From NCBI GenBank assembly GCA_012518215.1, contig JAAYSV010000015.1, forward strand, positions 1 through 52,972: a stretch of 52,972 bases of DNA, written 5' to 3'. The DNA comes from Bacillota bacterium (lineage in GTDB: Bacteria; Bacillota; Dethiobacteria; DTU022; PWGO01). Below the pieces are notes generated by a model that was given only the letters and a program-made list of their open reading frames with translations, had not been told where the DNA came from and ran no database searches. This document shows, one piece after another, positions 1-52,972 of this stretch (positions are counted from its first letter, which is position 1; each line of letters opens with the position of its first letter). Made by a program: the position numbers and the translations under genes.

Positions 1-1
1 A

Positions 2-79
2 AACATGCCGTTACTGCAGGGAGGCTTCAGTTTCACCAGGGAAGCTATTAAAAGTTTGATAGATAAAAAAGTGTGTTAA
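2..79 (+). CDS. 3' end of an unidentified upstream gene (partial)
   Basis: An open frame runs in from the left edge of the window and stops at TAA 77-79, giving about 25 residues that end in IDKKVC. The composition looks coding, but the piece is too short to assign a family. If real, the gene lies just upstream of the valS promoter and reads in the same direction. It could equally be a chance open frame. Confidence 0.3.
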   Translation, partial: NMPLLQGGFSFTREAIKSLIDKKVC

Positions 80-142
80 AAATTACGGGGTTCTCTCTTT
101 TTTCCTAAAGTAGGTTGACACCGTCCCGGAACGGTCTGCAAG

Positions 143-171
143 TTGACTTTTAATTGCGGAAATAATATATT
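143..171 (+). promoter_or_regulatory. sigma-A promoter of valS-folC
   Basis: TTGACT (143-148), a 17-base spacer and TATATT (166-171) give a near-consensus housekeeping promoter about 50 bases before the valS start. A second TTGACA at 115-120 has no matching -10. No T-box motif is visible in this short leader, unlike leuS later in the window. Confidence 0.7.
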
Positions 172-225
172 GAGAAGTTGAAAACCGATGTTAAAATGTT
201 CCTGTCAGGGTGAGGTGACTGTAAG

Positions 226-2904
226 ATGGAAAACAATCTGAAATCGGTGTACGATCCGCATGAGGTGGAAGATGAAATATACCGTTTCTGGCTGGACAGG
301 GATTGTTTCCGCGCCGGGAAAAATCAGGATGAAAAACCGTTCACAATCGTCATCCCTCCTCCCAATGTCACCGGATCGCTGCACATGGGGCATGCGCTGG
401 ACAATACCATCCAGGATGTGCTTGTCAGATGGAGAAGAATGCAAGGTTTCGATGCTCTCTGGTTGCCAGGGACCGATCATGCGGGGATCGCCACGCAGAT
501 AAGAGTCGAGGAACACCTGCAGGCAGAAGGGATTACAAGGCACGATCTCGGTCGGGAAGCTTTCCTGGAGAGAGTATGGGAATGGAAGGACAGGTATCAT
601 TCCCGCATACTGAAACAGCTACAGAAACTCGGCGTTTCCTGTGACTGGTCCCGGGAACGTTTTACCCTTGATGAAGGATGTTCACGGGCAGTGCGGGAAG
701 TATTCGTGAGCCTCTATCGCCGGGGGCTGATATACCGCGGGGATTATATGACCAACTGGTGCCCCCGGTGCCACACCGCTCTCTCCGATATAGAGGTTGA
801 GCACGAGGAGGAAGAATCCACCCTTACCTATATTCGCTATCCATTTTCTGGCACGGAAAATTTTTTGATCATTGCCACTACCCGCCCGGAGACGATGCTC
901 GGGGACACCGCCGTTGCCGTCCATCCGGAAGATGAACGCTACCGAAAATTTGTGGGTAAAAAGGTCCTTCTGCCCCTGGTGGAGCGGGAAATACCGATTA
1001 TCGCCGATGAATATGTTGACCCATCCTTTGGCAGCGGGGCGGTAAAAATAACCCCCGGTCATGACCCCAATGACTGGGAGATTGGCCGGCGCCATGGATT
1101 GGAGATCGTCAATGTGATCGGCAGTGATGCGCGGATGACATCTGCGGCGGGCAAGTACCGTGGCCAGGATCGCCTGGAGTGCCGTCGGCAGGTGGTTGAA
1201 GATTTGAAACAGCTGGGATTGATCGAGAAAATAGATGATTACCAACATGCCCCCGGCCGTTGCCAACGTTGCAATACTATCGTCGAGCCACTGGTTTCCC
1301 GGCAGTGGTTTGTCCGGATGAAGCCGCTGGCCGTGGAGGCGGCCAGGGTCGTGCGTGACGGAAAAGTGGCGTTTGTTCCCGGGCGGTTTGCCGGGGTCTA
1401 TCTTCACTGGATGGAAAATGTGCGCGACTGGTGTATTTCGAGACAGATCTGGTGGGGGCACCGCATCCCTGCCTGGTACTGTTCGTGCGGGGAAACGATT
1501 GTAGCCCATGAGGACCCTGTTGTCTGCCCGCGATGTGGCGGAGAAGATCTGACCCGGGATCCCGACGTTCTGGACACATGGTTCAGCTCGGCCCTGTGGC
1601 CATTTTCCACGATGGGATGGCCGGATGAAACCGAGGATTTGCAGAGGTATTTTCCCACCGATGTGCTGGTTACCGGTTACGATATCATTTATTTCTGGGT
1701 TGCGCGCATGATCGTCATGTCACTGGCCTTCATGGAAAACATTCCATTTCATACGGTTTATATCCATGGTCTGGTCCGTGATGCCCTGGGACGGAAGATG
1801 AGCAAATCTCTGGGGAACGGTATCGATCCCATCGAGATGATCGAGCAGTACGGTGCCGATACCCTGCGCTTCACACTCATTACCGGTCAGGCACCGGGGG
1901 GTGACCAGCGCTTCCGCCAGGAAAATGTTGAAGCGGGCCGCAATTTTGCAAACAAGATATGGAATGTCTCCCGCTTTGTACTGATGAATCTGGGTGCGGG
2001 TGAACCCCGCACGCCGATAAACCCTGCTGCGTTACCCCGGGGATTGAACCGCAATGATCGTTGGATACTGGATCGTTACAATGATGCTGTCAAGGAGGTT
2101 ACGGACCTTCTGGAAGAATATGAACTTGGCGAGGCGGCCCGGGCACTTTATGATTTCATCTGGAATGATTTCTGTGACTGGTATGTGGAATTCAGCAAGG
2201 CTGACCTGTACGCGAAGGGCGATGACTCCCGGAAGATAGAAACAAGGGCGGCGCTGACACGTGGAGTTCTGTTTCACATTCTGAAGGGAATGCTATGTCT
2301 GCTTCATCCCTTCATGCCTTTCATCAGCGAACAGATATGGCATTCATTGCCCGGGGAGGAGAAAGAGCCCCTCATCGTTTCAGCCTGGCCCCGCTATTGC
2401 CGTGAACTGGAGTTTGGCCAGGAGGTGGAAGAGGTGGAGCTCGTTCAGGAAATAATACGTCACATCCGCAATCTGCGCAGCCAGGTCAATTTCCCGCCGG
2501 CACGCAAGACCCCGGTTGTACTGCGTGTGCCTTCTTCCAGGAAAGAACTTCTGGCGGAGGAGGCCGACAACATCAAGGCCCTCGGGTCTGTTTCTGAACT
2601 AACCATCGGTGTGGAGGTCGGCAAGCCCCGCCAGGCCCTGACAGCTATCATCGGTGACGAGGTGGAGATCTACCTGCCCCTGGCGGGGTTGGTGAATTTG
2701 CAAGATGAGATTGGCAGGCTGGAGAAAGAATTGTCCGTTACCTTGAAAGATATGAATCAAAATAAAAGCAAGCTGGAGAATCGCGGGTTCATGCGGAAAG
2801 CCCCCCCGGATGTGGTCGCCAGGGTGGAAAACCGTTACCATGATCTTGCTGCCATCTACGAAAAACTGCAAGGCCGCCTGGAAGAATTGAAAGATATGAT
2901 CTAG
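226..2904 (+). CDS. valS: valyl-tRNA synthetase
   Basis: Class I aminoacyl-tRNA synthetase that charges tRNA-Val with valine in the cytoplasm. The 892-residue length is normal for bacterial ValRS. The HIGH signature appears as HMGH at residues 53-56 and the KMSKS loop as KMSKS at 524-528. CxxC pairs near residues 176-179 and 417-440 suggest zinc-binding knuckles. The CP1 editing insertion lies between the two signatures, followed by the anticodon-binding helical domain and a C-terminal coiled coil (about 815-890) rich in Glu, Lys and Leu, as usual for ValRS. The ATG start has a GAGGTGA ribosome site 7 bases upstream. folC follows after 46 bases with no terminator, so the two are probably co-transcribed, a common arrangement in Firmicutes. 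Confidence 0.97.
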   Translation: MENNLKSVYDPHEVEDEIYRFWLDRDCFRAGKNQDEKPFTIVIPPPNVTGSLHMGHALDNTIQDVLVRWRRMQGFDALWLPGTDHAGIATQIRVEEHLQAEGITRHDLGREAFLERVWEWKDRYHSRILKQLQKLGVSCDWSRERFTLDEGCSRAVREVFVSLYRRGLIYRGDYMTNWCPRCHTALSDIEVEHEEEESTLTYIRYPFSGTENFLIIATTRPETMLGDTAVAVHPEDERYRKFVGKKVLLPLVEREIPIIADEYVDPSFGSGAVKITPGHDPNDWEIGRRHGLEIVNVIGSDARMTSAAGKYRGQDRLECRRQVVEDLKQLGLIEKIDDYQHAPGRCQRCNTIVEPLVSRQWFVRMKPLAVEAARVVRDGKVAFVPGRFAGVYLHWMENVRDWCISRQIWWGHRIPAWYCSCGETIVAHEDPVVCPRCGGEDLTRDPDVLDTWFSSALWPFSTMGWPDETEDLQRYFPTDVLVTGYDIIYFWVARMIVMSLAFMENIPFHTVYIHGLVRDALGRKMSKSLGNGIDPIEMIEQYGADTLRFTLITGQAPGGDQRFRQENVEAGRNFANKIWNVSRFVLMNLGAGEPRTPINPAALPRGLNRNDRWILDRYNDAVKEVTDLLEEYELGEAARALYDFIWNDFCDWYVEFSKADLYAKGDDSRKIETRAALTRGVLFHILKGMLCLLHPFMPFISEQIWHSLPGEEKEPLIVSAWPRYCRELEFGQEVEEVELVQEIIRHIRNLRSQVNFPPARKTPVVLRVPSSRKELLAEEADNIKALGSVSELTIGVEVGKPRQALTAIIGDEVEIYLPLAGLVNLQDEIGRLEKELSVTLKDMNQNKSKLENRGFMRKAPPDVVARVENRYHDLAAIYEKLQGRLEELKDMI

Positions 2905-2950
2905 GTTTGATACAGCAATCATTGTAGAAAAGGGCCTTCCTCTGAAATTG

Positions 2951-4321
2951 ATGAAGGCATGGAAGAAGGGTGCCGGGTTGACTTACGAAGAAGTGTTGCA
3001 GTGGATTCACAGTATCGGGCGGTTTGGAATCCGGCCGGGCCTGGAGCGGATGAACGCTCTCATGGAACGCCTGGGAAATCCGCATCATCAATTCAGATGC
3101 ATACATATTGCCGGAACGAATGGTAAAGGATCCACCGCTGTTTTTATCACATCCGTCCTTCAGTCTGCGGGGTACCGTGTGGGTCTCTACACCTCCCCGT
3201 ACCTGGAAACCTTCAGTAACCGCATAAGCATGGACGATCGGGATATCCCCCCGGAAACACTCGTTGCCAATGTCAATAAAGTTCGCCCCCTTGTCGAGGA
3301 ATTTTCCCGGACTCCGGGGCTTGGTCCGCTGACCCAGTTCGAGGTGGTCACCTCGATAGCTTTCAATTACTATGCCGGAGCTGCCCCCGATCTGGTGGTC
3401 ATCGAGGCCGGACTGGGGGGGCGGCTGGATGCAACCAATATCGTCTCCCCCTTGCTCACGGTCATCACCAATGTAAGCCGTGACCATGTCAATATCCTTG
3501 GTTCCACCCTGGAGGAAGTTGCTTGCGAGAAGGCCGGGGTAATCAAGGAAAGGGTCCCTCTGTTTACCGCTGCTCACGATCCCATCGCACTGCGGATCCT
3601 GCGGGAAAGGGCCGCGGAGAAAAAAGCACCGTTGTATTGCGTTGTCCCGGCGGGGGAAACATCCTCGCCCGATGCTTGCCGGGGGGTAGTTGAATACGGT
3701 CGGCGGCAAATAATCCCCGAGGGGCAGATGTTTGACTGCCACGGCCTGAAAAATGATTACCGCGAAGTTTTTATTCCCCTTCGGGGGGAATACCAGGTCG
3801 AGAACGCCACCCTCGCCATCGGCGTTGTTGAATATTTGAGGGACCATGGTTTTGCCACGGATGAGAAGGCAATAAAGGCAGGATTGAAGATAGCCAGATG
3901 GCCCGGGCGCCTGGAAGTGTTGCAGGAAAAACCACGGGTGGTCATCGATGCAGCACATAACACTGCCGCTGTCAAAGCGATGATCAAGGCCATTCACGAA
4001 CATTTTTCTTGCAGGCGTCTCATCGTGGTTGTTGGCATCATGGAGGACAAGGATGCACGGGAAATGTTATCTCTCCTGATGGAGGCGGCGGATGACATCG
4101 TTCTGACCCGGCCGGCGATAGAACGAGCTGCCACCCCGCAGAGATTGAAGGCCATCGTGGAGGATCTGGGTGTGGAAGGAGTTTCCCCCCTCATTGAGCC
4201 GGATCTGAACGGGGCCATACGCCGGGTGCTGAGCCTGGCCGGCCCCGATGACATGGTGCTGGTAACCGGTTCAATTTATACGATCAGCGAGGCGCGGGCC
4301 CTATTTATTAAGAAGAATTAA
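2951..4321 (+). CDS. folC: folylpolyglutamate synthase / dihydrofolate synthase
   Basis: Mur-ligase-family enzyme that adds glutamate to dihydropteroate and folates using ATP. About 456 residues, normal for the family. The ATP-binding loop is GTNGKGS at residues 55-61, preceded by the family-typical HIA. Further family signatures are EAGLGGRLDATN, which carries the magnesium/folate-site region, and VIDAAHN in the C-terminal domain. An in-frame TTG lies immediately before the chosen ATG (2948); neither has a strong ribosome site, so translation may be coupled to valS. The gene follows valS closely and probably shares its promoter. Confidence 0.94.
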   Translation: MKAWKKGAGLTYEEVLQWIHSIGRFGIRPGLERMNALMERLGNPHHQFRCIHIAGTNGKGSTAVFITSVLQSAGYRVGLYTSPYLETFSNRISMDDRDIPPETLVANVNKVRPLVEEFSRTPGLGPLTQFEVVTSIAFNYYAGAAPDLVVIEAGLGGRLDATNIVSPLLTVITNVSRDHVNILGSTLEEVACEKAGVIKERVPLFTAAHDPIALRILRERAAEKKAPLYCVVPAGETSSPDACRGVVEYGRRQIIPEGQMFDCHGLKNDYREVFIPLRGEYQVENATLAIGVVEYLRDHGFATDEKAIKAGLKIARWPGRLEVLQEKPRVVIDAAHNTAAVKAMIKAIHEHFSCRRLIVVVGIMEDKDAREMLSLLMEAADDIVLTRPAIERAATPQRLKAIVEDLGVEGVSPLIEPDLNGAIRRVLSLAGPDDMVLVTGSIYTISEARALFIKKN

Positions 4322-4382
4322 CCGGGCAAGTGAGGTATAAAAAGGAGGAAATTTCTATATAATGTTGTAATATAGTATGGAA

Positions 4383-4420
4383 GGGGTTTACAAAGAGATA
4401 AAAGTAAAGCCCTTTATTAT
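4383..4420 (+). terminator. possible weak terminator after folC
   Basis: GGGGTTTAC and GTAAAGCCC can form a 9-base stem with one mismatch, followed by the U-rich TTTATTAT. It lies between folC and the small lipoprotein gene. The stem is short and the loop long (about 12 bases), so it may not be functional. Confidence 0.3.
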
Positions 4421-4449
4421 ACCTGAGGAAAGGAGGGGAGAGTTCAACA

Positions 4450-4671
4450 ATGAAGAAATATACAAAGTGGGGGGTTCTGTTGCTGGTTCTGGCTCTGGTG
4501 TTGAGTTTTGCACTGGGTTGCGAACAGGAAGCACAGGATGGCGATGATGACGTCGAAGGCGATGAGCTGGTAGAGGATAACGACCTCGATGATGATGATG
4601 CCGAAGACGAAGAGCTGGAAGAAGACGACGATGATGTCGAGGAAGAAGAGCTCGAAGACGAAGAGGAGTAA
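4450..4671 (+). CDS. small, extremely acidic predicted lipoprotein
   Basis: A 73-residue protein. Residues 1-24 form a signal peptide (Lys-rich start, hydrophobic core rich in Leu and Val) ending in ALGC, a relaxed lipobox. By eye, 35 of the 49 residues after that cysteine are Asp or Glu, and none is Lys or Arg. The predicted product is therefore a membrane-anchored, strongly negative tail on the outer face of the membrane. It has a good ribosome site (GGAGGGGAG) and its own downstream terminator, which argues for a real gene. I recognise no family. Cation binding (Ca2+, Na+) or electrostatic spacing would be guesses. It sits between folC and the rnf operon with no clear link to either. Confidence 0.7.
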   Translation: MKKYTKWGVLLLVLALVLSFALGCEQEAQDGDDDVEGDELVEDNDLDDDDAEDEELEEDDDDVEEEELEDEEE

Positions 4672-4696
4672 TTTGGATAGATAAACAACGCAAATG

Positions 4697-4731
4697 AAGG
4701 ATGGGGTTTTTGGAAGCCCCATCCTTTTTTT
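4697..4731 (+). terminator. rho-independent terminator after the acidic lipoprotein
   Basis: AAGGATGGGG and CCCCATCCTT form a perfect 10-bp stem around a 10-base loop, followed by a run of T. This is one of the strongest terminators in the window and isolates the small lipoprotein gene from rnfC. Confidence 0.9.
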
Positions 4732-5045
4732 ATGGATGGCGTAACCAACCAAAAACCTTCAAATACAGTCATTTTTGATTGTTATCGGAGCATGTTCCTC
4801 TTTATCTTTTCTTTATTTATAAAACCTCTTGATTTTTCCCTGATTGTAGCAAACGCCATCTCTTTATTCAATTATGCAGAAGATTCCCAAATATTAATAA
4901 ATTTAAAGAATGCTATTCGTGAGAAGGTATTTCTATTTTTGATCAAGAACATATAAACGTCGAATTTGTGGAGATTATTTCGCTTTTGTATTTCAACTGG
5001 CCCTGGTAATAAAAATTGATCATGTTTTCAGCTTGAAGGAGTAGA
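4732..5045 (+). other. AT-rich intergenic region before rnfC
   Basis: About 310 bases with no convincing gene. A 74-codon open frame starting at 4732 lacks a ribosome site and begins right at the terminator's end, so I reject it. The rnf promoter should lie here. A weak candidate is TTGTGG (4966-4971) with TATTTC 17 bases later, but I would not rely on it. Confidence 0.5.
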
Positions 5046-6380
5046 ATGCGGATGAGTGGAAAGTCGTTCAAGGGAGGTATCCACCCCGGGTACAACAAGG
5101 GAAAGACGGAATCCTTCCCCATCACCTCCATCCCGTTTCCCGGGAAGGTGGTAATTCCCCTTCTGCAGCATATCGGTGCGCCTTGCGAACCCCTGGTCGA
5201 GGTGGGGGATGAGGTCAAAAAGGGGCAGAAGATCGCGGAGAGTGAAGGGTTTGTTTCGGCTCCAGTTCACGCCAGTATTGGCGGGAAAGTGGTTTCCGTG
5301 GGTCCAGATTACACGCCCGTTGGCAGCAGGGTCAAATCGATTGTTATTGAAGGCAACGGTTCCGATGAGCAGGCAGAACGGCTCAATCCTGCCCGGAAAA
5401 CGCTGGAGGAACTCTCCGGGGAAGAAATCGTGGCTATCATACGTGAGGCGGGTATCGTAGGTATGGGAGGGGCTGCATTTCCCACGCATGTCAAGCTCTC
5501 CCCACCGGAAGGGAAGAAAATTGACACCGTCATCCTCAATGGGGCGGAGTGCGAACCATATCTGACTGCCGATCACCGTATCATGCTTGAAGATCCCGAA
5601 AGTGTTGTTCTCGGCTTGAAAGCGGTGCTGAAGGTTCTGAATGCGCACACCGGGGTGATTGGCATCGAGGATAACAAGCCGGATGCGGTCAAAACCTTGC
5701 AGGAAACGGTCAAAGGAGAAAAGAACATCACTGTTTTTCCGCTTCCGACCAAGTATCCCCAGGGAGCGGAAAAAATGCTCATAGAGGTGATTACCGGTAG
5801 GCAGGTCCCGTCAGGTGGATTGCCGCTGGATGTCAATGTGGTCAATCTGAATGTGGGGACCAGTGCAGCCATAGCCCATGCCATTGTGGATGGTACCCCC
5901 CTGATAGAACGGGTCGTCACCGTGAGTGGATCCGGTATCAAAAAGCCATCCAATCTCATGGTCAAGATAGGGACAACCTTTGCCGATGTTATAGAACAGT
6001 GCGGAGGAACGGTTGGAAAGATCAGCAAGGTGATCTCCGGAGGCCCGATGATGGGGATTTCCTTGCCCACCACCGCGGTGCCGGTGATCAAGGGCACTTC
6101 CGGAATTCTTGTTTTAACAGACCAGGAGGTGCAGTTGGGGGAGATTGGCCCCTGCATCAGATGTTCACGTTGCATAGCCGCCTGTCCGATGAATCTTCTA
6201 CCCAATTTTCTGGGGACGGTCAGCGAGAAAAGGCTTTTTGAAGAGGCAGAGGCCTTCCATGCTCTGGACTGTATCGAATGCGGTTGCTGCGCTTACGTAT
6301 GCCCGGCTTCCCGCCCATTGACACAATGGATCAGAGTATCAAAAGCGGAAATAACCGCCAGGAGAAGGAAATCGCAATAG
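5046..6380 (+). CDS. rnfC: Rnf complex subunit C (ferredoxin:NAD+ oxidoreductase)
   Basis: Peripheral electron-transfer subunit of the Rnf complex, which couples ferredoxin oxidation and NAD+ reduction to Na+ or H+ export. RnfC is the expected NADH/FMN-binding subunit. It begins with the family-typical KGGIHP (about residues 9-14), has a glycine-rich flavin/nucleotide region (GMGGAAFPTH, then NGAECEPY), a central SLBB-like domain, and two C-terminal 4Fe-4S motifs: CIRCSRCIAACP near residue 372 and CIECGCCAYVCP near residue 411. At 444 residues it is the usual length for Clostridia, without the long proteobacterial C-terminal repeats. The ATG has AAGGAG 5 bases upstream. It is first in rnfCDGEAB. 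Confidence 0.96.
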   Translation: MRMSGKSFKGGIHPGYNKGKTESFPITSIPFPGKVVIPLLQHIGAPCEPLVEVGDEVKKGQKIAESEGFVSAPVHASIGGKVVSVGPDYTPVGSRVKSIVIEGNGSDEQAERLNPARKTLEELSGEEIVAIIREAGIVGMGGAAFPTHVKLSPPEGKKIDTVILNGAECEPYLTADHRIMLEDPESVVLGLKAVLKVLNAHTGVIGIEDNKPDAVKTLQETVKGEKNITVFPLPTKYPQGAEKMLIEVITGRQVPSGGLPLDVNVVNLNVGTSAAIAHAIVDGTPLIERVVTVSGSGIKKPSNLMVKIGTTFADVIEQCGGTVGKISKVISGGPMMGISLPTTAVPVIKGTSGILVLTDQEVQLGEIGPCIRCSRCIAACPMNLLPNFLGTVSEKRLFEEAEAFHALDCIECGCCAYVCPASRPLTQWIRVSKAEITARRRKSQ

Positions 6381-6414
6381 TACTTGCCGCTATACAGAAT
6401 AGGAGTGAAAATAG

Positions 6415-7377
6415 ATGGGTAACAAATTGATTGTTACCTCCTCGCCGCACATTCGCACGGTGGATTCCATCAAAAGTGTCATGGTCGATGTACTGACTGC
6501 TCTTCTGCCGGTGGCCGCAGCAGCCGTGTTGTTGTTCGGTTACCGGGCACTGGTAACCATGTTGGTGGGGATGGCCGCGGCAATGATAACCGAAGCACTG
6601 ATTCTCAGAAAGTGGGATATCTTCGGTGACGGCAGTGCAGCTGTAACGGGGTTGCTTCTGGCGATGACCCTTCCGGCCAATGCTCCGTGGTGGATGGTTC
6701 TCGTCGGATCTGCCGTGGCTATCATCATTGGCAAACAGGTTTATGGAGGTATCGGGCAGAACATTTTCAACCCCGCCCTGGTGGGAAGGGCCGTGCTCGT
6801 TGTTTCCTGGAGCTCCCACATGGCCGGAGGTATCTGGCCTGTCCCCAAAGCATTTGATTTTTTGGCCGATGTGATCACTTCGGCCACCCCGCTGGCCATG
6901 GAACAGGCGGAAGTTGCCAGGATATCCCTGGGGGATCTGTTCTATGGAAATGTAGCCGGTGCTCTGGGGGAAACCTCGGCGGTCGCCTTGATTCTGGGTG
7001 GAATCTGGCTGCTTTACAAGGGGCATATCGACTGGCGCGTTCCCTTCTTTTATCTGGGAACCGTATTTGTGATGGGGGCGGCACTGGGGGGGGGTTTTTA
7101 CGGGAATGCTTATCTGACCGGTGCGTTCCATCTTCTTGCCGGTGGCGTGATGTTCGGGGCTATCTTCATGGCTACCGATATGGTTACCTCTCCGGTAACG
7201 CGCCTGGGCAAGGTAATCTTCGGCGTCGGATGCGGGGCCATCACCATGCTCGTGCGTCTTTTCGGGGTTTTCCCCGAAGGCGTCACCTTTGCTATCCTGA
7301 TCATGAACGCCTTGACACCGATTATAGACAAATATACCGTTCCCAAGAAATTCGGGGAGGTGGAACGTCATGAATAA
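6415..7377 (+). CDS. rnfD: Rnf complex subunit D (covalent-FMN membrane subunit)
   Basis: Integral membrane subunit with about 9-10 hydrophobic helices in 320 residues. It is homologous to NqrB and carries covalently bound FMN. The expected attachment site is TSATPL, where Thr158 lies in the S/T-x-A-T context recognised by ApbE-type flavin transferases. The transferase gene apbE lies about 1.5 kb beyond the end of the operon. The start has AGGAG 9 bases upstream. The 3' end overlaps the rnfG start by 8 bases (ATGAATAA), implying translational coupling. Confidence 0.96.
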   Translation: MGNKLIVTSSPHIRTVDSIKSVMVDVLTALLPVAAAAVLLFGYRALVTMLVGMAAAMITEALILRKWDIFGDGSAAVTGLLLAMTLPANAPWWMVLVGSAVAIIIGKQVYGGIGQNIFNPALVGRAVLVVSWSSHMAGGIWPVPKAFDFLADVITSATPLAMEQAEVARISLGDLFYGNVAGALGETSAVALILGGIWLLYKGHIDWRVPFFYLGTVFVMGAALGGGFYGNAYLTGAFHLLAGGVMFGAIFMATDMVTSPVTRLGKVIFGVGCGAITMLVRLFGVFPEGVTFAILIMNALTPIIDKYTVPKKFGEVERHE

Positions 7378-7921
7378 CATCGTCAAGATGACTCTCATCC
7401 TGGCCCTGGTAGGTGCTCTGTCCGGATTGTTGCTGACAGGAGCGAATCTGTTGACTGCCCCTGTGCTGGAATACAATACCCTGCAACAGAAGATGGAGCT
7501 GTTGCAAGAGTTCTTTCCCGAAGCCGAGGAGACCCTGACGGAAGAGATCGGGGGAATATTGTTTGATGTGGTCAGCGACCAGGAAGGTGAATTCCTGGGA
7601 ATCATGGCTCTTGCAGATGCTGCCGGCTATGGCGGAACGATCAAGTATTATCTGGCTGTCGGGAAAGACAGTTGCATCAGGGGTATCCACGTGATTGAAC
7701 ACGCCGAGTCACCCGGGATCGGGGATGTGATCGAAGACCCGGTATTTTTGGAAAAGCTGGCGGGAAAAAACATCTCGGAATCGTTTGTTATCGGGGAGGA
7801 CATCGATACGGTGACCGGAGCAACCATTTCTACCACTGCATTTTTACAATCCGTGGGCGATGCCGCAGGCCATGCTGCCGATCTGTACAAAGGCCTTGAT
7901 CCGGGCAGCAGCCCCGAGTAA
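7370..7921 (+). CDS. rnfG: Rnf complex subunit G (covalent-FMN subunit)
   Basis: Single-pass membrane protein with an extracytoplasmic FMN-binding domain (NqrC/RnfG family, 183 residues). Residues about 7-27 form the membrane anchor. VTGATIST contains the SGAT-like flavinylation site with Thr152 as acceptor, a second substrate for ApbE. The upstream HAESPG segment is also typical of the FMN-binding domain. The start codon lies inside the rnfD stop region, so translation is coupled. It is followed by rnfE after 31 bases. Confidence 0.96.
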   Translation: MNNIVKMTLILALVGALSGLLLTGANLLTAPVLEYNTLQQKMELLQEFFPEAEETLTEEIGGILFDVVSDQEGEFLGIMALADAAGYGGTIKYYLAVGKDSCIRGIHVIEHAESPGIGDVIEDPVFLEKLAGKNISESFVIGEDIDTVTGATISTTAFLQSVGDAAGHAADLYKGLDPGSSPE

Positions 7922-7952
7922 CGGTGGTATTTGAAGTTTTGGGGGTGAAAAG

Positions 7953-8555
7953 ATGAACATATATCTTCAGGATCTAACACGAGGCATCATCAAGGAGAAC
8001 CCGACTTTCCGCCTGGTTCTTGGGATGTGCCCTGTTCTTGGTGTCACGGTTACGGCCAAGGGAGGTGTGGGCATGGGCCTGGCCACGATGGCAGTGTTGA
8101 TCTGTTCGAATGTGGTCATATCGGCCCTGCGCAATTATATCCCGAAGAGCATCAGGATTCCCATCTATATAGTAATTATTGCCACCTTTGTCACCGTGGT
8201 CGACATGTTGCTGGCTGCCTATCAGCCTGAATTGCACAAGCAACTTGGTATATTCATTCCTCTTATAGTGGTCAACTGTATCATCCTGGGTCGCGCCGAG
8301 GCCTTCGCGGGCAAAAGGCCGGTTCTGCGTTCTTTATTTGATGGGGTGGGCATCGGCATCGGTTTTACATTGGCCCTGTTTATACTGGCAGCTGTACGAG
8401 AAATACTCGGTCAGGGTACGCTTTTCGACATTGCCGTAACCGGGCCGATATTTCAACCCATGGGTATTCTGGCCCTGCCGCCGGGAGCTTTTCTGGTTCT
8501 TGGGTTGATGCTTGCGGGGGTAAATGCTCTTTTTGAAAGGTTCGGGCTGGAATAG
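7953..8555 (+). CDS. rnfE: Rnf complex subunit E
   Basis: Polytopic membrane subunit (200 residues, about six helices), homologous to NqrD. The N-terminal segment GIIKENPTFRLVLGMCPVLG contains the conserved cysteine of the first transmembrane region, and IPLIVVNCIILGRAEA holds the second. Together with the paralogous RnfA these cysteines coordinate an intramembrane iron-sulfur centre in known Rnf/Nqr structures. The start ATG has GGGGGTG 6 bases upstream. Confidence 0.96.
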   Translation: MNIYLQDLTRGIIKENPTFRLVLGMCPVLGVTVTAKGGVGMGLATMAVLICSNVVISALRNYIPKSIRIPIYIVIIATFVTVVDMLLAAYQPELHKQLGIFIPLIVVNCIILGRAEAFAGKRPVLRSLFDGVGIGIGFTLALFILAAVREILGQGTLFDIAVTGPIFQPMGILALPPGAFLVLGLMLAGVNALFERFGLE

Positions 8556-8587
8556 ACACAAATTGCTCTTGAATGGAGGGGTTGAAC

Positions 8588-9175
8588 GTGGACATCGGAA
8601 AGATAATGGCCATCATCTTTATCTATATTTTTGTGGAAAACTTTGTTTTCAATAAATTTCTGGGAACCTGTCCTTTCCTGGGTGTCTCCAAGAAGATGGA
8701 GACCGCGGTGGGTATGAGCATGGCCGTGGTTTTCGTCATGATCATCGCCACTCTCTTTACCTGGTTGGTTCATTATTATATTCTGGTTCCCTTCGATCTG
8801 CTTTACATGCAGATCGTCACCTTTATCCTGATCATCGCTGCACTGGTGCAACTGGTGGAGACGGCGATGAAGAAGTTAAGCCCGGTGCTTTATCAGGGAT
8901 TGGGAATATTCCTGCCCCTGATAACCACCAACTGTGCGGTGTTGGGGGCCGCCATTCTGGCTATCAACCAGGAGTTTTCTTTTGTAGAATCTCTTTTTTA
9001 TGCACTGGCCGCTTCGGTGGGGTTTGGCCTGGCGCTGATCATCATGGCTGGCATCCGCGAACGGATGGAACTGGTGGAATTGCCCAAAGCTTTGAGCGGG
9101 ACGGTTGTTACCCTCGTTACCGCCGGCATCCTTTCCCTGGCTTTCATGGGCTTTCAGGGGATGCTGAAGCTGTAG
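8588..9175 (+). CDS. rnfA: Rnf complex subunit A
   Basis: Membrane subunit paralogous to RnfE and homologous to NqrE, with about six helices and 195 residues. The N-terminal half carries VENFVFNKFLGTCPFLGVS and the second half LPLITTNCAVLGA, the two cysteine-containing helices that form the shared [Fe-S] site with RnfE. I chose GTG 8588 over ATG 8573 because GGAGGGG (8575-8581) sits 6 bases before the GTG but inside the coding sequence if the ATG were used, and because family members begin directly at this hydrophobic segment. Confidence 0.94.
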   Translation: MDIGKIMAIIFIYIFVENFVFNKFLGTCPFLGVSKKMETAVGMSMAVVFVMIIATLFTWLVHYYILVPFDLLYMQIVTFILIIAALVQLVETAMKKLSPVLYQGLGIFLPLITTNCAVLGAAILAINQEFSFVESLFYALAASVGFGLALIIMAGIRERMELVELPKALSGTVVTLVTAGILSLAFMGFQGMLKL

Positions 9176-9205
9176 CATGATTTCTGGATCAAGGAGTTGA
9201 AACAG

Positions 9206-10015
9206 GTGGAACTCGTATATGCGACTGTTATGCTGGGAGGAATGGGTGCCGTTTTCGGGCTGCTGCTGGCCTGGGCTGCACAGGTATTTGCCATCGAAGT
9301 GGATGAGAGGATCGAATCCATCGAGGAAATATTGCCCGGCGCCAATTGCGGTGCCTGCGGATGTGCCGGATGTAGCAATTTTGCGGAAAAGGTGGCCGCC
9401 GGGGAATGCGAACTCACTTCATGCATCCCGGGTGGCAAGGAAGTGGCAGATCAGATTGCCGAGATACTCTGCCTGGAATGCCAGGAAACGGTTCCGCTCG
9501 TGGCGGTCGTCAGGTGTGCGGGGAGTCATGAGCATGCCGGGGATAAATTTATATATGGCGGTGCTGTTGATTGCCGTCTGGCCGAAAAAATGTGGGACGG
9601 TTTCAAAAATTGCCCCTACGGATGTCTCGGTCTGGGTACCTGCGTGCAGGTTTGCCCGTTTGGGGCCATAACCATGGGTGAGGACGGCCTGCCCCTGGTT
9701 GATGAAGAAAAATGTCTCGGGTGCGGCTTGTGCCAGGATGTCTGTCCACGGGGTATCATCGACATGATACCCAGGGACTACAGCGGAGGCCTGGTTCTGT
9801 GCAGTTCGACTGATCGCGGAAAAAAAGTCAAAGAAGCGTGTGCGGTGGGTTGTATCGCCTGCCGTGCCTGCATCAAGGCATGCCCCGAGGAAGCAATAAG
9901 CTTTGTGGACAACCTGCCGGTCATCGATGTGGAAAAATGCACTGATTGCGGTGAATGCATTCAGGTTTGCAAACCCGGAACCATCCGGATCAGAAAAGCA
10001 AAAGTCCATCAATAA
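9206..10015 (+). CDS. rnfB: Rnf complex subunit B (polyferredoxin, ferredoxin-accepting subunit)
   Basis: Iron-sulfur electron entry subunit of the Rnf complex. It has an N-terminal membrane anchor, then LPGANCGACGCAGC (the Fer4_NifH-like cluster motif typical of RnfB), followed by four more cysteine groups: CPYGCLGLGTCVQVCP, CLGCGLCQDVCP, CIACRACIKACP and CTDCGECIQVCK. I chose GTG 9206 because AAGGAG (9191-9196) ends 9 bases before it, whereas it directly abuts the alternative TTG at 9197. At 269 residues the protein is typical of Clostridia. It is the last gene of the rnf block; no terminator hairpin is obvious after it. Confidence 0.95.
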   Translation: MELVYATVMLGGMGAVFGLLLAWAAQVFAIEVDERIESIEEILPGANCGACGCAGCSNFAEKVAAGECELTSCIPGGKEVADQIAEILCLECQETVPLVAVVRCAGSHEHAGDKFIYGGAVDCRLAEKMWDGFKNCPYGCLGLGTCVQVCPFGAITMGEDGLPLVDEEKCLGCGLCQDVCPRGIIDMIPRDYSGGLVLCSSTDRGKKVKEACAVGCIACRACIKACPEEAISFVDNLPVIDVEKCTDCGECIQVCKPGTIRIRKAKVHQ

Positions 10016-10154
10016 AGATCCCCGTTCCAGATGACCTCTCCAATTTATCTTACTCCCGGTTGCATCCTGATTGTAATATTTTGTCTGCCTTGCACCTTGC
10101 TGTTTCACAAAAAATGGGGATGGCAAGTCGGTGGTGGCTGAATGCGGCCCGGTA

Positions 10155-10182
10155 TTGAATTTTTGCACAGGTATGCTAAAAT
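10155..10182 (+). promoter_or_regulatory. extended -10 promoter of apbE
   Basis: TTGAAT (10155-10160), a 16-base spacer and TAAAAT (10177-10182) preceded by TGC give an extended -10 promoter. Transcription would begin near 10189, downstream of several possible upstream start codons, which helps set the apbE start at 10239. Confidence 0.65.
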
Positions 10183-10238
10183 CCGGAGAGATCCTGTTTT
10201 CCGATGGACGCAATCTGTTTTGTAGTGGGAGTGTAAAC

Positions 10239-11351
10239 TTGAAATCAACTGCAAGATCAAAGGATCATGTTTCCGGAAAATCATTGTTACCCTCCATCAT
10301 TGTTACGGTAGTGGTGATCATCATTGTCCTTGCCACCCTCCTGGGTATCGCCGGCGTTGATCCCCGTTCCTGGTTTGGCAATCAGCCCCGGAAGTATTCA
10401 TATGACCGTTTACTCATGGATACCGATGTCAATCTAACGTTCTACACCGGGGAAGGGGCCGGAAGGGCCGATGCCGTGGCCCGTGAAGTTTTTGCGGAGA
10501 TGGAGAGGCTGGAAAACCTGTTCAGTCGGAATCTTGATGGAAGCGATATCTGCAGAATAAACGAAAATGCCGGTAAAAGGCCGGTACGTGTGGATCCGCA
10601 AACGCTGGAACTGATAGAGGAGGCACTTCATTATGCTGCCCTGAGTGAAGGATGTTTTGATATCACCATCGGCCCCCTGATGGATAGCTGGGGTTTTCTT
10701 GATGGGCGTACTTCTGTGCCACCGGATGGCCTGCTCAGGAAGAACCTCTCCCTGGTGGATTACAGGTTGTTGGATATAGACCATGACGTTGGCGAGGTAT
10801 TTCTTCCCCTGGAAGGGATGGTTCTTGACCTGGGTGCCATCGCCAAGGGATATATCGTGGACCGGGGAATCGATGTGCTGAAGAGCGAGGGGATTGCCCA
10901 TGCTTTTCTGAATGCCGGCGGAGATATAAAAGTTACAGGCGGCAAACCTGGCGGCGAACCGTGGAATGTTGGTCTGCTTCATCCCCGCGCCTCGGAAATG
11001 GAAGGGAACGGTATCATGGCCGGGATCATGCTCGACAGTTCAGCGATCGTCACCTCCGGCGATTATGAACGCTACTTCGAAGAGGGCGGAAAACGTTATC
11101 ATCATCTACTTGATCCATCCACCGGCTTTCCGGCTGGTGAGTTGCTCAGCGTGACGGTTGTCGCCCCCGAGGCCGTGACCGCGGATGCCCTATCAACTGC
11201 CATTTTTGTACTCGGTCCGGCCAGGGGTATGGAACTTGCGGAGCGGCTACCCGGGGTGGAAGTCTTCCTCGTTCTGCCGGAAATGAAAGTCAGCTATACT
11301 TCCGGGCTCGAGGGGAGGCTGAAAATTGATCCGGAATTTTCCGGTCAGTGA
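10239..11351 (+). CDS. apbE: FAD:protein FMN transferase
   Basis: ApbE-family enzyme that transfers FMN from FAD to a threonine in RnfD/RnfG-type proteins on the outer side of the membrane. It has an N-terminal membrane anchor (Val/Ile-rich, about residues 15-38), then the ApbE fold. DITIGPLMDSWGF, DLGAIAKGYIVDRG, NAGGDIKVTGG, HLLDPSTGFPA and VTADALSTAIFVLG are the family blocks; the last holds the metal-binding Asp and Thr region. I chose TTG 10239 because GGGAG (10227-10231) precedes it and the apparent promoter lies inside the longer open frame that would start at 10131. Its place just after rnfB fits with maturation of RnfD (Thr158) and RnfG (Thr152). Confidence 0.93.
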   Translation: MKSTARSKDHVSGKSLLPSIIVTVVVIIIVLATLLGIAGVDPRSWFGNQPRKYSYDRLLMDTDVNLTFYTGEGAGRADAVAREVFAEMERLENLFSRNLDGSDICRINENAGKRPVRVDPQTLELIEEALHYAALSEGCFDITIGPLMDSWGFLDGRTSVPPDGLLRKNLSLVDYRLLDIDHDVGEVFLPLEGMVLDLGAIAKGYIVDRGIDVLKSEGIAHAFLNAGGDIKVTGGKPGGEPWNVGLLHPRASEMEGNGIMAGIMLDSSAIVTSGDYERYFEEGGKRYHHLLDPSTGFPAGELLSVTVVAPEAVTADALSTAIFVLGPARGMELAERLPGVEVFLVLPEMKVSYTSGLEGRLKIDPEFSGQ

Positions 11352-11487
11352 CCGTAATAAGGAAATTGTAGATAAAATTTACAGATAAATTGTATTTTTG
11401 AAGGGAAAACAGCCTTGACGACAAATATATAGTTTCGAGGGACCATTTTGTTGACCACTTACATTTTTTGACCGGATGTGACAGGAT

Positions 11488-12015
11488 TTGAAGAATACAG
11501 TCAAAATAACGAACCTGGCGATGCTGTTAACTTTTGCGGTGGCCATTCATTTTGTGGAAAATCTTGTTCCGTTGCCCATCCCCGTGCCGGGGGCCAAGAT
11601 CGGCCTGGCCAACATCATCACTCTGCTGGCCCTGCTCCTGTATGGCCTGCGCAGTGGTCTGATCATTGCCGCGGGAAGGAGCATACTGGGAAGTTTGTTG
11701 ATCGGCAGTTTCATGGGTTTCGGGTTCTGGTTGAGTTTTCTGGCGTCCCTTGTCAGTTGTGTGGCCATGGCCCTGTTCATCCCGTTGTTGCGCCGTGGCA
11801 GTATTTCGGCAGTTTCGATCAGCATCATCGGGGCCGTCTTTCACAATCTCACCCAGCTGACCGTCGCTGCTGCAATCATGAAGAACGCTGTCCTTTTCCG
11901 GGGATATTTTCCCCTCCTGGTGCTGGTGGCCATTCCGACCGGCCTGTTGACCGGAATTGCCACTACCTATCTGGAAAATATCACCAGGGACAGGCTTGGC
12001 CTGCTCAAGGCCTGA
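11488..12015 (+). CDS. Gx transporter family / heptaprenyl diphosphate synthase component I-like membrane protein
   Basis: A 175-residue polytopic membrane protein with about five hydrophobic helices. The segments FVENLVPLPIPVPGAKIGLANI and GSLLIGSFMGFGF match the family annotated as heptaprenyl diphosphate synthase component I or Gx transporter. In anaerobic Firmicutes it is often found beside apbE-type genes, as here. The true function is uncertain: it resembles small-molecule transporters (ECF S-component-like) more than a soluble synthase subunit. The start is TTG with a short AGGA just upstream. maf follows after 18 bases. Confidence 0.8.
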   Translation: MKNTVKITNLAMLLTFAVAIHFVENLVPLPIPVPGAKIGLANIITLLALLLYGLRSGLIIAAGRSILGSLLIGSFMGFGFWLSFLASLVSCVAMALFIPLLRRGSISAVSISIIGAVFHNLTQLTVAAAIMKNAVLFRGYFPLLVLVAIPTGLLTGIATTYLENITRDRLGLLKA

Positions 12016-12033
12016 AAGGGGAGTTGTTCCAGG

Positions 12034-12609
12034 TTGCGACCATTGATACTGGCTTCGGCTTCTCCAAGAAGGGCAGAACTGCTGGAACAGGTTGGCTATA
12101 CCTTCGAGGTATGCCCGGGCAATGCGAGGGAAGAGGTGGGGGAGGGTCTTCCCTCGGCGGGGGTGGAATCGCTGGCATTGAAAAAATCGCTTTCGGTGGC
12201 CCCGTCATTCGACCGGGGGGCTATCCTTGGAGCCGACACGGTCGTCTGTTGCGACGGAAAGACTCTGGGCAAACCTGTCGACGAAGACGAGGCGATTGCC
12301 AGTTTGAAGTTGCTCAGTGGACGCCGGCATGAAGTTATCACCGGAATTGCCCTGGTCGACGCCGCGGGTGAATGGAGTAGCGTTACCGATCACCTCTGTA
12401 CTGAAGTGTGGTGGCGCGACCTTGACGAGGAAGAGATATTGCATTATGTTCGCAGCGGGGAGCCCATGGACAAAGCCGGGGCCTACGGTATCCAGGGTTT
12501 TGCATCCGTGTTTGTTGAGCGTCTGGAAGGTTGCTATTTCAACGTGATGGGACTTCCACTGGGTCTGGTCTACCGTCATCTGGCCCGATGGGGCATCAAA
12601 CCTTTCTGA
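12034..12609 (+). CDS. maf: Maf family nucleoside triphosphate pyrophosphatase
   Basis: Maf-type nucleotide pyrophosphatase (191 residues) that hydrolyses non-canonical or pyrimidine NTPs to NMP and PPi. Signature blocks are LASASPRR at residues 5-12, GADTVV near 66-71, GKPVDE near 79-84 and GAYGIQGFA near 149, including the catalytic Asp of the GADT motif. The start is TTG 12034 with AAGGGGAG about 12 bases upstream. Together with radC and mreB it forms the classic maf-radC-mreBCD neighbourhood of Firmicutes, linked to septum and wall-growth genes. Confidence 0.94.
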   Translation: MRPLILASASPRRAELLEQVGYTFEVCPGNAREEVGEGLPSAGVESLALKKSLSVAPSFDRGAILGADTVVCCDGKTLGKPVDEDEAIASLKLLSGRRHEVITGIALVDAAGEWSSVTDHLCTEVWWRDLDEEEILHYVRSGEPMDKAGAYGIQGFASVFVERLEGCYFNVMGLPLGLVYRHLARWGIKPF

Positions 12610-12825
12610 CCTTGCAGACAGTTTCAGTGACGCCTGACGTGCGGATGCGTGCGGGTAATGGTTATTTTCAAGGAGTGCTACGGATCCTGATTGGCAGTAG
12701 ATATCAAAGCGGTGCCGGAATGGCACCGTATCCCTTGCTTTCTATACCATCAGCCTCCTTCAGTCAATTGTAAAAAATGCTATCCTTTTCTGTTCCGCGG
12801 AGAAGGATGGGAGGAGGCATGTAAA

Positions 12826-13518
12826 ATGACGGATGGCACCAGATTGATGATCAGGGATCTGCCTGATGAGGAGAAGCCCCGCGAGAAAATGCTCCGGTCG
12901 GGGGCGGGCGCGCTTTCAAACGCCGAACTGATCGCCGTGATCTTGAGGACAGGCAACATGCAGGAGTCGGCTGTTCACCTGGCCGAACGCCTCATTTCCC
13001 GGGCAGGAGGGTTGCGCCATCTGCCCGATCTGTCTCTCGAGGAATTGCAGACTTTCAAGGGGATCGGCCCGGCCAAGGCCGTTCAGATCAAGGCTGCCCT
13101 GGAGCTGGGACGGAGGGTATCGACCTCATCATATGATCAGGAAACTGTCATCACTTCACCTCGCCATGTGGCCGACCTGTTCATGGAGGAATTGCGTTAT
13201 CGCAAGAAAGAGTATTTTAAACTACTCCTGTTGAACACAAAGAACAGGGTTATTTCCAAGGAAGAGATCTCCGTGGGAAGTTTGAATGCGTCGATTGTCC
13301 ACCCCAGGGAGGCGTTCATTGCCCCGCTCAAGAAAAGCGCAGCCTCGGTGATACTCGTACATAACCATCCCAGCGGTGACCCGACACCTAGCCAGGAGGA
13401 TCTGGCCGTGACGCAGAGGTTGGTCGAGAGCGGCAAATTGCTGGGTATAGAAGTCAGGGACCATGTCATCATCGGGGACGGTTGCTTCCTTAGCTTCAAG
13501 GAAAAAGGATTGATATAA
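12826..13518 (+). CDS. radC: RadC family JAB-domain protein
   Basis: RadC/JAMM-domain protein of 230 residues. The N-terminal UPF0758 helix-hairpin-helix region has LSNAELIAVILRTG and FKGIGPAKA. The C-terminal JAB domain carries HNHPSGDPTPSQED, the metal-binding HxH...SxxD set. Despite its name the protein is not established as a repair enzyme. ATG 12826 is preceded by GGGAGGAGG 8 bases upstream. A longer frame back to 12691 has no ribosome site and a composition unlike the family. A possible extended -10 (TGCTATCCT near 12778-12786) lies just upstream. Confidence 0.93.
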   Translation: MTDGTRLMIRDLPDEEKPREKMLRSGAGALSNAELIAVILRTGNMQESAVHLAERLISRAGGLRHLPDLSLEELQTFKGIGPAKAVQIKAALELGRRVSTSSYDQETVITSPRHVADLFMEELRYRKKEYFKLLLLNTKNRVISKEEISVGSLNASIVHPREAFIAPLKKSAASVILVHNHPSGDPTPSQEDLAVTQRLVESGKLLGIEVRDHVIIGDGCFLSFKEKGLI

Positions 13519-13572
13519 TCGTTTTGGGGCGAAAAAGGAAGGAAAATTTTATTGCAGGAAGAAATTCTATTA

Positions 13573-13601
13573 TTACAAAGGGCCGAAAAGTTTGCTATAA
13601 T
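13573..13601 (+). promoter_or_regulatory. extended -10 promoter of mreBCD-mrdA-rodA
   Basis: TGCTATAAT (13593-13601) is a perfect extended -10. The -35 is weak (TTACAA, 13573-13578, 17-base spacer). It lies about 100 bases before the mreB start, leaving a leader of roughly 90 bases. Confidence 0.7.
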
Positions 13602-13700
13602 TGATTGAGTTGCAAGGGTAATAGTATTTGATGCCATTTAGGTAAATATTATTAGCAGTTATCAAAATGCGGTTGCTGACGAAAGGAGAAGCGTAACACG

Positions 13701-14729
13701 ATGATATTTGGCAGTTTTTCTCGTGATATGGGGATAGATCTGGGCACGGCTAATACACTTGTATATGTAAAGGGGAAAGGTATCGTATTACGCGAACCGT
13801 CAGTTGTGGCCATACGAAAAGACAACAACAGCATTCTGGCTGTTGGCGAGGAAGCCCGGCTGATGATCGGTCGAACACCTGGAAATATCGTCGCCATCCG
13901 GCCGATGCGCGACGGTGTGATCGCCGATTTTGACATCACCCAGGCGATGCTCCGCCACTTCATCGGCAAAGCATATCGCCGCAGGAGTATCCTGAAACCC
14001 CAGGTTGTTGTCTGTGTACCCTCGGGGGTGACGGAGGTTGAGAAAAGGGCGGTGCTCGATGCCACCCATCAGGCCGGTGCCCGCGAAGCTTTCCTTATCG
14101 AGGAACCGATGGCTGCAGCTATCGGGGCGGGCCTTCCCGTGGACGAACCCACCGGTAGCATGATCGTGGATATAGGCGGGGGCACTTCCGAAGTTGCGGT
14201 CATATCTCTTGGCGGCATTGTCACCAGCATGTCCGTTCGTGTAGGTGGTGACGAGATGGATGAGGCGGTCATTCAATTCGTGCGCAAGCAATATAATTTG
14301 ATGATCGGTGAGCGTACGGCGGAAGAGGTGAAGATCAGGGTGGGGACCGCATATGACCGGGAAGAAGATCTGAAAATGGATGTACGTGGACGGGACATGG
14401 TCTCCGGTCTCCCGCGCACTTTGTCGATCAGTTCCGCTGAGGTGAAGGAAGCACTGGCGGAACCTGTGGAAGCAATTCTTGATGCTATACGCATCACCCT
14501 GGAAAAAACACCTCCGGAGCTGGCAGCCGATATCATGGACAAGGGGGTTGTCATGGCGGGTGGCGGCGCTTTCTTGCATGGTTTTGATCAACTTGTTTCC
14601 GAGGAAACGGGGATGCCCATATTCGTGGCCGAGGATCCGGGTGACTGCGCCGTTCTGGGTGCCGGTAAAGCTTTGTCGGAGCTGGATCTGTTGAGACGTA
14701 TATCGATGATCAGCCGCAGGAATATCTGA
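13701..14729 (+). CDS. mreB: rod shape-determining protein MreB
   Basis: Bacterial actin that forms membrane-associated filaments and guides lateral wall synthesis. The 342-residue length is typical. Actin-fold motifs: phosphate 1 [15 protein letters not shown] (residues 11-25), phosphate 2 [14 protein letters not shown] (about 154-167) and the adenosine motif [10 protein letters not shown] (about 288). The N-terminal [16 protein letters not shown] is characteristic. AAAGGAG lies 13 bases before the ATG, rather far. It heads the rod-shape operon. Confidence 0.97.
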
Positions 14730-14829
14730 AATACATGCAAGTGCCCGATTCTCATATCTATATTTGCAATCTGTAAACGGTTTTGCAGATGCAGGTATCA
14801 AAGGTATAGAAGGATGTGTCATATCAGTT

Positions 14830-15645
14830 TTGAACAGAAGAAAATACTGGGTGCTTCTGATAACGATGTTGTTGCTGCTCGCCCTTATCAACTATACCGG
14901 TGATGATTCAAATCGCCTGGGCACCGTTAAAGACACGCTGTCTGCCCTGATGATACCGGTCCAGAGTTTTTTCGCTTCCCTGGGTCAAAATGTTCAGTCA
15001 CTTTTTGATGCGGTATTTTTCCACCACGAGATAAAAGCCGAGAATGAGAAGTTAAAAGAAGAATTTGCTGTTTACCAGGAACAGTCTTCCCTGATCACGG
15101 AACTGCAGAAAGAAAATTATCGTCTGAAAGAGATGTTGGATTTTCGGGAAAAGAGCCCCATGGAGATGGTGGCTGCAAGGGTGGTCAGCCGTGATCCGAG
15201 CCAGTGGTTCAACACCATTACCTTGAATCGTGGCTCTGTTGATGGGGTTGAGCAGGAGATGGCGGTGGTCTCCCCCCAGGGGCTGGTAGGGATGGTATCT
15301 TCCGTATCCCGCCATTCCTGTCAGGCCATTCTTCTGACTGACTCGCGCTTGCCTGCCAGCGCCATGGTTCAGCGCTCCCGGGACCCCGGGGTGATGGGGA
15401 TTATCGAGGGCTATTCCAGGGATAATGCCCGTCTCAAGTTCACCAATATTCCCCTGGAGGCCAATATACTGCCCGGGGATCAGATCATTACCTCGGGCCT
15501 GGGCGGTGTCTTTCCCAAAAATATCATCATCGGCACCGTGGAAGAGGTCGATGTGGATCAATCAGGTCTGGTCAAGATGGCCGTTGTTATTCCTGCCGTG
15601 AACTTCAACCGTATCGAAGAGGTTCTGATCATAATCTCGAAATAA
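14830..15645 (+). CDS. mreC: rod shape-determining protein MreC
   Basis: Membrane-anchored scaffold of the elongasome: short cytoplasmic N-terminus (NRRKYW), one transmembrane helix, a coiled coil (about residues 65-105, Glu/Lys-rich) and the beta-rich MreC domain with VVSRDPSQWFNTITLNRGS and GDQIITSGLGGVFP. About 271 residues from TTG 14830, which I prefer because the N-terminus then matches the family. The open frame extends back to 14764 without a ribosome site. mreD follows after 20 bases. Confidence 0.93.
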   Translation: MNRRKYWVLLITMLLLLALINYTGDDSNRLGTVKDTLSALMIPVQSFFASLGQNVQSLFDAVFFHHEIKAENEKLKEEFAVYQEQSSLITELQKENYRLKEMLDFREKSPMEMVAARVVSRDPSQWFNTITLNRGSVDGVEQEMAVVSPQGLVGMVSSVSRHSCQAILLTDSRLPASAMVQRSRDPGVMGIIEGYSRDNARLKFTNIPLEANILPGDQIITSGLGGVFPKNIIIGTVEEVDVDQSGLVKMAVVIPAVNFNRIEEVLIIISK

Positions 15646-15665
15646 AACGAAACCCGGGGGATTTG

Positions 15666-16169
15666 ATGTTATTCTATATTTTACTGGCGGTGGTATCCCT
15701 TTTCGTTATTCTGGCGCAGGGGTCATTTTTTTCTTTTTTTCTTGTTGGCCAGTATCAACCCGACGTTCTGCTGATCATCGTCGTTATTGTCGGTTTTCTG
15801 CTCAGGGAAAAAAAGGGGGCGGCCATCGGCCTCTGCCTTGGCCTCATGCAAGATCTGGTTTTTGTGCATACCCTGGGGATTTTCGCCCTCCCCAAGATGC
15901 TGCTTGGTTTTGCAGCCGGGCTTGTCGGCCGGGAAATTTATCGCAGCCGGGTTTCCAATGCGCTGATGTTGGTTTTCACCGGAACCATTATCCATGAGTT
16001 TCTTGTTTTTGCCCTTGTTTATCTCTTCGGTGGTGCGTTAAACTTTGAGTGGATCATGTTCAAGCAATTTGCGATAAGGGCGGCATACAATTCATTGTTA
16101 GCGTTGGTTCTGTATCCATTCCTGTTCTGGTTGTTACGTGAAAAAAATATTCTCAGTGCCGAGGATTAG
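15666..16169 (+). CDS. mreD: rod shape-determining protein MreD
   Basis: Small polytopic membrane protein (167 residues, about five helices) of the elongasome. Recognised by position between mreC and the PBP2 gene and by family-like segments such as QPDVLLIIVVIVGFLLREKKG and GLCLGLMQDLVF. MreD sequences diverge quickly, so context carries much of the call. ATG 15666 follows a GGGGGAT site; a TTG directly before it is also in frame. Confidence 0.9.
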   Translation: MLFYILLAVVSLFVILAQGSFFSFFLVGQYQPDVLLIIVVIVGFLLREKKGAAIGLCLGLMQDLVFVHTLGIFALPKMLLGFAAGLVGREIYRSRVSNALMLVFTGTIIHEFLVFALVYLFGGALNFEWIMFKQFAIRAAYNSLLALVLYPFLFWLLREKNILSAED

Positions 16170-16178
16170 GAGAATTTC

Positions 16179-17999
16179 ATGAGCATCAACAAGGTCATCT
16201 ATCTCCGCCTAAGAGGACTCCTTGTAATTGTCATCTGTATCTTTATTGCCCTGGTGGCCAGGCTTGCCTATTTGCAGGTTTATCAGCACGACTATTACAT
16301 GTTCCGCGCGGAGAAAAATCGCTATGCCAAGTTGCCCATCCCGGCTCCGCGGGGGAAGATTGTCGACCGGAATGGCAACCTTGTCGTTACCAACAAGCCT
16401 GGCTACGGGGTTTACCTGGTGGATATGGACAAGGGGTACGACGAACAGACCATAGGTCTTCTTGCCGAACTGCTGGAGATGGACGAAGAACAGATAGAGG
16501 AAGAAATCTACAAGAACCGTTATACCCGTTATCTGCCCATCCATCTGAAAAGTGACATCAGCTACGAAGCTGTGGCCAAAATTGCAGAAAATAGCTGGAA
16601 ACTGCAGGGGGTCAACATCGAAGTTCAGCCCATAAGGTTCTATCCCTACCGGGATTTGGGGGCGCATTTCCTTGGTTATCTCAGCAAGGCTTCCATCGAT
16701 GAGCACCTGGCGGAGAAGTGGAAGGACGAGGGTTATGATTACCGCGAGGGCGACCTGGTCGGTCAGGATGCGCTGGAAAAAGCATGGGAACCCTATCTTC
16801 GCGGGCAGGATGGCGAACAGCTGGTGGAGACCAATTCGCTGGGGCAGCCCATAGAGTTTCTGGATCGCCGTGACCCGGTTCCCGGCTATGATCTGCATCT
16901 GACCCTGGACATGGGGTTGCAGCAGGCGGCGATGGATGCCCTGGAAACAAGAATCAATGCCCTGCGCCAGAAAGGGAACAGATATACGCAGCGCGGTTCC
17001 GTGGTGGCCATCGATCCTCGTGATGGAGCCATTCTGGCCATGGTCAGTTATCCTTCGTACGATCCCAATACGGTCAGGGAAGAATACGGCGAGCTGGTTG
17101 ATGACCCCCGCAGGCCCCTGATCAACTACGCGATCAAAGGCACCTATCCCGTGGGTTCCACTTACAAGATGGTAACCGCGGCGGCGGCCATGGAGACCGG
17201 CAAGATAAACGACCGGACGGTATATCACTGCGGTGGAAAACTATCGGCGGTGGGGGACACAAAGGCCTGCCACAGTGTTCATGGCAACATCAGTTTTTAC
17301 CGGGCACTGGCGGCTTCCTGCAATATTTATTTCTATCGTGCGGGATTGGCAGCGGGCATAGACTCGCTTGCCTATTACAGCCGCGAACTGGGGTTGGGTA
17401 AATATACGGGGCTGACCGACATATCGGGTGAAGTGGAAGGAGTTGTAGCTAGCCGGGAATACAAATTGGCCAACTTCGGGGAGCGGTGGTACGAGGCGGA
17501 GACGATGAGTGCGGCCATCGGGCAGACGTACCACAGTTTTACTCCATTGCAGCTGGCTGTTTACACTTCTATCCTTGCCAACGGGGGCACCCATTACCGT
17601 CCATACATGGTTGACAGGGTGGTTGACGGCGATGGAGAGGTGATCCTGCAGAGCCGGCCGGAGATTGTACACAAAGCGGACATATCGGCGGAAACCTTCA
17701 AGATCATCCAGAAGGGGATGTACCAGGTTACCCAGCCCGGTGGGACAGCGTACTATCCTTTACGTGGCTTGCCTGTCACCGTGGCGGCCAAGACTGGTTC
17801 CGCGCAGGTGTCGTCGGACAGAAATATCCCTGCCCATAGTATTTTCGTATGCTACGCTCCTTGCGAGAATCCAGTTATTGCCCTTGCCGTGGTCGTGGAG
17901 TACGGGGAGTACGGTGCGCTGAGCGGGACTCCGGTTGCCCAGGAGATATTTGAGTATTATTTCCGCGACCTTCGAGAGGGGGTGGAAGACCCTGCCTAA
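16179..17999 (+). CDS. mrdA: penicillin-binding protein 2 (elongation-specific transpeptidase)
   Basis: Class B PBP that cross-links peptidoglycan during rod elongation. It has an N-terminal transmembrane helix (residues about 10-30), a pedestal/dimerisation domain starting at PAPRGKIVDRNG, and a transpeptidase domain. Active-site motifs: STYK (Ser in GSTYKMVT near residue 327), SCN (near 374) and KTG (AAKTGSAQ near 540). At 606 residues it is normal for PBP2. AGGAG lies 8 bases before the ATG. rodA begins within or right at its 3' end, fitting the obligate PBP2-RodA pair. Confidence 0.95.
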   Translation: MSINKVIYLRLRGLLVIVICIFIALVARLAYLQVYQHDYYMFRAEKNRYAKLPIPAPRGKIVDRNGNLVVTNKPGYGVYLVDMDKGYDEQTIGLLAELLEMDEEQIEEEIYKNRYTRYLPIHLKSDISYEAVAKIAENSWKLQGVNIEVQPIRFYPYRDLGAHFLGYLSKASIDEHLAEKWKDEGYDYREGDLVGQDALEKAWEPYLRGQDGEQLVETNSLGQPIEFLDRRDPVPGYDLHLTLDMGLQQAAMDALETRINALRQKGNRYTQRGSVVAIDPRDGAILAMVSYPSYDPNTVREEYGELVDDPRRPLINYAIKGTYPVGSTYKMVTAAAAMETGKINDRTVYHCGGKLSAVGDTKACHSVHGNISFYRALAASCNIYFYRAGLAAGIDSLAYYSRELGLGKYTGLTDISGEVEGVVASREYKLANFGERWYEAETMSAAIGQTYHSFTPLQLAVYTSILANGGTHYRPYMVDRVVDGDGEVILQSRPEIVHKADISAETFKIIQKGMYQVTQPGGTAYYPLRGLPVTVAAKTGSAQVSSDRNIPAHSIFVCYAPCENPVIALAVVVEYGEYGALSGTPVAQEIFEYYFRDLREGVEDPA

Positions 18000-19095
18000 C
18001 AGGAGATTGTACAAGAACTTTGATATTTATCTTTTTCTTGTCACACTGGCCCTTTCGATTTATGGCTTGCTGGTCATTTACAGTGCTACCCGGGTCATGG
18101 GACTGGAAGATCCCCTTCTCTTTGTAAAACGGCAGGCTATCTGGCTGGGTGCGGGTCTGGCAGGGATCATCTTGATTTCCCTGATCGATTATGCCAACTT
18201 CTCGTCGTGGGCACGCTATATCTATTTCATCAATATCGCCTTGCTCGTGGCCGTGCTGGCACTGGGGCGGGGAGACAACGTGAAGCGCTGGATCGACCTT
18301 GGCTTTGTTGACATCCAACCATCCGAATATGCCAAATTTGCCCTCATTCTTCTCCTGGCCCGCCTGTTGTCGGAAAAAGAGGGGCAGCTGGGCAAGCGTT
18401 TTTCCGCCTCGATTCCTGCGTTGATTTACACCGCTGTCCTGATGGTGCTGATATTCCTGCAGCCCGATCTGGGCACGGCGATGGTTATTGTAGCCATCCT
18501 TCTGGGCCTGCTGTTCGTGGCCGGAATCAACTTGAAATACCTGTTTTACATGCTCGTCAGCGGGGTAGCCGTCTTTCCTGTACTGTGGAAATTCCTTGCC
18601 GATTATCAGAAAAACCGGTTGATGATCTTCCTCAATCCGGAGATGGACCCGCTCGGCGACGGTTACCAGTTGATGCAGTCCATAATCGCGGTTGGTTCGG
18701 GGTCGATATGGGGCAAGGGCCTCTTCGAGGGAACCCAGGTACGTCTCAATTACCTGCCCGCGCAGCATACCGACTTTATCTTTGCCGTTCTGGGGGAAGA
18801 GCTGGGGTTTGTCGGCGCCATGGGGCTTCTTCTCCTTTTTTTCCTGCTGATCTACCGTATCCTGTGGATCGGTTCGCAGTCCAAGGATATCTTTGGTTCC
18901 CTCTTCTGCAGCGGTGTGGCGATCATGTTTTCCTTTCACGTGCTGGTGAATATCGGCATGACCATCGGGATCATGCCCGTCACCGGACTGCCCCTCCCCT
19001 TTATCAGCTACGGGGGTAACTCCCTTCTGATCAACTTTCTGGCCATAGGCCTGGTCCTCAATATCGGTATGCGCCGCCAGAAGATCCAATTCTAG
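17935..19095 (+). CDS. rodA: peptidoglycan glycosyltransferase RodA (SEDS family)
   Basis: SEDS-family polymerase that extends glycan strands from lipid II, working with PBP2. About ten transmembrane helices. Family signatures are LVIYSATR, GDNVKRWIDLGFVDIQPSEYAKFALI (catalytic-region Asp and Glu area), FLQPDLGTAMVI and the C-terminal MPVTGLPLPFISYGGNSLL. The start is uncertain. The longest frame begins at TTG 17935 and overlaps mrdA by 65 bases; TTG 18007 gives the N-terminus most like the family, and CTG 17992 has the best-placed Shine-Dalgarno (GAGGGGGTGG). The protein is intact in all cases. Confidence 0.93.
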   Translation: MPRRYLSIISATFERGWKTLPNRRLYKNFDIYLFLVTLALSIYGLLVIYSATRVMGLEDPLLFVKRQAIWLGAGLAGIILISLIDYANFSSWARYIYFINIALLVAVLALGRGDNVKRWIDLGFVDIQPSEYAKFALILLLARLLSEKEGQLGKRFSASIPALIYTAVLMVLIFLQPDLGTAMVIVAILLGLLFVAGINLKYLFYMLVSGVAVFPVLWKFLADYQKNRLMIFLNPEMDPLGDGYQLMQSIIAVGSGSIWGKGLFEGTQVRLNYLPAQHTDFIFAVLGEELGFVGAMGLLLLFFLLIYRILWIGSQSKDIFGSLFCSGVAIMFSFHVLVNIGMTIGIMPVTGLPLPFISYGGNSLLINFLAIGLVLNIGMRRQKIQF

Positions 19096-19180
19096 AATCC
19101 TTCGTATATGTCCAATGCATAAAAAAGGTTTGTCCACCATATATATTAAAGAAAAATGGACAAACAGGGGGTCATGGATC

Positions 19181-19987
19181 GTGGCCAGAAGACGTCGGAG
19201 TGCACCGGTTTCGGTGTTGCGGGCACGATTGAACAAACGCCTTTCTGAACAGGGAAAGGCCGGTCCGTCATCGGGTGGATCTGTTCCAGAAAAGGAAAAA
19301 AAATTTTTCTTTCTCAGTTTTTCCCTGGGTTTTCTGAAGAGCATGAACCGACATTTTTATTTGAAGATGGCCGTGGCGCTGGTGCTTCTGCTTCTGCTGG
19401 GGATATCCGGAAAGATGGGGTGGAGCTGGAGTGCCAGGGTACTCGATGGAGCCCGTTATATCGTCAACTGGGATATGGACCTTGGCTACATGCAGGAAAA
19501 TGTGATTCCGGCAATAAGGCAGGTCCGTATCGACGAGGTATTGAAACGGGTACCATTTCTGCACAACGACGGGAATGATATCCTGCTGCCGATAAACGGG
19601 ACGCTGCAAAGCGGATTTGGCCTGAGGGAGAACCCTGCCAGTGGCAAGGAGGAGATGCATTACGGTCTGGACCTGCTGGCAGAGAGCGGTACCCTGGTGA
19701 GAGCCGTTCTGCCGGGGGAAGTAACTATGGTTGAAGAAGAGGGGGGAGAAACCTGCATTGCCCTGCAGCATGATGAGGGATGGGCAACGCTTTACGAGGG
19801 GGTTGTTGAAACGAAGGTAAAGGTGGGGGACAGGGTGGAGGCGGCTCAGGTCCTCGGCATGCTCGGGTCCGCCCGGTTGTGGGAAAGCCCGCACCTGCAT
19901 TTCGAGTTGCATCTTGATGGGCGTCCACAGGACCCCCTGCTTCTGCTTCGCCATCTTGCACCCGATGAGGAGGAGCCCGGGGCTTGA
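19181..19987 (+). CDS. M23 (LytM) peptidase, SpoIVFA-like
   Basis: Membrane-anchored zinc peptidase-type protein of about 268 residues. It has a basic N-terminus (VARRRR), a transmembrane helix (Leu-rich, about residues 65-82) and a C-terminal M23 domain. The zinc-ligand motifs look complete: HYGLD (His and Asp) and HLHFE (His-x-His). It is directly followed by an M50 protease, the arrangement of spoIVFA-spoIVFB, where SpoIVFA holds SpoIVFB in check. The intact ligands suggest it may be catalytic, unlike Bacillus SpoIVFA as I recall it. GTG 19181 has AGGGGG 10 bases upstream; a longer frame reaches 19115. Confidence 0.8.
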   Translation: MARRRRSAPVSVLRARLNKRLSEQGKAGPSSGGSVPEKEKKFFFLSFSLGFLKSMNRHFYLKMAVALVLLLLLGISGKMGWSWSARVLDGARYIVNWDMDLGYMQENVIPAIRQVRIDEVLKRVPFLHNDGNDILLPINGTLQSGFGLRENPASGKEEMHYGLDLLAESGTLVRAVLPGEVTMVEEEGGETCIALQHDEGWATLYEGVVETKVKVGDRVEAAQVLGMLGSARLWESPHLHFELHLDGRPQDPLLLLRHLAPDEEEPGA

Positions 19988-20018
19988 CAGCGCGTCTTGA
20001 AGAAAAAGGAGCGGATCA

Positions 20019-20906
20019 TTGTCGCTGCATGGCATCAAACTGAAGATCAACCCTTATTTTTTTCTATTTCTGATCTATTTTGCGATCAGCGGGCGCCTCA
20101 AGGAAGTGCTTGTTTTTTTTATCTGCATCTCCGTACATGAATTTGCCCATGTTATCGTTGCTCGCGGCTTTGGTATCGCCGCCCAGGAAATAGAGATATA
20201 TCCTTTCGGTAGCGTGGCGCGCATGGAAGGATTGCTGGAGATAGAACCGGAAACGGAAAGGCGCATTGCCTGGGCCGGCCCGCTGGCCAATTTTCTGTTT
20301 ACCGGAATTGCCATGATCTTCTATGCCAACAGTTATTATCTGGGCCCCCTCAATGAAGAGATGGTTCTGTTTTTTATCCGGGCCAATCTGGTCCTTGCTT
20401 TCTTCAATCTCATCCCCGCCCTGCCGCTTGACGGCGGTAAAATACTGCGTTCGTCCCTGGTGCCCCACTTCAATTACCGGAGGGCAACGGAGATAGCGGC
20501 CCGTCTGGGGAAAGTTCTGGCCGTCTTCATCTTTGCCGGGGGCCTGGCGGCCTGGTTCTACGGTCATTTCAACATCACCATCCTGCTGGTGGCCGTTTTT
20601 ATTTTTCTGGCCGCATCCGCGGAACAGAATCTGGCCGTGTATGTGTTTCTCCGTTCCCTGGGGGCCAAGGAACGGGAGATGCAGCGACGGGGCGGCCTCA
20701 AGGGGGAGCAGATCATCGTCAGCGAGAATACCAGATTGCTGGATGTGTTCAAGCTTTTTTCCCCCCATCGCTATCACCTGGTCCGGGTCATGGAACAGGA
20801 TTCGAAAAAGTTGAAGGGGGAGATTGCCGAGGGCTATCTGGTCGAGATGGCGATGGAGAAAGGGGTCGATCTGCCCGTGAAGAAGGTCCTCGGGCATGGG
20901 GAATGA
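20019..20906 (+). CDS. spoIVFB: M50 site-2 intramembrane protease, SpoIVFB-like
   Basis: Site-2-type zinc protease of 295 residues. HEFAH (near residues 41-45) is the HExxH zinc site, and NLIPALPLDGGKILRS (near 130-145) holds the third ligand, Asp. Several transmembrane helices precede a C-terminal CBS-like region (about 225-290). In sporulating Firmicutes SpoIVFB cleaves pro-sigma-K in the mother cell. Position next to the M23 gene and at the end of the mre block supports this. TTG 20019 has AAGGAG 7 bases upstream. The 3' end faces the sortase gene 31 bases away, with no hairpin terminator seen between them. Confidence 0.87.
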   Translation: MSLHGIKLKINPYFFLFLIYFAISGRLKEVLVFFICISVHEFAHVIVARGFGIAAQEIEIYPFGSVARMEGLLEIEPETERRIAWAGPLANFLFTGIAMIFYANSYYLGPLNEEMVLFFIRANLVLAFFNLIPALPLDGGKILRSSLVPHFNYRRATEIAARLGKVLAVFIFAGGLAAWFYGHFNITILLVAVFIFLAASAEQNLAVYVFLRSLGAKEREMQRRGGLKGEQIIVSENTRLLDVFKLFSPHRYHLVRVMEQDSKKLKGEIAEGYLVEMAMEKGVDLPVKKVLGHGE

Positions 20907-20937
20907 TCATCCCGCTTGCAGTTCGCGGGGCGTTGGG

Positions 20938-21621
20938 TTATTCCAGCTTGTATTCCACTTCCTCCAGGTTGGCGGCCACTATCAGGCGGTAGGGCGTGTC
21001 CCAATGGGGATTCTTGCCCATGTGTTCACAGGTGGTCAGCAGTAACCGATGATTTTCCGGTTCCACTTCAAAGATCTCTCCCATCTTGTCGTCATCATTT
21101 ATGTCGACGATTACCGATTCGGTAAACGAATAGATATAATTGCGTTGCGGTGTATCCAGATATATCCTGTCGCCTTCAGCAATGTGATGGATATTCTTGA
21201 AATGGCCGCCGTAAACATTGCGGTGGGCAATGATGGCCACGGTTTCCCTTGCTCCGGGCACGGCCGAACTTCTGAAAAAAACAGGCCCCTTGCGGTTCAA
21301 TCTGTCCAATTCCTCGATAGTGGTGGGCGGAGCGATGACCGCTGCTTCCAGTTCGATCGAGGGAACCTTCAGGATCACATGGTCAAAACCGGTCGGTGCA
21401 CCCTCGGCGGGGAGGAGATCTATACCGGGCAGTTCGTCGAAGGCCCCCTCGTATTCCTGCAGCAATCTGCCTTGTAGCCAATTGGTATAAAGATCGGTCA
21501 GCCAGGGACTTGCCAGCAGGAGGATCCCCACGATCAAGAGTGCAATTCCCGCGCTCGTTCTGGTTTTTTTCTGGAATCTGATCCCTCTTTTTCCCTTTTT
21601 CCCGGGTGTATCCAGGGGCAT
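20938..21621 (-). CDS. sortase (class D/E-like)
   Basis: Cysteine transpeptidase of 227 residues that links surface proteins to the wall. It has a basic N-terminus, one transmembrane helix (about residues 24-44) and a sortase beta-barrel. Catalytic residues appear as His in AHRNVYG (near 134), Cys in LLLTTCEH (near 197) and Arg in TPYRLIV (near 212). The TTC context suggests class D or E. No LPxTG-type substrate is encoded nearby; the two cohesin proteins 7-9 kb away end in a membrane helix without an LPxTG. It is transcribed alone on the minus strand from a strong promoter. Confidence 0.88.
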   Translation of the reverse strand: MPLDTPGKKGKRGIRFQKKTRTSAGIALLIVGILLLASPWLTDLYTNWLQGRLLQEYEGAFDELPGIDLLPAEGAPTGFDHVILKVPSIELEAAVIAPPTTIEELDRLNRKGPVFFRSSAVPGARETVAIIAHRNVYGGHFKNIHHIAEGDRIYLDTPQRNYIYSFTESVIVDINDDDKMGEIFEVEPENHRLLLTTCEHMGKNPHWDTPYRLIVAANLEEVEYKLE

Positions 21622-21676
21622 GATATCTCTTGTTTCTCCTTGGCTATTATGATTGTTTGGACAATTCTTCTAAAAT

Positions 21677-21704
21677 ATTATATAAGCAGTGGACTGTTAG
21701 TCAA
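21677..21704 (-). promoter_or_regulatory. sigma-A promoter of the sortase gene
   Basis: On the minus strand TTGACT (21704-21699) and TATAAT (21682-21677) are separated by 16 bases, close to consensus and about 60 bases before the sortase start. Confidence 0.75.
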
Positions 21705-21905
21705 GTTAAATAAACTTTACAGTGGTGCATTGTGTCATTCCGGGTGAGCCCCATTTGTTCCCTGGTATTGTGTCATTCCGCACGACTGTTTTTCCAGTAC
21801 TGTCATTCTGAGGGAGCGGCTGTAGTTTGCCGCGACCGAAGAATCCACTCCTCGAACACACTTTACTACTGGCATAAACTGGTTCCTGGCTTTTATCTTT
21901 TCCTG

Positions 21906-22109
21906 TACCGGATATGTTGGCGACAGCGACATGGAGTGAATGGTTGCCATCGTCAAGCACAGCGCCTGCCTCTGCCCGAGATTCCTCGCGGCGCTATTCT
22001 TTCACTCCGGTGTTACCGTTTCTACATCATTTTTCTCCATGGCTTCATGTTGATGTTCTTGTTAAACACCGCTTGCTCGGAATGACAGGGAGGGGGAGAT
22101 GTCGCCGCA
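21906..22109. repeat. repeat unit B, copy 1
   Basis: Full-length copy running from GATATGTTGGCGACAGCGAC to GGAATGACAGGG and the following GGAGATGTCGCCGCA. Its inner part, from CGAGATTCCTCGCGGCGC to GCTTGCTCGGAATGACA, has imperfectly inverted ends (TGTCATTCCGAGC on one strand, GCGAGGAATCTCG at the other end). Confidence 0.75.
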
Positions 22110-22180
22110 GGCGGCCGTAGAATCCCCTTCTCATGTACCCCTTACCCTACTGCCAGAGAAAGAAAACGCCATACCTGTCA

Positions 22181-22310
22181 GATTCCTCGCGGCGCTATTT
22201 TTTCACTCCGGTGTTATCGTTTCTACATCATTTTTCTCTATAGCTTTTATGTTGGTGTTCTTGTTAAACACCGCTTGCTCGGAATGACAGGGAGGGGGAG
22301 ATGTCGCCGC
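22181..22310. repeat. repeat unit B, copy 2 (5'-truncated)
   Basis: Begins at GATTCCTCGCGGCGC and ends in the same GGAATGACAGGG as copy 1. The left part (GATATGTTGG to TGCCCGA) is missing, so the boundary at GATTCC marks the inner element within B. Confidence 0.75.
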
Positions 22311-22657
22311 ACTCCTTCCCCGGTATTGCGCCATTCCGGCGACTGTCTTTCTAGTACTGTCATTCTGAGGGAGCCCTGCTTTTTGGGGCGACCGAAGAAT
22401 CCCCTCCTCGTACACACTTTACTACTGGCATAAACTGGTTCCTGGCTTTTGTCTTTTCCCCGTACCGATATGTTGGCGACAGCGACATAGAGTGAATGGT
22501 TGCCATAGCCGGTGAAGGCGAGGAAGCGAAACGGGACTGCCGACGTGATGTGGACAGTGTATTACCTGTCCATTCAGAGGGAGCCGCAGGCGACCGAAGA
22601 ATCCCCTTGTTGACCACACTCATTTCCTGAACCGTTCTTTTGCTATGGCCCATGAAC

Positions 22658-22815
22658 GGCCAAGTCGCCCAGCCAACATATAAAAAAAAGAGTAAGAAAA
22701 AGTGGGCGGCCAAGAAAATCCTCATCGATACCACTTACTCACGGAGGGAAACTGATTCCTGGCTTTTATCTTTTCGCTTACTCACAAAAAGATAGCTGCA
22801 GCCGCTTGAAGAATC
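22658..22815. repeat. repeat unit C, copy 1
   Basis: From GGCCAAGTCGCCCAGCC onward the first 132 bases match the copy at 52820 with about five differences by eye. It is followed by a stub of unit A (GAAGAATCCCCTCCTCG). It contains the phrase GTGGGCGGCCAAG and a run of A. No coding potential is convincing on either strand. Confidence 0.75.
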
Positions 22816-22959
22816 CCCTCCTCGTTCACCACTTACCACCGCCAGAAGAAAAAGTACTACCTGTCATTCTGAGAGAGCAGCTGTAATTTGCCGCGACCGA
22901 AGAATCCCCTCCTAAAATACGACTTGCTACCGGCATAAACTGGTTCCTGCTTTTCCCCG

Positions 22960-23160
22960 TACCGATATGTTGGCGTCAGCGACATGGACTGAATGGTTGC
23001 CATCGTCAAGCACAGCGTTTCACTCTGCCCGAGATTCCTCGCGGCGCTATTTTTTCACTCCGGTGTTACCGTTTCTACATCATTTTTCTCTGTAGCTTCA
23101 TGTTGGTGTTCTTGTTAAACACCGCTTGCTCGGAATGACAGGGGGGGGGAGGTCGCCGCA
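22960..23160. repeat. repeat unit B, copy 3
   Basis: Full-length copy, highly similar to copies 1 and 4, preceded by unit A at 22862-22913 and followed by the CTCCTTCCCC linker and unit A at 23208-23258. Confidence 0.75.
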
Positions 23161-23512
23161 CTCCTTCCCCGGTATTGCGCCATTCCGCACGACTGTTTTT
23201 CCAGTACTGTCATTCTGAGGGAGCCCTGCTTTTCAGGGCGACCGAAGAATCCCCTTCTCATATACTCCTTACCCTACTGCCAGAGAAAGAAAACGCCCTA
23301 CCTGTCATTCTGAGAGAGCGGCTGTAGTTTGCCGCGACCGAAGAATCCCCTCCTCGTACACATTTTACTACCGACACAAACTGGTTTTTGGTTTTATCTT
23401 ACTCGGGGAAGCTATTCCCAAGTTTCGGTCTTCCCCGTACCCCCTGAACCGGCATATGCAAAATTGAATACATGTTTAACATGCAGTTACCCGGTCCAAC
23501 CAACTTTCGGTA

Positions 23513-23541
23513 TTGTTTTAACTGCAGGGGAAAACTATAAT
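23513..23541 (+). promoter_or_regulatory. sigma-A promoter of the radical SAM gene
   Basis: TTGTTT (23513-23518), a 17-base spacer and a perfect TATAAT (23536-23541) lie just after the repeat array and about 70 bases before the start codon at 23609. Confidence 0.65.
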
Positions 23542-23608
23542 GTTAACAAGGCGGTACAAAATCTGAAGATGAAAAAGGCACATCCATCCATGTCAAGGTG
23601 AAAATTGA

Positions 23609-25378
23609 TTGAATGAACATAGGCCCCCTCCAAAAATACAACGCTTGCTCCACAGGGTTACTGCCCCCGCTCGTTATGTGGGCAATGAACTGAATTCAGT
23701 GGTCAAGGATTTTCACAATACGGCCCTGAAATTGGCCCTTGCTTTCCCCGATCTTTACGAGGTGGGTATGTCCAACCTGGGGTTGCGGATCCTTTATGAC
23801 ATCGTCAACAGTCGGGAGGAGATGTTGGCGGAGAGAGTCTTTGCCCCCGCTGCTGACATGGAAAAATTGTTGCGCGAAGAGAAAATTCCGCTCTTCTCCC
23901 TCGAGAATTACATGCCTCTACGCAGTTTTGATATCATCGGTTTCTCCTTGCAGTACGAGCTGACCTACACCAACGTGTTGAATATGCTCGACCTGGCCGA
24001 TATTCCCCTTCGCAGTGCAGACCGCGATGAACGTGAGCCGCTGATCATCGGTGGAGGTGTCTGTGCTTTCAATCCAGAGCCCGTGGCCCCGTTCTTCGAT
24101 CTTTTTGTCGTCGGTGATGGCGAGGAGGTTCTGCCCGAACTGTTGGAAGTTTACAGAAGTGGCAGGGACGGGGGCCTGACCAGGAAAAAGATGCTCCTTG
24201 AACTGGCGCAACTCGAAGGTGTTTATGTCCCATCATTTTACCGGCCATGCTATGAAGCCGGTAATTTTACGGGCATTGAACCGGCGCACAGCCAGGTGCC
24301 TTCCGTGATCGAAAAACGTCTGCTTCATGACCTGAATGAAGCCCCCCATCCAACTGCCCCGATAGTACCTTTCCGGGAGATAGTTCATGATCGAGCCATC
24401 GTGGAGATATCCCGGGGTTGTATGCGGGGGTGCCGCTTCTGCCAGGCGGGCACTACCTACCGTCCGCGGCGCACCCGTTCCGTGGAGAAGATCCGTGAAT
24501 TGGCCCTCTCCTTGATCGAGAACACCGGTTATGATGAACTTTCCCTGGCTTCCCTGAGCAGCAGCGATTATCCGCACATCGAGCAGCTGGTCAAGGAATT
24601 GGGGGAAGCCCTGCCACCCCGGGTGAATCTTTCCCTCCCTTCGCTCAGGATGGATTCGTTCTCGGTCAGATTGGCTGCCGCCGTGCAGGGCAAAACCAGG
24701 GGCAGTCTTACTTTTGCCCCCGAGGCGGGAAATTTCAGGCTTCGTCGGGCTATCAACAAGAACATCAGCGATGAATCGCTTTTCCAGGCGCTTGAACATG
24801 CTTTCCGGGCCGGGTGGCGTACCTTCAAACTGTATTATATGATCGGCCTTCCCACGGAAACGGATGATGATGTGCTGGCCATAGCCAGGCAGGTGGAGGA
24901 AATGTTTGCTCTTTACCGCCGGCTGGGGTGCCGGGGGCGGCTCAGGCTGACGGTGAGCACCTCCACTTTCACGCCCAAAGCTCATACCCCTTTTCAGTGG
25001 GAGCCCCAGATAACCCCGGCGGAGACTCATCGCAGACAACAGTTGCTTGCCCGCTCCCTGAAGCAGGGCAGGTCGGTTCAATACAAGTGGCATGACAGAG
25101 ACATGAGCTTCATGGAGGCGGTTTTCTCCCGCGGCGACCGGCGCCTGGCCGACGTGCTGGAGAGGGCATGGGCCGGGGGCTGCAAATTCGACCACTGGTC
25201 CGATCATTTCAATATGGACAGATGGCTGAAGGCTTTCGATGAGGCCGGGATAGCGCCCGCTGATTATGCCTTGCGTCGCTATGAACTCGAGGACCCCCTG
25301 CCCTGGGAACATTTGCGTACCGGGTTGAAGAAAGAGTTTCTGATCAAGGAATACCGGAAATCTTTGAATGGGATTTGA
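23609..25378 (+). CDS. B12-binding-domain radical SAM protein (TIGR03960-type)
   Basis: A 589-residue member of the uncharacterised radical SAM family usually paired with a DUF2344 protein. The N-terminal 220 residues resemble the B12-binding fold (FPDLYEVGMSNLGLRILY, then GGGVCAFNPEPVAPFFDLFVVGDGEE). The radical SAM cluster motif is CMRGCRFC, Cys at 271, 275 and 278. The central barrel includes TFAPEAGNFRLRRAINK. TTG 23609 follows AAGGTGA by 7 bases and gives the family-like N-terminus. The partner gene (TIGR03936) and RNase G follow, an order conserved in many Firmicutes. The substrate is unknown; tRNA or rRNA modification is a common guess. Confidence 0.9.
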   Translation: MNEHRPPPKIQRLLHRVTAPARYVGNELNSVVKDFHNTALKLALAFPDLYEVGMSNLGLRILYDIVNSREEMLAERVFAPAADMEKLLREEKIPLFSLENYMPLRSFDIIGFSLQYELTYTNVLNMLDLADIPLRSADRDEREPLIIGGGVCAFNPEPVAPFFDLFVVGDGEEVLPELLEVYRSGRDGGLTRKKMLLELAQLEGVYVPSFYRPCYEAGNFTGIEPAHSQVPSVIEKRLLHDLNEAPHPTAPIVPFREIVHDRAIVEISRGCMRGCRFCQAGTTYRPRRTRSVEKIRELALSLIENTGYDELSLASLSSSDYPHIEQLVKELGEALPPRVNLSLPSLRMDSFSVRLAAAVQGKTRGSLTFAPEAGNFRLRRAINKNISDESLFQALEHAFRAGWRTFKLYYMIGLPTETDDDVLAIARQVEEMFALYRRLGCRGRLRLTVSTSTFTPKAHTPFQWEPQITPAETHRRQQLLARSLKQGRSVQYKWHDRDMSFMEAVFSRGDRRLADVLERAWAGGCKFDHWSDHFNMDRWLKAFDEAGIAPADYALRRYELEDPLPWEHLRTGLKKEFLIKEYRKSLNGI

Positions 25379-25561
25379 ACAGCGATGATTGGCGGCATTC
25401 TGCCCGTGATCGATTCATAAATGTTTCACGGGTTTGCTGCATATGGATAGGTAAATCGGTAATGTGATCCGCAACAAGAAATATGCAAGGGACAGCGGTG
25501 TTGAAGGCTGCTCGATTCACTCCGGGGCAGTCCCCCACTTGCATGAAAGGACTGGTTTGAA

Positions 25562-26260
25562 ATGGAACAGCGGCTGAAGTTCAGTTACAGGCGCGAGGAG
25601 GACATAAAATACATTTCACATCTGGATATGATACGGCTGCTACAGCGGGCGGCAAGAAGGGCAAATATACCCGTCGCCTGCAGTGGCGGCTTCAATCCCC
25701 AACCCCGGTTGAGCATCGCCCTGCCCCTGCCGCTGGGTGTTACGGCGGCGCATGAGTTGGCGGAGATATACCTGAAGGAGAGCCTTCCCCCATCTTTGTT
25801 CGTGGCCGGGATGAGGGAGAAACTGCCCCGGGGTCTCTCACTCATTGATGCTGAAGAAGTTTCCGACCGGGAGCCCCCCCTGATGCAGGTGATCGATGCC
25901 GCTCTCTACATTGCTTTCCCCTTGCCGGGCGGAGATCCCTTGCCTGAAGGTATTTTGCATGAGGGAGTCGAAGATATCAAGGAGCGTACGGAACTGATCG
26001 TGCAGAGGGTAAGAAAAAAGGGCACCCGCCGGGTGGACATACGCCCATATATCATGGAGCTGAAGGTTACCGGGAAAGATGATGGAACGGAAGCCATCGA
26101 AATGTTTCTGCAGGCCGGGTCCCGTGGTGGTGCACACCCGGTGGAGCTGCTTCAGATGATAGGGGCGGCCTGCGGATGGGAAAGACTTCCTCACCACATG
26201 CAGATTCATCGGAGCGCTTTGTTTCACGATTGCCGGGGGCACTGGGAACAGCTCGTATAA
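25562..26260 (+). CDS. TIGR03936 / DUF2344 radical SAM-associated protein
   Basis: A 232-residue protein of the family found next to, or fused to, the preceding radical SAM enzyme. The N-terminal block LKFSYRREEDIKYISHLDMIRLLQRAARRANIP and GGFNPQPRLSIALPLPLGV are characteristic. It probably acts with the radical SAM partner on the same substrate, but no reaction is established. The ATG has AAAGGA 11 bases upstream. The 183-base gap from the preceding gene holds no other gene or hairpin I can support. Confidence 0.88.
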   Translation: MEQRLKFSYRREEDIKYISHLDMIRLLQRAARRANIPVACSGGFNPQPRLSIALPLPLGVTAAHELAEIYLKESLPPSLFVAGMREKLPRGLSLIDAEEVSDREPPLMQVIDAALYIAFPLPGGDPLPEGILHEGVEDIKERTELIVQRVRKKGTRRVDIRPYIMELKVTGKDDGTEAIEMFLQAGSRGGAHPVELLQMIGAACGWERLPHHMQIHRSALFHDCRGHWEQLV

Positions 26261-26350
26261 TCATTGCAAAACGCATCCCCGCATACATTTTGGAAACTTC
26301 ACGGGGATGATCATGAAAATACAGGTTTCAAAAGTATGGAAAGAGAGTTG

Positions 26351-28051
26351 ATGACACCGTTGGGTAAAGAAATAATCGTCAATTACGATTATCGTGTGAG
26401 CCGCGTGGCGGTTCTGGAAAATGGCCGTCTCGTGGAGATCTATATTGAACGCCCCTTGCAGCATCGTGTGGTTGGGAACATCTACAAGGGGACGGTAGCC
26501 AATATCCTCCCCGGAATGGAGGCCGCCTTTGTAGATATCGGCCTGGAACGCAATGCGTTCCTTTACGTGGATGATATACGCCCTTACCAGGATTACGAGG
26601 AGAGAAGAACGGAACCCCACCCCCCGATAGAGAACATCCTGTCCGTTGGGGAAGAGATCATGGTTCAGGTGACCAAGGAACCTTTCAGCCAGAAGGGAGC
26701 CCGCCTGACCGGTCAGATTACCATTCCCGGGCGTTATGCGGTGCTGGTTCCCGGCGCAGGTTACGTGGGCGTATCGCGGCGCATCGAGGATTCCGATGAA
26801 AAAGAAAGACTGCGAAAACTGGCCGAAAAAATGCGGCCCGAGGGTATGGGGATCATCGTCAGGACCGTGGCCGAGTCAGCGGACGAGGATCTTCTCGGGC
26901 ATGATATAAAATATCTCTGCAATCTGTGGCGCCGCATCCAGAAACGTTTTCGTGAACAGGGCGCCCCCGCGAACCTGTACCAGGACCTGGCACTTACCTG
27001 CCGGGTGGCCAGGGACATGCTCGGTGAGGATGTGAACACCTTCATGGTTGACAATATACACGAACATGAAAAGGTTCTGGAGATCCTCGACTACACCTCT
27101 CCGCATCTGAAGAGCAGGGTCAAACTCTACAAGGGGCCCGACCCCATCTTTGACCATTACAACATCGAGAAAGATATCAACAAGGCCCTTGAAAGGCAGG
27201 TTTGGCTGAAATGCGGCGGCTATCTGGTAATAGATGAAATCGAGGCTCTGACCGTGATAGACGTGAACACGGGGAGGTACACCGGGCGGAAAAACCTGGC
27301 CGAGACCGTGTTGAGGACCAACCTCGAGGCGGCGGAAGAGATCGCCTACCAGATCCGCCTGCGGGATATCGGCGGGATCATCATCGTGGACTTTATCGAT
27401 ATGGAGACCGAGGAACACCGCCAGAAGGTACTGGACAGGTTGAGTGCCTCTTTCAAGAATGACCGTATGCGCACCTATATCCTCGGGCTTACCAATCTGG
27501 GGTTGGTGGAGATGACTCGCAAGAAGGTGAGGCAGGATCTTGCTGCCTTCCTCCAGCAGCCCTGCCCCTACTGTGATGGGGCCGGCAGGGTGTTGACCCC
27601 CATCGTGGTGGGGATCAGGATCGAGAAGGAGCTGAAAAAACAGCTGCCCGCCCTGGACAATGAGGCAGTTCTGATCGAGGCACATCCGGAAGCGGCCGCC
27701 CTGTTGATCGGTACGGGAGGCAGCAACCTGCGGAAATTGGAAAATGAAATCGGGAAATATGTTTTCGTGCGCGGCAACGAGGATATCCATATGGAAAAAT
27801 ATCGCATCGTTTCCACCGGTTCGCTGGATGAAATAAGCAAGATTGCCCTGCCGGTTAAACCGGGGGATATCCTTGAGGTGCAGATCGAGGAACCGCATAT
27901 CGGCAATCCCGGAAACGGCATTGCCAGGTTCCATGGATTTGTCATCGATGTCAGCGGTGCGGCGGACTGCCTGGGACAGAAAATAAATGTCGAGATCAAG
28001 GAAGTAAACCGGACTTTTGCCCGGGCGGAAAAGTATGATGTGCCCTGCTAG
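26351..28051 (+). CDS. rng: Rne/Rng family ribonuclease (RNase G)
   Basis: RNase E/G-type endoribonuclease of about 566 residues. The N-terminal S1-like domain follows KEIIVNYDYRVSRVAVLENG. The catalytic core holds VIDVNTGRYTG (first Asp) and GGIIIVDFIDME (second Asp), and the zinc-link CPYCDGAG occurs near residue 410. The short length without a degradosome tail favours RNase G over RNase E. Starts at 26336 and 26351 are both possible; 26351 gives the more typical N-terminus and has GAAAGAGAG just upstream. It follows the radical SAM pair, as in other Firmicutes, suggesting links to RNA or ribosome maturation. Confidence 0.92.
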   Translation: MTPLGKEIIVNYDYRVSRVAVLENGRLVEIYIERPLQHRVVGNIYKGTVANILPGMEAAFVDIGLERNAFLYVDDIRPYQDYEERRTEPHPPIENILSVGEEIMVQVTKEPFSQKGARLTGQITIPGRYAVLVPGAGYVGVSRRIEDSDEKERLRKLAEKMRPEGMGIIVRTVAESADEDLLGHDIKYLCNLWRRIQKRFREQGAPANLYQDLALTCRVARDMLGEDVNTFMVDNIHEHEKVLEILDYTSPHLKSRVKLYKGPDPIFDHYNIEKDINKALERQVWLKCGGYLVIDEIEALTVIDVNTGRYTGRKNLAETVLRTNLEAAEEIAYQIRLRDIGGIIIVDFIDMETEEHRQKVLDRLSASFKNDRMRTYILGLTNLGLVEMTRKKVRQDLAAFLQQPCPYCDGAGRVLTPIVVGIRIEKELKKQLPALDNEAVLIEAHPEAAALLIGTGGSNLRKLENEIGKYVFVRGNEDIHMEKYRIVSTGSLDEISKIALPVKPGDILEVQIEEPHIGNPGNGIARFHGFVIDVSGAADCLGQKINVEIKEVNRTFARAEKYDVPC

Positions 28052-28091
28052 AATCAGGGTTTATATTATATTTTTTTAATTGTTTTAACAT

Positions 28092-28120
28092 TTGACAATC
28101 ATCGGTGCAGTTGTTAATAT
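28092..28120 (+). promoter_or_regulatory. strong sigma-A promoter of the first cohesin gene
   Basis: A perfect TTGACA (28092-28097), a 17-base spacer and TAATAT (28115-28120) lie 40 bases before the ATG. Confidence 0.8.
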
Positions 28121-28159
28121 TGAATCCTGAAAATAAAAACAAACGGGAGAAGGGAAAAC

Positions 28160-29308
28160 ATGGTTGGATCGACCAGGAAAAATCATTCGGTATCCGGGGT
28201 AATGGCGGCGCTTGTCTTTGCCCTGATCTTTCTTCTGATTCCATTCAATTTTGTCCCCCCTGTGGCAGCCCAGGCCTCGCCGACCCTGGAGTTGGGGAAG
28301 GCCGAAGGTTCCGTGGGTGAGGAAATTGTCGTTTCCGTGCAATTGAAGAACAGCAAGGAGGTCGCCGGCGGCGAATTTGTCCTCTCCTATGACCCCGGAA
28401 TGGTTGAGCCGAAGGGCGTCAGTGGAACCGGATTGCTTGAAGGGGCTTTGTTGATGCCCAATCTTGACTATACGGCAGACAGCCTCAAGGTTGTCTGGGC
28501 AGATACGAAGGCTCTCAAAAAAACCGGGGAGATCATCCGGATCAAATTTTTGCTGAAAAAAGAAGGGGAGGCCATCCTCGAATTGAAAGAGATGGTTCTG
28601 GCAACCGAGGTTCCCGAGAAAATCCCCGACGTGGCGGGAGTAAACGGCAGTATCATGATCGGGCCTTCCCGGGGTACGGATCCGGGTTCCAAAACTGCTC
28701 CTTCCGACAAGGATTCTTCATCTCCCGATGGGGCTCCGGCAGAAAAAAAGGGTGATGACAGAACCACGGCCCGTGAAGGCCCGGCGTTGCTGAAAGTGGG
28801 CAAGGCCAGGGGGGGCGCCGGTGATACGGTAAAGGTAACCATCATGGTGGAGAACCCGCAGGGGATGGCCGGTGGGAACATGGTTCTGGCGTACAATCCC
28901 GGGGTTGTCGAGCCGCTCAAGGTCAAGCCCGGAAATCTCCTCGACGGCCTGATCCCCATCGCCAACCTGGAGTCGTCGGAAGACACCATCTCCATCGCCT
29001 GGTTCGGCCTGAAGGGTAAAACCTCCGATGGAGCCCTTCTGGATATCTCGTTCCGCCTGAAAGAGAAGGGCAGGTCCCCACTGGAGATAAAAGAACTGAG
29101 CCTGGTCAACATTGAAGGGAACGAGATCCCCGTGGAATATGATGACGGCCAGATCACCATCTTTGCCGCGGGGAGCCTCCTGTCAGCGGTACCGGACATC
29201 GTGGTCGAGCACTATTATTACTTTATAGGCGCGGCGGTGATCATTGTGGCGGGAGTTGTAATTATCATCGTTCTGCTCCGCCGTCGAAAAAAGAGGGCTA
29301 TTGTCTAG
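28160..29308 (+). CDS. membrane-anchored protein with two cohesin-like domains
   Basis: A 382-residue predicted surface protein. It has a signal peptide (residues 1-38, ending PPVAAQA), a first cohesin-type beta domain (about 41-168, from LELGKAEGSVGEEIVVSVQL), a Ser/Asp/Pro-rich linker (about 170-205), a second cohesin-type domain (about 210-340, LLKVGKARGGAGDTVKVTIMVEN) and a C-terminal transmembrane helix followed by RRRKKRAIV. Both domains show the cohesin pattern GGxFVLxYDPGxVEP. Cohesins normally bind dockerins in cellulosomes; no dockerin, cellulase or S-layer domain is visible in this window. GGGAGAAGGG precedes the ATG. A second cohesin gene follows within 250 bases. Confidence 0.82.
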   Translation: MVGSTRKNHSVSGVMAALVFALIFLLIPFNFVPPVAAQASPTLELGKAEGSVGEEIVVSVQLKNSKEVAGGEFVLSYDPGMVEPKGVSGTGLLEGALLMPNLDYTADSLKVVWADTKALKKTGEIIRIKFLLKKEGEAILELKEMVLATEVPEKIPDVAGVNGSIMIGPSRGTDPGSKTAPSDKDSSSPDGAPAEKKGDDRTTAREGPALLKVGKARGGAGDTVKVTIMVENPQGMAGGNMVLAYNPGVVEPLKVKPGNLLDGLIPIANLESSEDTISIAWFGLKGKTSDGALLDISFRLKEKGRSPLEIKELSLVNIEGNEIPVEYDDGQITIFAAGSLLSAVPDIVVEHYYYFIGAAVIIVAGVVIIIVLLRRRKKRAIV

Positions 29309-29372
29309 AAAGCGCCAAAAATATTATGGATTGTTAACATTTATTTACTATTATAGCAAGATATTTTCAGGC

Positions 29373-29516
29373 ATGAAAAGAAGGATTATCAAAAATCATG
29401 GTGAATATTATATGGTGAAGTTCGATTCCATGGGGAATCTGGAATCATTTCATATCGAAAGAATACTATGGACCGATTCTGTCAAAGGAGGTGTGTGGAT
29501 TACAGTAAGTGTCTGA
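29373..29516 (+). CDS. possible small protein, 47 residues
   Basis: An open frame between the two cohesin genes starting MKRRIIKNHGEYYMVKFDS. The residue mix (alternating hydrophobic and polar, Tyr/Phe-rich) looks protein-like, but there is no clear ribosome site and I recognise no family. The region is markedly more AT-rich than its surroundings. It may be a real small protein or a remnant. Confidence 0.3.
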   Translation: MKRRIIKNHGEYYMVKFDSMGNLESFHIERILWTDSVKGGVWITVSV

Positions 29517-29558
29517 TTTTCACATATCGAAGCCTGAATAGAAGGAGGAAGGTACTTA

Positions 29559-30281
29559 ATGAAAAAGATTTCGATGATTCTGGTTTTCTGTATGGTGTTG
29601 GGCCTGCTGTTCTCAAGCGTGGCGGCGCAAGAACCGGTGAAACTGGTTATCAGTAGCGTGGAAGGAAAGGCCGGGGAAGAGGTTGAAGTTGATTTTTCCC
29701 TGAGCGCGGATGTCAAAATTGCTGGTCTTAAATTGATGGTTAATTACAATGCCGATTTTATGGAACTTGTATATACCAACGAAGATGACGAAGAGTATGT
29801 GGAACAGAAAGCCCTTAAAGGTACTTTGGCAGCAAATGCAGACACGCCCGGTATCCTGGACATTGCTTCTGCCAACGCTACAGATTTCACTGTCAAGGCA
29901 AACAATGTGCTGTTTACGTTGAAATTTAAAATAATTGAAGGGTCCGAACTTACAGATTCAAATGTCTGGGTTGATATCGATGACGATAGCAATGAGTTCT
30001 TCGTGGCCGATGGTGCGTTAGAAGCACCGACGATTACCGAGGTTGTACAGGGTTCTGTAAGCTTGGAAGGTGACGAAGACGAAAACGGTGAAGATGAAAA
30101 CGGTGAAGACGAAAACGGTGAAGATGAAAACGGTGAAGATGAAAACGGTGAAGACGACGCCAAAGAAGACGCCAAGTCAAAGAAAGGTAGCCAGATGATG
30201 CCTTTCATGCTGCTCGGTGGTCTTCTGACCCTGATCGGTGCTGTCATGATCATGCCCTTCAGGAAGTTGAGAAGGCAGTAG
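29559..30281 (+). CDS. membrane-anchored single-cohesin protein with acidic repeat stalk
   Basis: A 240-residue predicted surface protein: signal peptide (residues 1-23, ending SVAAQ), one cohesin-type domain (about 26-170, LVISSVEGKAGEEVEVDFSL, with the pattern LKLMVNYNADFMELVY), five perfect EDENG repeats (about 173-197), a short Lys-rich stretch, and a C-terminal hydrophobic helix ending FRKLRRQ. The tail looks like a membrane anchor; no LPxTG precedes it. The ATG has a strong AGAAGGAGGAAGG ribosome site. It is related in design to the upstream two-cohesin protein, suggesting a paired function on the cell surface. Confidence 0.8.
   Translation: MKKISMILVFCMVLGLLFSSVAAQEPVKLVISSVEGKAGEEVEVDFSLSADVKIAGLKLMVNYNADFMELVYTNEDDEEYVEQKALKGTLAANADTPGILDIASANATDFTVKANNVLFTLKFKIIEGSELTDSNVWVDIDDDSNEFFVADGALEAPTITEVVQGSVSLEGDEDENGEDENGEDENGEDENGEDENGEDDAKEDAKSKKGSQMMPFMLLGGLLTLIGAVMIMPFRKLRRQ
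30075..30149 (+). repeat. 15-bp tandem repeat x5 inside the cohesin gene
   Basis: Five copies of GAAGAYGAAAACGGT (Y = C or T), in frame, encoding the EDENG stalk. The copies differ only at one synonymous position, consistent with recent expansion and possible length variation between strains. Confidence 0.9.
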
Positions 30282-30322
30282 GAGTTGCGATAGAAACGGA
30301 TCATTTCGTTTAGCTGCAGAGA

Positions 30323-30361
30323 GGGTTTTCCGGCCCGGCAGCGGGCCGGGAAGCCCTTTTT
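30323..30361 (+). terminator. rho-independent terminator after the second cohesin gene
   Basis: GGGTTTTCCGGCCCG and CGGGCCGGGAAGCCC form a 15-bp stem (with wobble pairs) around GCAG, followed by TTTTT. Strong. Confidence 0.88.
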
Positions 30362-30492
30362 CTTTGTCAAAAACCACTCCTGTGGGCGGGCCTTCGGTAT
30401 CTGTTCTTCCGTTGACTTCGCAAATTGGCCCCGCATCATTGCCGTGGCCGAAGCAGTAAGTATGAGTCGTCACCACACGAATGCTCCCACCC

Positions 30493-30519
30493 GGGTTGGG
30501 TTGGGTTGGATTGGGTTGG
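30493..30519 (+). repeat. GGGTT tandem / G-quadruplex-type motif upstream of rplU
   Basis: G-tracts at 30493-30495, 30498-30500, 30503-30505 and 30513-30515 separated by TT or TTGGATT form a telomere-like (GGGTT)n run that meets the usual four-tract G-quadruplex pattern. It ends 9 bases before the -35 of the rplU promoter. Confidence 0.7.
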
Positions 30520-30527
30520 TGTAAAAT

Positions 30528-30557
30528 TTGACAACAAAGCAGCGTGCATGTTAAAAT
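30528..30557 (+). promoter_or_regulatory. sigma-A promoter of rplU-prp-rpmA
   Basis: A perfect TTGACA (30528-30533) and TAAAAT (30552-30557) with an 18-base spacer. Transcription should begin near 30564, just before the hairpin of the leader. Confidence 0.75.
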
Positions 30558-30573
30558 ATGCGTTGTTACTTGC

Positions 30574-30620
30574 CGCTTGACAAAGGCTTCAAAGCTCATC
30601 ATGGCTGCCTTTTGTCAGCG
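30574..30620 (+). ncRNA. probable ribosomal protein L21 leader hairpin
   Basis: CGCTTGACAAAGGC (30574-30587) pairs with GCCTTTTGTCAGCG (30607-30620) with one bulge on each side, giving a long stem capped by a smaller AGC/GCT hairpin. It fills the 5' end of the rplU transcript, where Firmicutes carry an autoregulatory L21 leader. I judge by position and structure; the match to the Rfam L21 leader model is not verified. Confidence 0.55.
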
Positions 30621-30652
30621 AGCCCTTCTCCAAAGGAGGAATCATTTTCAGT

Positions 30653-30982
30653 ATGTTTGCCATCATCGAGTCCGGCGGAAAACAATATCGTGTCTCCGAG
30701 GGGGATACCGTGGAAGTGGAAAAACTTCCCCTGGCCGAGGGAGAAGAGGTGGTCTTCGAGAATGTGCTGATGCTCAAGGATGCCGATACCCTCAAGGTGG
30801 GGAGCCCCTTTCTGGAGGGATGCCGTGTGAAGGGGCGCGTGGAGCGCCAGGGCAGGGCCCGTAAAATTATCGTTTTCAAGTACAAGCCCAAAAAGAATTA
30901 TCGGCGGAAACGGGGGCACCGGCAGCCCTATACGCGTGTTCTTGTGGAAAAGATCGATTTCGACGAGCAATCAAGTTCATGA
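30653..30982 (+). CDS. rplU: 50S ribosomal protein L21
   Basis: Ribosomal protein of the large subunit, binding 23S rRNA. The 109 residues open with the family signature MFAIIESGGKQYRV and include KIIVFKYKPKKNYRRKRGHRQPYT. AAAGGAGG lies 13 bases before the ATG. It heads the conserved rplU-prp-rpmA unit; the last 4 bases overlap the prp start (ATGA). Confidence 0.97.
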   Translation: MFAIIESGGKQYRVSEGDTVEVEKLPLAEGEEVVFENVLMLKDADTLKVGSPFLEGCRVKGRVERQGRARKIIVFKYKPKKNYRRKRGHRQPYTRVLVEKIDFDEQSSS

Positions 30983-31308
30983 TCAAGGTAACTTTTCGGA
31001 GGGATTCCCGGGGCCATATCAAAGAGTTTACCGTTGAAGGGCATGCCGTTTTTGCCCCTGCGGGGGAAGATATCGTCTGCGCGGCGGTATCCGCCCTGGC
31101 CCAGGCGGCGATCCTCGGTATCGAGGAAGTCGTGGGGGTAAAACCTTCGGTCAAAAAGGCAGACGGTTATCTCGAATGCCGGTTGCCCGGAGGGCTGGCT
31201 ACTGCGCAGCTCCATGATGTCGGCCTGCTCCTGGAAACGATGGCCCTAGGGTTGAGAGAGACGGCGGAGGCTTATCCCCGCCATGTGAAGATTTCTGACC
31301 GGAAATAG
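30979..31308 (+). CDS. prp: ribosomal-processing cysteine protease Prp
   Basis: Small cysteine protease (109 residues, formerly YsxB) that removes the N-terminal extension of L27 before or during ribosome assembly. The catalytic pair is His22 (EGHAVF) and Cys34 (DIVCAAVSAL), at the same positions described for the Staphylococcus aureus enzyme. It lies between its regulatory partner rplU and its substrate gene rpmA, whose product carries the matching cleavage site. The start overlaps the rplU stop, implying coupled translation. Confidence 0.95.
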   Translation: MIKVTFRRDSRGHIKEFTVEGHAVFAPAGEDIVCAAVSALAQAAILGIEEVVGVKPSVKKADGYLECRLPGGLATAQLHDVGLLLETMALGLRETAEAYPRHVKISDRK

Positions 31309-31336
31309 ATATTCGGTTTGATGGAGGTGATAGAAG

Positions 31337-31633
31337 ATGATGCGCAAGATGGATTTGCAATTATTTGCTCATAAAAAAGGTGTCGGCAGCTCCCGAAATG
31401 GACGGGATAGCAACGCCAAACGGTTGGGAGTCAAAAGGTACGGCGACCAGATTGTAAGCGCCGGCAGTATTCTCATCCGTCAGCGGGGTACACGTTTTCA
31501 TCCCGGCCGGAATGTGGGCCGTGGCAGGGATGACACCCTCTTTGCTCTGGTTGACGGGCGTGTTGTCTATGAAGTCAACAACCGGGCCCGCAAGCAGGTG
31601 AGCGTTTATCCCGAAGAACAACTGGAAGCATAA
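31337..31633 (+). CDS. rpmA: 50S ribosomal protein L27 (with cleavable N-terminus)
   Basis: Large-subunit protein near the peptidyl-transferase centre, 98 residues. The N-terminus [15 protein letters not shown] contains the Prp cleavage motif; cutting between Phe10 and Ala11 would expose [15 protein letters not shown], the usual mature start. GGAGGTGA lies 7 bases upstream. This extension is a mark of Firmicutes and their relatives and matches the adjacent prp gene. Confidence 0.97.
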
Positions 31634-31716
31634 CATGAAATCATCTCGGTTTTTCCAAGGGCTGGCAGAGGGCCAGCCTTCTTTGTTACTGCTGTCCTTT
31701 CAGGCTGGAGGCGGGT

Positions 31717-33069
31717 ATGTTCCTGGATGAGGTGTCCATAGAGGTAAGCGGTGGCCGGGGAGGAGACGGGGCGCTCTCCTTCCGGCGGGAAAAGCATGTG
31801 CCGCACGGTGGTCCCGATGGAGGCAATGGCGGCAGGGGCGGGGCGGTGATTCTCGAAGCGACCGATGCCCTGCATACCCTGCTTGATTTCCGTTACCGCC
31901 GCCACTGGAAGGCACCTTCCGGCGGCAAGGGCGGCCGACGGAACCGCCAGGGGCACAGGGGGGAAGACCTGGTTATTCCTGTACCTGCCGGCACGGTGGT
32001 ACGTGACGAAGGTGGTACAGTTCTTGCCGACCTCGTTTCTCCCGGTGCGAAGATAACGGTGGCGGAAGGGGGCCGCGGGGGATACGGGAACCGCCATTTT
32101 GCAAGCTCCAGAAGAAGAACGCCGCGCCTGTATGAAAAAGGGGAACCCGGCGTTAGCCGGACGGTGTTGCTGGAACTGAAGCTCATCGCCGATGTGGCGT
32201 TGGTCGGTTTCCCCAACGTCGGTAAATCAACCCTGCTGACCAGAATTTCCGCTGCCCGTCCCCGGATAGCGGATTACCCCTTTACCACCTTGACCCCCCA
32301 TCTGGGAGTGGTCAGAGTGGGGGAAGGCAGCAGTTTCGTGGCCGTTGACCTTCCGGGTTTGATCGAAGGGGCACACGAGGGGGCAGGCCGGGGTGACCTT
32401 TTTTTGCGCCATGCCGAAAGAAGCCTGATTCTTCTTCATCTGATCGATGTGTCGGAGATGGCGGGCAGTGACCCGCTGAAACGTTACGATCTGCTCAACA
32501 GGGAGATAGCGTTGTACAGCCCGGAACTGTCTCGCAAACCGCAGGTAGTTGTGGGCAACAAGGTTGACCTGCCGGGGGGCCGGGAACGGCTGGAAAAGTT
32601 GCGACATGAATTGCATCGGCGCAGCAGAAATGAGAGGAACGCGGAAGGTGACGGGGCGCCGGAAATGGAAATCCGGGGGATTTCCGCGGCTACCGGCGAG
32701 GGAGTGGATGCATTGATAAAACACCTCGCCCTGAAAGTAAACGCCCGGCGGAAAGAAAGAAGCAAGGCCGCGGAAGGCCCCGTGAAAACAGTGGTCCTGA
32801 AGCCGGGGGCACCACCGGACGGGGGCGGGTTGCAGGTTTTCAAGAAGGGGGATATTTATCGTGTGCGGGGTGAAGGGATAGAAAGGCTCGCCCTCCGCAC
32901 CGATTTCGAGAATGAAGAAGCCACACGCAGATTCCGGCGCTACTGTAAACGCATCGGCCTCGATCATCTGCTGCGCAGCAGGGGCGTATGCCGGGGGGAC
33001 ACGGTTATCATCGCCGAACATGAATTTATTTTCGATGATGAGGGAGAAGGGACTGAATTTCCTTTTTGA
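31717..33069 (+). CDS. obgE: GTPase ObgE (CgtA)
   Basis: Essential Obg GTPase tied to 50S assembly and stress responses. Three domains in 450 residues: the glycine-rich Obg fold (1-158, FLDEVSIEVSGGRGGDGALSFRREK), the G domain (about 159-340; G1 GFPNVGKST, G3 DLPGLIEG, G4 NKVD) and the C-terminal OCT domain. The ATG has GGAGGCGG 3-10 bases upstream. nadD follows closely, a standard Firmicute order. Confidence 0.96.
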   Translation: MFLDEVSIEVSGGRGGDGALSFRREKHVPHGGPDGGNGGRGGAVILEATDALHTLLDFRYRRHWKAPSGGKGGRRNRQGHRGEDLVIPVPAGTVVRDEGGTVLADLVSPGAKITVAEGGRGGYGNRHFASSRRRTPRLYEKGEPGVSRTVLLELKLIADVALVGFPNVGKSTLLTRISAARPRIADYPFTTLTPHLGVVRVGEGSSFVAVDLPGLIEGAHEGAGRGDLFLRHAERSLILLHLIDVSEMAGSDPLKRYDLLNREIALYSPELSRKPQVVVGNKVDLPGGRERLEKLRHELHRRSRNERNAEGDGAPEMEIRGISAATGEGVDALIKHLALKVNARRKERSKAAEGPVKTVVLKPGAPPDGGGLQVFKKGDIYRVRGEGIERLALRTDFENEEATRRFRRYCKRIGLDHLLRSRGVCRGDTVIIAEHEFIFDDEGEGTEFPF

Positions 33070-33129
33070 TTTGATGGATGGTAGATGTCGGGGATCCATG
33101 ATGAAAATATGGTTGGGGAGGTAAATGAA

Positions 33130-33768
33130 TTGAACATCGGCTTGATGGGCGGCACTTTCGACCCAATTCATATCGGCCACCTCGTGGCGGCGGAGGAAGC
33201 ACGCCAGCAGTATGATTTGAGCAAGGTCATTTTTATTCCTGCCGGCTGGCCCCCGCACAAGGAAGATGAACTGACAAGCGATCCCGAACACAGATACATG
33301 ATGACCGTTCTGGCTGTAACTGACAACCCCTCTTTCGAGGTTTCCCGCTTCGAGATTGACAAAAATAAACCTTCATATACAATTGAAACTGTCCGTTATT
33401 ATCGGGAGATCTTTGGCAAGAACGTTGATCTGTTTTTTATTACCGGAGCAGACGCTATCCTGGAAATTCCGGCCTGGGCAGAATTCGAGGAATTGCTCGA
33501 TACCTGCACGTTCATTGCCGCCTCCCGCCCGGGTTATTCCCTGGAGAAGTTGTATGAAAGGCTGGCGTCTCATTACCCCCATGTGCGTAAAAGAGTGCAT
33601 CTGCTGGAGAACCCGGCCATGGCGGTATCTTCCACTTTTATCAGGGAAAGGGTCAGATCCGGCAAAACGGTCAAATATCTTACCACCGGCTCGGTGGAGA
33701 ACTATATATACAAGTATGGTCTTTATCGAGGGAAAAATATTGATAGAAAAGTATATTTTTCCTCTTGA
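33130..33768 (+). CDS. nadD: nicotinate-nucleotide adenylyltransferase
   Basis: NAD biosynthesis enzyme that makes nicotinate adenine dinucleotide from nicotinate mononucleotide and ATP. From TTG 33130 it has 212 residues. Motifs are GLMGGTFDPIHIGHL (the GGxFDPxHxGH nucleotidyltransferase site, near residues 6-20) and the C-terminal VSSTFIRERVRSGKTVKYL. TTG 33130 follows GGGGAGGT by 7 bases; the frame also reaches back to ATG 33085 and 33109. In most Firmicutes yqeK and rsfS follow directly; here an RRM gene with its own terminator lies between. Confidence 0.94.
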   Translation: MNIGLMGGTFDPIHIGHLVAAEEARQQYDLSKVIFIPAGWPPHKEDELTSDPEHRYMMTVLAVTDNPSFEVSRFEIDKNKPSYTIETVRYYREIFGKNVDLFFITGADAILEIPAWAEFEELLDTCTFIAASRPGYSLEKLYERLASHYPHVRKRVHLLENPAMAVSSTFIRERVRSGKTVKYLTTGSVENYIYKYGLYRGKNIDRKVYFSS

Positions 33769-33880
33769 TTTTTCATAATAAGTTAAGGTAAGAGGTAATA
33801 TGTTACCGTCGGCGTGTCCATTGTCGTCAACAATATGCTGATGTGACCGTCGAAAGTTCCTAAGGAGGTGAGCTTCTCAA

Positions 33881-34135
33881 GTGGTAAAAACATTTTACGT
33901 GGGGAATATTCCTTGGTCGACAACCGAAGACGAACTCCAGCAGGCTTTTTCACAATTCGGCGAAGTACTTGCTTGCCGCATTATAACAGAGAGAGCAACA
34001 GGAAGATCGAAGGGCTACGGTTTCGTTGAAGTGAATGAGGAAGATGCCGAACGTATTCTTGAGCAGGCGAACGGGCTTGAGATGGAAGGCCGCCAGCTGG
34101 TGGTCAATGAGGCCAAACCAAGAGAAGATCAGTAG
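33881..34135 (+). CDS. RRM-domain RNA-binding protein
   Basis: An 84-residue single RNA recognition motif protein. RNP2 is FYVGNI (residues 5-10) and RNP1 is KGYGFVEV (about 45-52). Such glycine-poor RRM proteins occur in cyanobacteria, Bacteroidetes and some anaerobic Firmicutes, and are thought to bind mRNA or act in cold and stress responses. GTG start with AGGAGGTGA upstream; a strong terminator follows. The gene is an independent unit inserted between nadD and yqeK. Confidence 0.92.
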   Translation: MVKTFYVGNIPWSTTEDELQQAFSQFGEVLACRIITERATGRSKGYGFVEVNEEDAERILEQANGLEMEGRQLVVNEAKPREDQ

Positions 34136-34143
34136 CAAGAGCG

Positions 34144-34176
34144 AAAAAAAAGGCAACATCTGTTGCCTTTTTTTTT
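34144..34176 (+). terminator. rho-independent terminator after the RRM gene
   Basis: GGCAAC and GTTGCC around ATCT, flanked by a run of A on the left and T on the right, extending the stem. Likely bidirectional. Confidence 0.9.
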
Positions 34177-34265
34177 AGGCAGGAAAGACATTGTTCCCTG
34201 GCGAAAAAGATAGTTGGTTGTCGAGGCGATTCATTCCGGGTGAAATAGCGCATGAGAAGATACAA

Positions 34266-34838
34266 ATGAGAAGATGCAGAAATATCGGTTTTTTAAGAAA
34301 AAAGCTGGGGAACGAGCTTTTTCGACACAGTGTGGGCGTTGCCCGCATGGCGGCCTTGCTGGCCCGGGCTCATGGCGAGGACGAAAATCTGGCCTATCTG
34401 GCCGGTTTGTGGCATGATTGCGCCAAACCTCTCTCCGCGGAACGTCTTCGGAAGAAGGCGGTTGAATTTTCCTTGCGTACGGACGGGGTTACCCGGCATT
34501 CGCCACATCTTCTGCACGCCCCCGTCGGCGCCGTTATGGCCGCTCAAAAAGCAGGTATCGAGGATGAGCGGGTTTTGAGGGCGATCGAATTTCACACCAC
34601 GGGCAAGCCGGGGCTGGGCAGGTTCGAACAGATCATCTACCTTGCCGATGCCGTGGAAATAAACCGTGTTTACCCCGGCGTTCGCCGTCTGCGGAAGATG
34701 GCTTTTCACGATCTGGACGGGGCCCTTCTGGAAGCAGTGGACAACGCCATAAAAAAAGTGATAGAAAGGGGCTACCTGCTGCACCCGTTTTCGGCGGCAT
34801 TCAGAAATGAATTGTTGTTGAAGAGAAAAAATGATTGA
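34266..34838 (+). CDS. yqeK: HD-domain diadenosine tetraphosphatase (YqeK family)
   Basis: HD-superfamily hydrolase; YqeK proteins cleave Ap4A symmetrically. HSVGVARMAALLARAHG gives the first metal-binding His, WHDCAKP the HD pair, and HSPHLLHAPVGA plus EFHTTGKPGLGRFEQIIYLADAVE the later ligands. The start is uncertain: ATG 34266 gives 190 residues, while the open frame extends upstream to 34191 without a good ribosome site. It overlaps rsfS by 8 bases. No clear promoter is visible between it and the RRM terminator, so its transcription is an open point. Confidence 0.88.
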   Translation: MRRCRNIGFLRKKLGNELFRHSVGVARMAALLARAHGEDENLAYLAGLWHDCAKPLSAERLRKKAVEFSLRTDGVTRHSPHLLHAPVGAVMAAQKAGIEDERVLRAIEFHTTGKPGLGRFEQIIYLADAVEINRVYPGVRRLRKMAFHDLDGALLEAVDNAIKKVIERGYLLHPFSAAFRNELLLKRKND

Positions 34839-35226
34839 CAAAGGGGGATACTTGTTGCAAAAGGAGCAAGAATTGGCTCAACTTGCGGCCAGGCTGGCAG
34901 CTGAAAAAAAAGCACAGGATACCGTGCTCCTGGAAGTGGGGAAGATAACATACCTGGCAGATTATTTTTTGATCTGCACCGCTACCTCGGGGCAGCATGT
35001 CAAGACCCTGAGTGATTTTTTACGGGAGAAGCTCAAGGAAGCCGGTGCGGAACTGCGGCATATCGAAGGTTACAGGGAGGCCCGGTGGGTACTGATGGAT
35101 TATGCATCCCTGATCATCCACATCTTTCAGCCAGCAGAGAGGGAGTTTTACAACCTGGAACGTTTATGGAGCGATGCTTTACCGAAGAAGGAACAACAGG
35201 TAACGGAGAAGACCGTTGTTGACTAG
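34831..35226 (+). CDS. rsfS: ribosome silencing factor RsfS
   Basis: RsfS/Iojap-family protein (131 residues or fewer) that binds L14 and blocks subunit joining. Signatures are EVGKITYLADYFLICTATSGQHV and EGYREARWVLMDYASLIIHIF. ATG 34831 overlaps yqeK; TTG 34855, preceded by AAGGGGG at 7 bases, is an equally good start and would shorten the protein by 8 residues. Confidence 0.94.
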   Translation: MIDKGGYLLQKEQELAQLAARLAAEKKAQDTVLLEVGKITYLADYFLICTATSGQHVKTLSDFLREKLKEAGAELRHIEGYREARWVLMDYASLIIHIFQPAEREFYNLERLWSDALPKKEQQVTEKTVVD

Positions 35227-35246
35227 GGGAAGGTTGGTCTGAATTC

Positions 35247-36125
35247 ATGGATGGCAAGGATGAGCTGAAACAGGCCCTTCACCGTCTGGCCGGCGGGAAG
35301 AAAGCATCCGCAGGGGAAAAATTCTGCATTCTGGGCCTGGCCGAAACCGGAAAACTGGCCCGCCGTTTTGAAAAGACTGTCAAACAGATTGAAATAGCTG
35401 CTCTGCAGCATGGGTTGGTGCCGGAACGTTATTTGCGAAACATGGGGACTGTCGGCCCGGAGGGCCAGTTGAAACTGCTCCTCTCGGAAGTAGCGGTGGT
35501 CGGTCTCGGTGGGTTGGGGGGCCTGGCCTCTGAATTGCTGGCGCGGATGGGCGTGGGGTCTCTGATTCTTGTCGATGGCGATAAATTTACTGAATCCAAC
35601 CTGAACCGCCAGATCGGGGCTGCCGAGTCCAGCCTGGGGATGAACAAGGCCCTGGTTGCACAGCGTCGCATCGGGCAGATAAACAGTGCCGTGGAAGTGC
35701 GGGCTGTCCCCGATTATGTTGGAAAAGCCGAGCTTGTGGATCTGCTTGAACACGTGCACCTGGCCATGGATTGCCTTGACAATTTGCCGGCTCGGTTTGA
35801 TCTGGAGAGTGCCTGCCAGGAAAGAAACATCCCCATGGTTCATGCGGCTATCGGGGGTTGTATGGGGCAGCTGGCCGTGATCCGTCCCGGGACTCCCCTC
35901 CTGTCCTCGATTTACGGAAACACCCGTCTGGAGGACGTCCGGTCCGGGAAAGGGCCTGGACCGGAGGCTCATCCGGGGAATCCCGCGGCAACGCCCGCTT
36001 TGATCGCTTCCTGGGAGGTGAGCGAGGCCGTAAAAATATTGCTGGGCGGGAAGGGTGTTCTCTGCAACGAACTTCTGTACCTGGATCTTCAGAACAACGA
36101 AGTGGACCGTATTGCCCTGAAATGA
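35247..36125 (+). CDS. ThiF/MoeB/HesA family E1-like adenylyltransferase
   Basis: A 292-residue E1-like enzyme expected to adenylate the C-terminal glycine of a ubiquitin-like sulfur carrier. VVGLGGLGGLASELLARMGVG is the ATP-binding Rossmann loop, DGDKFTESNLNRQI the DxDxVxxSNLNRQ motif, and DCLDNLPARF the region after the Mg-binding Asp. The pair of CxxC zinc motifs of classical MoeB is not obvious. The first 75 residues are helical and unusual for ThiF. Its partner could be ThiS or MoaD; neither is in the window, although the molybdopterin operon 10 kb away makes MoaD plausible. Confidence 0.82.
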   Translation: MDGKDELKQALHRLAGGKKASAGEKFCILGLAETGKLARRFEKTVKQIEIAALQHGLVPERYLRNMGTVGPEGQLKLLLSEVAVVGLGGLGGLASELLARMGVGSLILVDGDKFTESNLNRQIGAAESSLGMNKALVAQRRIGQINSAVEVRAVPDYVGKAELVDLLEHVHLAMDCLDNLPARFDLESACQERNIPMVHAAIGGCMGQLAVIRPGTPLLSSIYGNTRLEDVRSGKGPGPEAHPGNPAATPALIASWEVSEAVKILLGGKGVLCNELLYLDLQNNEVDRIALK

Positions 36126-36306
36126 TCATTCCCTTTTTGATCATTCGGTTGGTAAAAGACTGCCGTTTTCCCATCGACTGCCTCCGCCAGATTTCTGCCA
36201 ACCATTATCATCCTTTTTTTCCGGTGGAAAGGTAAAGCCTTCATCGGTTCTGCCCGTGGCAGGGTTTTCTACATGCCCGGAAGAACGATCTACTGCCGAT
36301 GATTTC

Positions 36307-36335
36307 TTGACAAAACGGCTTATTATTTCTATAAT
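36307..36335 (+). promoter_or_regulatory. consensus sigma-A promoter of the leuS leader
   Basis: TTGACA (36307-36312), exactly 17 bases, TATAAT (36330-36335): a perfect consensus promoter. Transcription should start near 36342, about 40 bases before T-box stem I, and includes the embedded tRNA. Confidence 0.9.
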
Positions 36336-36556
36336 GTTTAAGGATTCACCAACAATTTGACGGTTTATGCAGAAAGCTTCCATGAAGGGGATCAGTACGC
36401 AGGCCAGCCTTTGCAGAGAGCCGGTGGTCGGTGCAAATCGGCAGGCGAACTTGCTGAACTCGCCCCGGAGAACCGGTTGTGAAAACTTGTTACAGGCGGT
36501 AATGACCGGCGTAGGACGGCGTTAACGGCATGAAGAGAGGGCAAAGAAAATGTTGT

Positions 36557-36631
36557 GGGGCTGTGGCGCAGAGGGAGCGCGCTTCCTTGGCATGGAAGAG
36601 GCCGCGGGTTCAAGTCCCGCCAGCTCCACCA
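36557..36631 (+). tRNA. tRNA-Ala (anticodon GGC), embedded in the T-box leader
   Basis: A complete 75-base cloverleaf. Acceptor GGGGCTG/CAGCTCC with a G3-U70 wobble (36559-36625), the alanine identity pair. D-stem GCGC/GCGC with a 7-base loop, anticodon stem CTTCC/GGAAG with loop TTGGCAT (anticodon GGC at 36589-36591), 5-base variable loop, T-stem GCGGG/CCCGC with loop TTCAAGT, discriminator A and encoded CCA. G18, G19, the G15-C48 pair and T54-T55-C56 are present, so it should fold and be charged by AlaRS. Flanks pair: AATG (36549-36552) with CATT (36630-36633) and GGCAAAG (36540-36546) with CTTTACC (36635-36641), one mismatch. Confidence 0.93.
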
Positions 36632-36665
36632 TTGCTTTACCAATGAGGGTGGTAACACGGGCCGA

Positions 36666-36695
36666 GCTCGTCCCTGGAGGGACGGGCGTTTTATT
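36666..36695 (+). terminator. T-box-controlled terminator of leuS
   Basis: GCTCGTCCC and GGGACGGGC form a 9-bp stem around TGGA, followed by GTTTTATT. The 5' arm overlaps the sequence that pairs with AGGG of the antiterminator, so the two forms exclude each other. Confidence 0.88.
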
Positions 36696-36724
36696 ATAAA
36701 TATTTTCGCAGGGGGATTGAACAG

Positions 36725-39211
36725 ATGGCGGATTACAAACCCGGAATTATTGAACCAAAATGGCAAAAATATTGGGCAGCGCATGACCTTGACCGGTCGG
36801 AAAAAGATCCGTCCAGGCCAAAATATTACGTTCTGGAGATGTTTCCCTATCCTTCGGGGAAATTGCATATGGGTCATATGCGTGTGTATTCCATCGGTGA
36901 TGTGCTGGCCCGTTATTTGAGGATGAAGGGATACAATGTTCTTCATCCGATGGGCTGGGATGCATTCGGCTTGCCGGCCGAGAACGCTGCTATAACCAAC
37001 AAGGTCAATCCCGCCGAATGGGTGGCGCACAATATCGAACAGATGAAAGAACAGCAGAACAGTCTGGGCATAAGCTACGACTGGAGCAGGGAGATAACGA
37101 CCAGTCTTCCCGATTATTATCGCTGGACCCAGTGGTTATTCCTCCTCTTTTACAAACGCGGGCTGGCTTACCGCAAGAAGTCTTCCATCAACTGGTGCCC
37201 GGAATGCCTGACCGTGCTTGCCAACGAACAGGTTGAAGGGGGGCTATGCTGGCGGTGTGCTTGTGAAGTGGAGACCCGTGAACTGGAACAGTGGTTTTTG
37301 CGTATCACCGATTATGCCGACCGTCTTCTGGAGGATCTGGATCTGCTTGAAGACTGGCCCGAGCGTGTCAAGGTAATGCAGCAAAACTGGATCGGGCGCA
37401 GTGAAGGTACGGAGATAGTGTTCCCGCTGAAGGAATTCCCCGGGGAATCTGTAAAAGTCTTCACGACTCGTCCTGACACTCTCTACGGGGTTACTTACAT
37501 GGTACTGGCACCCGAGCACCCCCTTGTGAACCACCTCGTGGAAGGCACTTCCCGTGAAACTGAAATCAAATCTTTCGTGAAAAAAATGAAACAGAAAACG
37601 GAAATCGAGAGGACATCTGCCGAAACGGAAAAAATAGGCCTTTTCACGGGTAGAAGTGCGTTGAATCCCGTGAATGGAGAGGAAGTTCCCATCCTGGTGG
37701 GGAACTATGTACTGATGGGTTATGGAACGGGCGCTGTCATGGGTGTACCTGCCCATGACCAACGGGACTTTCTCTTCGCCAGGAAATACGGTCTGCCAGT
37801 CAAGGTAGTCATCACCCCGCGGGAAACCGTTCTCGGCCCGGACATGGAAGAAGCATTCGAGGATCCCGGTTACCTGATCAACTCCGGTCCTTTTGACGGC
37901 CTGTTTTATGAAGACGCCCAGGAGAAGATCACGCTGTTCCTGGCCGAGAAAGGGATGGGAGGGTTCAAGACTTCTTACCGTCTGCGCGACTGGCTCATAT
38001 CGCGTCAGCGTTACTGGGGTGCCCCCATTCCCGTCATTTACTGCGAAAAATGCGGTGTTCTGCCACTGCGGGAAGAAGATCTTCCCGTATTGCTTCCCGA
38101 AGATGTGGAACTGTCCGGGGACCGGGTGCCTTCACTTTCACATTATCCCTCTTTCGTCGATACAGAATGTTACCGTTGCGGCGGCAAGGCCCGTCGCGAG
38201 ACGGACACGCTGGATACCTTCATGTGTTCATCCTGGTATTTTTTGAGGTACGCCGATCCACGGAATGGCGAGGCTGCTTTTTCACCCGGGGAAGCCAACT
38301 ACTGGATGCCTGTTGACCAGTATATCGGTGGCATAGAACATGCGGTGATGCATTTGCTCTACGCCCGGTTTTTCACCAAGGTTTTACATGATGCCGGCCT
38401 GTGCGAGGCCGTGGAACCCTTCAAGAGGCTCCTGGCCCAGGGGATGGTCTACAAGGACGGTTTCAAGATGTCCAAGTCAAAGGGCAACGTGGTCACCCCG
38501 GACGAGATCATTGAAAAATACGGGGCGGACACGGGTCGGATGTTCATCCTCTTTGCCTCCCCTCCGGAAAGAGATCTGGAGTGGAGTGACCGCGGGGCGG
38601 AGGGTTGCTATCGTTTCTTGCGCCGCGTCTGGCGTCTGATCGATCAGTACGGTACCCCTGCCCATCCGGACACCGGATCTGTACTACCCGGAAAAGAAGA
38701 AAGTGATCTGCACCATGCTGTTCATTCAACCATAAAGAAAGTGACAGATGATATCGGTGCACGGTTCAGTTTCAACACCGCCATCAGTGCCATCATGGAA
38801 CTGGTGAATTCGACTTACGATTACCTGCGGAAGAAAGAGAGTCTTTCGCCGATCGAAAATATTTACCGGGAAGGATTGACCGAGGCCCTGGAAACAATCG
38901 TCATCCTTCTCTCTCCCTTTGCTCCCCATCTGGCCGAGGAATGCTGGGGCAAACTCGGTTATACGGACAGCGTTCACCTTCAAAGTTGGCCCGTACATGA
39001 TCGCGACAGTCTTCGCGTTGATGAAGTGGAGATCGTCGTGCAGGTCAACGGTAAACTGAGAGCCAAACTGATGGTTTCGGCGGAGCACTCCAAGGAGGAA
39101 TTGGTGGAGGCGGCCTGCGCCGAGGAGAAAATCCGTCCCTACATCGATGGGAAGGAAATTGTCAGAACAATAGCCGTCCCCGGCAAACTGGTCAACCTGG
39201 TTGTCAAATGA
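36725..39211 (+). CDS. leuS: leucyl-tRNA synthetase
   Basis: Class I synthetase charging tRNA-Leu, 828 residues, typical bacterial LeuRS. HIGH signature as HMGH in YPSGKLHMGHMRVY (near residues 49-52), zinc-type cysteines CPECLTVL and CWRCACE, CP1 editing domain with TTRPDTLYGVTYMVLAPEHPL and the TGAVMGVPAHDQRD motif, then KMSKS in FKMSKSKGNVV (near 580). GGGGGA lies 9 bases before the ATG. Expression should be raised when leucyl-tRNA charging falls, through the T-box leader. Confidence 0.97.
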   Translation: MADYKPGIIEPKWQKYWAAHDLDRSEKDPSRPKYYVLEMFPYPSGKLHMGHMRVYSIGDVLARYLRMKGYNVLHPMGWDAFGLPAENAAITNKVNPAEWVAHNIEQMKEQQNSLGISYDWSREITTSLPDYYRWTQWLFLLFYKRGLAYRKKSSINWCPECLTVLANEQVEGGLCWRCACEVETRELEQWFLRITDYADRLLEDLDLLEDWPERVKVMQQNWIGRSEGTEIVFPLKEFPGESVKVFTTRPDTLYGVTYMVLAPEHPLVNHLVEGTSRETEIKSFVKKMKQKTEIERTSAETEKIGLFTGRSALNPVNGEEVPILVGNYVLMGYGTGAVMGVPAHDQRDFLFARKYGLPVKVVITPRETVLGPDMEEAFEDPGYLINSGPFDGLFYEDAQEKITLFLAEKGMGGFKTSYRLRDWLISRQRYWGAPIPVIYCEKCGVLPLREEDLPVLLPEDVELSGDRVPSLSHYPSFVDTECYRCGGKARRETDTLDTFMCSSWYFLRYADPRNGEAAFSPGEANYWMPVDQYIGGIEHAVMHLLYARFFTKVLHDAGLCEAVEPFKRLLAQGMVYKDGFKMSKSKGNVVTPDEIIEKYGADTGRMFILFASPPERDLEWSDRGAEGCYRFLRRVWRLIDQYGTPAHPDTGSVLPGKEESDLHHAVHSTIKKVTDDIGARFSFNTAISAIMELVNSTYDYLRKKESLSPIENIYREGLTEALETIVILLSPFAPHLAEECWGKLGYTDSVHLQSWPVHDRDSLRVDEVEIVVQVNGKLRAKLMVSAEHSKEELVEAACAEEKIRPYIDGKEIVRTIAVPGKLVNLVVK

Positions 39212-39443
39212 AATCGGGTTTATTTCGATTCTTCAGGAATCCCTTCCAGAAACACCACGGGCAGGTAACAATTGTACCTGCACAGAAATAAGCCGGTTTC
39301 CTGTTCCGGGTGAAGCAGATTATTTTTGTTTTGAAAAGGAAAATATAAACATTTGTAGAAATATACGGGAAGAATGCGGCTTTTGATTTCCATTTCGCAG
39401 GTTTGTATCATTTGCCAGGCGGGCCGGAGAGGAGTCTTCCGTT

Positions 39444-40097
39444 ATGCATGCGGACCGGAATGAAGACGATGGCAGCGGTGGTAAACGCGATCTGAAAAAC
39501 GGTGGCGGGGTCAGGATGCCCCGGCGTGACAGGATCATTATTGCGGTGTTGGTCGTTCTGCTGATCGTGGGGATTGCTGTACGCTTTTCCGGTTATTTTT
39601 CCGGTATGGAGAGGTTGCCAACGGTCAATGATAGCCAATCGTCACCCGAAGAACCATCTTCCGTTCCGGAAGAGGAGGCGATGTGCACGATCCATATCAT
39701 CGGTGCGGTGGTAAATCCCGGTATCTACGAGTTGCCCATCGGAGCTCGTGTACACGATGTCGTCAATAAAGCGGGCGGGCCCGCGGCGGATGCCGATCTG
39801 GAAAAAGTCAACCTGGCCCGGCCGCTCGTCGATGGCGAACAGGTCCATATTCCTCTTGCAGGCGAGGAAGGCCCGGAATCGAATGTATCCGGCATCGCTG
39901 ACGGCAAAGTGAATATCAACCGTGCCACGCTTGAAGAATTGACCACACTGACGGGTATCGGGGAAAAAAGGGCCCGGAACATAATTGAATATCGCGATGC
40001 CCACGGCCCTTTTTCCAAAATAGAAGAGATCATGAACGTACCCAATATCGGTGCGGGATTGTTTGAAGGCATCAAAGAAAATATCACTGTTTACTGA
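39444..40097 (+). CDS. comEA: ComEA-like helix-hairpin-helix DNA-binding protein
   Basis: Membrane-anchored competence-type DNA receptor of 217 residues. It has a cytoplasmic basic segment, a transmembrane helix (about residues 31-52), a Pro/Glu-rich linker, an SLBB domain (about 80-140, IHIIGAVVNPGIYELPIGARV), and the C-terminal (HhH)2 domain KVNINRATLEELTTLTGIGEKRARNIIEYR. In transformable Firmicutes it binds incoming DNA with ComEC, which is not visible here; the gene faces ahcY and stands alone. GAGAGGAG lies 10 bases upstream of the ATG. The 3' ends of comEA and ahcY overlap by 7 bases. Confidence 0.93.
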   Translation: MHADRNEDDGSGGKRDLKNGGGVRMPRRDRIIIAVLVVLLIVGIAVRFSGYFSGMERLPTVNDSQSSPEEPSSVPEEEAMCTIHIIGAVVNPGIYELPIGARVHDVVNKAGGPAADADLEKVNLARPLVDGEQVHIPLAGEEGPESNVSGIADGKVNINRATLEELTTLTGIGEKRARNIIEYRDAHGPFSKIEEIMNVPNIGAGLFEGIKENITVY

Positions 40098-41347
40098 CCC
40101 GGATCGGGGTTCCATGAGCATAGATATTTTTGCTGTTCTTCGTCCAGGGTGTCGGGTGTCAGGCCCAGGGATTCGAGTTTCAGAATGGCCACCTGCCGAT
40201 TCAGTTCGGCGGGAAGTGGCAGTACACCCCGTGAAAGTGTCCCCCTGTTCCTGCATAGATAGTCCATTGCCAGATACTGCAATGCAAATGACAGATCCAT
40301 TATTTCAGCCGGATGGCCGTCACCGGCGGCAAGATTGACCAACCTTCCCTCCGCAAGCAGGTATAGATTGTTGCCGTTGGGCATGCAATATTTCTTGATG
40401 TTGGTTTTCACATCAGATATGGATGTGGCCATTTTTTCCAATGAAGAGGTGTCGATTTCCACATTGAAATGCCCCGCATTGCACATCATGGCACCGTTTT
40501 TCATCAAGGTGAAATGCTTTTTCCCGATAACTGCATTGCATCCGGTGGCAGTAACAAAGATATTGCCAAGAGGGGCTGCTTCCATCAGGGGTTTCAACTC
40601 GTACCCCTCCATGGCAGCTTCCAGCGCCCTTACGGGATCAACCTCGCAGATGATCACCCTTGCCCCAAGCCCCCGGGCACGGGCAGCGATACCCTTTCCG
40701 CACCATCCGAAACCGCAGATCACCACTGTTTTGCCGGCGATGAGAAGGTTTGTGGCGCGCATGATTCCATCCCAGACGGACTGCCCTGTACCCAGGCGGT
40801 TGTCAAAAAGATGTTTGCATGGTGCATCATTCACGGCGATGACGGGGAAAGCCAGTATGCCCTCCCGTTCCATGGCTCTCAGGCGGATCAATCCGGTCGT
40901 CGTCTCCTCGGCAGCCCCGATCACTTTATCTTTCAGGGCGGGGTATTCCCGGTGCAGCATGGTGATCAGATCCCCGCCGTCATCGATAATGAGGTCCGGT
41001 TCAGCATCCAGGGTATGTCGAAGATGGCTGTTGTACTCTTCAGGGGTAGCATTGTACCAGGCATACACTTCAGGGCCACTTTCGGCCAGGGCCGCGGCAA
41101 CATCGTCCTGGGTGGAGAGGGGGTTGCTGCCGGTAATGGCAACCCGTGCTCCGCTTCGGGCAAAAACCTCCGCCATGCAGGCTGTCTTCGCTTCCAGGTG
41201 CAAGCAGATCGAGAGGTTCAGGCCCTTGAAGGGCTGCCCGGGTGCGTACGTATGTTCCAGATGGCTCAGAACAGGCATATGCTCTTTTACCCAATCAATT
41301 TTCTTCCTGCCCGCCGGGGCCAGAGTTTTGTCACGGATAATGCTCAT
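40091..41347 (-). CDS. ahcY: adenosylhomocysteinase
   Basis: NAD-dependent enzyme that splits S-adenosylhomocysteine into adenosine and homocysteine and so relieves product inhibition of methyltransferases. 418 residues, the shorter type. Signatures are HLEAKTACMAE, EETTTGLIRL, NDAPCKHLFDNRLGTGQS and the NAD-binding loop GFGWCGKGIAARARGLGA; the C-terminus carries the family block NLAAGDGHPAEIMDLSFALQ. AAAGGAG lies 6 bases before the ATG. No SAH or SAM riboswitch pattern is evident in the 250 bases upstream. Confidence 0.95.
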   Translation of the reverse strand: MSIIRDKTLAPAGRKKIDWVKEHMPVLSHLEHTYAPGQPFKGLNLSICLHLEAKTACMAEVFARSGARVAITGSNPLSTQDDVAAALAESGPEVYAWYNATPEEYNSHLRHTLDAEPDLIIDDGGDLITMLHREYPALKDKVIGAAEETTTGLIRLRAMEREGILAFPVIAVNDAPCKHLFDNRLGTGQSVWDGIMRATNLLIAGKTVVICGFGWCGKGIAARARGLGARVIICEVDPVRALEAAMEGYELKPLMEAAPLGNIFVTATGCNAVIGKKHFTLMKNGAMMCNAGHFNVEIDTSSLEKMATSISDVKTNIKKYCMPNGNNLYLLAEGRLVNLAAGDGHPAEIMDLSFALQYLAMDYLCRNRGTLSRGVLPLPAELNRQVAILKLESLGLTPDTLDEEQQKYLCSWNPDPGQ

Positions 41348-41526
41348 CTTTTTCTCCTTTCATCCAACACCGCAAGAATCGAATACAAAAAGAAACAGAA
41401 CAGATTCTACTTCTGTAACAGCACCGGGATATCCTTCCCCACCCGCTTGACAAAATTTGTTCACCCTTTCCCGTGGGCTGGCCGGGAAAATTTATTATGT
41501 CCTCCTCGAAACAAGAAAATCCCGTC

Positions 41527-41564
41527 AAGATCGATTTGTTCTTTATTTTGACAAATCGATTCTT
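41527..41564. promoter_or_regulatory. operator-like inverted repeat over the UPF0182 promoter
   Basis: ATCGATTTGT (41530-41539) and ACAAATCGAT (41551-41560) form perfect 10-bp arms separated by 11 bases, extended by AAG/CTT with a one-base offset. The right arm overlaps the -35 box. The geometry (arms about two helical turns apart) suits a dimeric repressor. It lies between divergent ahcY and the UPF0182 gene and could affect both. Confidence 0.6.
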
Positions 41565-41575
41565 CATCATATAGA
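41548..41575 (+). promoter_or_regulatory. sigma-A promoter of the UPF0182 gene
   Basis: TTGACA (41548-41553), 16 bases, TATAGA (41570-41575), about 75 bases before the start codon. Confidence 0.7.
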
Positions 41576-41648
41576 ATAAGTTTATCGTTGTGTTTTGTAC
41601 ATGATCCGGTTGTTTCAAAAATCGGCCTTGACTGTTTCGGGGGAAAAA

Positions 41649-44369
41649 ATGAAAAAAACCACGATCCTGGCTATCATTCTGGTATTGGTGGCTATCTTCA
41701 CCATCGGTATCAATTTCTATGTTGACCTGCTCTGGTACAACGAACTGGAGATGGAGGGAGTATTCTGGACCCGGTTTCTCTCGGTATGGGGACTGAGGGT
41801 TGCTTCATGGTTGTTCTTCCTGTTTTTTTTGTGGATCAACCTGTTGTTTACCCGGCGTCAGGTGGCCAGGGTTCCCGATCTGAACCTTGAAGCCAGGGAA
41901 TTTCTCTTTCAGCGAGGCTACCTGAAGTATCTTGCCCCGGGGCGGTTGTCATACTACTATTTTATGGCCGCGGCGGTTCTCTCCCTGATATTTGCTTCAT
42001 ATACCGGTCATTACTGGATGGAGATGCAATACTTTTTCAACCCGGTTGCTTTCGGGATGACGGATCCGCTTCTTGGCCAGGATCTCTCCTTTTATGTTTT
42101 CAAGCTGCCTTTTCTACGCTTCCTGTATGGTTTTTTGATGTTGACACTGGTCATAACCCTGCTTGCCCTCATTTTGATCTATTTTGTAACACAACCCCCG
42201 ACCATGGCGGGAAAGCGTTGGTTTTTATTTTCCTTTCCGGGGCTGGGGCATATCTCCCTCATCGCCGCCCTGATTGTCTTGCTCAAGGCTGTTGATTATC
42301 GCCTGAAGATGTCGGAACTGCTCCTGGATCCGGGAGGTTACATGTTCGGCGCCGGCTATACTGAAGCCCATATCAAACTGAATATGCTCTGGATCCTCAT
42401 GTTCCTGGCTTTTATCGTCTCCCTGATCTTTTTCATCAATGCATCGGTCAAGCGGCCGCGCCTGTTGCCGGGGGGAGTTCTTCTCCTGGTGATAGTTTCC
42501 CTTGTAGGTGGTTCTGTTCTACCCGCAATTGTGCAGCACTTTGTAGTGCAACCTTCGGAATTCACCTACGAGAAACCGTATCTGGCCCACCACATCGATT
42601 TTACCCGCTTTGCTTACGGTGTAGATAAATTCAGGACGAACCAGTATCCGGCCCGCGGGACGATCAACTGGAAGGACATCGAGGAGAACCCCGGTACTTT
42701 CAACAACATCAGGCTGTGGGACTACCGCCCCATCAAAAACACCCTGAATGAACTTCAGGCCATCCGGCCCTATTACCTTTTTCATGATGTCGATATTGAC
42801 CGCTACATGATCGACGGTCAATACCGTCAGGTCATGGTGTCGGCGCGGGAAATGGACAACGACCGCCTGGATGAACGGGCCCAGACCTGGGTTAACAGGA
42901 GATTGCAGTACACGCATGGTTACGGGGTGACCATGTCCCCGGTGAATGAAGTTTCACGGGAAGGACTCCCTCGTTATTTTGTCCAGGATATACCGCCGGT
43001 GGTCACGGGTGGTATCGAACTGCAGCGTCCCGGTATCTATTACGGGGAGTTGACCGGGGATTATATTGTTACCAATAGCAAGATGCCCGAATTCGATTAT
43101 CCCATGGGTGATGAAAATGTGCAGACTGTATATGAAGGTGATGGTGGTGTGCCCCTCGGTGGTCTGGGGAGAAGATCGATTCTGGCAATCCGCTTCGGGG
43201 ACTACCGTATTCTCTTTTCCGGGGAACTGCATGCGGACAGTCGTATAAAATACTATCGATCCATCAAGGAACGTGTGAACAAGGTTGCTCCTTTCCTGCG
43301 CTATGATTCCGACCCTTACATCGTGGTAAACGATGGCCGGCTTTTCTGGATCCAGGATGCCTACACGGTCAGTGACCGTTTCCCCTATTCCCAGCCGCAG
43401 GGAGATTTCAACTATATCCGGAACTCCGTCAAAGCGGTCATCGATGCTTACAACGGCACCGTGGACATGTATGTCATCGACGAGGATGATCCCCTGGTGC
43501 AGAGTTACAGCCGGATTTTCCCCGGATTGTTCCGTCCCCTCGAGGAGATGCCTGCGGGTCTTCGCGATCATCTGCGCTACCCCGAAGATCTTTTTATAAC
43601 GCAGGCAAATGTGTACAACATCTATCACACCGTGGACCCGAATGTATTTTACAATCGGGAAGACCTCTGGTCGTTCCCCGAGGAACGTTATGAAGGGCAG
43701 AACCGGATCGTGGAACCCTATTATGTCATTCTGCAACTTCCCGGCAGGGAAGAACCGGAATTCGTCCTGATCCAGCCTTTCACACCTTTGAAACGCAACA
43801 ACATGATTGCCTGGCTGGCAGCGGGATGTGACGGGGAAAATTACGGCCGGGTGGATGCCTATCTTTTTCCCAAGGACAAACTGGCCTACGGCCCATTGCA
43901 GATAGAAAATCGCATCGACCAGAACACCGAGATTTCGGAACAGCTGGCCCTCTGGGACCAGAAAGGTTCAAGGGTTATCCGTGGCAACCTTGTCGTTCTT
44001 CCGGTAAATGATTCCCTGATCTATGTTGAACCCATCTATCTCGAGGCGGAGGCCGGCGGGCTGCCCGAACTTGCACGTGTAATCGTTGCCTTTGATGAAT
44101 TTGTTGTTATGGCACGGACTCTCGAGGAAGGACTGCAGCGGGTACTCGGGGAAAAACAGGTTCTCCCGGTTCCGGCTGATCCCGATTCTGAACTTCCATC
44201 CGAGGAACCTGCACCGCCTGATATATACGACCTGATCGGGGAAGCGAACGCTATTTTTGAAGAGGCGCAGGAGAACCTGAAAGAAGGGAACTGGGCCCGC
44301 TACGGGGAACTGGTCGATGAACTGGGAAGGATATTGCAAGAGCTGACCATGGAAATTTCTGCACTGTAG
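41649..44369 (+). CDS. UPF0182 family large membrane protein
   Basis: A 906-residue UPF0182/COG1615 protein of unknown function. The first about 290 residues contain seven likely transmembrane helices. The rest is a large extracytoplasmic region with the family segments VQPSEFTYEKPYLAHHIDFTR, NNIRLWDYRPI and ELTGDYIVTNSK. The C-terminal about 90 residues form an acidic Pro/Glu linker followed by a helical segment (NAIFEEAQENLKEG), as in other members. ATG 41649 is preceded by GGGGGA; the frame extends to 41595 without a ribosome site. It is behind its own promoter and a putative operator, so it may be specifically regulated. Confidence 0.9.
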   Translation: MKKTTILAIILVLVAIFTIGINFYVDLLWYNELEMEGVFWTRFLSVWGLRVASWLFFLFFLWINLLFTRRQVARVPDLNLEAREFLFQRGYLKYLAPGRLSYYYFMAAAVLSLIFASYTGHYWMEMQYFFNPVAFGMTDPLLGQDLSFYVFKLPFLRFLYGFLMLTLVITLLALILIYFVTQPPTMAGKRWFLFSFPGLGHISLIAALIVLLKAVDYRLKMSELLLDPGGYMFGAGYTEAHIKLNMLWILMFLAFIVSLIFFINASVKRPRLLPGGVLLLVIVSLVGGSVLPAIVQHFVVQPSEFTYEKPYLAHHIDFTRFAYGVDKFRTNQYPARGTINWKDIEENPGTFNNIRLWDYRPIKNTLNELQAIRPYYLFHDVDIDRYMIDGQYRQVMVSAREMDNDRLDERAQTWVNRRLQYTHGYGVTMSPVNEVSREGLPRYFVQDIPPVVTGGIELQRPGIYYGELTGDYIVTNSKMPEFDYPMGDENVQTVYEGDGGVPLGGLGRRSILAIRFGDYRILFSGELHADSRIKYYRSIKERVNKVAPFLRYDSDPYIVVNDGRLFWIQDAYTVSDRFPYSQPQGDFNYIRNSVKAVIDAYNGTVDMYVIDEDDPLVQSYSRIFPGLFRPLEEMPAGLRDHLRYPEDLFITQANVYNIYHTVDPNVFYNREDLWSFPEERYEGQNRIVEPYYVILQLPGREEPEFVLIQPFTPLKRNNMIAWLAAGCDGENYGRVDAYLFPKDKLAYGPLQIENRIDQNTEISEQLALWDQKGSRVIRGNLVVLPVNDSLIYVEPIYLEAEAGGLPELARVIVAFDEFVVMARTLEEGLQRVLGEKQVLPVPADPDSELPSEEPAPPDIYDLIGEANAIFEEAQENLKEGNWARYGELVDELGRILQELTMEISAL

Positions 44370-44397
44370 TGACGGAAATGTGAATCATCTCTTGATT

Positions 44398-44411
44398 TGA
44401 ATATATATTCA
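44398..44411. promoter_or_regulatory. 14-bp palindrome upstream of rnhA (putative TetR operator 1)
   Basis: TGAATATATATTCA is a perfect palindrome (TGAATA-TA-TATTCA) located 6 bases before the rnhA open frame. Its half-sites match the palindrome in front of the TetR gene 0.5 kb downstream. It overlaps a possible -10 (TATATT, 44404-44409). Confidence 0.6.
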
Positions 44412-44417
44412 TGAAGG

Positions 44418-44906
44418 ATGGATCGTCTTATGGAAAGGGTTGTAATCTATACCGATGGGGCTTGCTCCGGAAACCCGGGTCCCGGGGGGTGGGCCGCCCT
44501 GATCATGAAAGAAGGGGAGAAAACCAGGGAAATCAGTGGTGGGGTACCCCGCACCACCAATCAGCGTATGGAGATGTTGGCTCCCATCATGGCATTGAAG
44601 GAACTGGATCTTCCGGCAACCGTCATGGTGTATTCCGACAGTGCATATCTTGTCAACGCTTTCAATCAGGGTTGGCTGGAACGTTGGCTGAAAAACGGTT
44701 GGTGCACGAGTAGCGGTCATGCGGTCAAAAACCGCGATCTGTGGGAAGAATTGGATCGGTTGACCGGGTTTCATCACCAGGTGGCCTGGAGAAAGGTCAA
44801 GGGGCACGGCACCGACAGTTACAATATCAGATGCGACCGGCTGGCTCGCCAGGCAATTCCGGCCCAAAAAGATGGCTGTTCTGAAGGGGATGGCCGTTTA
44901 TTTTGA
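44418..44906 (+). CDS. rnhA: ribonuclease HI
   Basis: Endonuclease that degrades RNA in RNA-DNA hybrids, 162 residues or 158 from ATG 44430. All four metal-binding acids are seen: Asp in YTDGACSGNPGPGGW, Glu in NQRMEMLA, Asp in VYSDSAYLV and Asp in RCDRLARQA. WLKNGW and KGHGTDSYN are also family blocks. It lies between the UPF0182 gene and a TetR regulator, with matching palindromes before both itself and tetR, an unusual setting for a housekeeping nuclease. Confidence 0.95.
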   Translation: MDRLMERVVIYTDGACSGNPGPGGWAALIMKEGEKTREISGGVPRTTNQRMEMLAPIMALKELDLPATVMVYSDSAYLVNAFNQGWLERWLKNGWCTSSGHAVKNRDLWEELDRLTGFHHQVAWRKVKGHGTDSYNIRCDRLARQAIPAQKDGCSEGDGRLF

Positions 44907-44924
44907 GTCATTTATACGTATGGC

Positions 44925-44940
44925 ATGAATAAATATTCAT
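44925..44940. promoter_or_regulatory. palindrome upstream of the TetR gene (putative autoregulatory operator 2)
   Basis: ATGAATA-AA-TATTCAT has 7-bp perfect arms and lies 22 bases before the TetR start. TTGAGT (44903-44908) with TGAATA (44926-44931) at 17 bases could be the promoter it overlaps. Same half-sites as the palindrome at 44398. Confidence 0.65.
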
Positions 44941-44962
44941 AACTTTAAAAAGAGGCGATGGT

Positions 44963-45538
44963 ATGGATTCCAGAAATGAGAAGAAAGATCTGATTCGTCG
45001 GGCAGCGGTGAAGGTGATAGCCGGGGGAGGGTACCCGCAAGCCACTGCTGAAAAGATTGCTGCGGAAGCCGGTATAGCTGTAGGTACAATCTATAACTAT
45101 TTCCGTAACAAGGAAGAAATCATTACCAGTATTTTCAGGGGAGAGTATCAAAAAAGGAATGACTTCTACGGGATAATTGAACAGATGGAGCTTGAACCGT
45201 TGGAGAAGATAAGAGCGGCGATAGAGATGCATTTTACGGGATTGAACCATCATTCTGATCTGTACAGAGTGGTCGCCCTGGAAAAGAACTATTATCTGAG
45301 GTCCATTTCGGGAGACGATGCCCCTGACGATGGGTTGCGCGATTTCATACTGGACGTCCTGAGGAAGGGTATCAACGACAAGAGGATAAGGGAGTGCGAT
45401 GTCGATATCGTGGCTTCCATGATCTGTGGGGCCATGGAGGTTGTCATTGCCGATTATCTGCAGAACAAGATCGTCAACATCGAAGGTGCTGTAGGGGAGA
45501 TCATGGAGACTTTACGCACCGGCATAGCATTTTCTTGA
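44963..45538 (+). CDS. TetR/AcrR family transcriptional regulator
   Basis: A 191-residue repressor-type regulator. The N-terminal helix-turn-helix is AAVKVIAGGGYPQATAEKIAAEAGIAVGTIYNYFRNKEEI (about residues 14-52). The C-terminal ligand-binding region contains ALEKNYYLRSISG and DIVASMICGAMEVVIADYL, reminiscent of FadR-type regulators of fatty-acid degradation genes, though that subfamily is only a guess. Matching palindromes before its own gene and before rnhA suggest self-regulation and control of the upstream unit. Confidence 0.88.
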   Translation: MDSRNEKKDLIRRAAVKVIAGGGYPQATAEKIAAEAGIAVGTIYNYFRNKEEIITSIFRGEYQKRNDFYGIIEQMELEPLEKIRAAIEMHFTGLNHHSDLYRVVALEKNYYLRSISGDDAPDDGLRDFILDVLRKGINDKRIRECDVDIVASMICGAMEVVIADYLQNKIVNIEGAVGEIMETLRTGIAFS

Positions 45539-45846
45539 AGTGCCTCGATATTGCCCGGGAAATAATAAATCATATTTTGGGAAAAAGATAAAAATAATGT
45601 CATCTTGGACTCTGCATAGAGGTTGGCGAGGGCAATTTTTATCGGTACATATTGTAGTTCAGGTCAATGAATATTGCCTCATATTATATCCCATGCGAAT
45701 ATGGATTTTGTATTGGATGAAAGACCTTTCCATGCACGGGTGTGCAAGAATTGATGTGTAGCATGATGGACTGATGTGCACCTCTTTCTGTCAGCTGAAA
45801 AAGTGCAAGGTGTTCCAGGAGTGTAAAGAGGAATATGATTTTGATT
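45539..45846. other. intergenic region between tetR and the Moco operon 3' end
   Basis: About 310 bases, AT-rich, between convergent genes. A cysteine-rich open frame (start 45774) runs antisense into the MOSC-mog gene; it has no ribosome site and I do not call it. No strong hairpin terminator is seen on either strand. Confidence 0.4.
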
Positions 45847-46761
45847 TCAACGGGCACATTCCCCGCCGCGTCCGGTCAATGTTTCCAGAGCATGGCCGAG
45901 AGCGGGAAAGATTGCCTCCAGCGATTCATGAACTGCTTTGGGGCTGCCGGGGAGATTGAGGATGAGGGTCTGCCCACGGATGCCGGCGACACCCCGGGTC
46001 AACATGGCATGTGGTGTGATGCGGGCACTCTCGCGGCGTATCGTTTCTGCCATTCCGGGGACCTGGCGGTCGATGACGGCAAGGGTCGCCTCGGGGGTAT
46101 TGTCACGCGGGGAAAGGCCCGTTCCCCCGCTGGTAAAGATGGCATCGACACCCCTGTCTGTCATCTGTATCAAGGCCGATACAATCTGGCCATGATCATC
46201 GGGAACCACGACATGCTGTATCACCTCGCCCCAGGGAAGCAGAAGTTCCGCGATGATAGGGCCGCTTTTATCCTCCCTTTCTTTGGCGAAACCCTTGTCG
46301 CTGGAAACAACCACACCAAACCTGTAGGCAGGAACCTGGCGGATGATGTCTTCTGTTTTGATCTCCCCTCCCCTGAGGACCTCGGCAAAGATAGCTTCGT
46401 GGGGCATGATGCAATCATCGGCCTGTTCATGGATGGCGCATCGGCCATGGCATTCCTTGCCGATCCGGGTTACCTTCAGAATTGCTCTCCCCCCGACCTG
46501 CAGTCTTGTTCCTGCCGGCAAGGTTGAAAGATCGATCTCCACCGTGGTCAGATTCTCGGCGAAATCCCCGGGATGCACATCCAGCCCCCTGTTCTGCATT
46601 TTACGTATACTTTCCATTCCCAGGAGGCTGATCTGTCGATGGGCAGAACCGGCATGGCAGTCGTCTTTCAATCCCCGGCCTCTGACCAGTGTACCCTGCC
46701 CCACATTCACCTTGCGTTCACCTTTATTCTTGCCGATACATACGGCCATGATCTTGCCCAT
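45847..46761 (-). CDS. MOSC domain - MogA/MoaB molybdopterin adenylyltransferase fusion
   Basis: A 304-residue two-domain protein. Residues 1-145 form a MOSC domain (sulfur-carrier fold) with the Cys-rich segment GKECHGRCAIHEQADDC. Residues about 148-304 form a MogA/MoaB-type domain with TSGGTGLSPRDNTPEA and DRQVPGMAETIR, which adenylates molybdopterin before metal insertion by MoeA. The fusion links metal-cofactor adenylation to a sulfur- or cofactor-binding module. Its ATG abuts the moaC stop (TAGATG), so translation is coupled. It is the last gene of the operon. Confidence 0.9.
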   Translation of the reverse strand: MGKIMAVCIGKNKGERKVNVGQGTLVRGRGLKDDCHAGSAHRQISLLGMESIRKMQNRGLDVHPGDFAENLTTVEIDLSTLPAGTRLQVGGRAILKVTRIGKECHGRCAIHEQADDCIMPHEAIFAEVLRGGEIKTEDIIRQVPAYRFGVVVSSDKGFAKEREDKSGPIIAELLLPWGEVIQHVVVPDDHGQIVSALIQMTDRGVDAIFTSGGTGLSPRDNTPEATLAVIDRQVPGMAETIRRESARITPHAMLTRGVAGIRGQTLILNLPGSPKAVHESLEAIFPALGHALETLTGRGGECAR

Positions 46762-47772
46762 CTATTTTTTCCTCCGGTAGAGACCGGAGCGCCCTCCCCT
46801 CTTCTCCTCGAGCCTGATATTCTGGATGTTCATTTCCTTGTCGATGGCCTTGCACATATCATATATCGTGAGGGCGGCCACGCTGACACCGGTAAGGGCT
46901 TCCATCTCCACCCCTGTCTGGCCACTGAGTTTGACCCGTACCCCGATTTCGATCCTGTTCTGTTTTTCCGGAAAATCAAAGTCCACATCAACTCCCGAAA
47001 CGGCGAGTTGGTGGGCCATGGGGATGAGGCGCCCCGTTTCTTTTACGGCCATGACCGCCGCAACCTGTGCCACACCCAGTACATCGCCCTTTTCCACCGT
47101 TCCGGCTTTTACCCTTTCCAGTGTTGCCGGGGCCATGGTGATCTCTCCCTTGGCGTATGCTTCGCGCAGGGTGCTGGCCTTGCCGCTCACATCGACCATG
47201 CGCGGCCGGCCGCTGAGGTCAAAATGTGTAAGACCGGATTTTTCCGCATCAACTGTTTCTACCCCGTCGCTCCTGACAAAGAAGCGGTTGAAAATAAAAG
47301 CGGACAGCTCCGCCGGACTGTTGAGATCAAAAACGGGGACATCGGTTTCCAATTCTTCATGATCGGTGGCGATGGCAATCACGTTGTCCGCCCCGGAAGG
47401 ATCCATTCCCAGTGCCTTGCGGACAACCTCGATCTTGGGGTTGTCGCTTCGTTTATTGCCCTCGATCAGTAAAAGGTCAATATTCTTCAGCATTGAAGAA
47501 GCATATTCCATGGCTCGATTTCGGTCAGCGGCGTTTCCCATCAGGACAAAATTGTCAGGTGTTATTATGCCTGAAATCCTGGCCCCGGCGTCCAGAAAAC
47601 GCCAGGTATCCTTTCCGGGGATATCGAAATCACATCGATTGCTATTTCCTTTCAGGGCGGCAACGCGCAGCCCTTTTGCAATAAGTTCGGGCAGAAGTGT
47701 CTCTATGAGGGTGGTCTTGCCCATGCCCGACCTTGCTGCAATTATGTTCAGCTTTGTTACATTGTCAATCAT
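46762..47772 (-). CDS. MobB-MoaC fusion (guanine-nucleotide adapter + cyclic pyranopterin synthase)
   Basis: A 336-residue fusion. The N-terminal MobB-like P-loop domain (about 1-170) carries AARSGMGKTTL as Walker A and DLLLIEGNKRSDNPKIEVVR. The C-terminal MoaC domain (about 180-336) carries PMAHQLAVSGVDVDF (conserved active-site His) and GVEMEALTGVSVAALTIYDMCKAIDKEM, and ends in the GGRSGLYRR block. MoaC makes cyclic pyranopterin monophosphate with MoaA. ATG 47772 has AGGAGG 7 bases upstream; GTG 47787 is also in frame. MobB and MoaC are normally separate, so this is an uncommon fusion. Confidence 0.9.
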   Translation of the reverse strand: MIDNVTKLNIIAARSGMGKTTLIETLLPELIAKGLRVAALKGNSNRCDFDIPGKDTWRFLDAGARISGIITPDNFVLMGNAADRNRAMEYASSMLKNIDLLLIEGNKRSDNPKIEVVRKALGMDPSGADNVIAIATDHEELETDVPVFDLNSPAELSAFIFNRFFVRSDGVETVDAEKSGLTHFDLSGRPRMVDVSGKASTLREAYAKGEITMAPATLERVKAGTVEKGDVLGVAQVAAVMAVKETGRLIPMAHQLAVSGVDVDFDFPEKQNRIEIGVRVKLSGQTGVEMEALTGVSVAALTIYDMCKAIDKEMNIQNIRLEEKRGGRSGLYRRKK

Positions 47773-47826
47773 CAGGATCCTCCTCACCTGAATGAAATAA
47801 AAATAGGTTCCTGCAAGTGTCCGCCA

Positions 47827-48831
47827 TTATCCGCCCGTTTGTGACATCGTGCGCATCGTCGCCGTATCCGGGGGGGCTGGAAGTTCGGCATTTTCATTAC
47901 CCATCAGGTGTTCTTTATGCTTCTGCAGCACCACTTTTTTCAACAGGGCCTCCAATTTCCGTGGGTGGTCAAGAATGGGCCGTACCTGTTCTTCCTCTTG
48001 CCAGTAAAGGCATGATTTCAATCGGCCATCGGCAGTAAGCCGCAGACGGTTGCATGACGAGCAGAAATGCTTGCTTATGGAATGAATAAGTCCAATGGAT
48101 CCCCTGCGGCCGGGAAGGGAAAAATATTCGGCCGGCCCTGCACTCAGCGGATGATCCAGCGGCTGCAGTTCGTACCCGGCCAGCAGCGCCGTCTCCTTGA
48201 TGATACTCAGGGGCAGATAATGTCCGTCAAAACCGATGCTCCGTTCGCCGATGGGCATGTATTCGATGAAGCGCACAGCGATGTTTCTGTCGTGGGCCAG
48301 TGCAAAAAAATCAAGGATCTCGTGGTCATTGTAACCTTTCAGAAGAACCGTATTGATTTTTACCGGTTCCAGCCCGTGATGGATGGCGGCCTCCACTCCC
48401 TCCAGTGCCTGTTCGATATTCCCCCCGCGCGTTATCTTGCGGTAAAGACCGGGATCGAGAGAATCAAGGCTGACATTGACCCTGTTCAACCCCGCTTCTT
48501 TCAGTTCTCGAGCAAACTGCGGCAGGAAGATCCCGTTGGTGGTCAGAGCCAGATCCTCGACACCGGTGATGCTGTTGATCCCTTCGATCAGATGAGGCAG
48601 GTTTATGCGTACAAGCGGTTCCCCGCCGGTTATCCTTATCTTGCTTATTCCCAGTCCGGCAGCAACCCTGACCACCTTGAGTATCTCCTCGTATGAAAGA
48701 ATATCCCGGTGGGAAAGAGGTTCTACTCCATCCGGCCCCATGCAATAGACACAACGCAGGTTGCAGCGGTCGGTTACCGAGATACGCAGATAGTCATGTT
48801 TGCGCCCGTAACGATCGACAAGTGTTCCCAT
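47827..48831 (-). CDS. moaA: GTP 3',8-cyclase MoaA
   Basis: Radical SAM enzyme of the first molybdopterin step, about 334 residues. N-terminal cluster CNLRCVYCM (CxxxCxxC), GGEPLVR, and the C-terminal second cluster with CSSCNRLRLTADGRLKSCL. The C-terminus ends in Gly-Gly, as required for MoaA activity. ATG 48831 gives the standard N-terminus (VDRYGRKHDYLRISVTDRC) and has GAGGGG just upstream; the frame extends to ATG 48858, overlapping the preceding gene. Works with the MoaC part of the next gene. Confidence 0.95.
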   Translation of the reverse strand: MGTLVDRYGRKHDYLRISVTDRCNLRCVYCMGPDGVEPLSHRDILSYEEILKVVRVAAGLGISKIRITGGEPLVRINLPHLIEGINSITGVEDLALTTNGIFLPQFARELKEAGLNRVNVSLDSLDPGLYRKITRGGNIEQALEGVEAAIHHGLEPVKINTVLLKGYNDHEILDFFALAHDRNIAVRFIEYMPIGERSIGFDGHYLPLSIIKETALLAGYELQPLDHPLSAGPAEYFSLPGRRGSIGLIHSISKHFCSSCNRLRLTADGRLKSCLYWQEEEQVRPILDHPRKLEALLKKVVLQKHKEHLMGNENAELPAPPDTATMRTMSQTGG

Positions 48832-48838
48832 CGACCCC

Positions 48839-50794
48839 TCACCGTCCTTTCTTTCCATCTTCCGGGGATTCCGCCGTATCCCTGTCGGCCCGTTCCATGC
48901 ACCGCAACATGCCCGTTTCGCGCATGCTGTATCCCCCCATGGCCGTAACCCTGTCCTTGAAGGCAGGGTCCGTGATTATCGTTTTGATCGTCTGCCCGGC
49001 ATCGGATTCATAAAAATCGGCCGTCATCAGCAGGTCGTAACGTTCCTCCCGGACGGGGACAAAATCCAGCCCGAAGGCCCTGGCTGCCGGAAGGATTCCC
49101 AGCCCGACGGCGGCAGTTTCGGAGGCAACGGCAGCCGCCACGTTGAGGTGGGTATGTTCCTCACGTTCATAACCGCTGATCTCCTGTGGCCCGATCCCGG
49201 CTTTCTCGAGCAGGTAATCGAAGAGCAGTCTGGTTCCGGCTCCCTTCTGCCGGTTGACAAAGCTTGTCCCGTTTGAGGCGATATCCGTCACGTCACTGAT
49301 TTTGCCGGGGTTGCCCCGGGGAACGATCCATCCCTGCATTCTGTGCGCCAGGGTCAGGAGCAGGACATCCCTTCCGGGGAGAAGTTTCTCGATGTAGGGG
49401 ATGTTGTAATCACCGCTGGCGGGATCGAAAAGATGGACGCCCGCCAGGTGGGCCTGTCCCCTGTCAATGGCCAGAATGCCGCCCATGCTTCCCAGATGTG
49501 CCGAAGAGAGAGTGAAGTCGGTTTCCTTCTCCCTCAGGGCCGTGATCAGCAGGTCAAGGACCAGGTCATGGCTTCCCCCCGCCAGCAGGTTGCGATCCAG
49601 TTCCCCGGCGGGACGGTAGAGTTCGATCTTGACCCGTTCATTCTGTTCGTACCCCATCTTCTCCGGGGGGACGACGAGCAGGCCGTCCGCTCTGACCAGG
49701 GACATCGTTACCCCTGCCCCCCGGGTGAGGGGATTGGCCACAAATTCCCCGTTCACCTTGCCCACGGCCATCCGTACATACTCCTCCGTGCCCATCCTGG
49801 ACACCAGACGCCGCCCCAGAGTGACCTCCAGGGTCTCCCTTGTCGGTTCGCGCATGGAATAGTAGTGATGGAGCAGCGGGCGGACAAACCATTCCAGGCT
49901 GAAATAGGCCGAGACCGGATATCCGGGCAACCCCACCGCAGGTTTACCATCAACGCTGCCCAGGACAGTGGGCTTCCCGGGCCTGGTGGAGACCCCATGA
50001 ACATACACCTCGCCCAGTTCCGCCAGTGCCGCGTAGGTGAAATCTTTGCTGCCGGCCGAAGAACCGGCAATGATGATTATCATGTCAGCCCCGTCCGCGG
50101 CCCGGACAACTGCCGCCTTGATCTGTGCGAGCACGTCGGGAACGACCGGGTGTATTTCCGGCCGTGCCCCCCATTCCCGCAGGTAGGCGCTGACCACGCT
50201 GCTGTTGAAATCCGGAACATCCCCCCTGCCCCGATCCGCCCCGGGCGGAACGATCTCCGAACCGCTCGGTATGATCACCACCCTGGGCCTGGTCAGAACC
50301 TCGATCTCCGTTCTACCCCCCGCCAGGATGGCCCCTATATCCGGGGGGCGGAGACGATGAAAGGCAGGAACAACCAGCTCGCCGGCCACGATATCCTCGC
50401 CGACCGCCCGTACATATTGCCAGGGAGGAGCCGGGGCCATGATCTCGGCACTTTTATCGGGTTGCAACATGACATCCTCTATCTTGATCACGGCATCGCA
50501 GCCCGGGGGAAGGGGATCCCCGGTATCCACGAACTCGTAGGAGACACCTTCAACCAGGGCAAGAGGGGTCTGATCGGATGCACCGAAAGTGTTTTCGGCC
50601 CTTACGGCGATGCCATCCATGGCTGCTGCATGGTACCCGGGCATTGAAAGGCGTGCAAAAACCGCGGAGGCGGTGACGCGCCCCGAGGCATCGGCGACTG
50701 CAATTGTTTCTTTCTTTCTTGGCAAATTGACCCCGGACAGGAATTTTTTCAGTGCTTCCTGTTTCGGAATATTGTGAAGATACACCTTGCGCAT
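48839..50794 (-). CDS. MoeA - periplasmic-binding-protein-like fusion, molybdopterin biosynthesis
   Basis: A 651-residue protein. Residues 1 to about 410 are a MoeA-type molybdenum insertase (PGYHAAAMDGIAV, GDPLPPGCDAVIKIED, AGSSAGSKDF, RPGKPTVLG, GLPGYPVSAYFSLEWF). Residues about 430-640 form a PBP-like/LysR-substrate-like domain (DLVLDLLITALREKETDF, GSMGGILAIDRGQAHLAGVHLFDP), which in this family is thought to sense or bind the metal oxyanion or cofactor. ATG 50794 has GGGAGGGG 6 bases upstream. With the separate moeA it makes two MoeA-type proteins in one operon, perhaps one for Mo and one for W. Confidence 0.9.
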   Translation of the reverse strand: MRKVYLHNIPKQEALKKFLSGVNLPRKKETIAVADASGRVTASAVFARLSMPGYHAAAMDGIAVRAENTFGASDQTPLALVEGVSYEFVDTGDPLPPGCDAVIKIEDVMLQPDKSAEIMAPAPPWQYVRAVGEDIVAGELVVPAFHRLRPPDIGAILAGGRTEIEVLTRPRVVIIPSGSEIVPPGADRGRGDVPDFNSSVVSAYLREWGARPEIHPVVPDVLAQIKAAVVRAADGADMIIIIAGSSAGSKDFTYAALAELGEVYVHGVSTRPGKPTVLGSVDGKPAVGLPGYPVSAYFSLEWFVRPLLHHYYSMREPTRETLEVTLGRRLVSRMGTEEYVRMAVGKVNGEFVANPLTRGAGVTMSLVRADGLLVVPPEKMGYEQNERVKIELYRPAGELDRNLLAGGSHDLVLDLLITALREKETDFTLSSAHLGSMGGILAIDRGQAHLAGVHLFDPASGDYNIPYIEKLLPGRDVLLLTLAHRMQGWIVPRGNPGKISDVTDIASNGTSFVNRQKGAGTRLLFDYLLEKAGIGPQEISGYEREEHTHLNVAAAVASETAAVGLGILPAARAFGLDFVPVREERYDLLMTADFYESDAGQTIKTIITDPAFKDRVTAMGGYSMRETGMLRCMERADRDTAESPEDGKKGR

Positions 50795-50956
50795 CGAAAC
50801 CCCTCCCGGTTTCAAAATGGAGGCGCGGGCCCGACGTATTCCGGGCCGTTTACCCGAAGGCCTGTCCATGAATTGTTCAGCCGATGTCGGCCTTCAATCA
50901 TATTTGGCAGGGAAAATCGATCCCTCTGCCCTTTCTCTCCCGTGCGAACCTTCCTA

Positions 50957-50985
50957 TATATATATTGCCGGGATGACAGCCGCAA
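50957..50985 (-). promoter_or_regulatory. possible internal promoter of the Moco operon
   Basis: On the minus strand TTGCGG (50985-50980) and TATATA (50962-50957) at 17 bases lie in the 206-base gap between moeA and the moeA-PBP gene. Weak -35; the gap otherwise shows no gene. Confidence 0.35.
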
Positions 50986-51000
50986 CTTTGCCTTCCCCGC

Positions 51001-52230
51001 TCACTCCCACAAAAAAACCTGAACCTCCGTGCCTGCTTCCAACCCTTCCATCTCGGGCTTGACAATGATGAAGCCGTCCGCCTCGGCCATGGTGCGCAGC
51101 ATTCCTGAACGCCCGAAAACAGGAACGGCCAGAACCTGCCCGTTTTCCCGTTCAATCCTGACCCGTGCAAAATCGGTCTGCCCGGAACGTGAGGGCAGGT
51201 TACGTGTCAGAATGGCGTTGACCGTCGGAAAAAACCTGCGGTGCCGTTGCCGGCCCGAGAGGCGGTCCAGGATCGCCATCCCGAAGATCAGGAACACGTT
51301 GAGGGCGGAGATCGGATGCCCGGGAAGCCCCAGCACCGGTTTCCCGCCGCAATTTGCCAGCAACGTGGGCTTGCCGGGTTTGATCGATATCCCTTCCACC
51401 AGCAGGCCGGGCCTGCCCAACTCCTGCAGGGTGCGGGCCGTGAAATCGCGGCTTCCCACCGAACTGCCCCCGGAGAGCACCAGAAAATCAACACGGGCCA
51501 GCAGATTTCGACTTTTTTCAAGGAACTGATCGAAAATATCGGGAAGGATACCTTCACTTGCAATTTCGGCCCCGCCCTTCTGCCCCAGGTAGGCCAGCGC
51601 CGGCGTGTTGCAATCCCTCACCCTGCCGGGTTCAAGGTTCCGTGAGTCATGAGGGACCAGCTCGTCCCCCGTGGAGAGCAGCCCCATCACCGGGCGGCGG
51701 TGAACTTTCACCCGGGTTGCCCCCATCGAGGCCAGCAGGCCTATTTCAGCAGAACGCAGACGGCTTCCCGCTGCCAGCGCCCGTTCGCCCCTGCCCAGAT
51801 CCTCTCCCCGATGAATGACATTTTCACCCGGGGCAACCTGGCGATAAACATGAACGGTATCCGAGGCCGTTTCTGTATCTTCAACCATCACCACCGCATC
51901 GGCACCCGCGGGCAGCATCCCTCCCGTGTGAATGAGGCAACACTGGCCCGCGTTTATTTTCCGGGCCGCTGCACCCATGAGGACCTCGCCTTCCAGATCG
52001 AGGACGGAGGGAAGTCCTTCCCGGGAGCCAAACGTGTCACGGGCTTGCAAAGCGTATCCGTCCACCGTGGAACGGTCAAAACCCGGCAGATCTTCCCCTG
52101 AAAAATAATCTTCTGCCAGGCAACGGCCCCCGGCCTTCTCGATGTCGACTTCTTCCGCCTCCAGGGCGGAAAAATTCTCCGCTATCAGCCCGAATACAGC
52201 TTCCGGTTCCGTCACGTTTATCAATTTCAT
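51001..52230 (-). CDS. moeA: molybdopterin molybdenumtransferase MoeA
   Basis: Insertase placing molybdate or tungstate into adenylated molybdopterin; 409 residues. Motifs are LPGFDRSTVDGYAL (near residues 45-58), HTGGMLPAGADAVVMVEDT, STGDELV, LSGGSSVGSRDF, KPGKPTLL and GLPGHPISALNVF, and the domain IV tail. ATG 52230 has AGGAG upstream and directly follows the riboswitch terminator; an open frame to 52314 crosses that terminator and is not used. First gene of the cofactor operon. Confidence 0.94.
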   Translation of the reverse strand: MKLINVTEPEAVFGLIAENFSALEAEEVDIEKAGGRCLAEDYFSGEDLPGFDRSTVDGYALQARDTFGSREGLPSVLDLEGEVLMGAAARKINAGQCCLIHTGGMLPAGADAVVMVEDTETASDTVHVYRQVAPGENVIHRGEDLGRGERALAAGSRLRSAEIGLLASMGATRVKVHRRPVMGLLSTGDELVPHDSRNLEPGRVRDCNTPALAYLGQKGGAEIASEGILPDIFDQFLEKSRNLLARVDFLVLSGGSSVGSRDFTARTLQELGRPGLLVEGISIKPGKPTLLANCGGKPVLGLPGHPISALNVFLIFGMAILDRLSGRQRHRRFFPTVNAILTRNLPSRSGQTDFARVRIERENGQVLAVPVFGRSGMLRTMAEADGFIIVKPEMEGLEAGTEVQVFLWE

Positions 52231-52247
52231 CTTCTCTCTCCTGTTAC

Positions 52248-52282
52248 AAAAAAACTGTGCCTCCGGATTGAAAAAGGCACAG
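52248..52282 (-). terminator. riboswitch-controlled terminator before moeA
   Basis: On the minus strand CTGTGCCT and AGGCACAG form a perfect 8-bp stem around 12 bases, followed by seven T. It lies between the aptamer and the moeA ribosome site. Confidence 0.88.
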
Positions 52283-52294
52283 CCCTCGATTTCA

Positions 52295-52399
52295 GCTGAC
52301 GTTCTCCTTTCCAATAGCGGGAGGCGGGGGGATTTCTCCCCCGGCCCAGACCTTTAACCGTAACTTCAAGAAGCTGTAGGTTTGCAGGTTCGGAGCAGC
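52295..52399 (-). promoter_or_regulatory. Moco/Tuco-type riboswitch aptamer
   Basis: Leader of the cofactor operon. On the minus strand GCTG (52399-52396) closes against CAGC (52298-52295). Inside lie CTCCGA, AAAGGTCTGGGCCGG, a GGGGGA-GAAA-TCCCCC hairpin, GCCTCCCGC and GGAAAGGAGAACG, which match my recollection of the Moco RNA motif (RF01055). Position before moeA and an adjoining terminator support the call. Whether it prefers molybdenum or tungsten cofactor cannot be told by eye. Confidence 0.7.
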
Positions 52400-52425
52400 C
52401 GTATTGTTCATTTGCTGTCGCCATC

Positions 52426-52453
52426 ATTATAACATCTCCCCTTGAAATCTCAA
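52426..52453 (-). promoter_or_regulatory. sigma-A promoter of the Moco operon
   Basis: On the minus strand TTGAGA (52453-52448), 16 bases, perfect TATAAT (52431-52426), about 25 bases before the riboswitch aptamer. Confidence 0.8.
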
Positions 52454-52489
52454 GAGCCAAACATGCAAAACCATCTTTCCCTGACCTGG

Positions 52490-52676
52490 ATGTCATTCAT
52501 ATGGAGTGAGTGGCTGCCATCGTCAAGCACAGCGCCTGCCTCTGCCCGAGATTCCTCGCGGCGCTACTCTTTCACTCCGGTGTTACCGTTTCTACATCAT
52601 TATTCACCATGGCTTCATGTTGGTGTTCTTGTTAAACACCGCTTGCTCGGAATGACAGGGGGGGAGGTCGCCGTAC
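52490..52676. repeat. repeat unit B, copy 4
   Basis: Full-length copy, highly similar to copies 1 and 3 (from ATGGAGTGAGTGGCTGCCAT to GGAATGACAGGG), followed by the CTCCTTCCCC linker and unit A at 52723-52775. It shows the same repeat family on both sides of a 29-kb gene-dense stretch. Confidence 0.8.
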
Positions 52677-52819
52677 TCCTTCCCCGGTATTGTGCCACTC
52701 CGCACGACTGTTTTTCCAGTACTGTCATTCTGAGAGAGCGGCTGCAGTTTGCCGCGACCGAAGAATCCCCTCCTCATACACACCTCACCATTGCCATAAA
52801 CTGTTTCCTGTTTTCCCTT

Positions 52820-52972
52820 GGCCAAGTCGCCCAGCCAACATATAAAAAAAAGAATAAGAAAAAGTGGGCGGCCAAGAAAATCCTCATCGATACCACTTAC
52901 TCACGGAGGGAAACTGATTCCTGGGTTTTATATTTTCGCATACCCACAAAAGAGAGCCTCAGTCACCTGAAG
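52820..52972. repeat. repeat unit C, copy 2, running off the window
   Basis: The first 132 bases match 22658 onward with about five differences. Followed by AGCCTCAGTCACCTGAAG at the window edge, probably the start of another unit A stub. Confidence 0.75.

Follow-up and report, generated by a model that had tools for sequence, protein, structure and literature searches.

A leucine T-box leader of leuS with a tRNA-Ala(GGC) gene capping stem III, recurring in several bacterial phyla

The leader of leuS described here is a leucine T-box riboswitch in which a complete tRNA-Ala(GGC) gene caps stem III, and the base of this helix persists together with the conserved sequences flanking it. We consider it likely that the leader does two jobs: it would attenuate leuS as a leucine T-box and at the same time be the precursor of the only tRNA-Ala(GGC) detected in the cell. 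It is confirmed as a deeply conserved variant of a known riboswitch, and its architecture is secure. The helix that carries the tRNA covaries, the tRNA is single-copy, and in some lineages the T-box has decayed around a retained tRNA. Hereinafter, the window is the whole stretch of DNA analysed (52,972 nucleotides, contig JAAYSV010000015.1 of a Bacillota bacterium); the leader and leuS are on the forward strand.

The leader starts from a promoter TTGACA-17-TATAAT (36307-36335) that agrees with the consensus at 12 of 12 positions and is the sole promoter-like site within 35900-36760. The Rfam model RF00230 matches at 36373-36678 upstream of leuS over its full length (model positions 1-219 of 219) with 108 bits, above the curated cut-off of 93, and an E-value of 5e-23. 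Its alignment places stem I at 36379-36471, stem II at 36474-36508 and the stem IIA/B region at 36510-36521. The specifier CUC (Leu) is found at 36459-36461 in the sequence GAA-CTC-G; GAACTC was recovered in 118 of 132 homologues. The specifier fits the downstream leuS, and the cognate tRNA-Leu(GAG) is present in the window's genome. The T-box sequence AGGGTGGTAACACGG (36646-36660, found both by sequence and by RF00230) contains a UGGU bulge at 36650-36653 which matches the ACCA end of this tRNA-Leu(GAG). The intrinsic terminator (36666-36695) consists of a stem at 36666-36687 and a T-run; it is the sole terminator-like site within 35900-36760 and lies 3' of the tRNA and before leuS, which occupies 36725-39211 and encodes a leucyl-tRNA synthetase recognised by its LeuRS domains. 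Thus, the single consensus promoter, the stem I with a CTC leucine specifier, and the antiterminator and terminator followed by leuS, all noticed in a preliminary description of this DNA, hold, and the window has no promoter or terminator that would isolate the tRNA from the leader. The fold energy of the leader or of the local region gave no signal (z of the local fold -0.33).

Seven other T-boxes were found in the window's genome, all without an embedded tRNA. Two further features of the window can be mentioned: a molybdenum/tungsten cofactor riboswitch on the minus strand (52288-52407; RF01055, 56.9 bits at a cut-off of 36) and an open reading frame at 29559-30281 with a run of GEDEN repeats near the C-terminus, the start of which resembles that of a secreted protein.

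The claim that a complete tRNA-Ala(GGC) lies in the leuS T-box was verified with models of both elements. ARAGORN reads tRNA-Ala(ggc) at 36557-36631 as the sole tRNA of the window, and RF00005 matches at 36557-36628 with 67.7 bits, both inside the RF00230 match; so the tRNA and T-box models both recognise the leader. The G3-U70 pair and the CCA end reported earlier are both present, as is A73. Among 132 homologues, the embedded tRNA-Ala(GGC) keeps G3-U70 and A73 in all 132, and 20 have no encoded CCA. By every sign that can be read from its sequence, the embedded tRNA appears to be a functional gene. A pattern for tRNA-Ala(GGC) matches in 47 genomes of the order, exactly once in each. Of the 40 tRNAs of the window's genome, the embedded one is the only Ala(GGC), although a second copy may have been missed in an assembly that is 96.9% complete; the other alanine tRNA found has the anticodon CGC. 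A tRNA-Ala(UGC) was not found among these 40, presumably because the rRNA operons are unassembled.

Several more special roles of the tRNA were considered and rejected. A cis-ligand mechanism, in which the embedded ACCA pairs with the UGGU bulge, fails as a general mechanism in view of the 20 homologues without CCA. The embedded tRNA cannot read its own stem I either, as the specifier CUC is not an alanine codon; the GCC that follows CUC in the window is replaced by GTC or ATC in relatives. A special RNase P context at bases -2/-1 before the tRNA was likewise dropped: GT occupies this place in 50 of 132 embedded tRNAs and in 9 of 40 tRNAs of the window's own genome, and these frequencies are not clearly distinctive.

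The preliminary description stated that the tRNA “replaces stem III”. The position is correct; the wording is imprecise, since the base of the helix is retained. In the RF00230 alignment the arms of stem III, GGCAAAG (36540-36546) and CTTTACC (36635-36641), are separated by an insert of 85 nt; both arms also have comparative support. The helix is preceded by the purine string GAGAG (36535-36539), which corresponds to RRRxG, and followed by AA (36642-36643). The RAGNG motif occurs in 127 of 132 homologues, and 121 of the 132 have AA in the same position. The base of stem III, RRRxG and AA are known as part of the domain that senses aminoacylation, and the stem and loop are variable (PMC7583486).

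The evidence for this helix is comparative and does not come from the window's helix by itself, which is not significant against shuffles (p 0.11). When the arms are anchored at RRRxG and AA, 232 of 335 cells (69%) are paired, versus 54% with the 3' arms exchanged among the homologues, an exchange that preserves composition but not relatedness. No permutation out of 5000 gave as high a value (z about 8), and several pair types occur at every one of the five positions. A free-register comparison of 60 loci, thinned to limit similarity, gives a mean helix score of 15.75 versus 12.06 (z 11.6). Since the exchange of arms ignores relatedness, a part of the excess may reflect shared descent; the thinning reduces this effect. 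The proposed check of covariation in relatives therefore gave a positive answer, partner arms pairing better than exchanged ones, and the pairing of GGCAAAG with CTTTACC is borne out in this comparative sense. Eight of nine homologues that lack a T-box score at background for the helix, which indicates that the helix belongs with the T-box rather than with the tRNA. The further pairs suggested between the acceptor stem and this helix (AATG with CATT, GT with AC) do occur in the local minimum-energy fold of the window; as a conserved feature they fail, because they use the CCA, absent in 20 of 132 homologues, and the variable bases -2/-1. Consequently, the homologues do not conserve a nearly continuous passage from the acceptor stem into the leader.

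A search for the leader in 100 related genomes gave long matches in the window's family and in a second family of the same order. In each of the 29 related leaders read, ARAGORN finds tRNA-Ala(GGC) in the same position, so no relative among them has the tRNA apart from the leader, and the T-box model spans the embedded tRNA in all 10 leaders tested. A broader search used a pattern that joins the tRNA T-arm to the T-box sequence. In the order, 37 of 71 genomes contain a match; among sampled genomes the figures are 83 of 399 for the phylum and 27 of 301 for the Chloroflexota sample. These counts are approximate, as the pattern produced at least one spurious match (G287) and missed some true cases (G173).

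The scan of public genomes with the same pattern, one genome per species, gave at least 120 matches. Among the 120 listed, 97 overlap a tRNA according to ARAGORN: 94 Ala(GGC), one Ala(CGC), one Ala(TGC) and one Thr. LeuRS is downstream in 89 of these 97, and several matches listed without it are cut off by the ends of the locus or contig. The loci with tRNA-Thr (L173) and tRNA-Ala(TGC) (L184), which have no LeuRS downstream, are probably chance matches of the pattern. The variant from Anaerolineales (L170) has an embedded tRNA-Ala read with the anticodon CGC, with leuS still downstream. Record titles among the matches listed name Bacillota, Ktedonobacteria, Thermomicrobia, Anaerolineae, Armatimonadetes, Atribacteria, Caldisericota and Coprothermobacterota, although a metagenome bin may carry a wrong title. 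Cultured species such as Desulfofundulus thermosubterraneus, Syntrophomonas palmitatica and Tengunoibacter tsumagoiensis are among the carriers. Of eight diverse loci tested from distant phyla, seven have a T-box match that spans the tRNA, with E-values from 3e-9 to 1e-18 and scores short of the curated cut-off; in the eighth (L114) the only T-box match is weak and lies upstream of the tRNA. The recurrence of the arrangement in bacteria of several phyla marks it as old and conserved.

A less biased count was obtained from 101 genomes drawn evenly from the phylum, in 98 of which LeuRS was located. Rfam detects a T-box in 44 of the 80 leuS upstream regions read; 18 of the 44 enclose a tRNA, in all 18 cases Ala(GGC), and 26 are T-box-only. 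One genome of this sample (G179) matches the pattern farther upstream than the stretch examined. A T-box with the tRNA measures 260-322 nt and one without it 168-258 nt, apart from a single tRNA-less case of 413 nt.

In Desulfotomaculum-like loci (L078 at 6408-8000, L090, L117, L137 and L179) leuS begins about 2 kb after the T-box and the tRNA. The first gene after the leader in L078 encodes an AMP-binding acyl-CoA synthetase, and by virtue of this position it may also be controlled by the leucine switch. In L304 (G165:C1:2164330-2168000) four group-II-intron-like copies with a 662-nt period lie between the T-box with its tRNA and leuS.

Two parts of the LeuRS tree (97 rows) contain the tRNA-bearing form, one rich in Chloroflexota and Thermomicrobiota and the other made up by Bacillota, and T-box-only forms are interspersed. 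A single clade of tRNA-bearing LeuRS was sought and not found: separating these rows from the T-box-only ones needs 12 changes, and from all others 15, against 28 on average with shuffled labels. The interspersed T-box-only leaders argue that the switch does not in general require the tRNA. We regard repeated independent insertion as unlikely, as the tRNA, its anticodon, the point of insertion and the gene are almost always the same; it is more plausible that a single old origin was followed by numerous losses, or that the unit was transferred in some cases.

Where the tRNA and the T-box part, the tRNA stays and the riboswitch goes, as follows from a series of loci. In L225, L227, L228 and L232, which belong to two other families of the order, tRNA-Ala(GGC) is located just before leuS, and no T-box was found in the leaders of these four. 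L225 and L232 have the exact motif CTCGTCCCT after the tRNA and L228 the same motif with one change; it is the T-box terminator arm in the Rfam consensus. L230 (genome G001 of the window's family; positions 1-400) has lost stem I and has a degenerate T-box sequence and a strong helix around the tRNA. It is an apparent intermediate of T-box decay; its contig ends before leuS. L320, from another family of the phylum, has the terminator-arm motif and, as in the window, an rsfS-like sequence as its upstream neighbour. The tRNA of L229 and L231 no longer adjoins leuS within the stretch read.

We presume the following mode of operation. RNA polymerase would start after 36307-36335 and make stems I and II, which would capture tRNA-Leu(GAG). 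The base of stem III bearing the tRNA-Ala cloverleaf would be transcribed next, followed by the antiterminator or terminator. With uncharged tRNA-Leu leuS would be read, and with charged tRNA-Leu transcription would end near 36695. The T-box would function with the tRNA in place. RNase P and 3' trimming would free tRNA-Ala from either the terminated or the read-through RNA, and this processing would follow the attenuation decision. As the terminator is 3' of the tRNA, both RNAs contain the whole tRNA; hence the supply of tRNA-Ala should not depend on leucine, while leuS would be leucine-controlled. The T-box terminator would double as the terminator of the tRNA, and leader RNA that is normally wasted would give a needed product.

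The minimal form of this two-job explanation is passive hitch-hiking: a single insertion would have put the tRNA into the tolerant loop of stem III, and it would be kept only as the sole Ala(GGC) gene, with no mutual influence between tRNA and switch. We lean slightly towards it. It agrees with the abundance of T-box-only leaders (26 of 44), with their scatter through the LeuRS tree, and with the fact that upon separation the tRNA and a terminator remain and the T-box is lost. No direct evidence counters it, although persistence across phyla suggests that the arrangement has no cost, perhaps even a benefit from a leucine-independent tRNA supply. The preliminary description proposed instead that processing and sensing could compete: a cut by RNase P would split stem I from the antiterminator, so that maturation of tRNA-Ala would lower read-through and link the supply of alanine tRNA to LeuRS. 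Indeed, the cleavage site at tRNA position +1 falls between stem I and the T-box bulge, and in the local fold of the window the 5' leader can pair with CCA; such pairing with the 3' RCCA is reported to impede RNase P binding at an early step (PMC9433436). However, the pairs with CCA are not conserved, cleavage may come too late since T-box attenuation is decided during transcription, and we found no sequence feature specific to competition; such competition is therefore somewhat unlikely. A stronger form, in which the tRNA-producing riboswitch is an ancient integrated leuS T-box inherited from an ancestor of Bacillota and Chloroflexota, and the folding or RNase P processing of tRNA-Ala provides the leucine decision with a second input or a timer, is to our mind unlikely.

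Two further readings were weighed. One takes the tRNA to be independent of the leader and transcribed from a promoter of its own inside it. Promoter-like sites are found between the specifier and the tRNA in 9 of 118 homologues (1.5 expected), which suggests that some lineages may transcribe the tRNA separately, having gained a promoter for it. The window has no such site, and 104 of 118 homologues have one upstream of stem I (15.7 expected), so as a general account this is very unlikely. The cloverleaf could also be a structural or regulatory mimic of a tRNA that is never matured, as its fixed place within a folded regulatory domain might suggest. We find this hardly credible: no other Ala(GGC) gene was detected in any of the order's genomes tested, alanine identity is kept without exception, and the tRNA survives the loss of the T-box. 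The reading of the leader as both a leucine T-box and a tRNA-Ala precursor remains the one that we prefer.

The ordinary leuS T-box (RF00230) shares with this leader stem I with CUC, stem II, stem IIA/B, the succession of RRRxG, stem III and AA, the UGGN bulge, the terminator and leuS; the difference is that here a complete tRNA-Ala(GGC) caps stem III and the leader is longer. tRNA genes are also known from rRNA or mRNA operons, where they are co-transcribed and RNase P releases the tRNA. The present tRNA resembles these in lying within a longer transcript; unlike the tRNAs of operon spacers, it is inside a folded riboswitch sensor, between the ligand-binding stem and the terminator. We know of no other riboswitch with a needed tRNA gene inside its fold, and the present one is widespread. 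A review of 2020 describes unexplained insertions in every T-box domain (PMC7583486); an insertion in stem III agrees with them, whereas the inserted element here is a tRNA gene, Ala(GGC), conserved across phyla. The phrase “tRNA gene” does not occur in this review, and embedded tRNA genes are unmentioned in the searched passages of the T-box database paper. An open-access full-text search returned no title or abstract describing a tRNA gene inside a T-box. The observation is likely new to the literature, and an earlier mention in comparative T-box surveys is possible.

The arrangement is easily overlooked if an annotation shows the T-box and the tRNA as separate overlapping features. It demonstrates that stem III tolerates a structured insert of 75 nt while its base and flanks are kept, which fits the discriminator model of T-box structure. 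The timing of attenuation versus tRNA processing becomes directly testable in this leader. Finally, the loci in which the riboswitch has decayed present a clear case of a tRNA gene that outlives the regulatory RNA that carried it.
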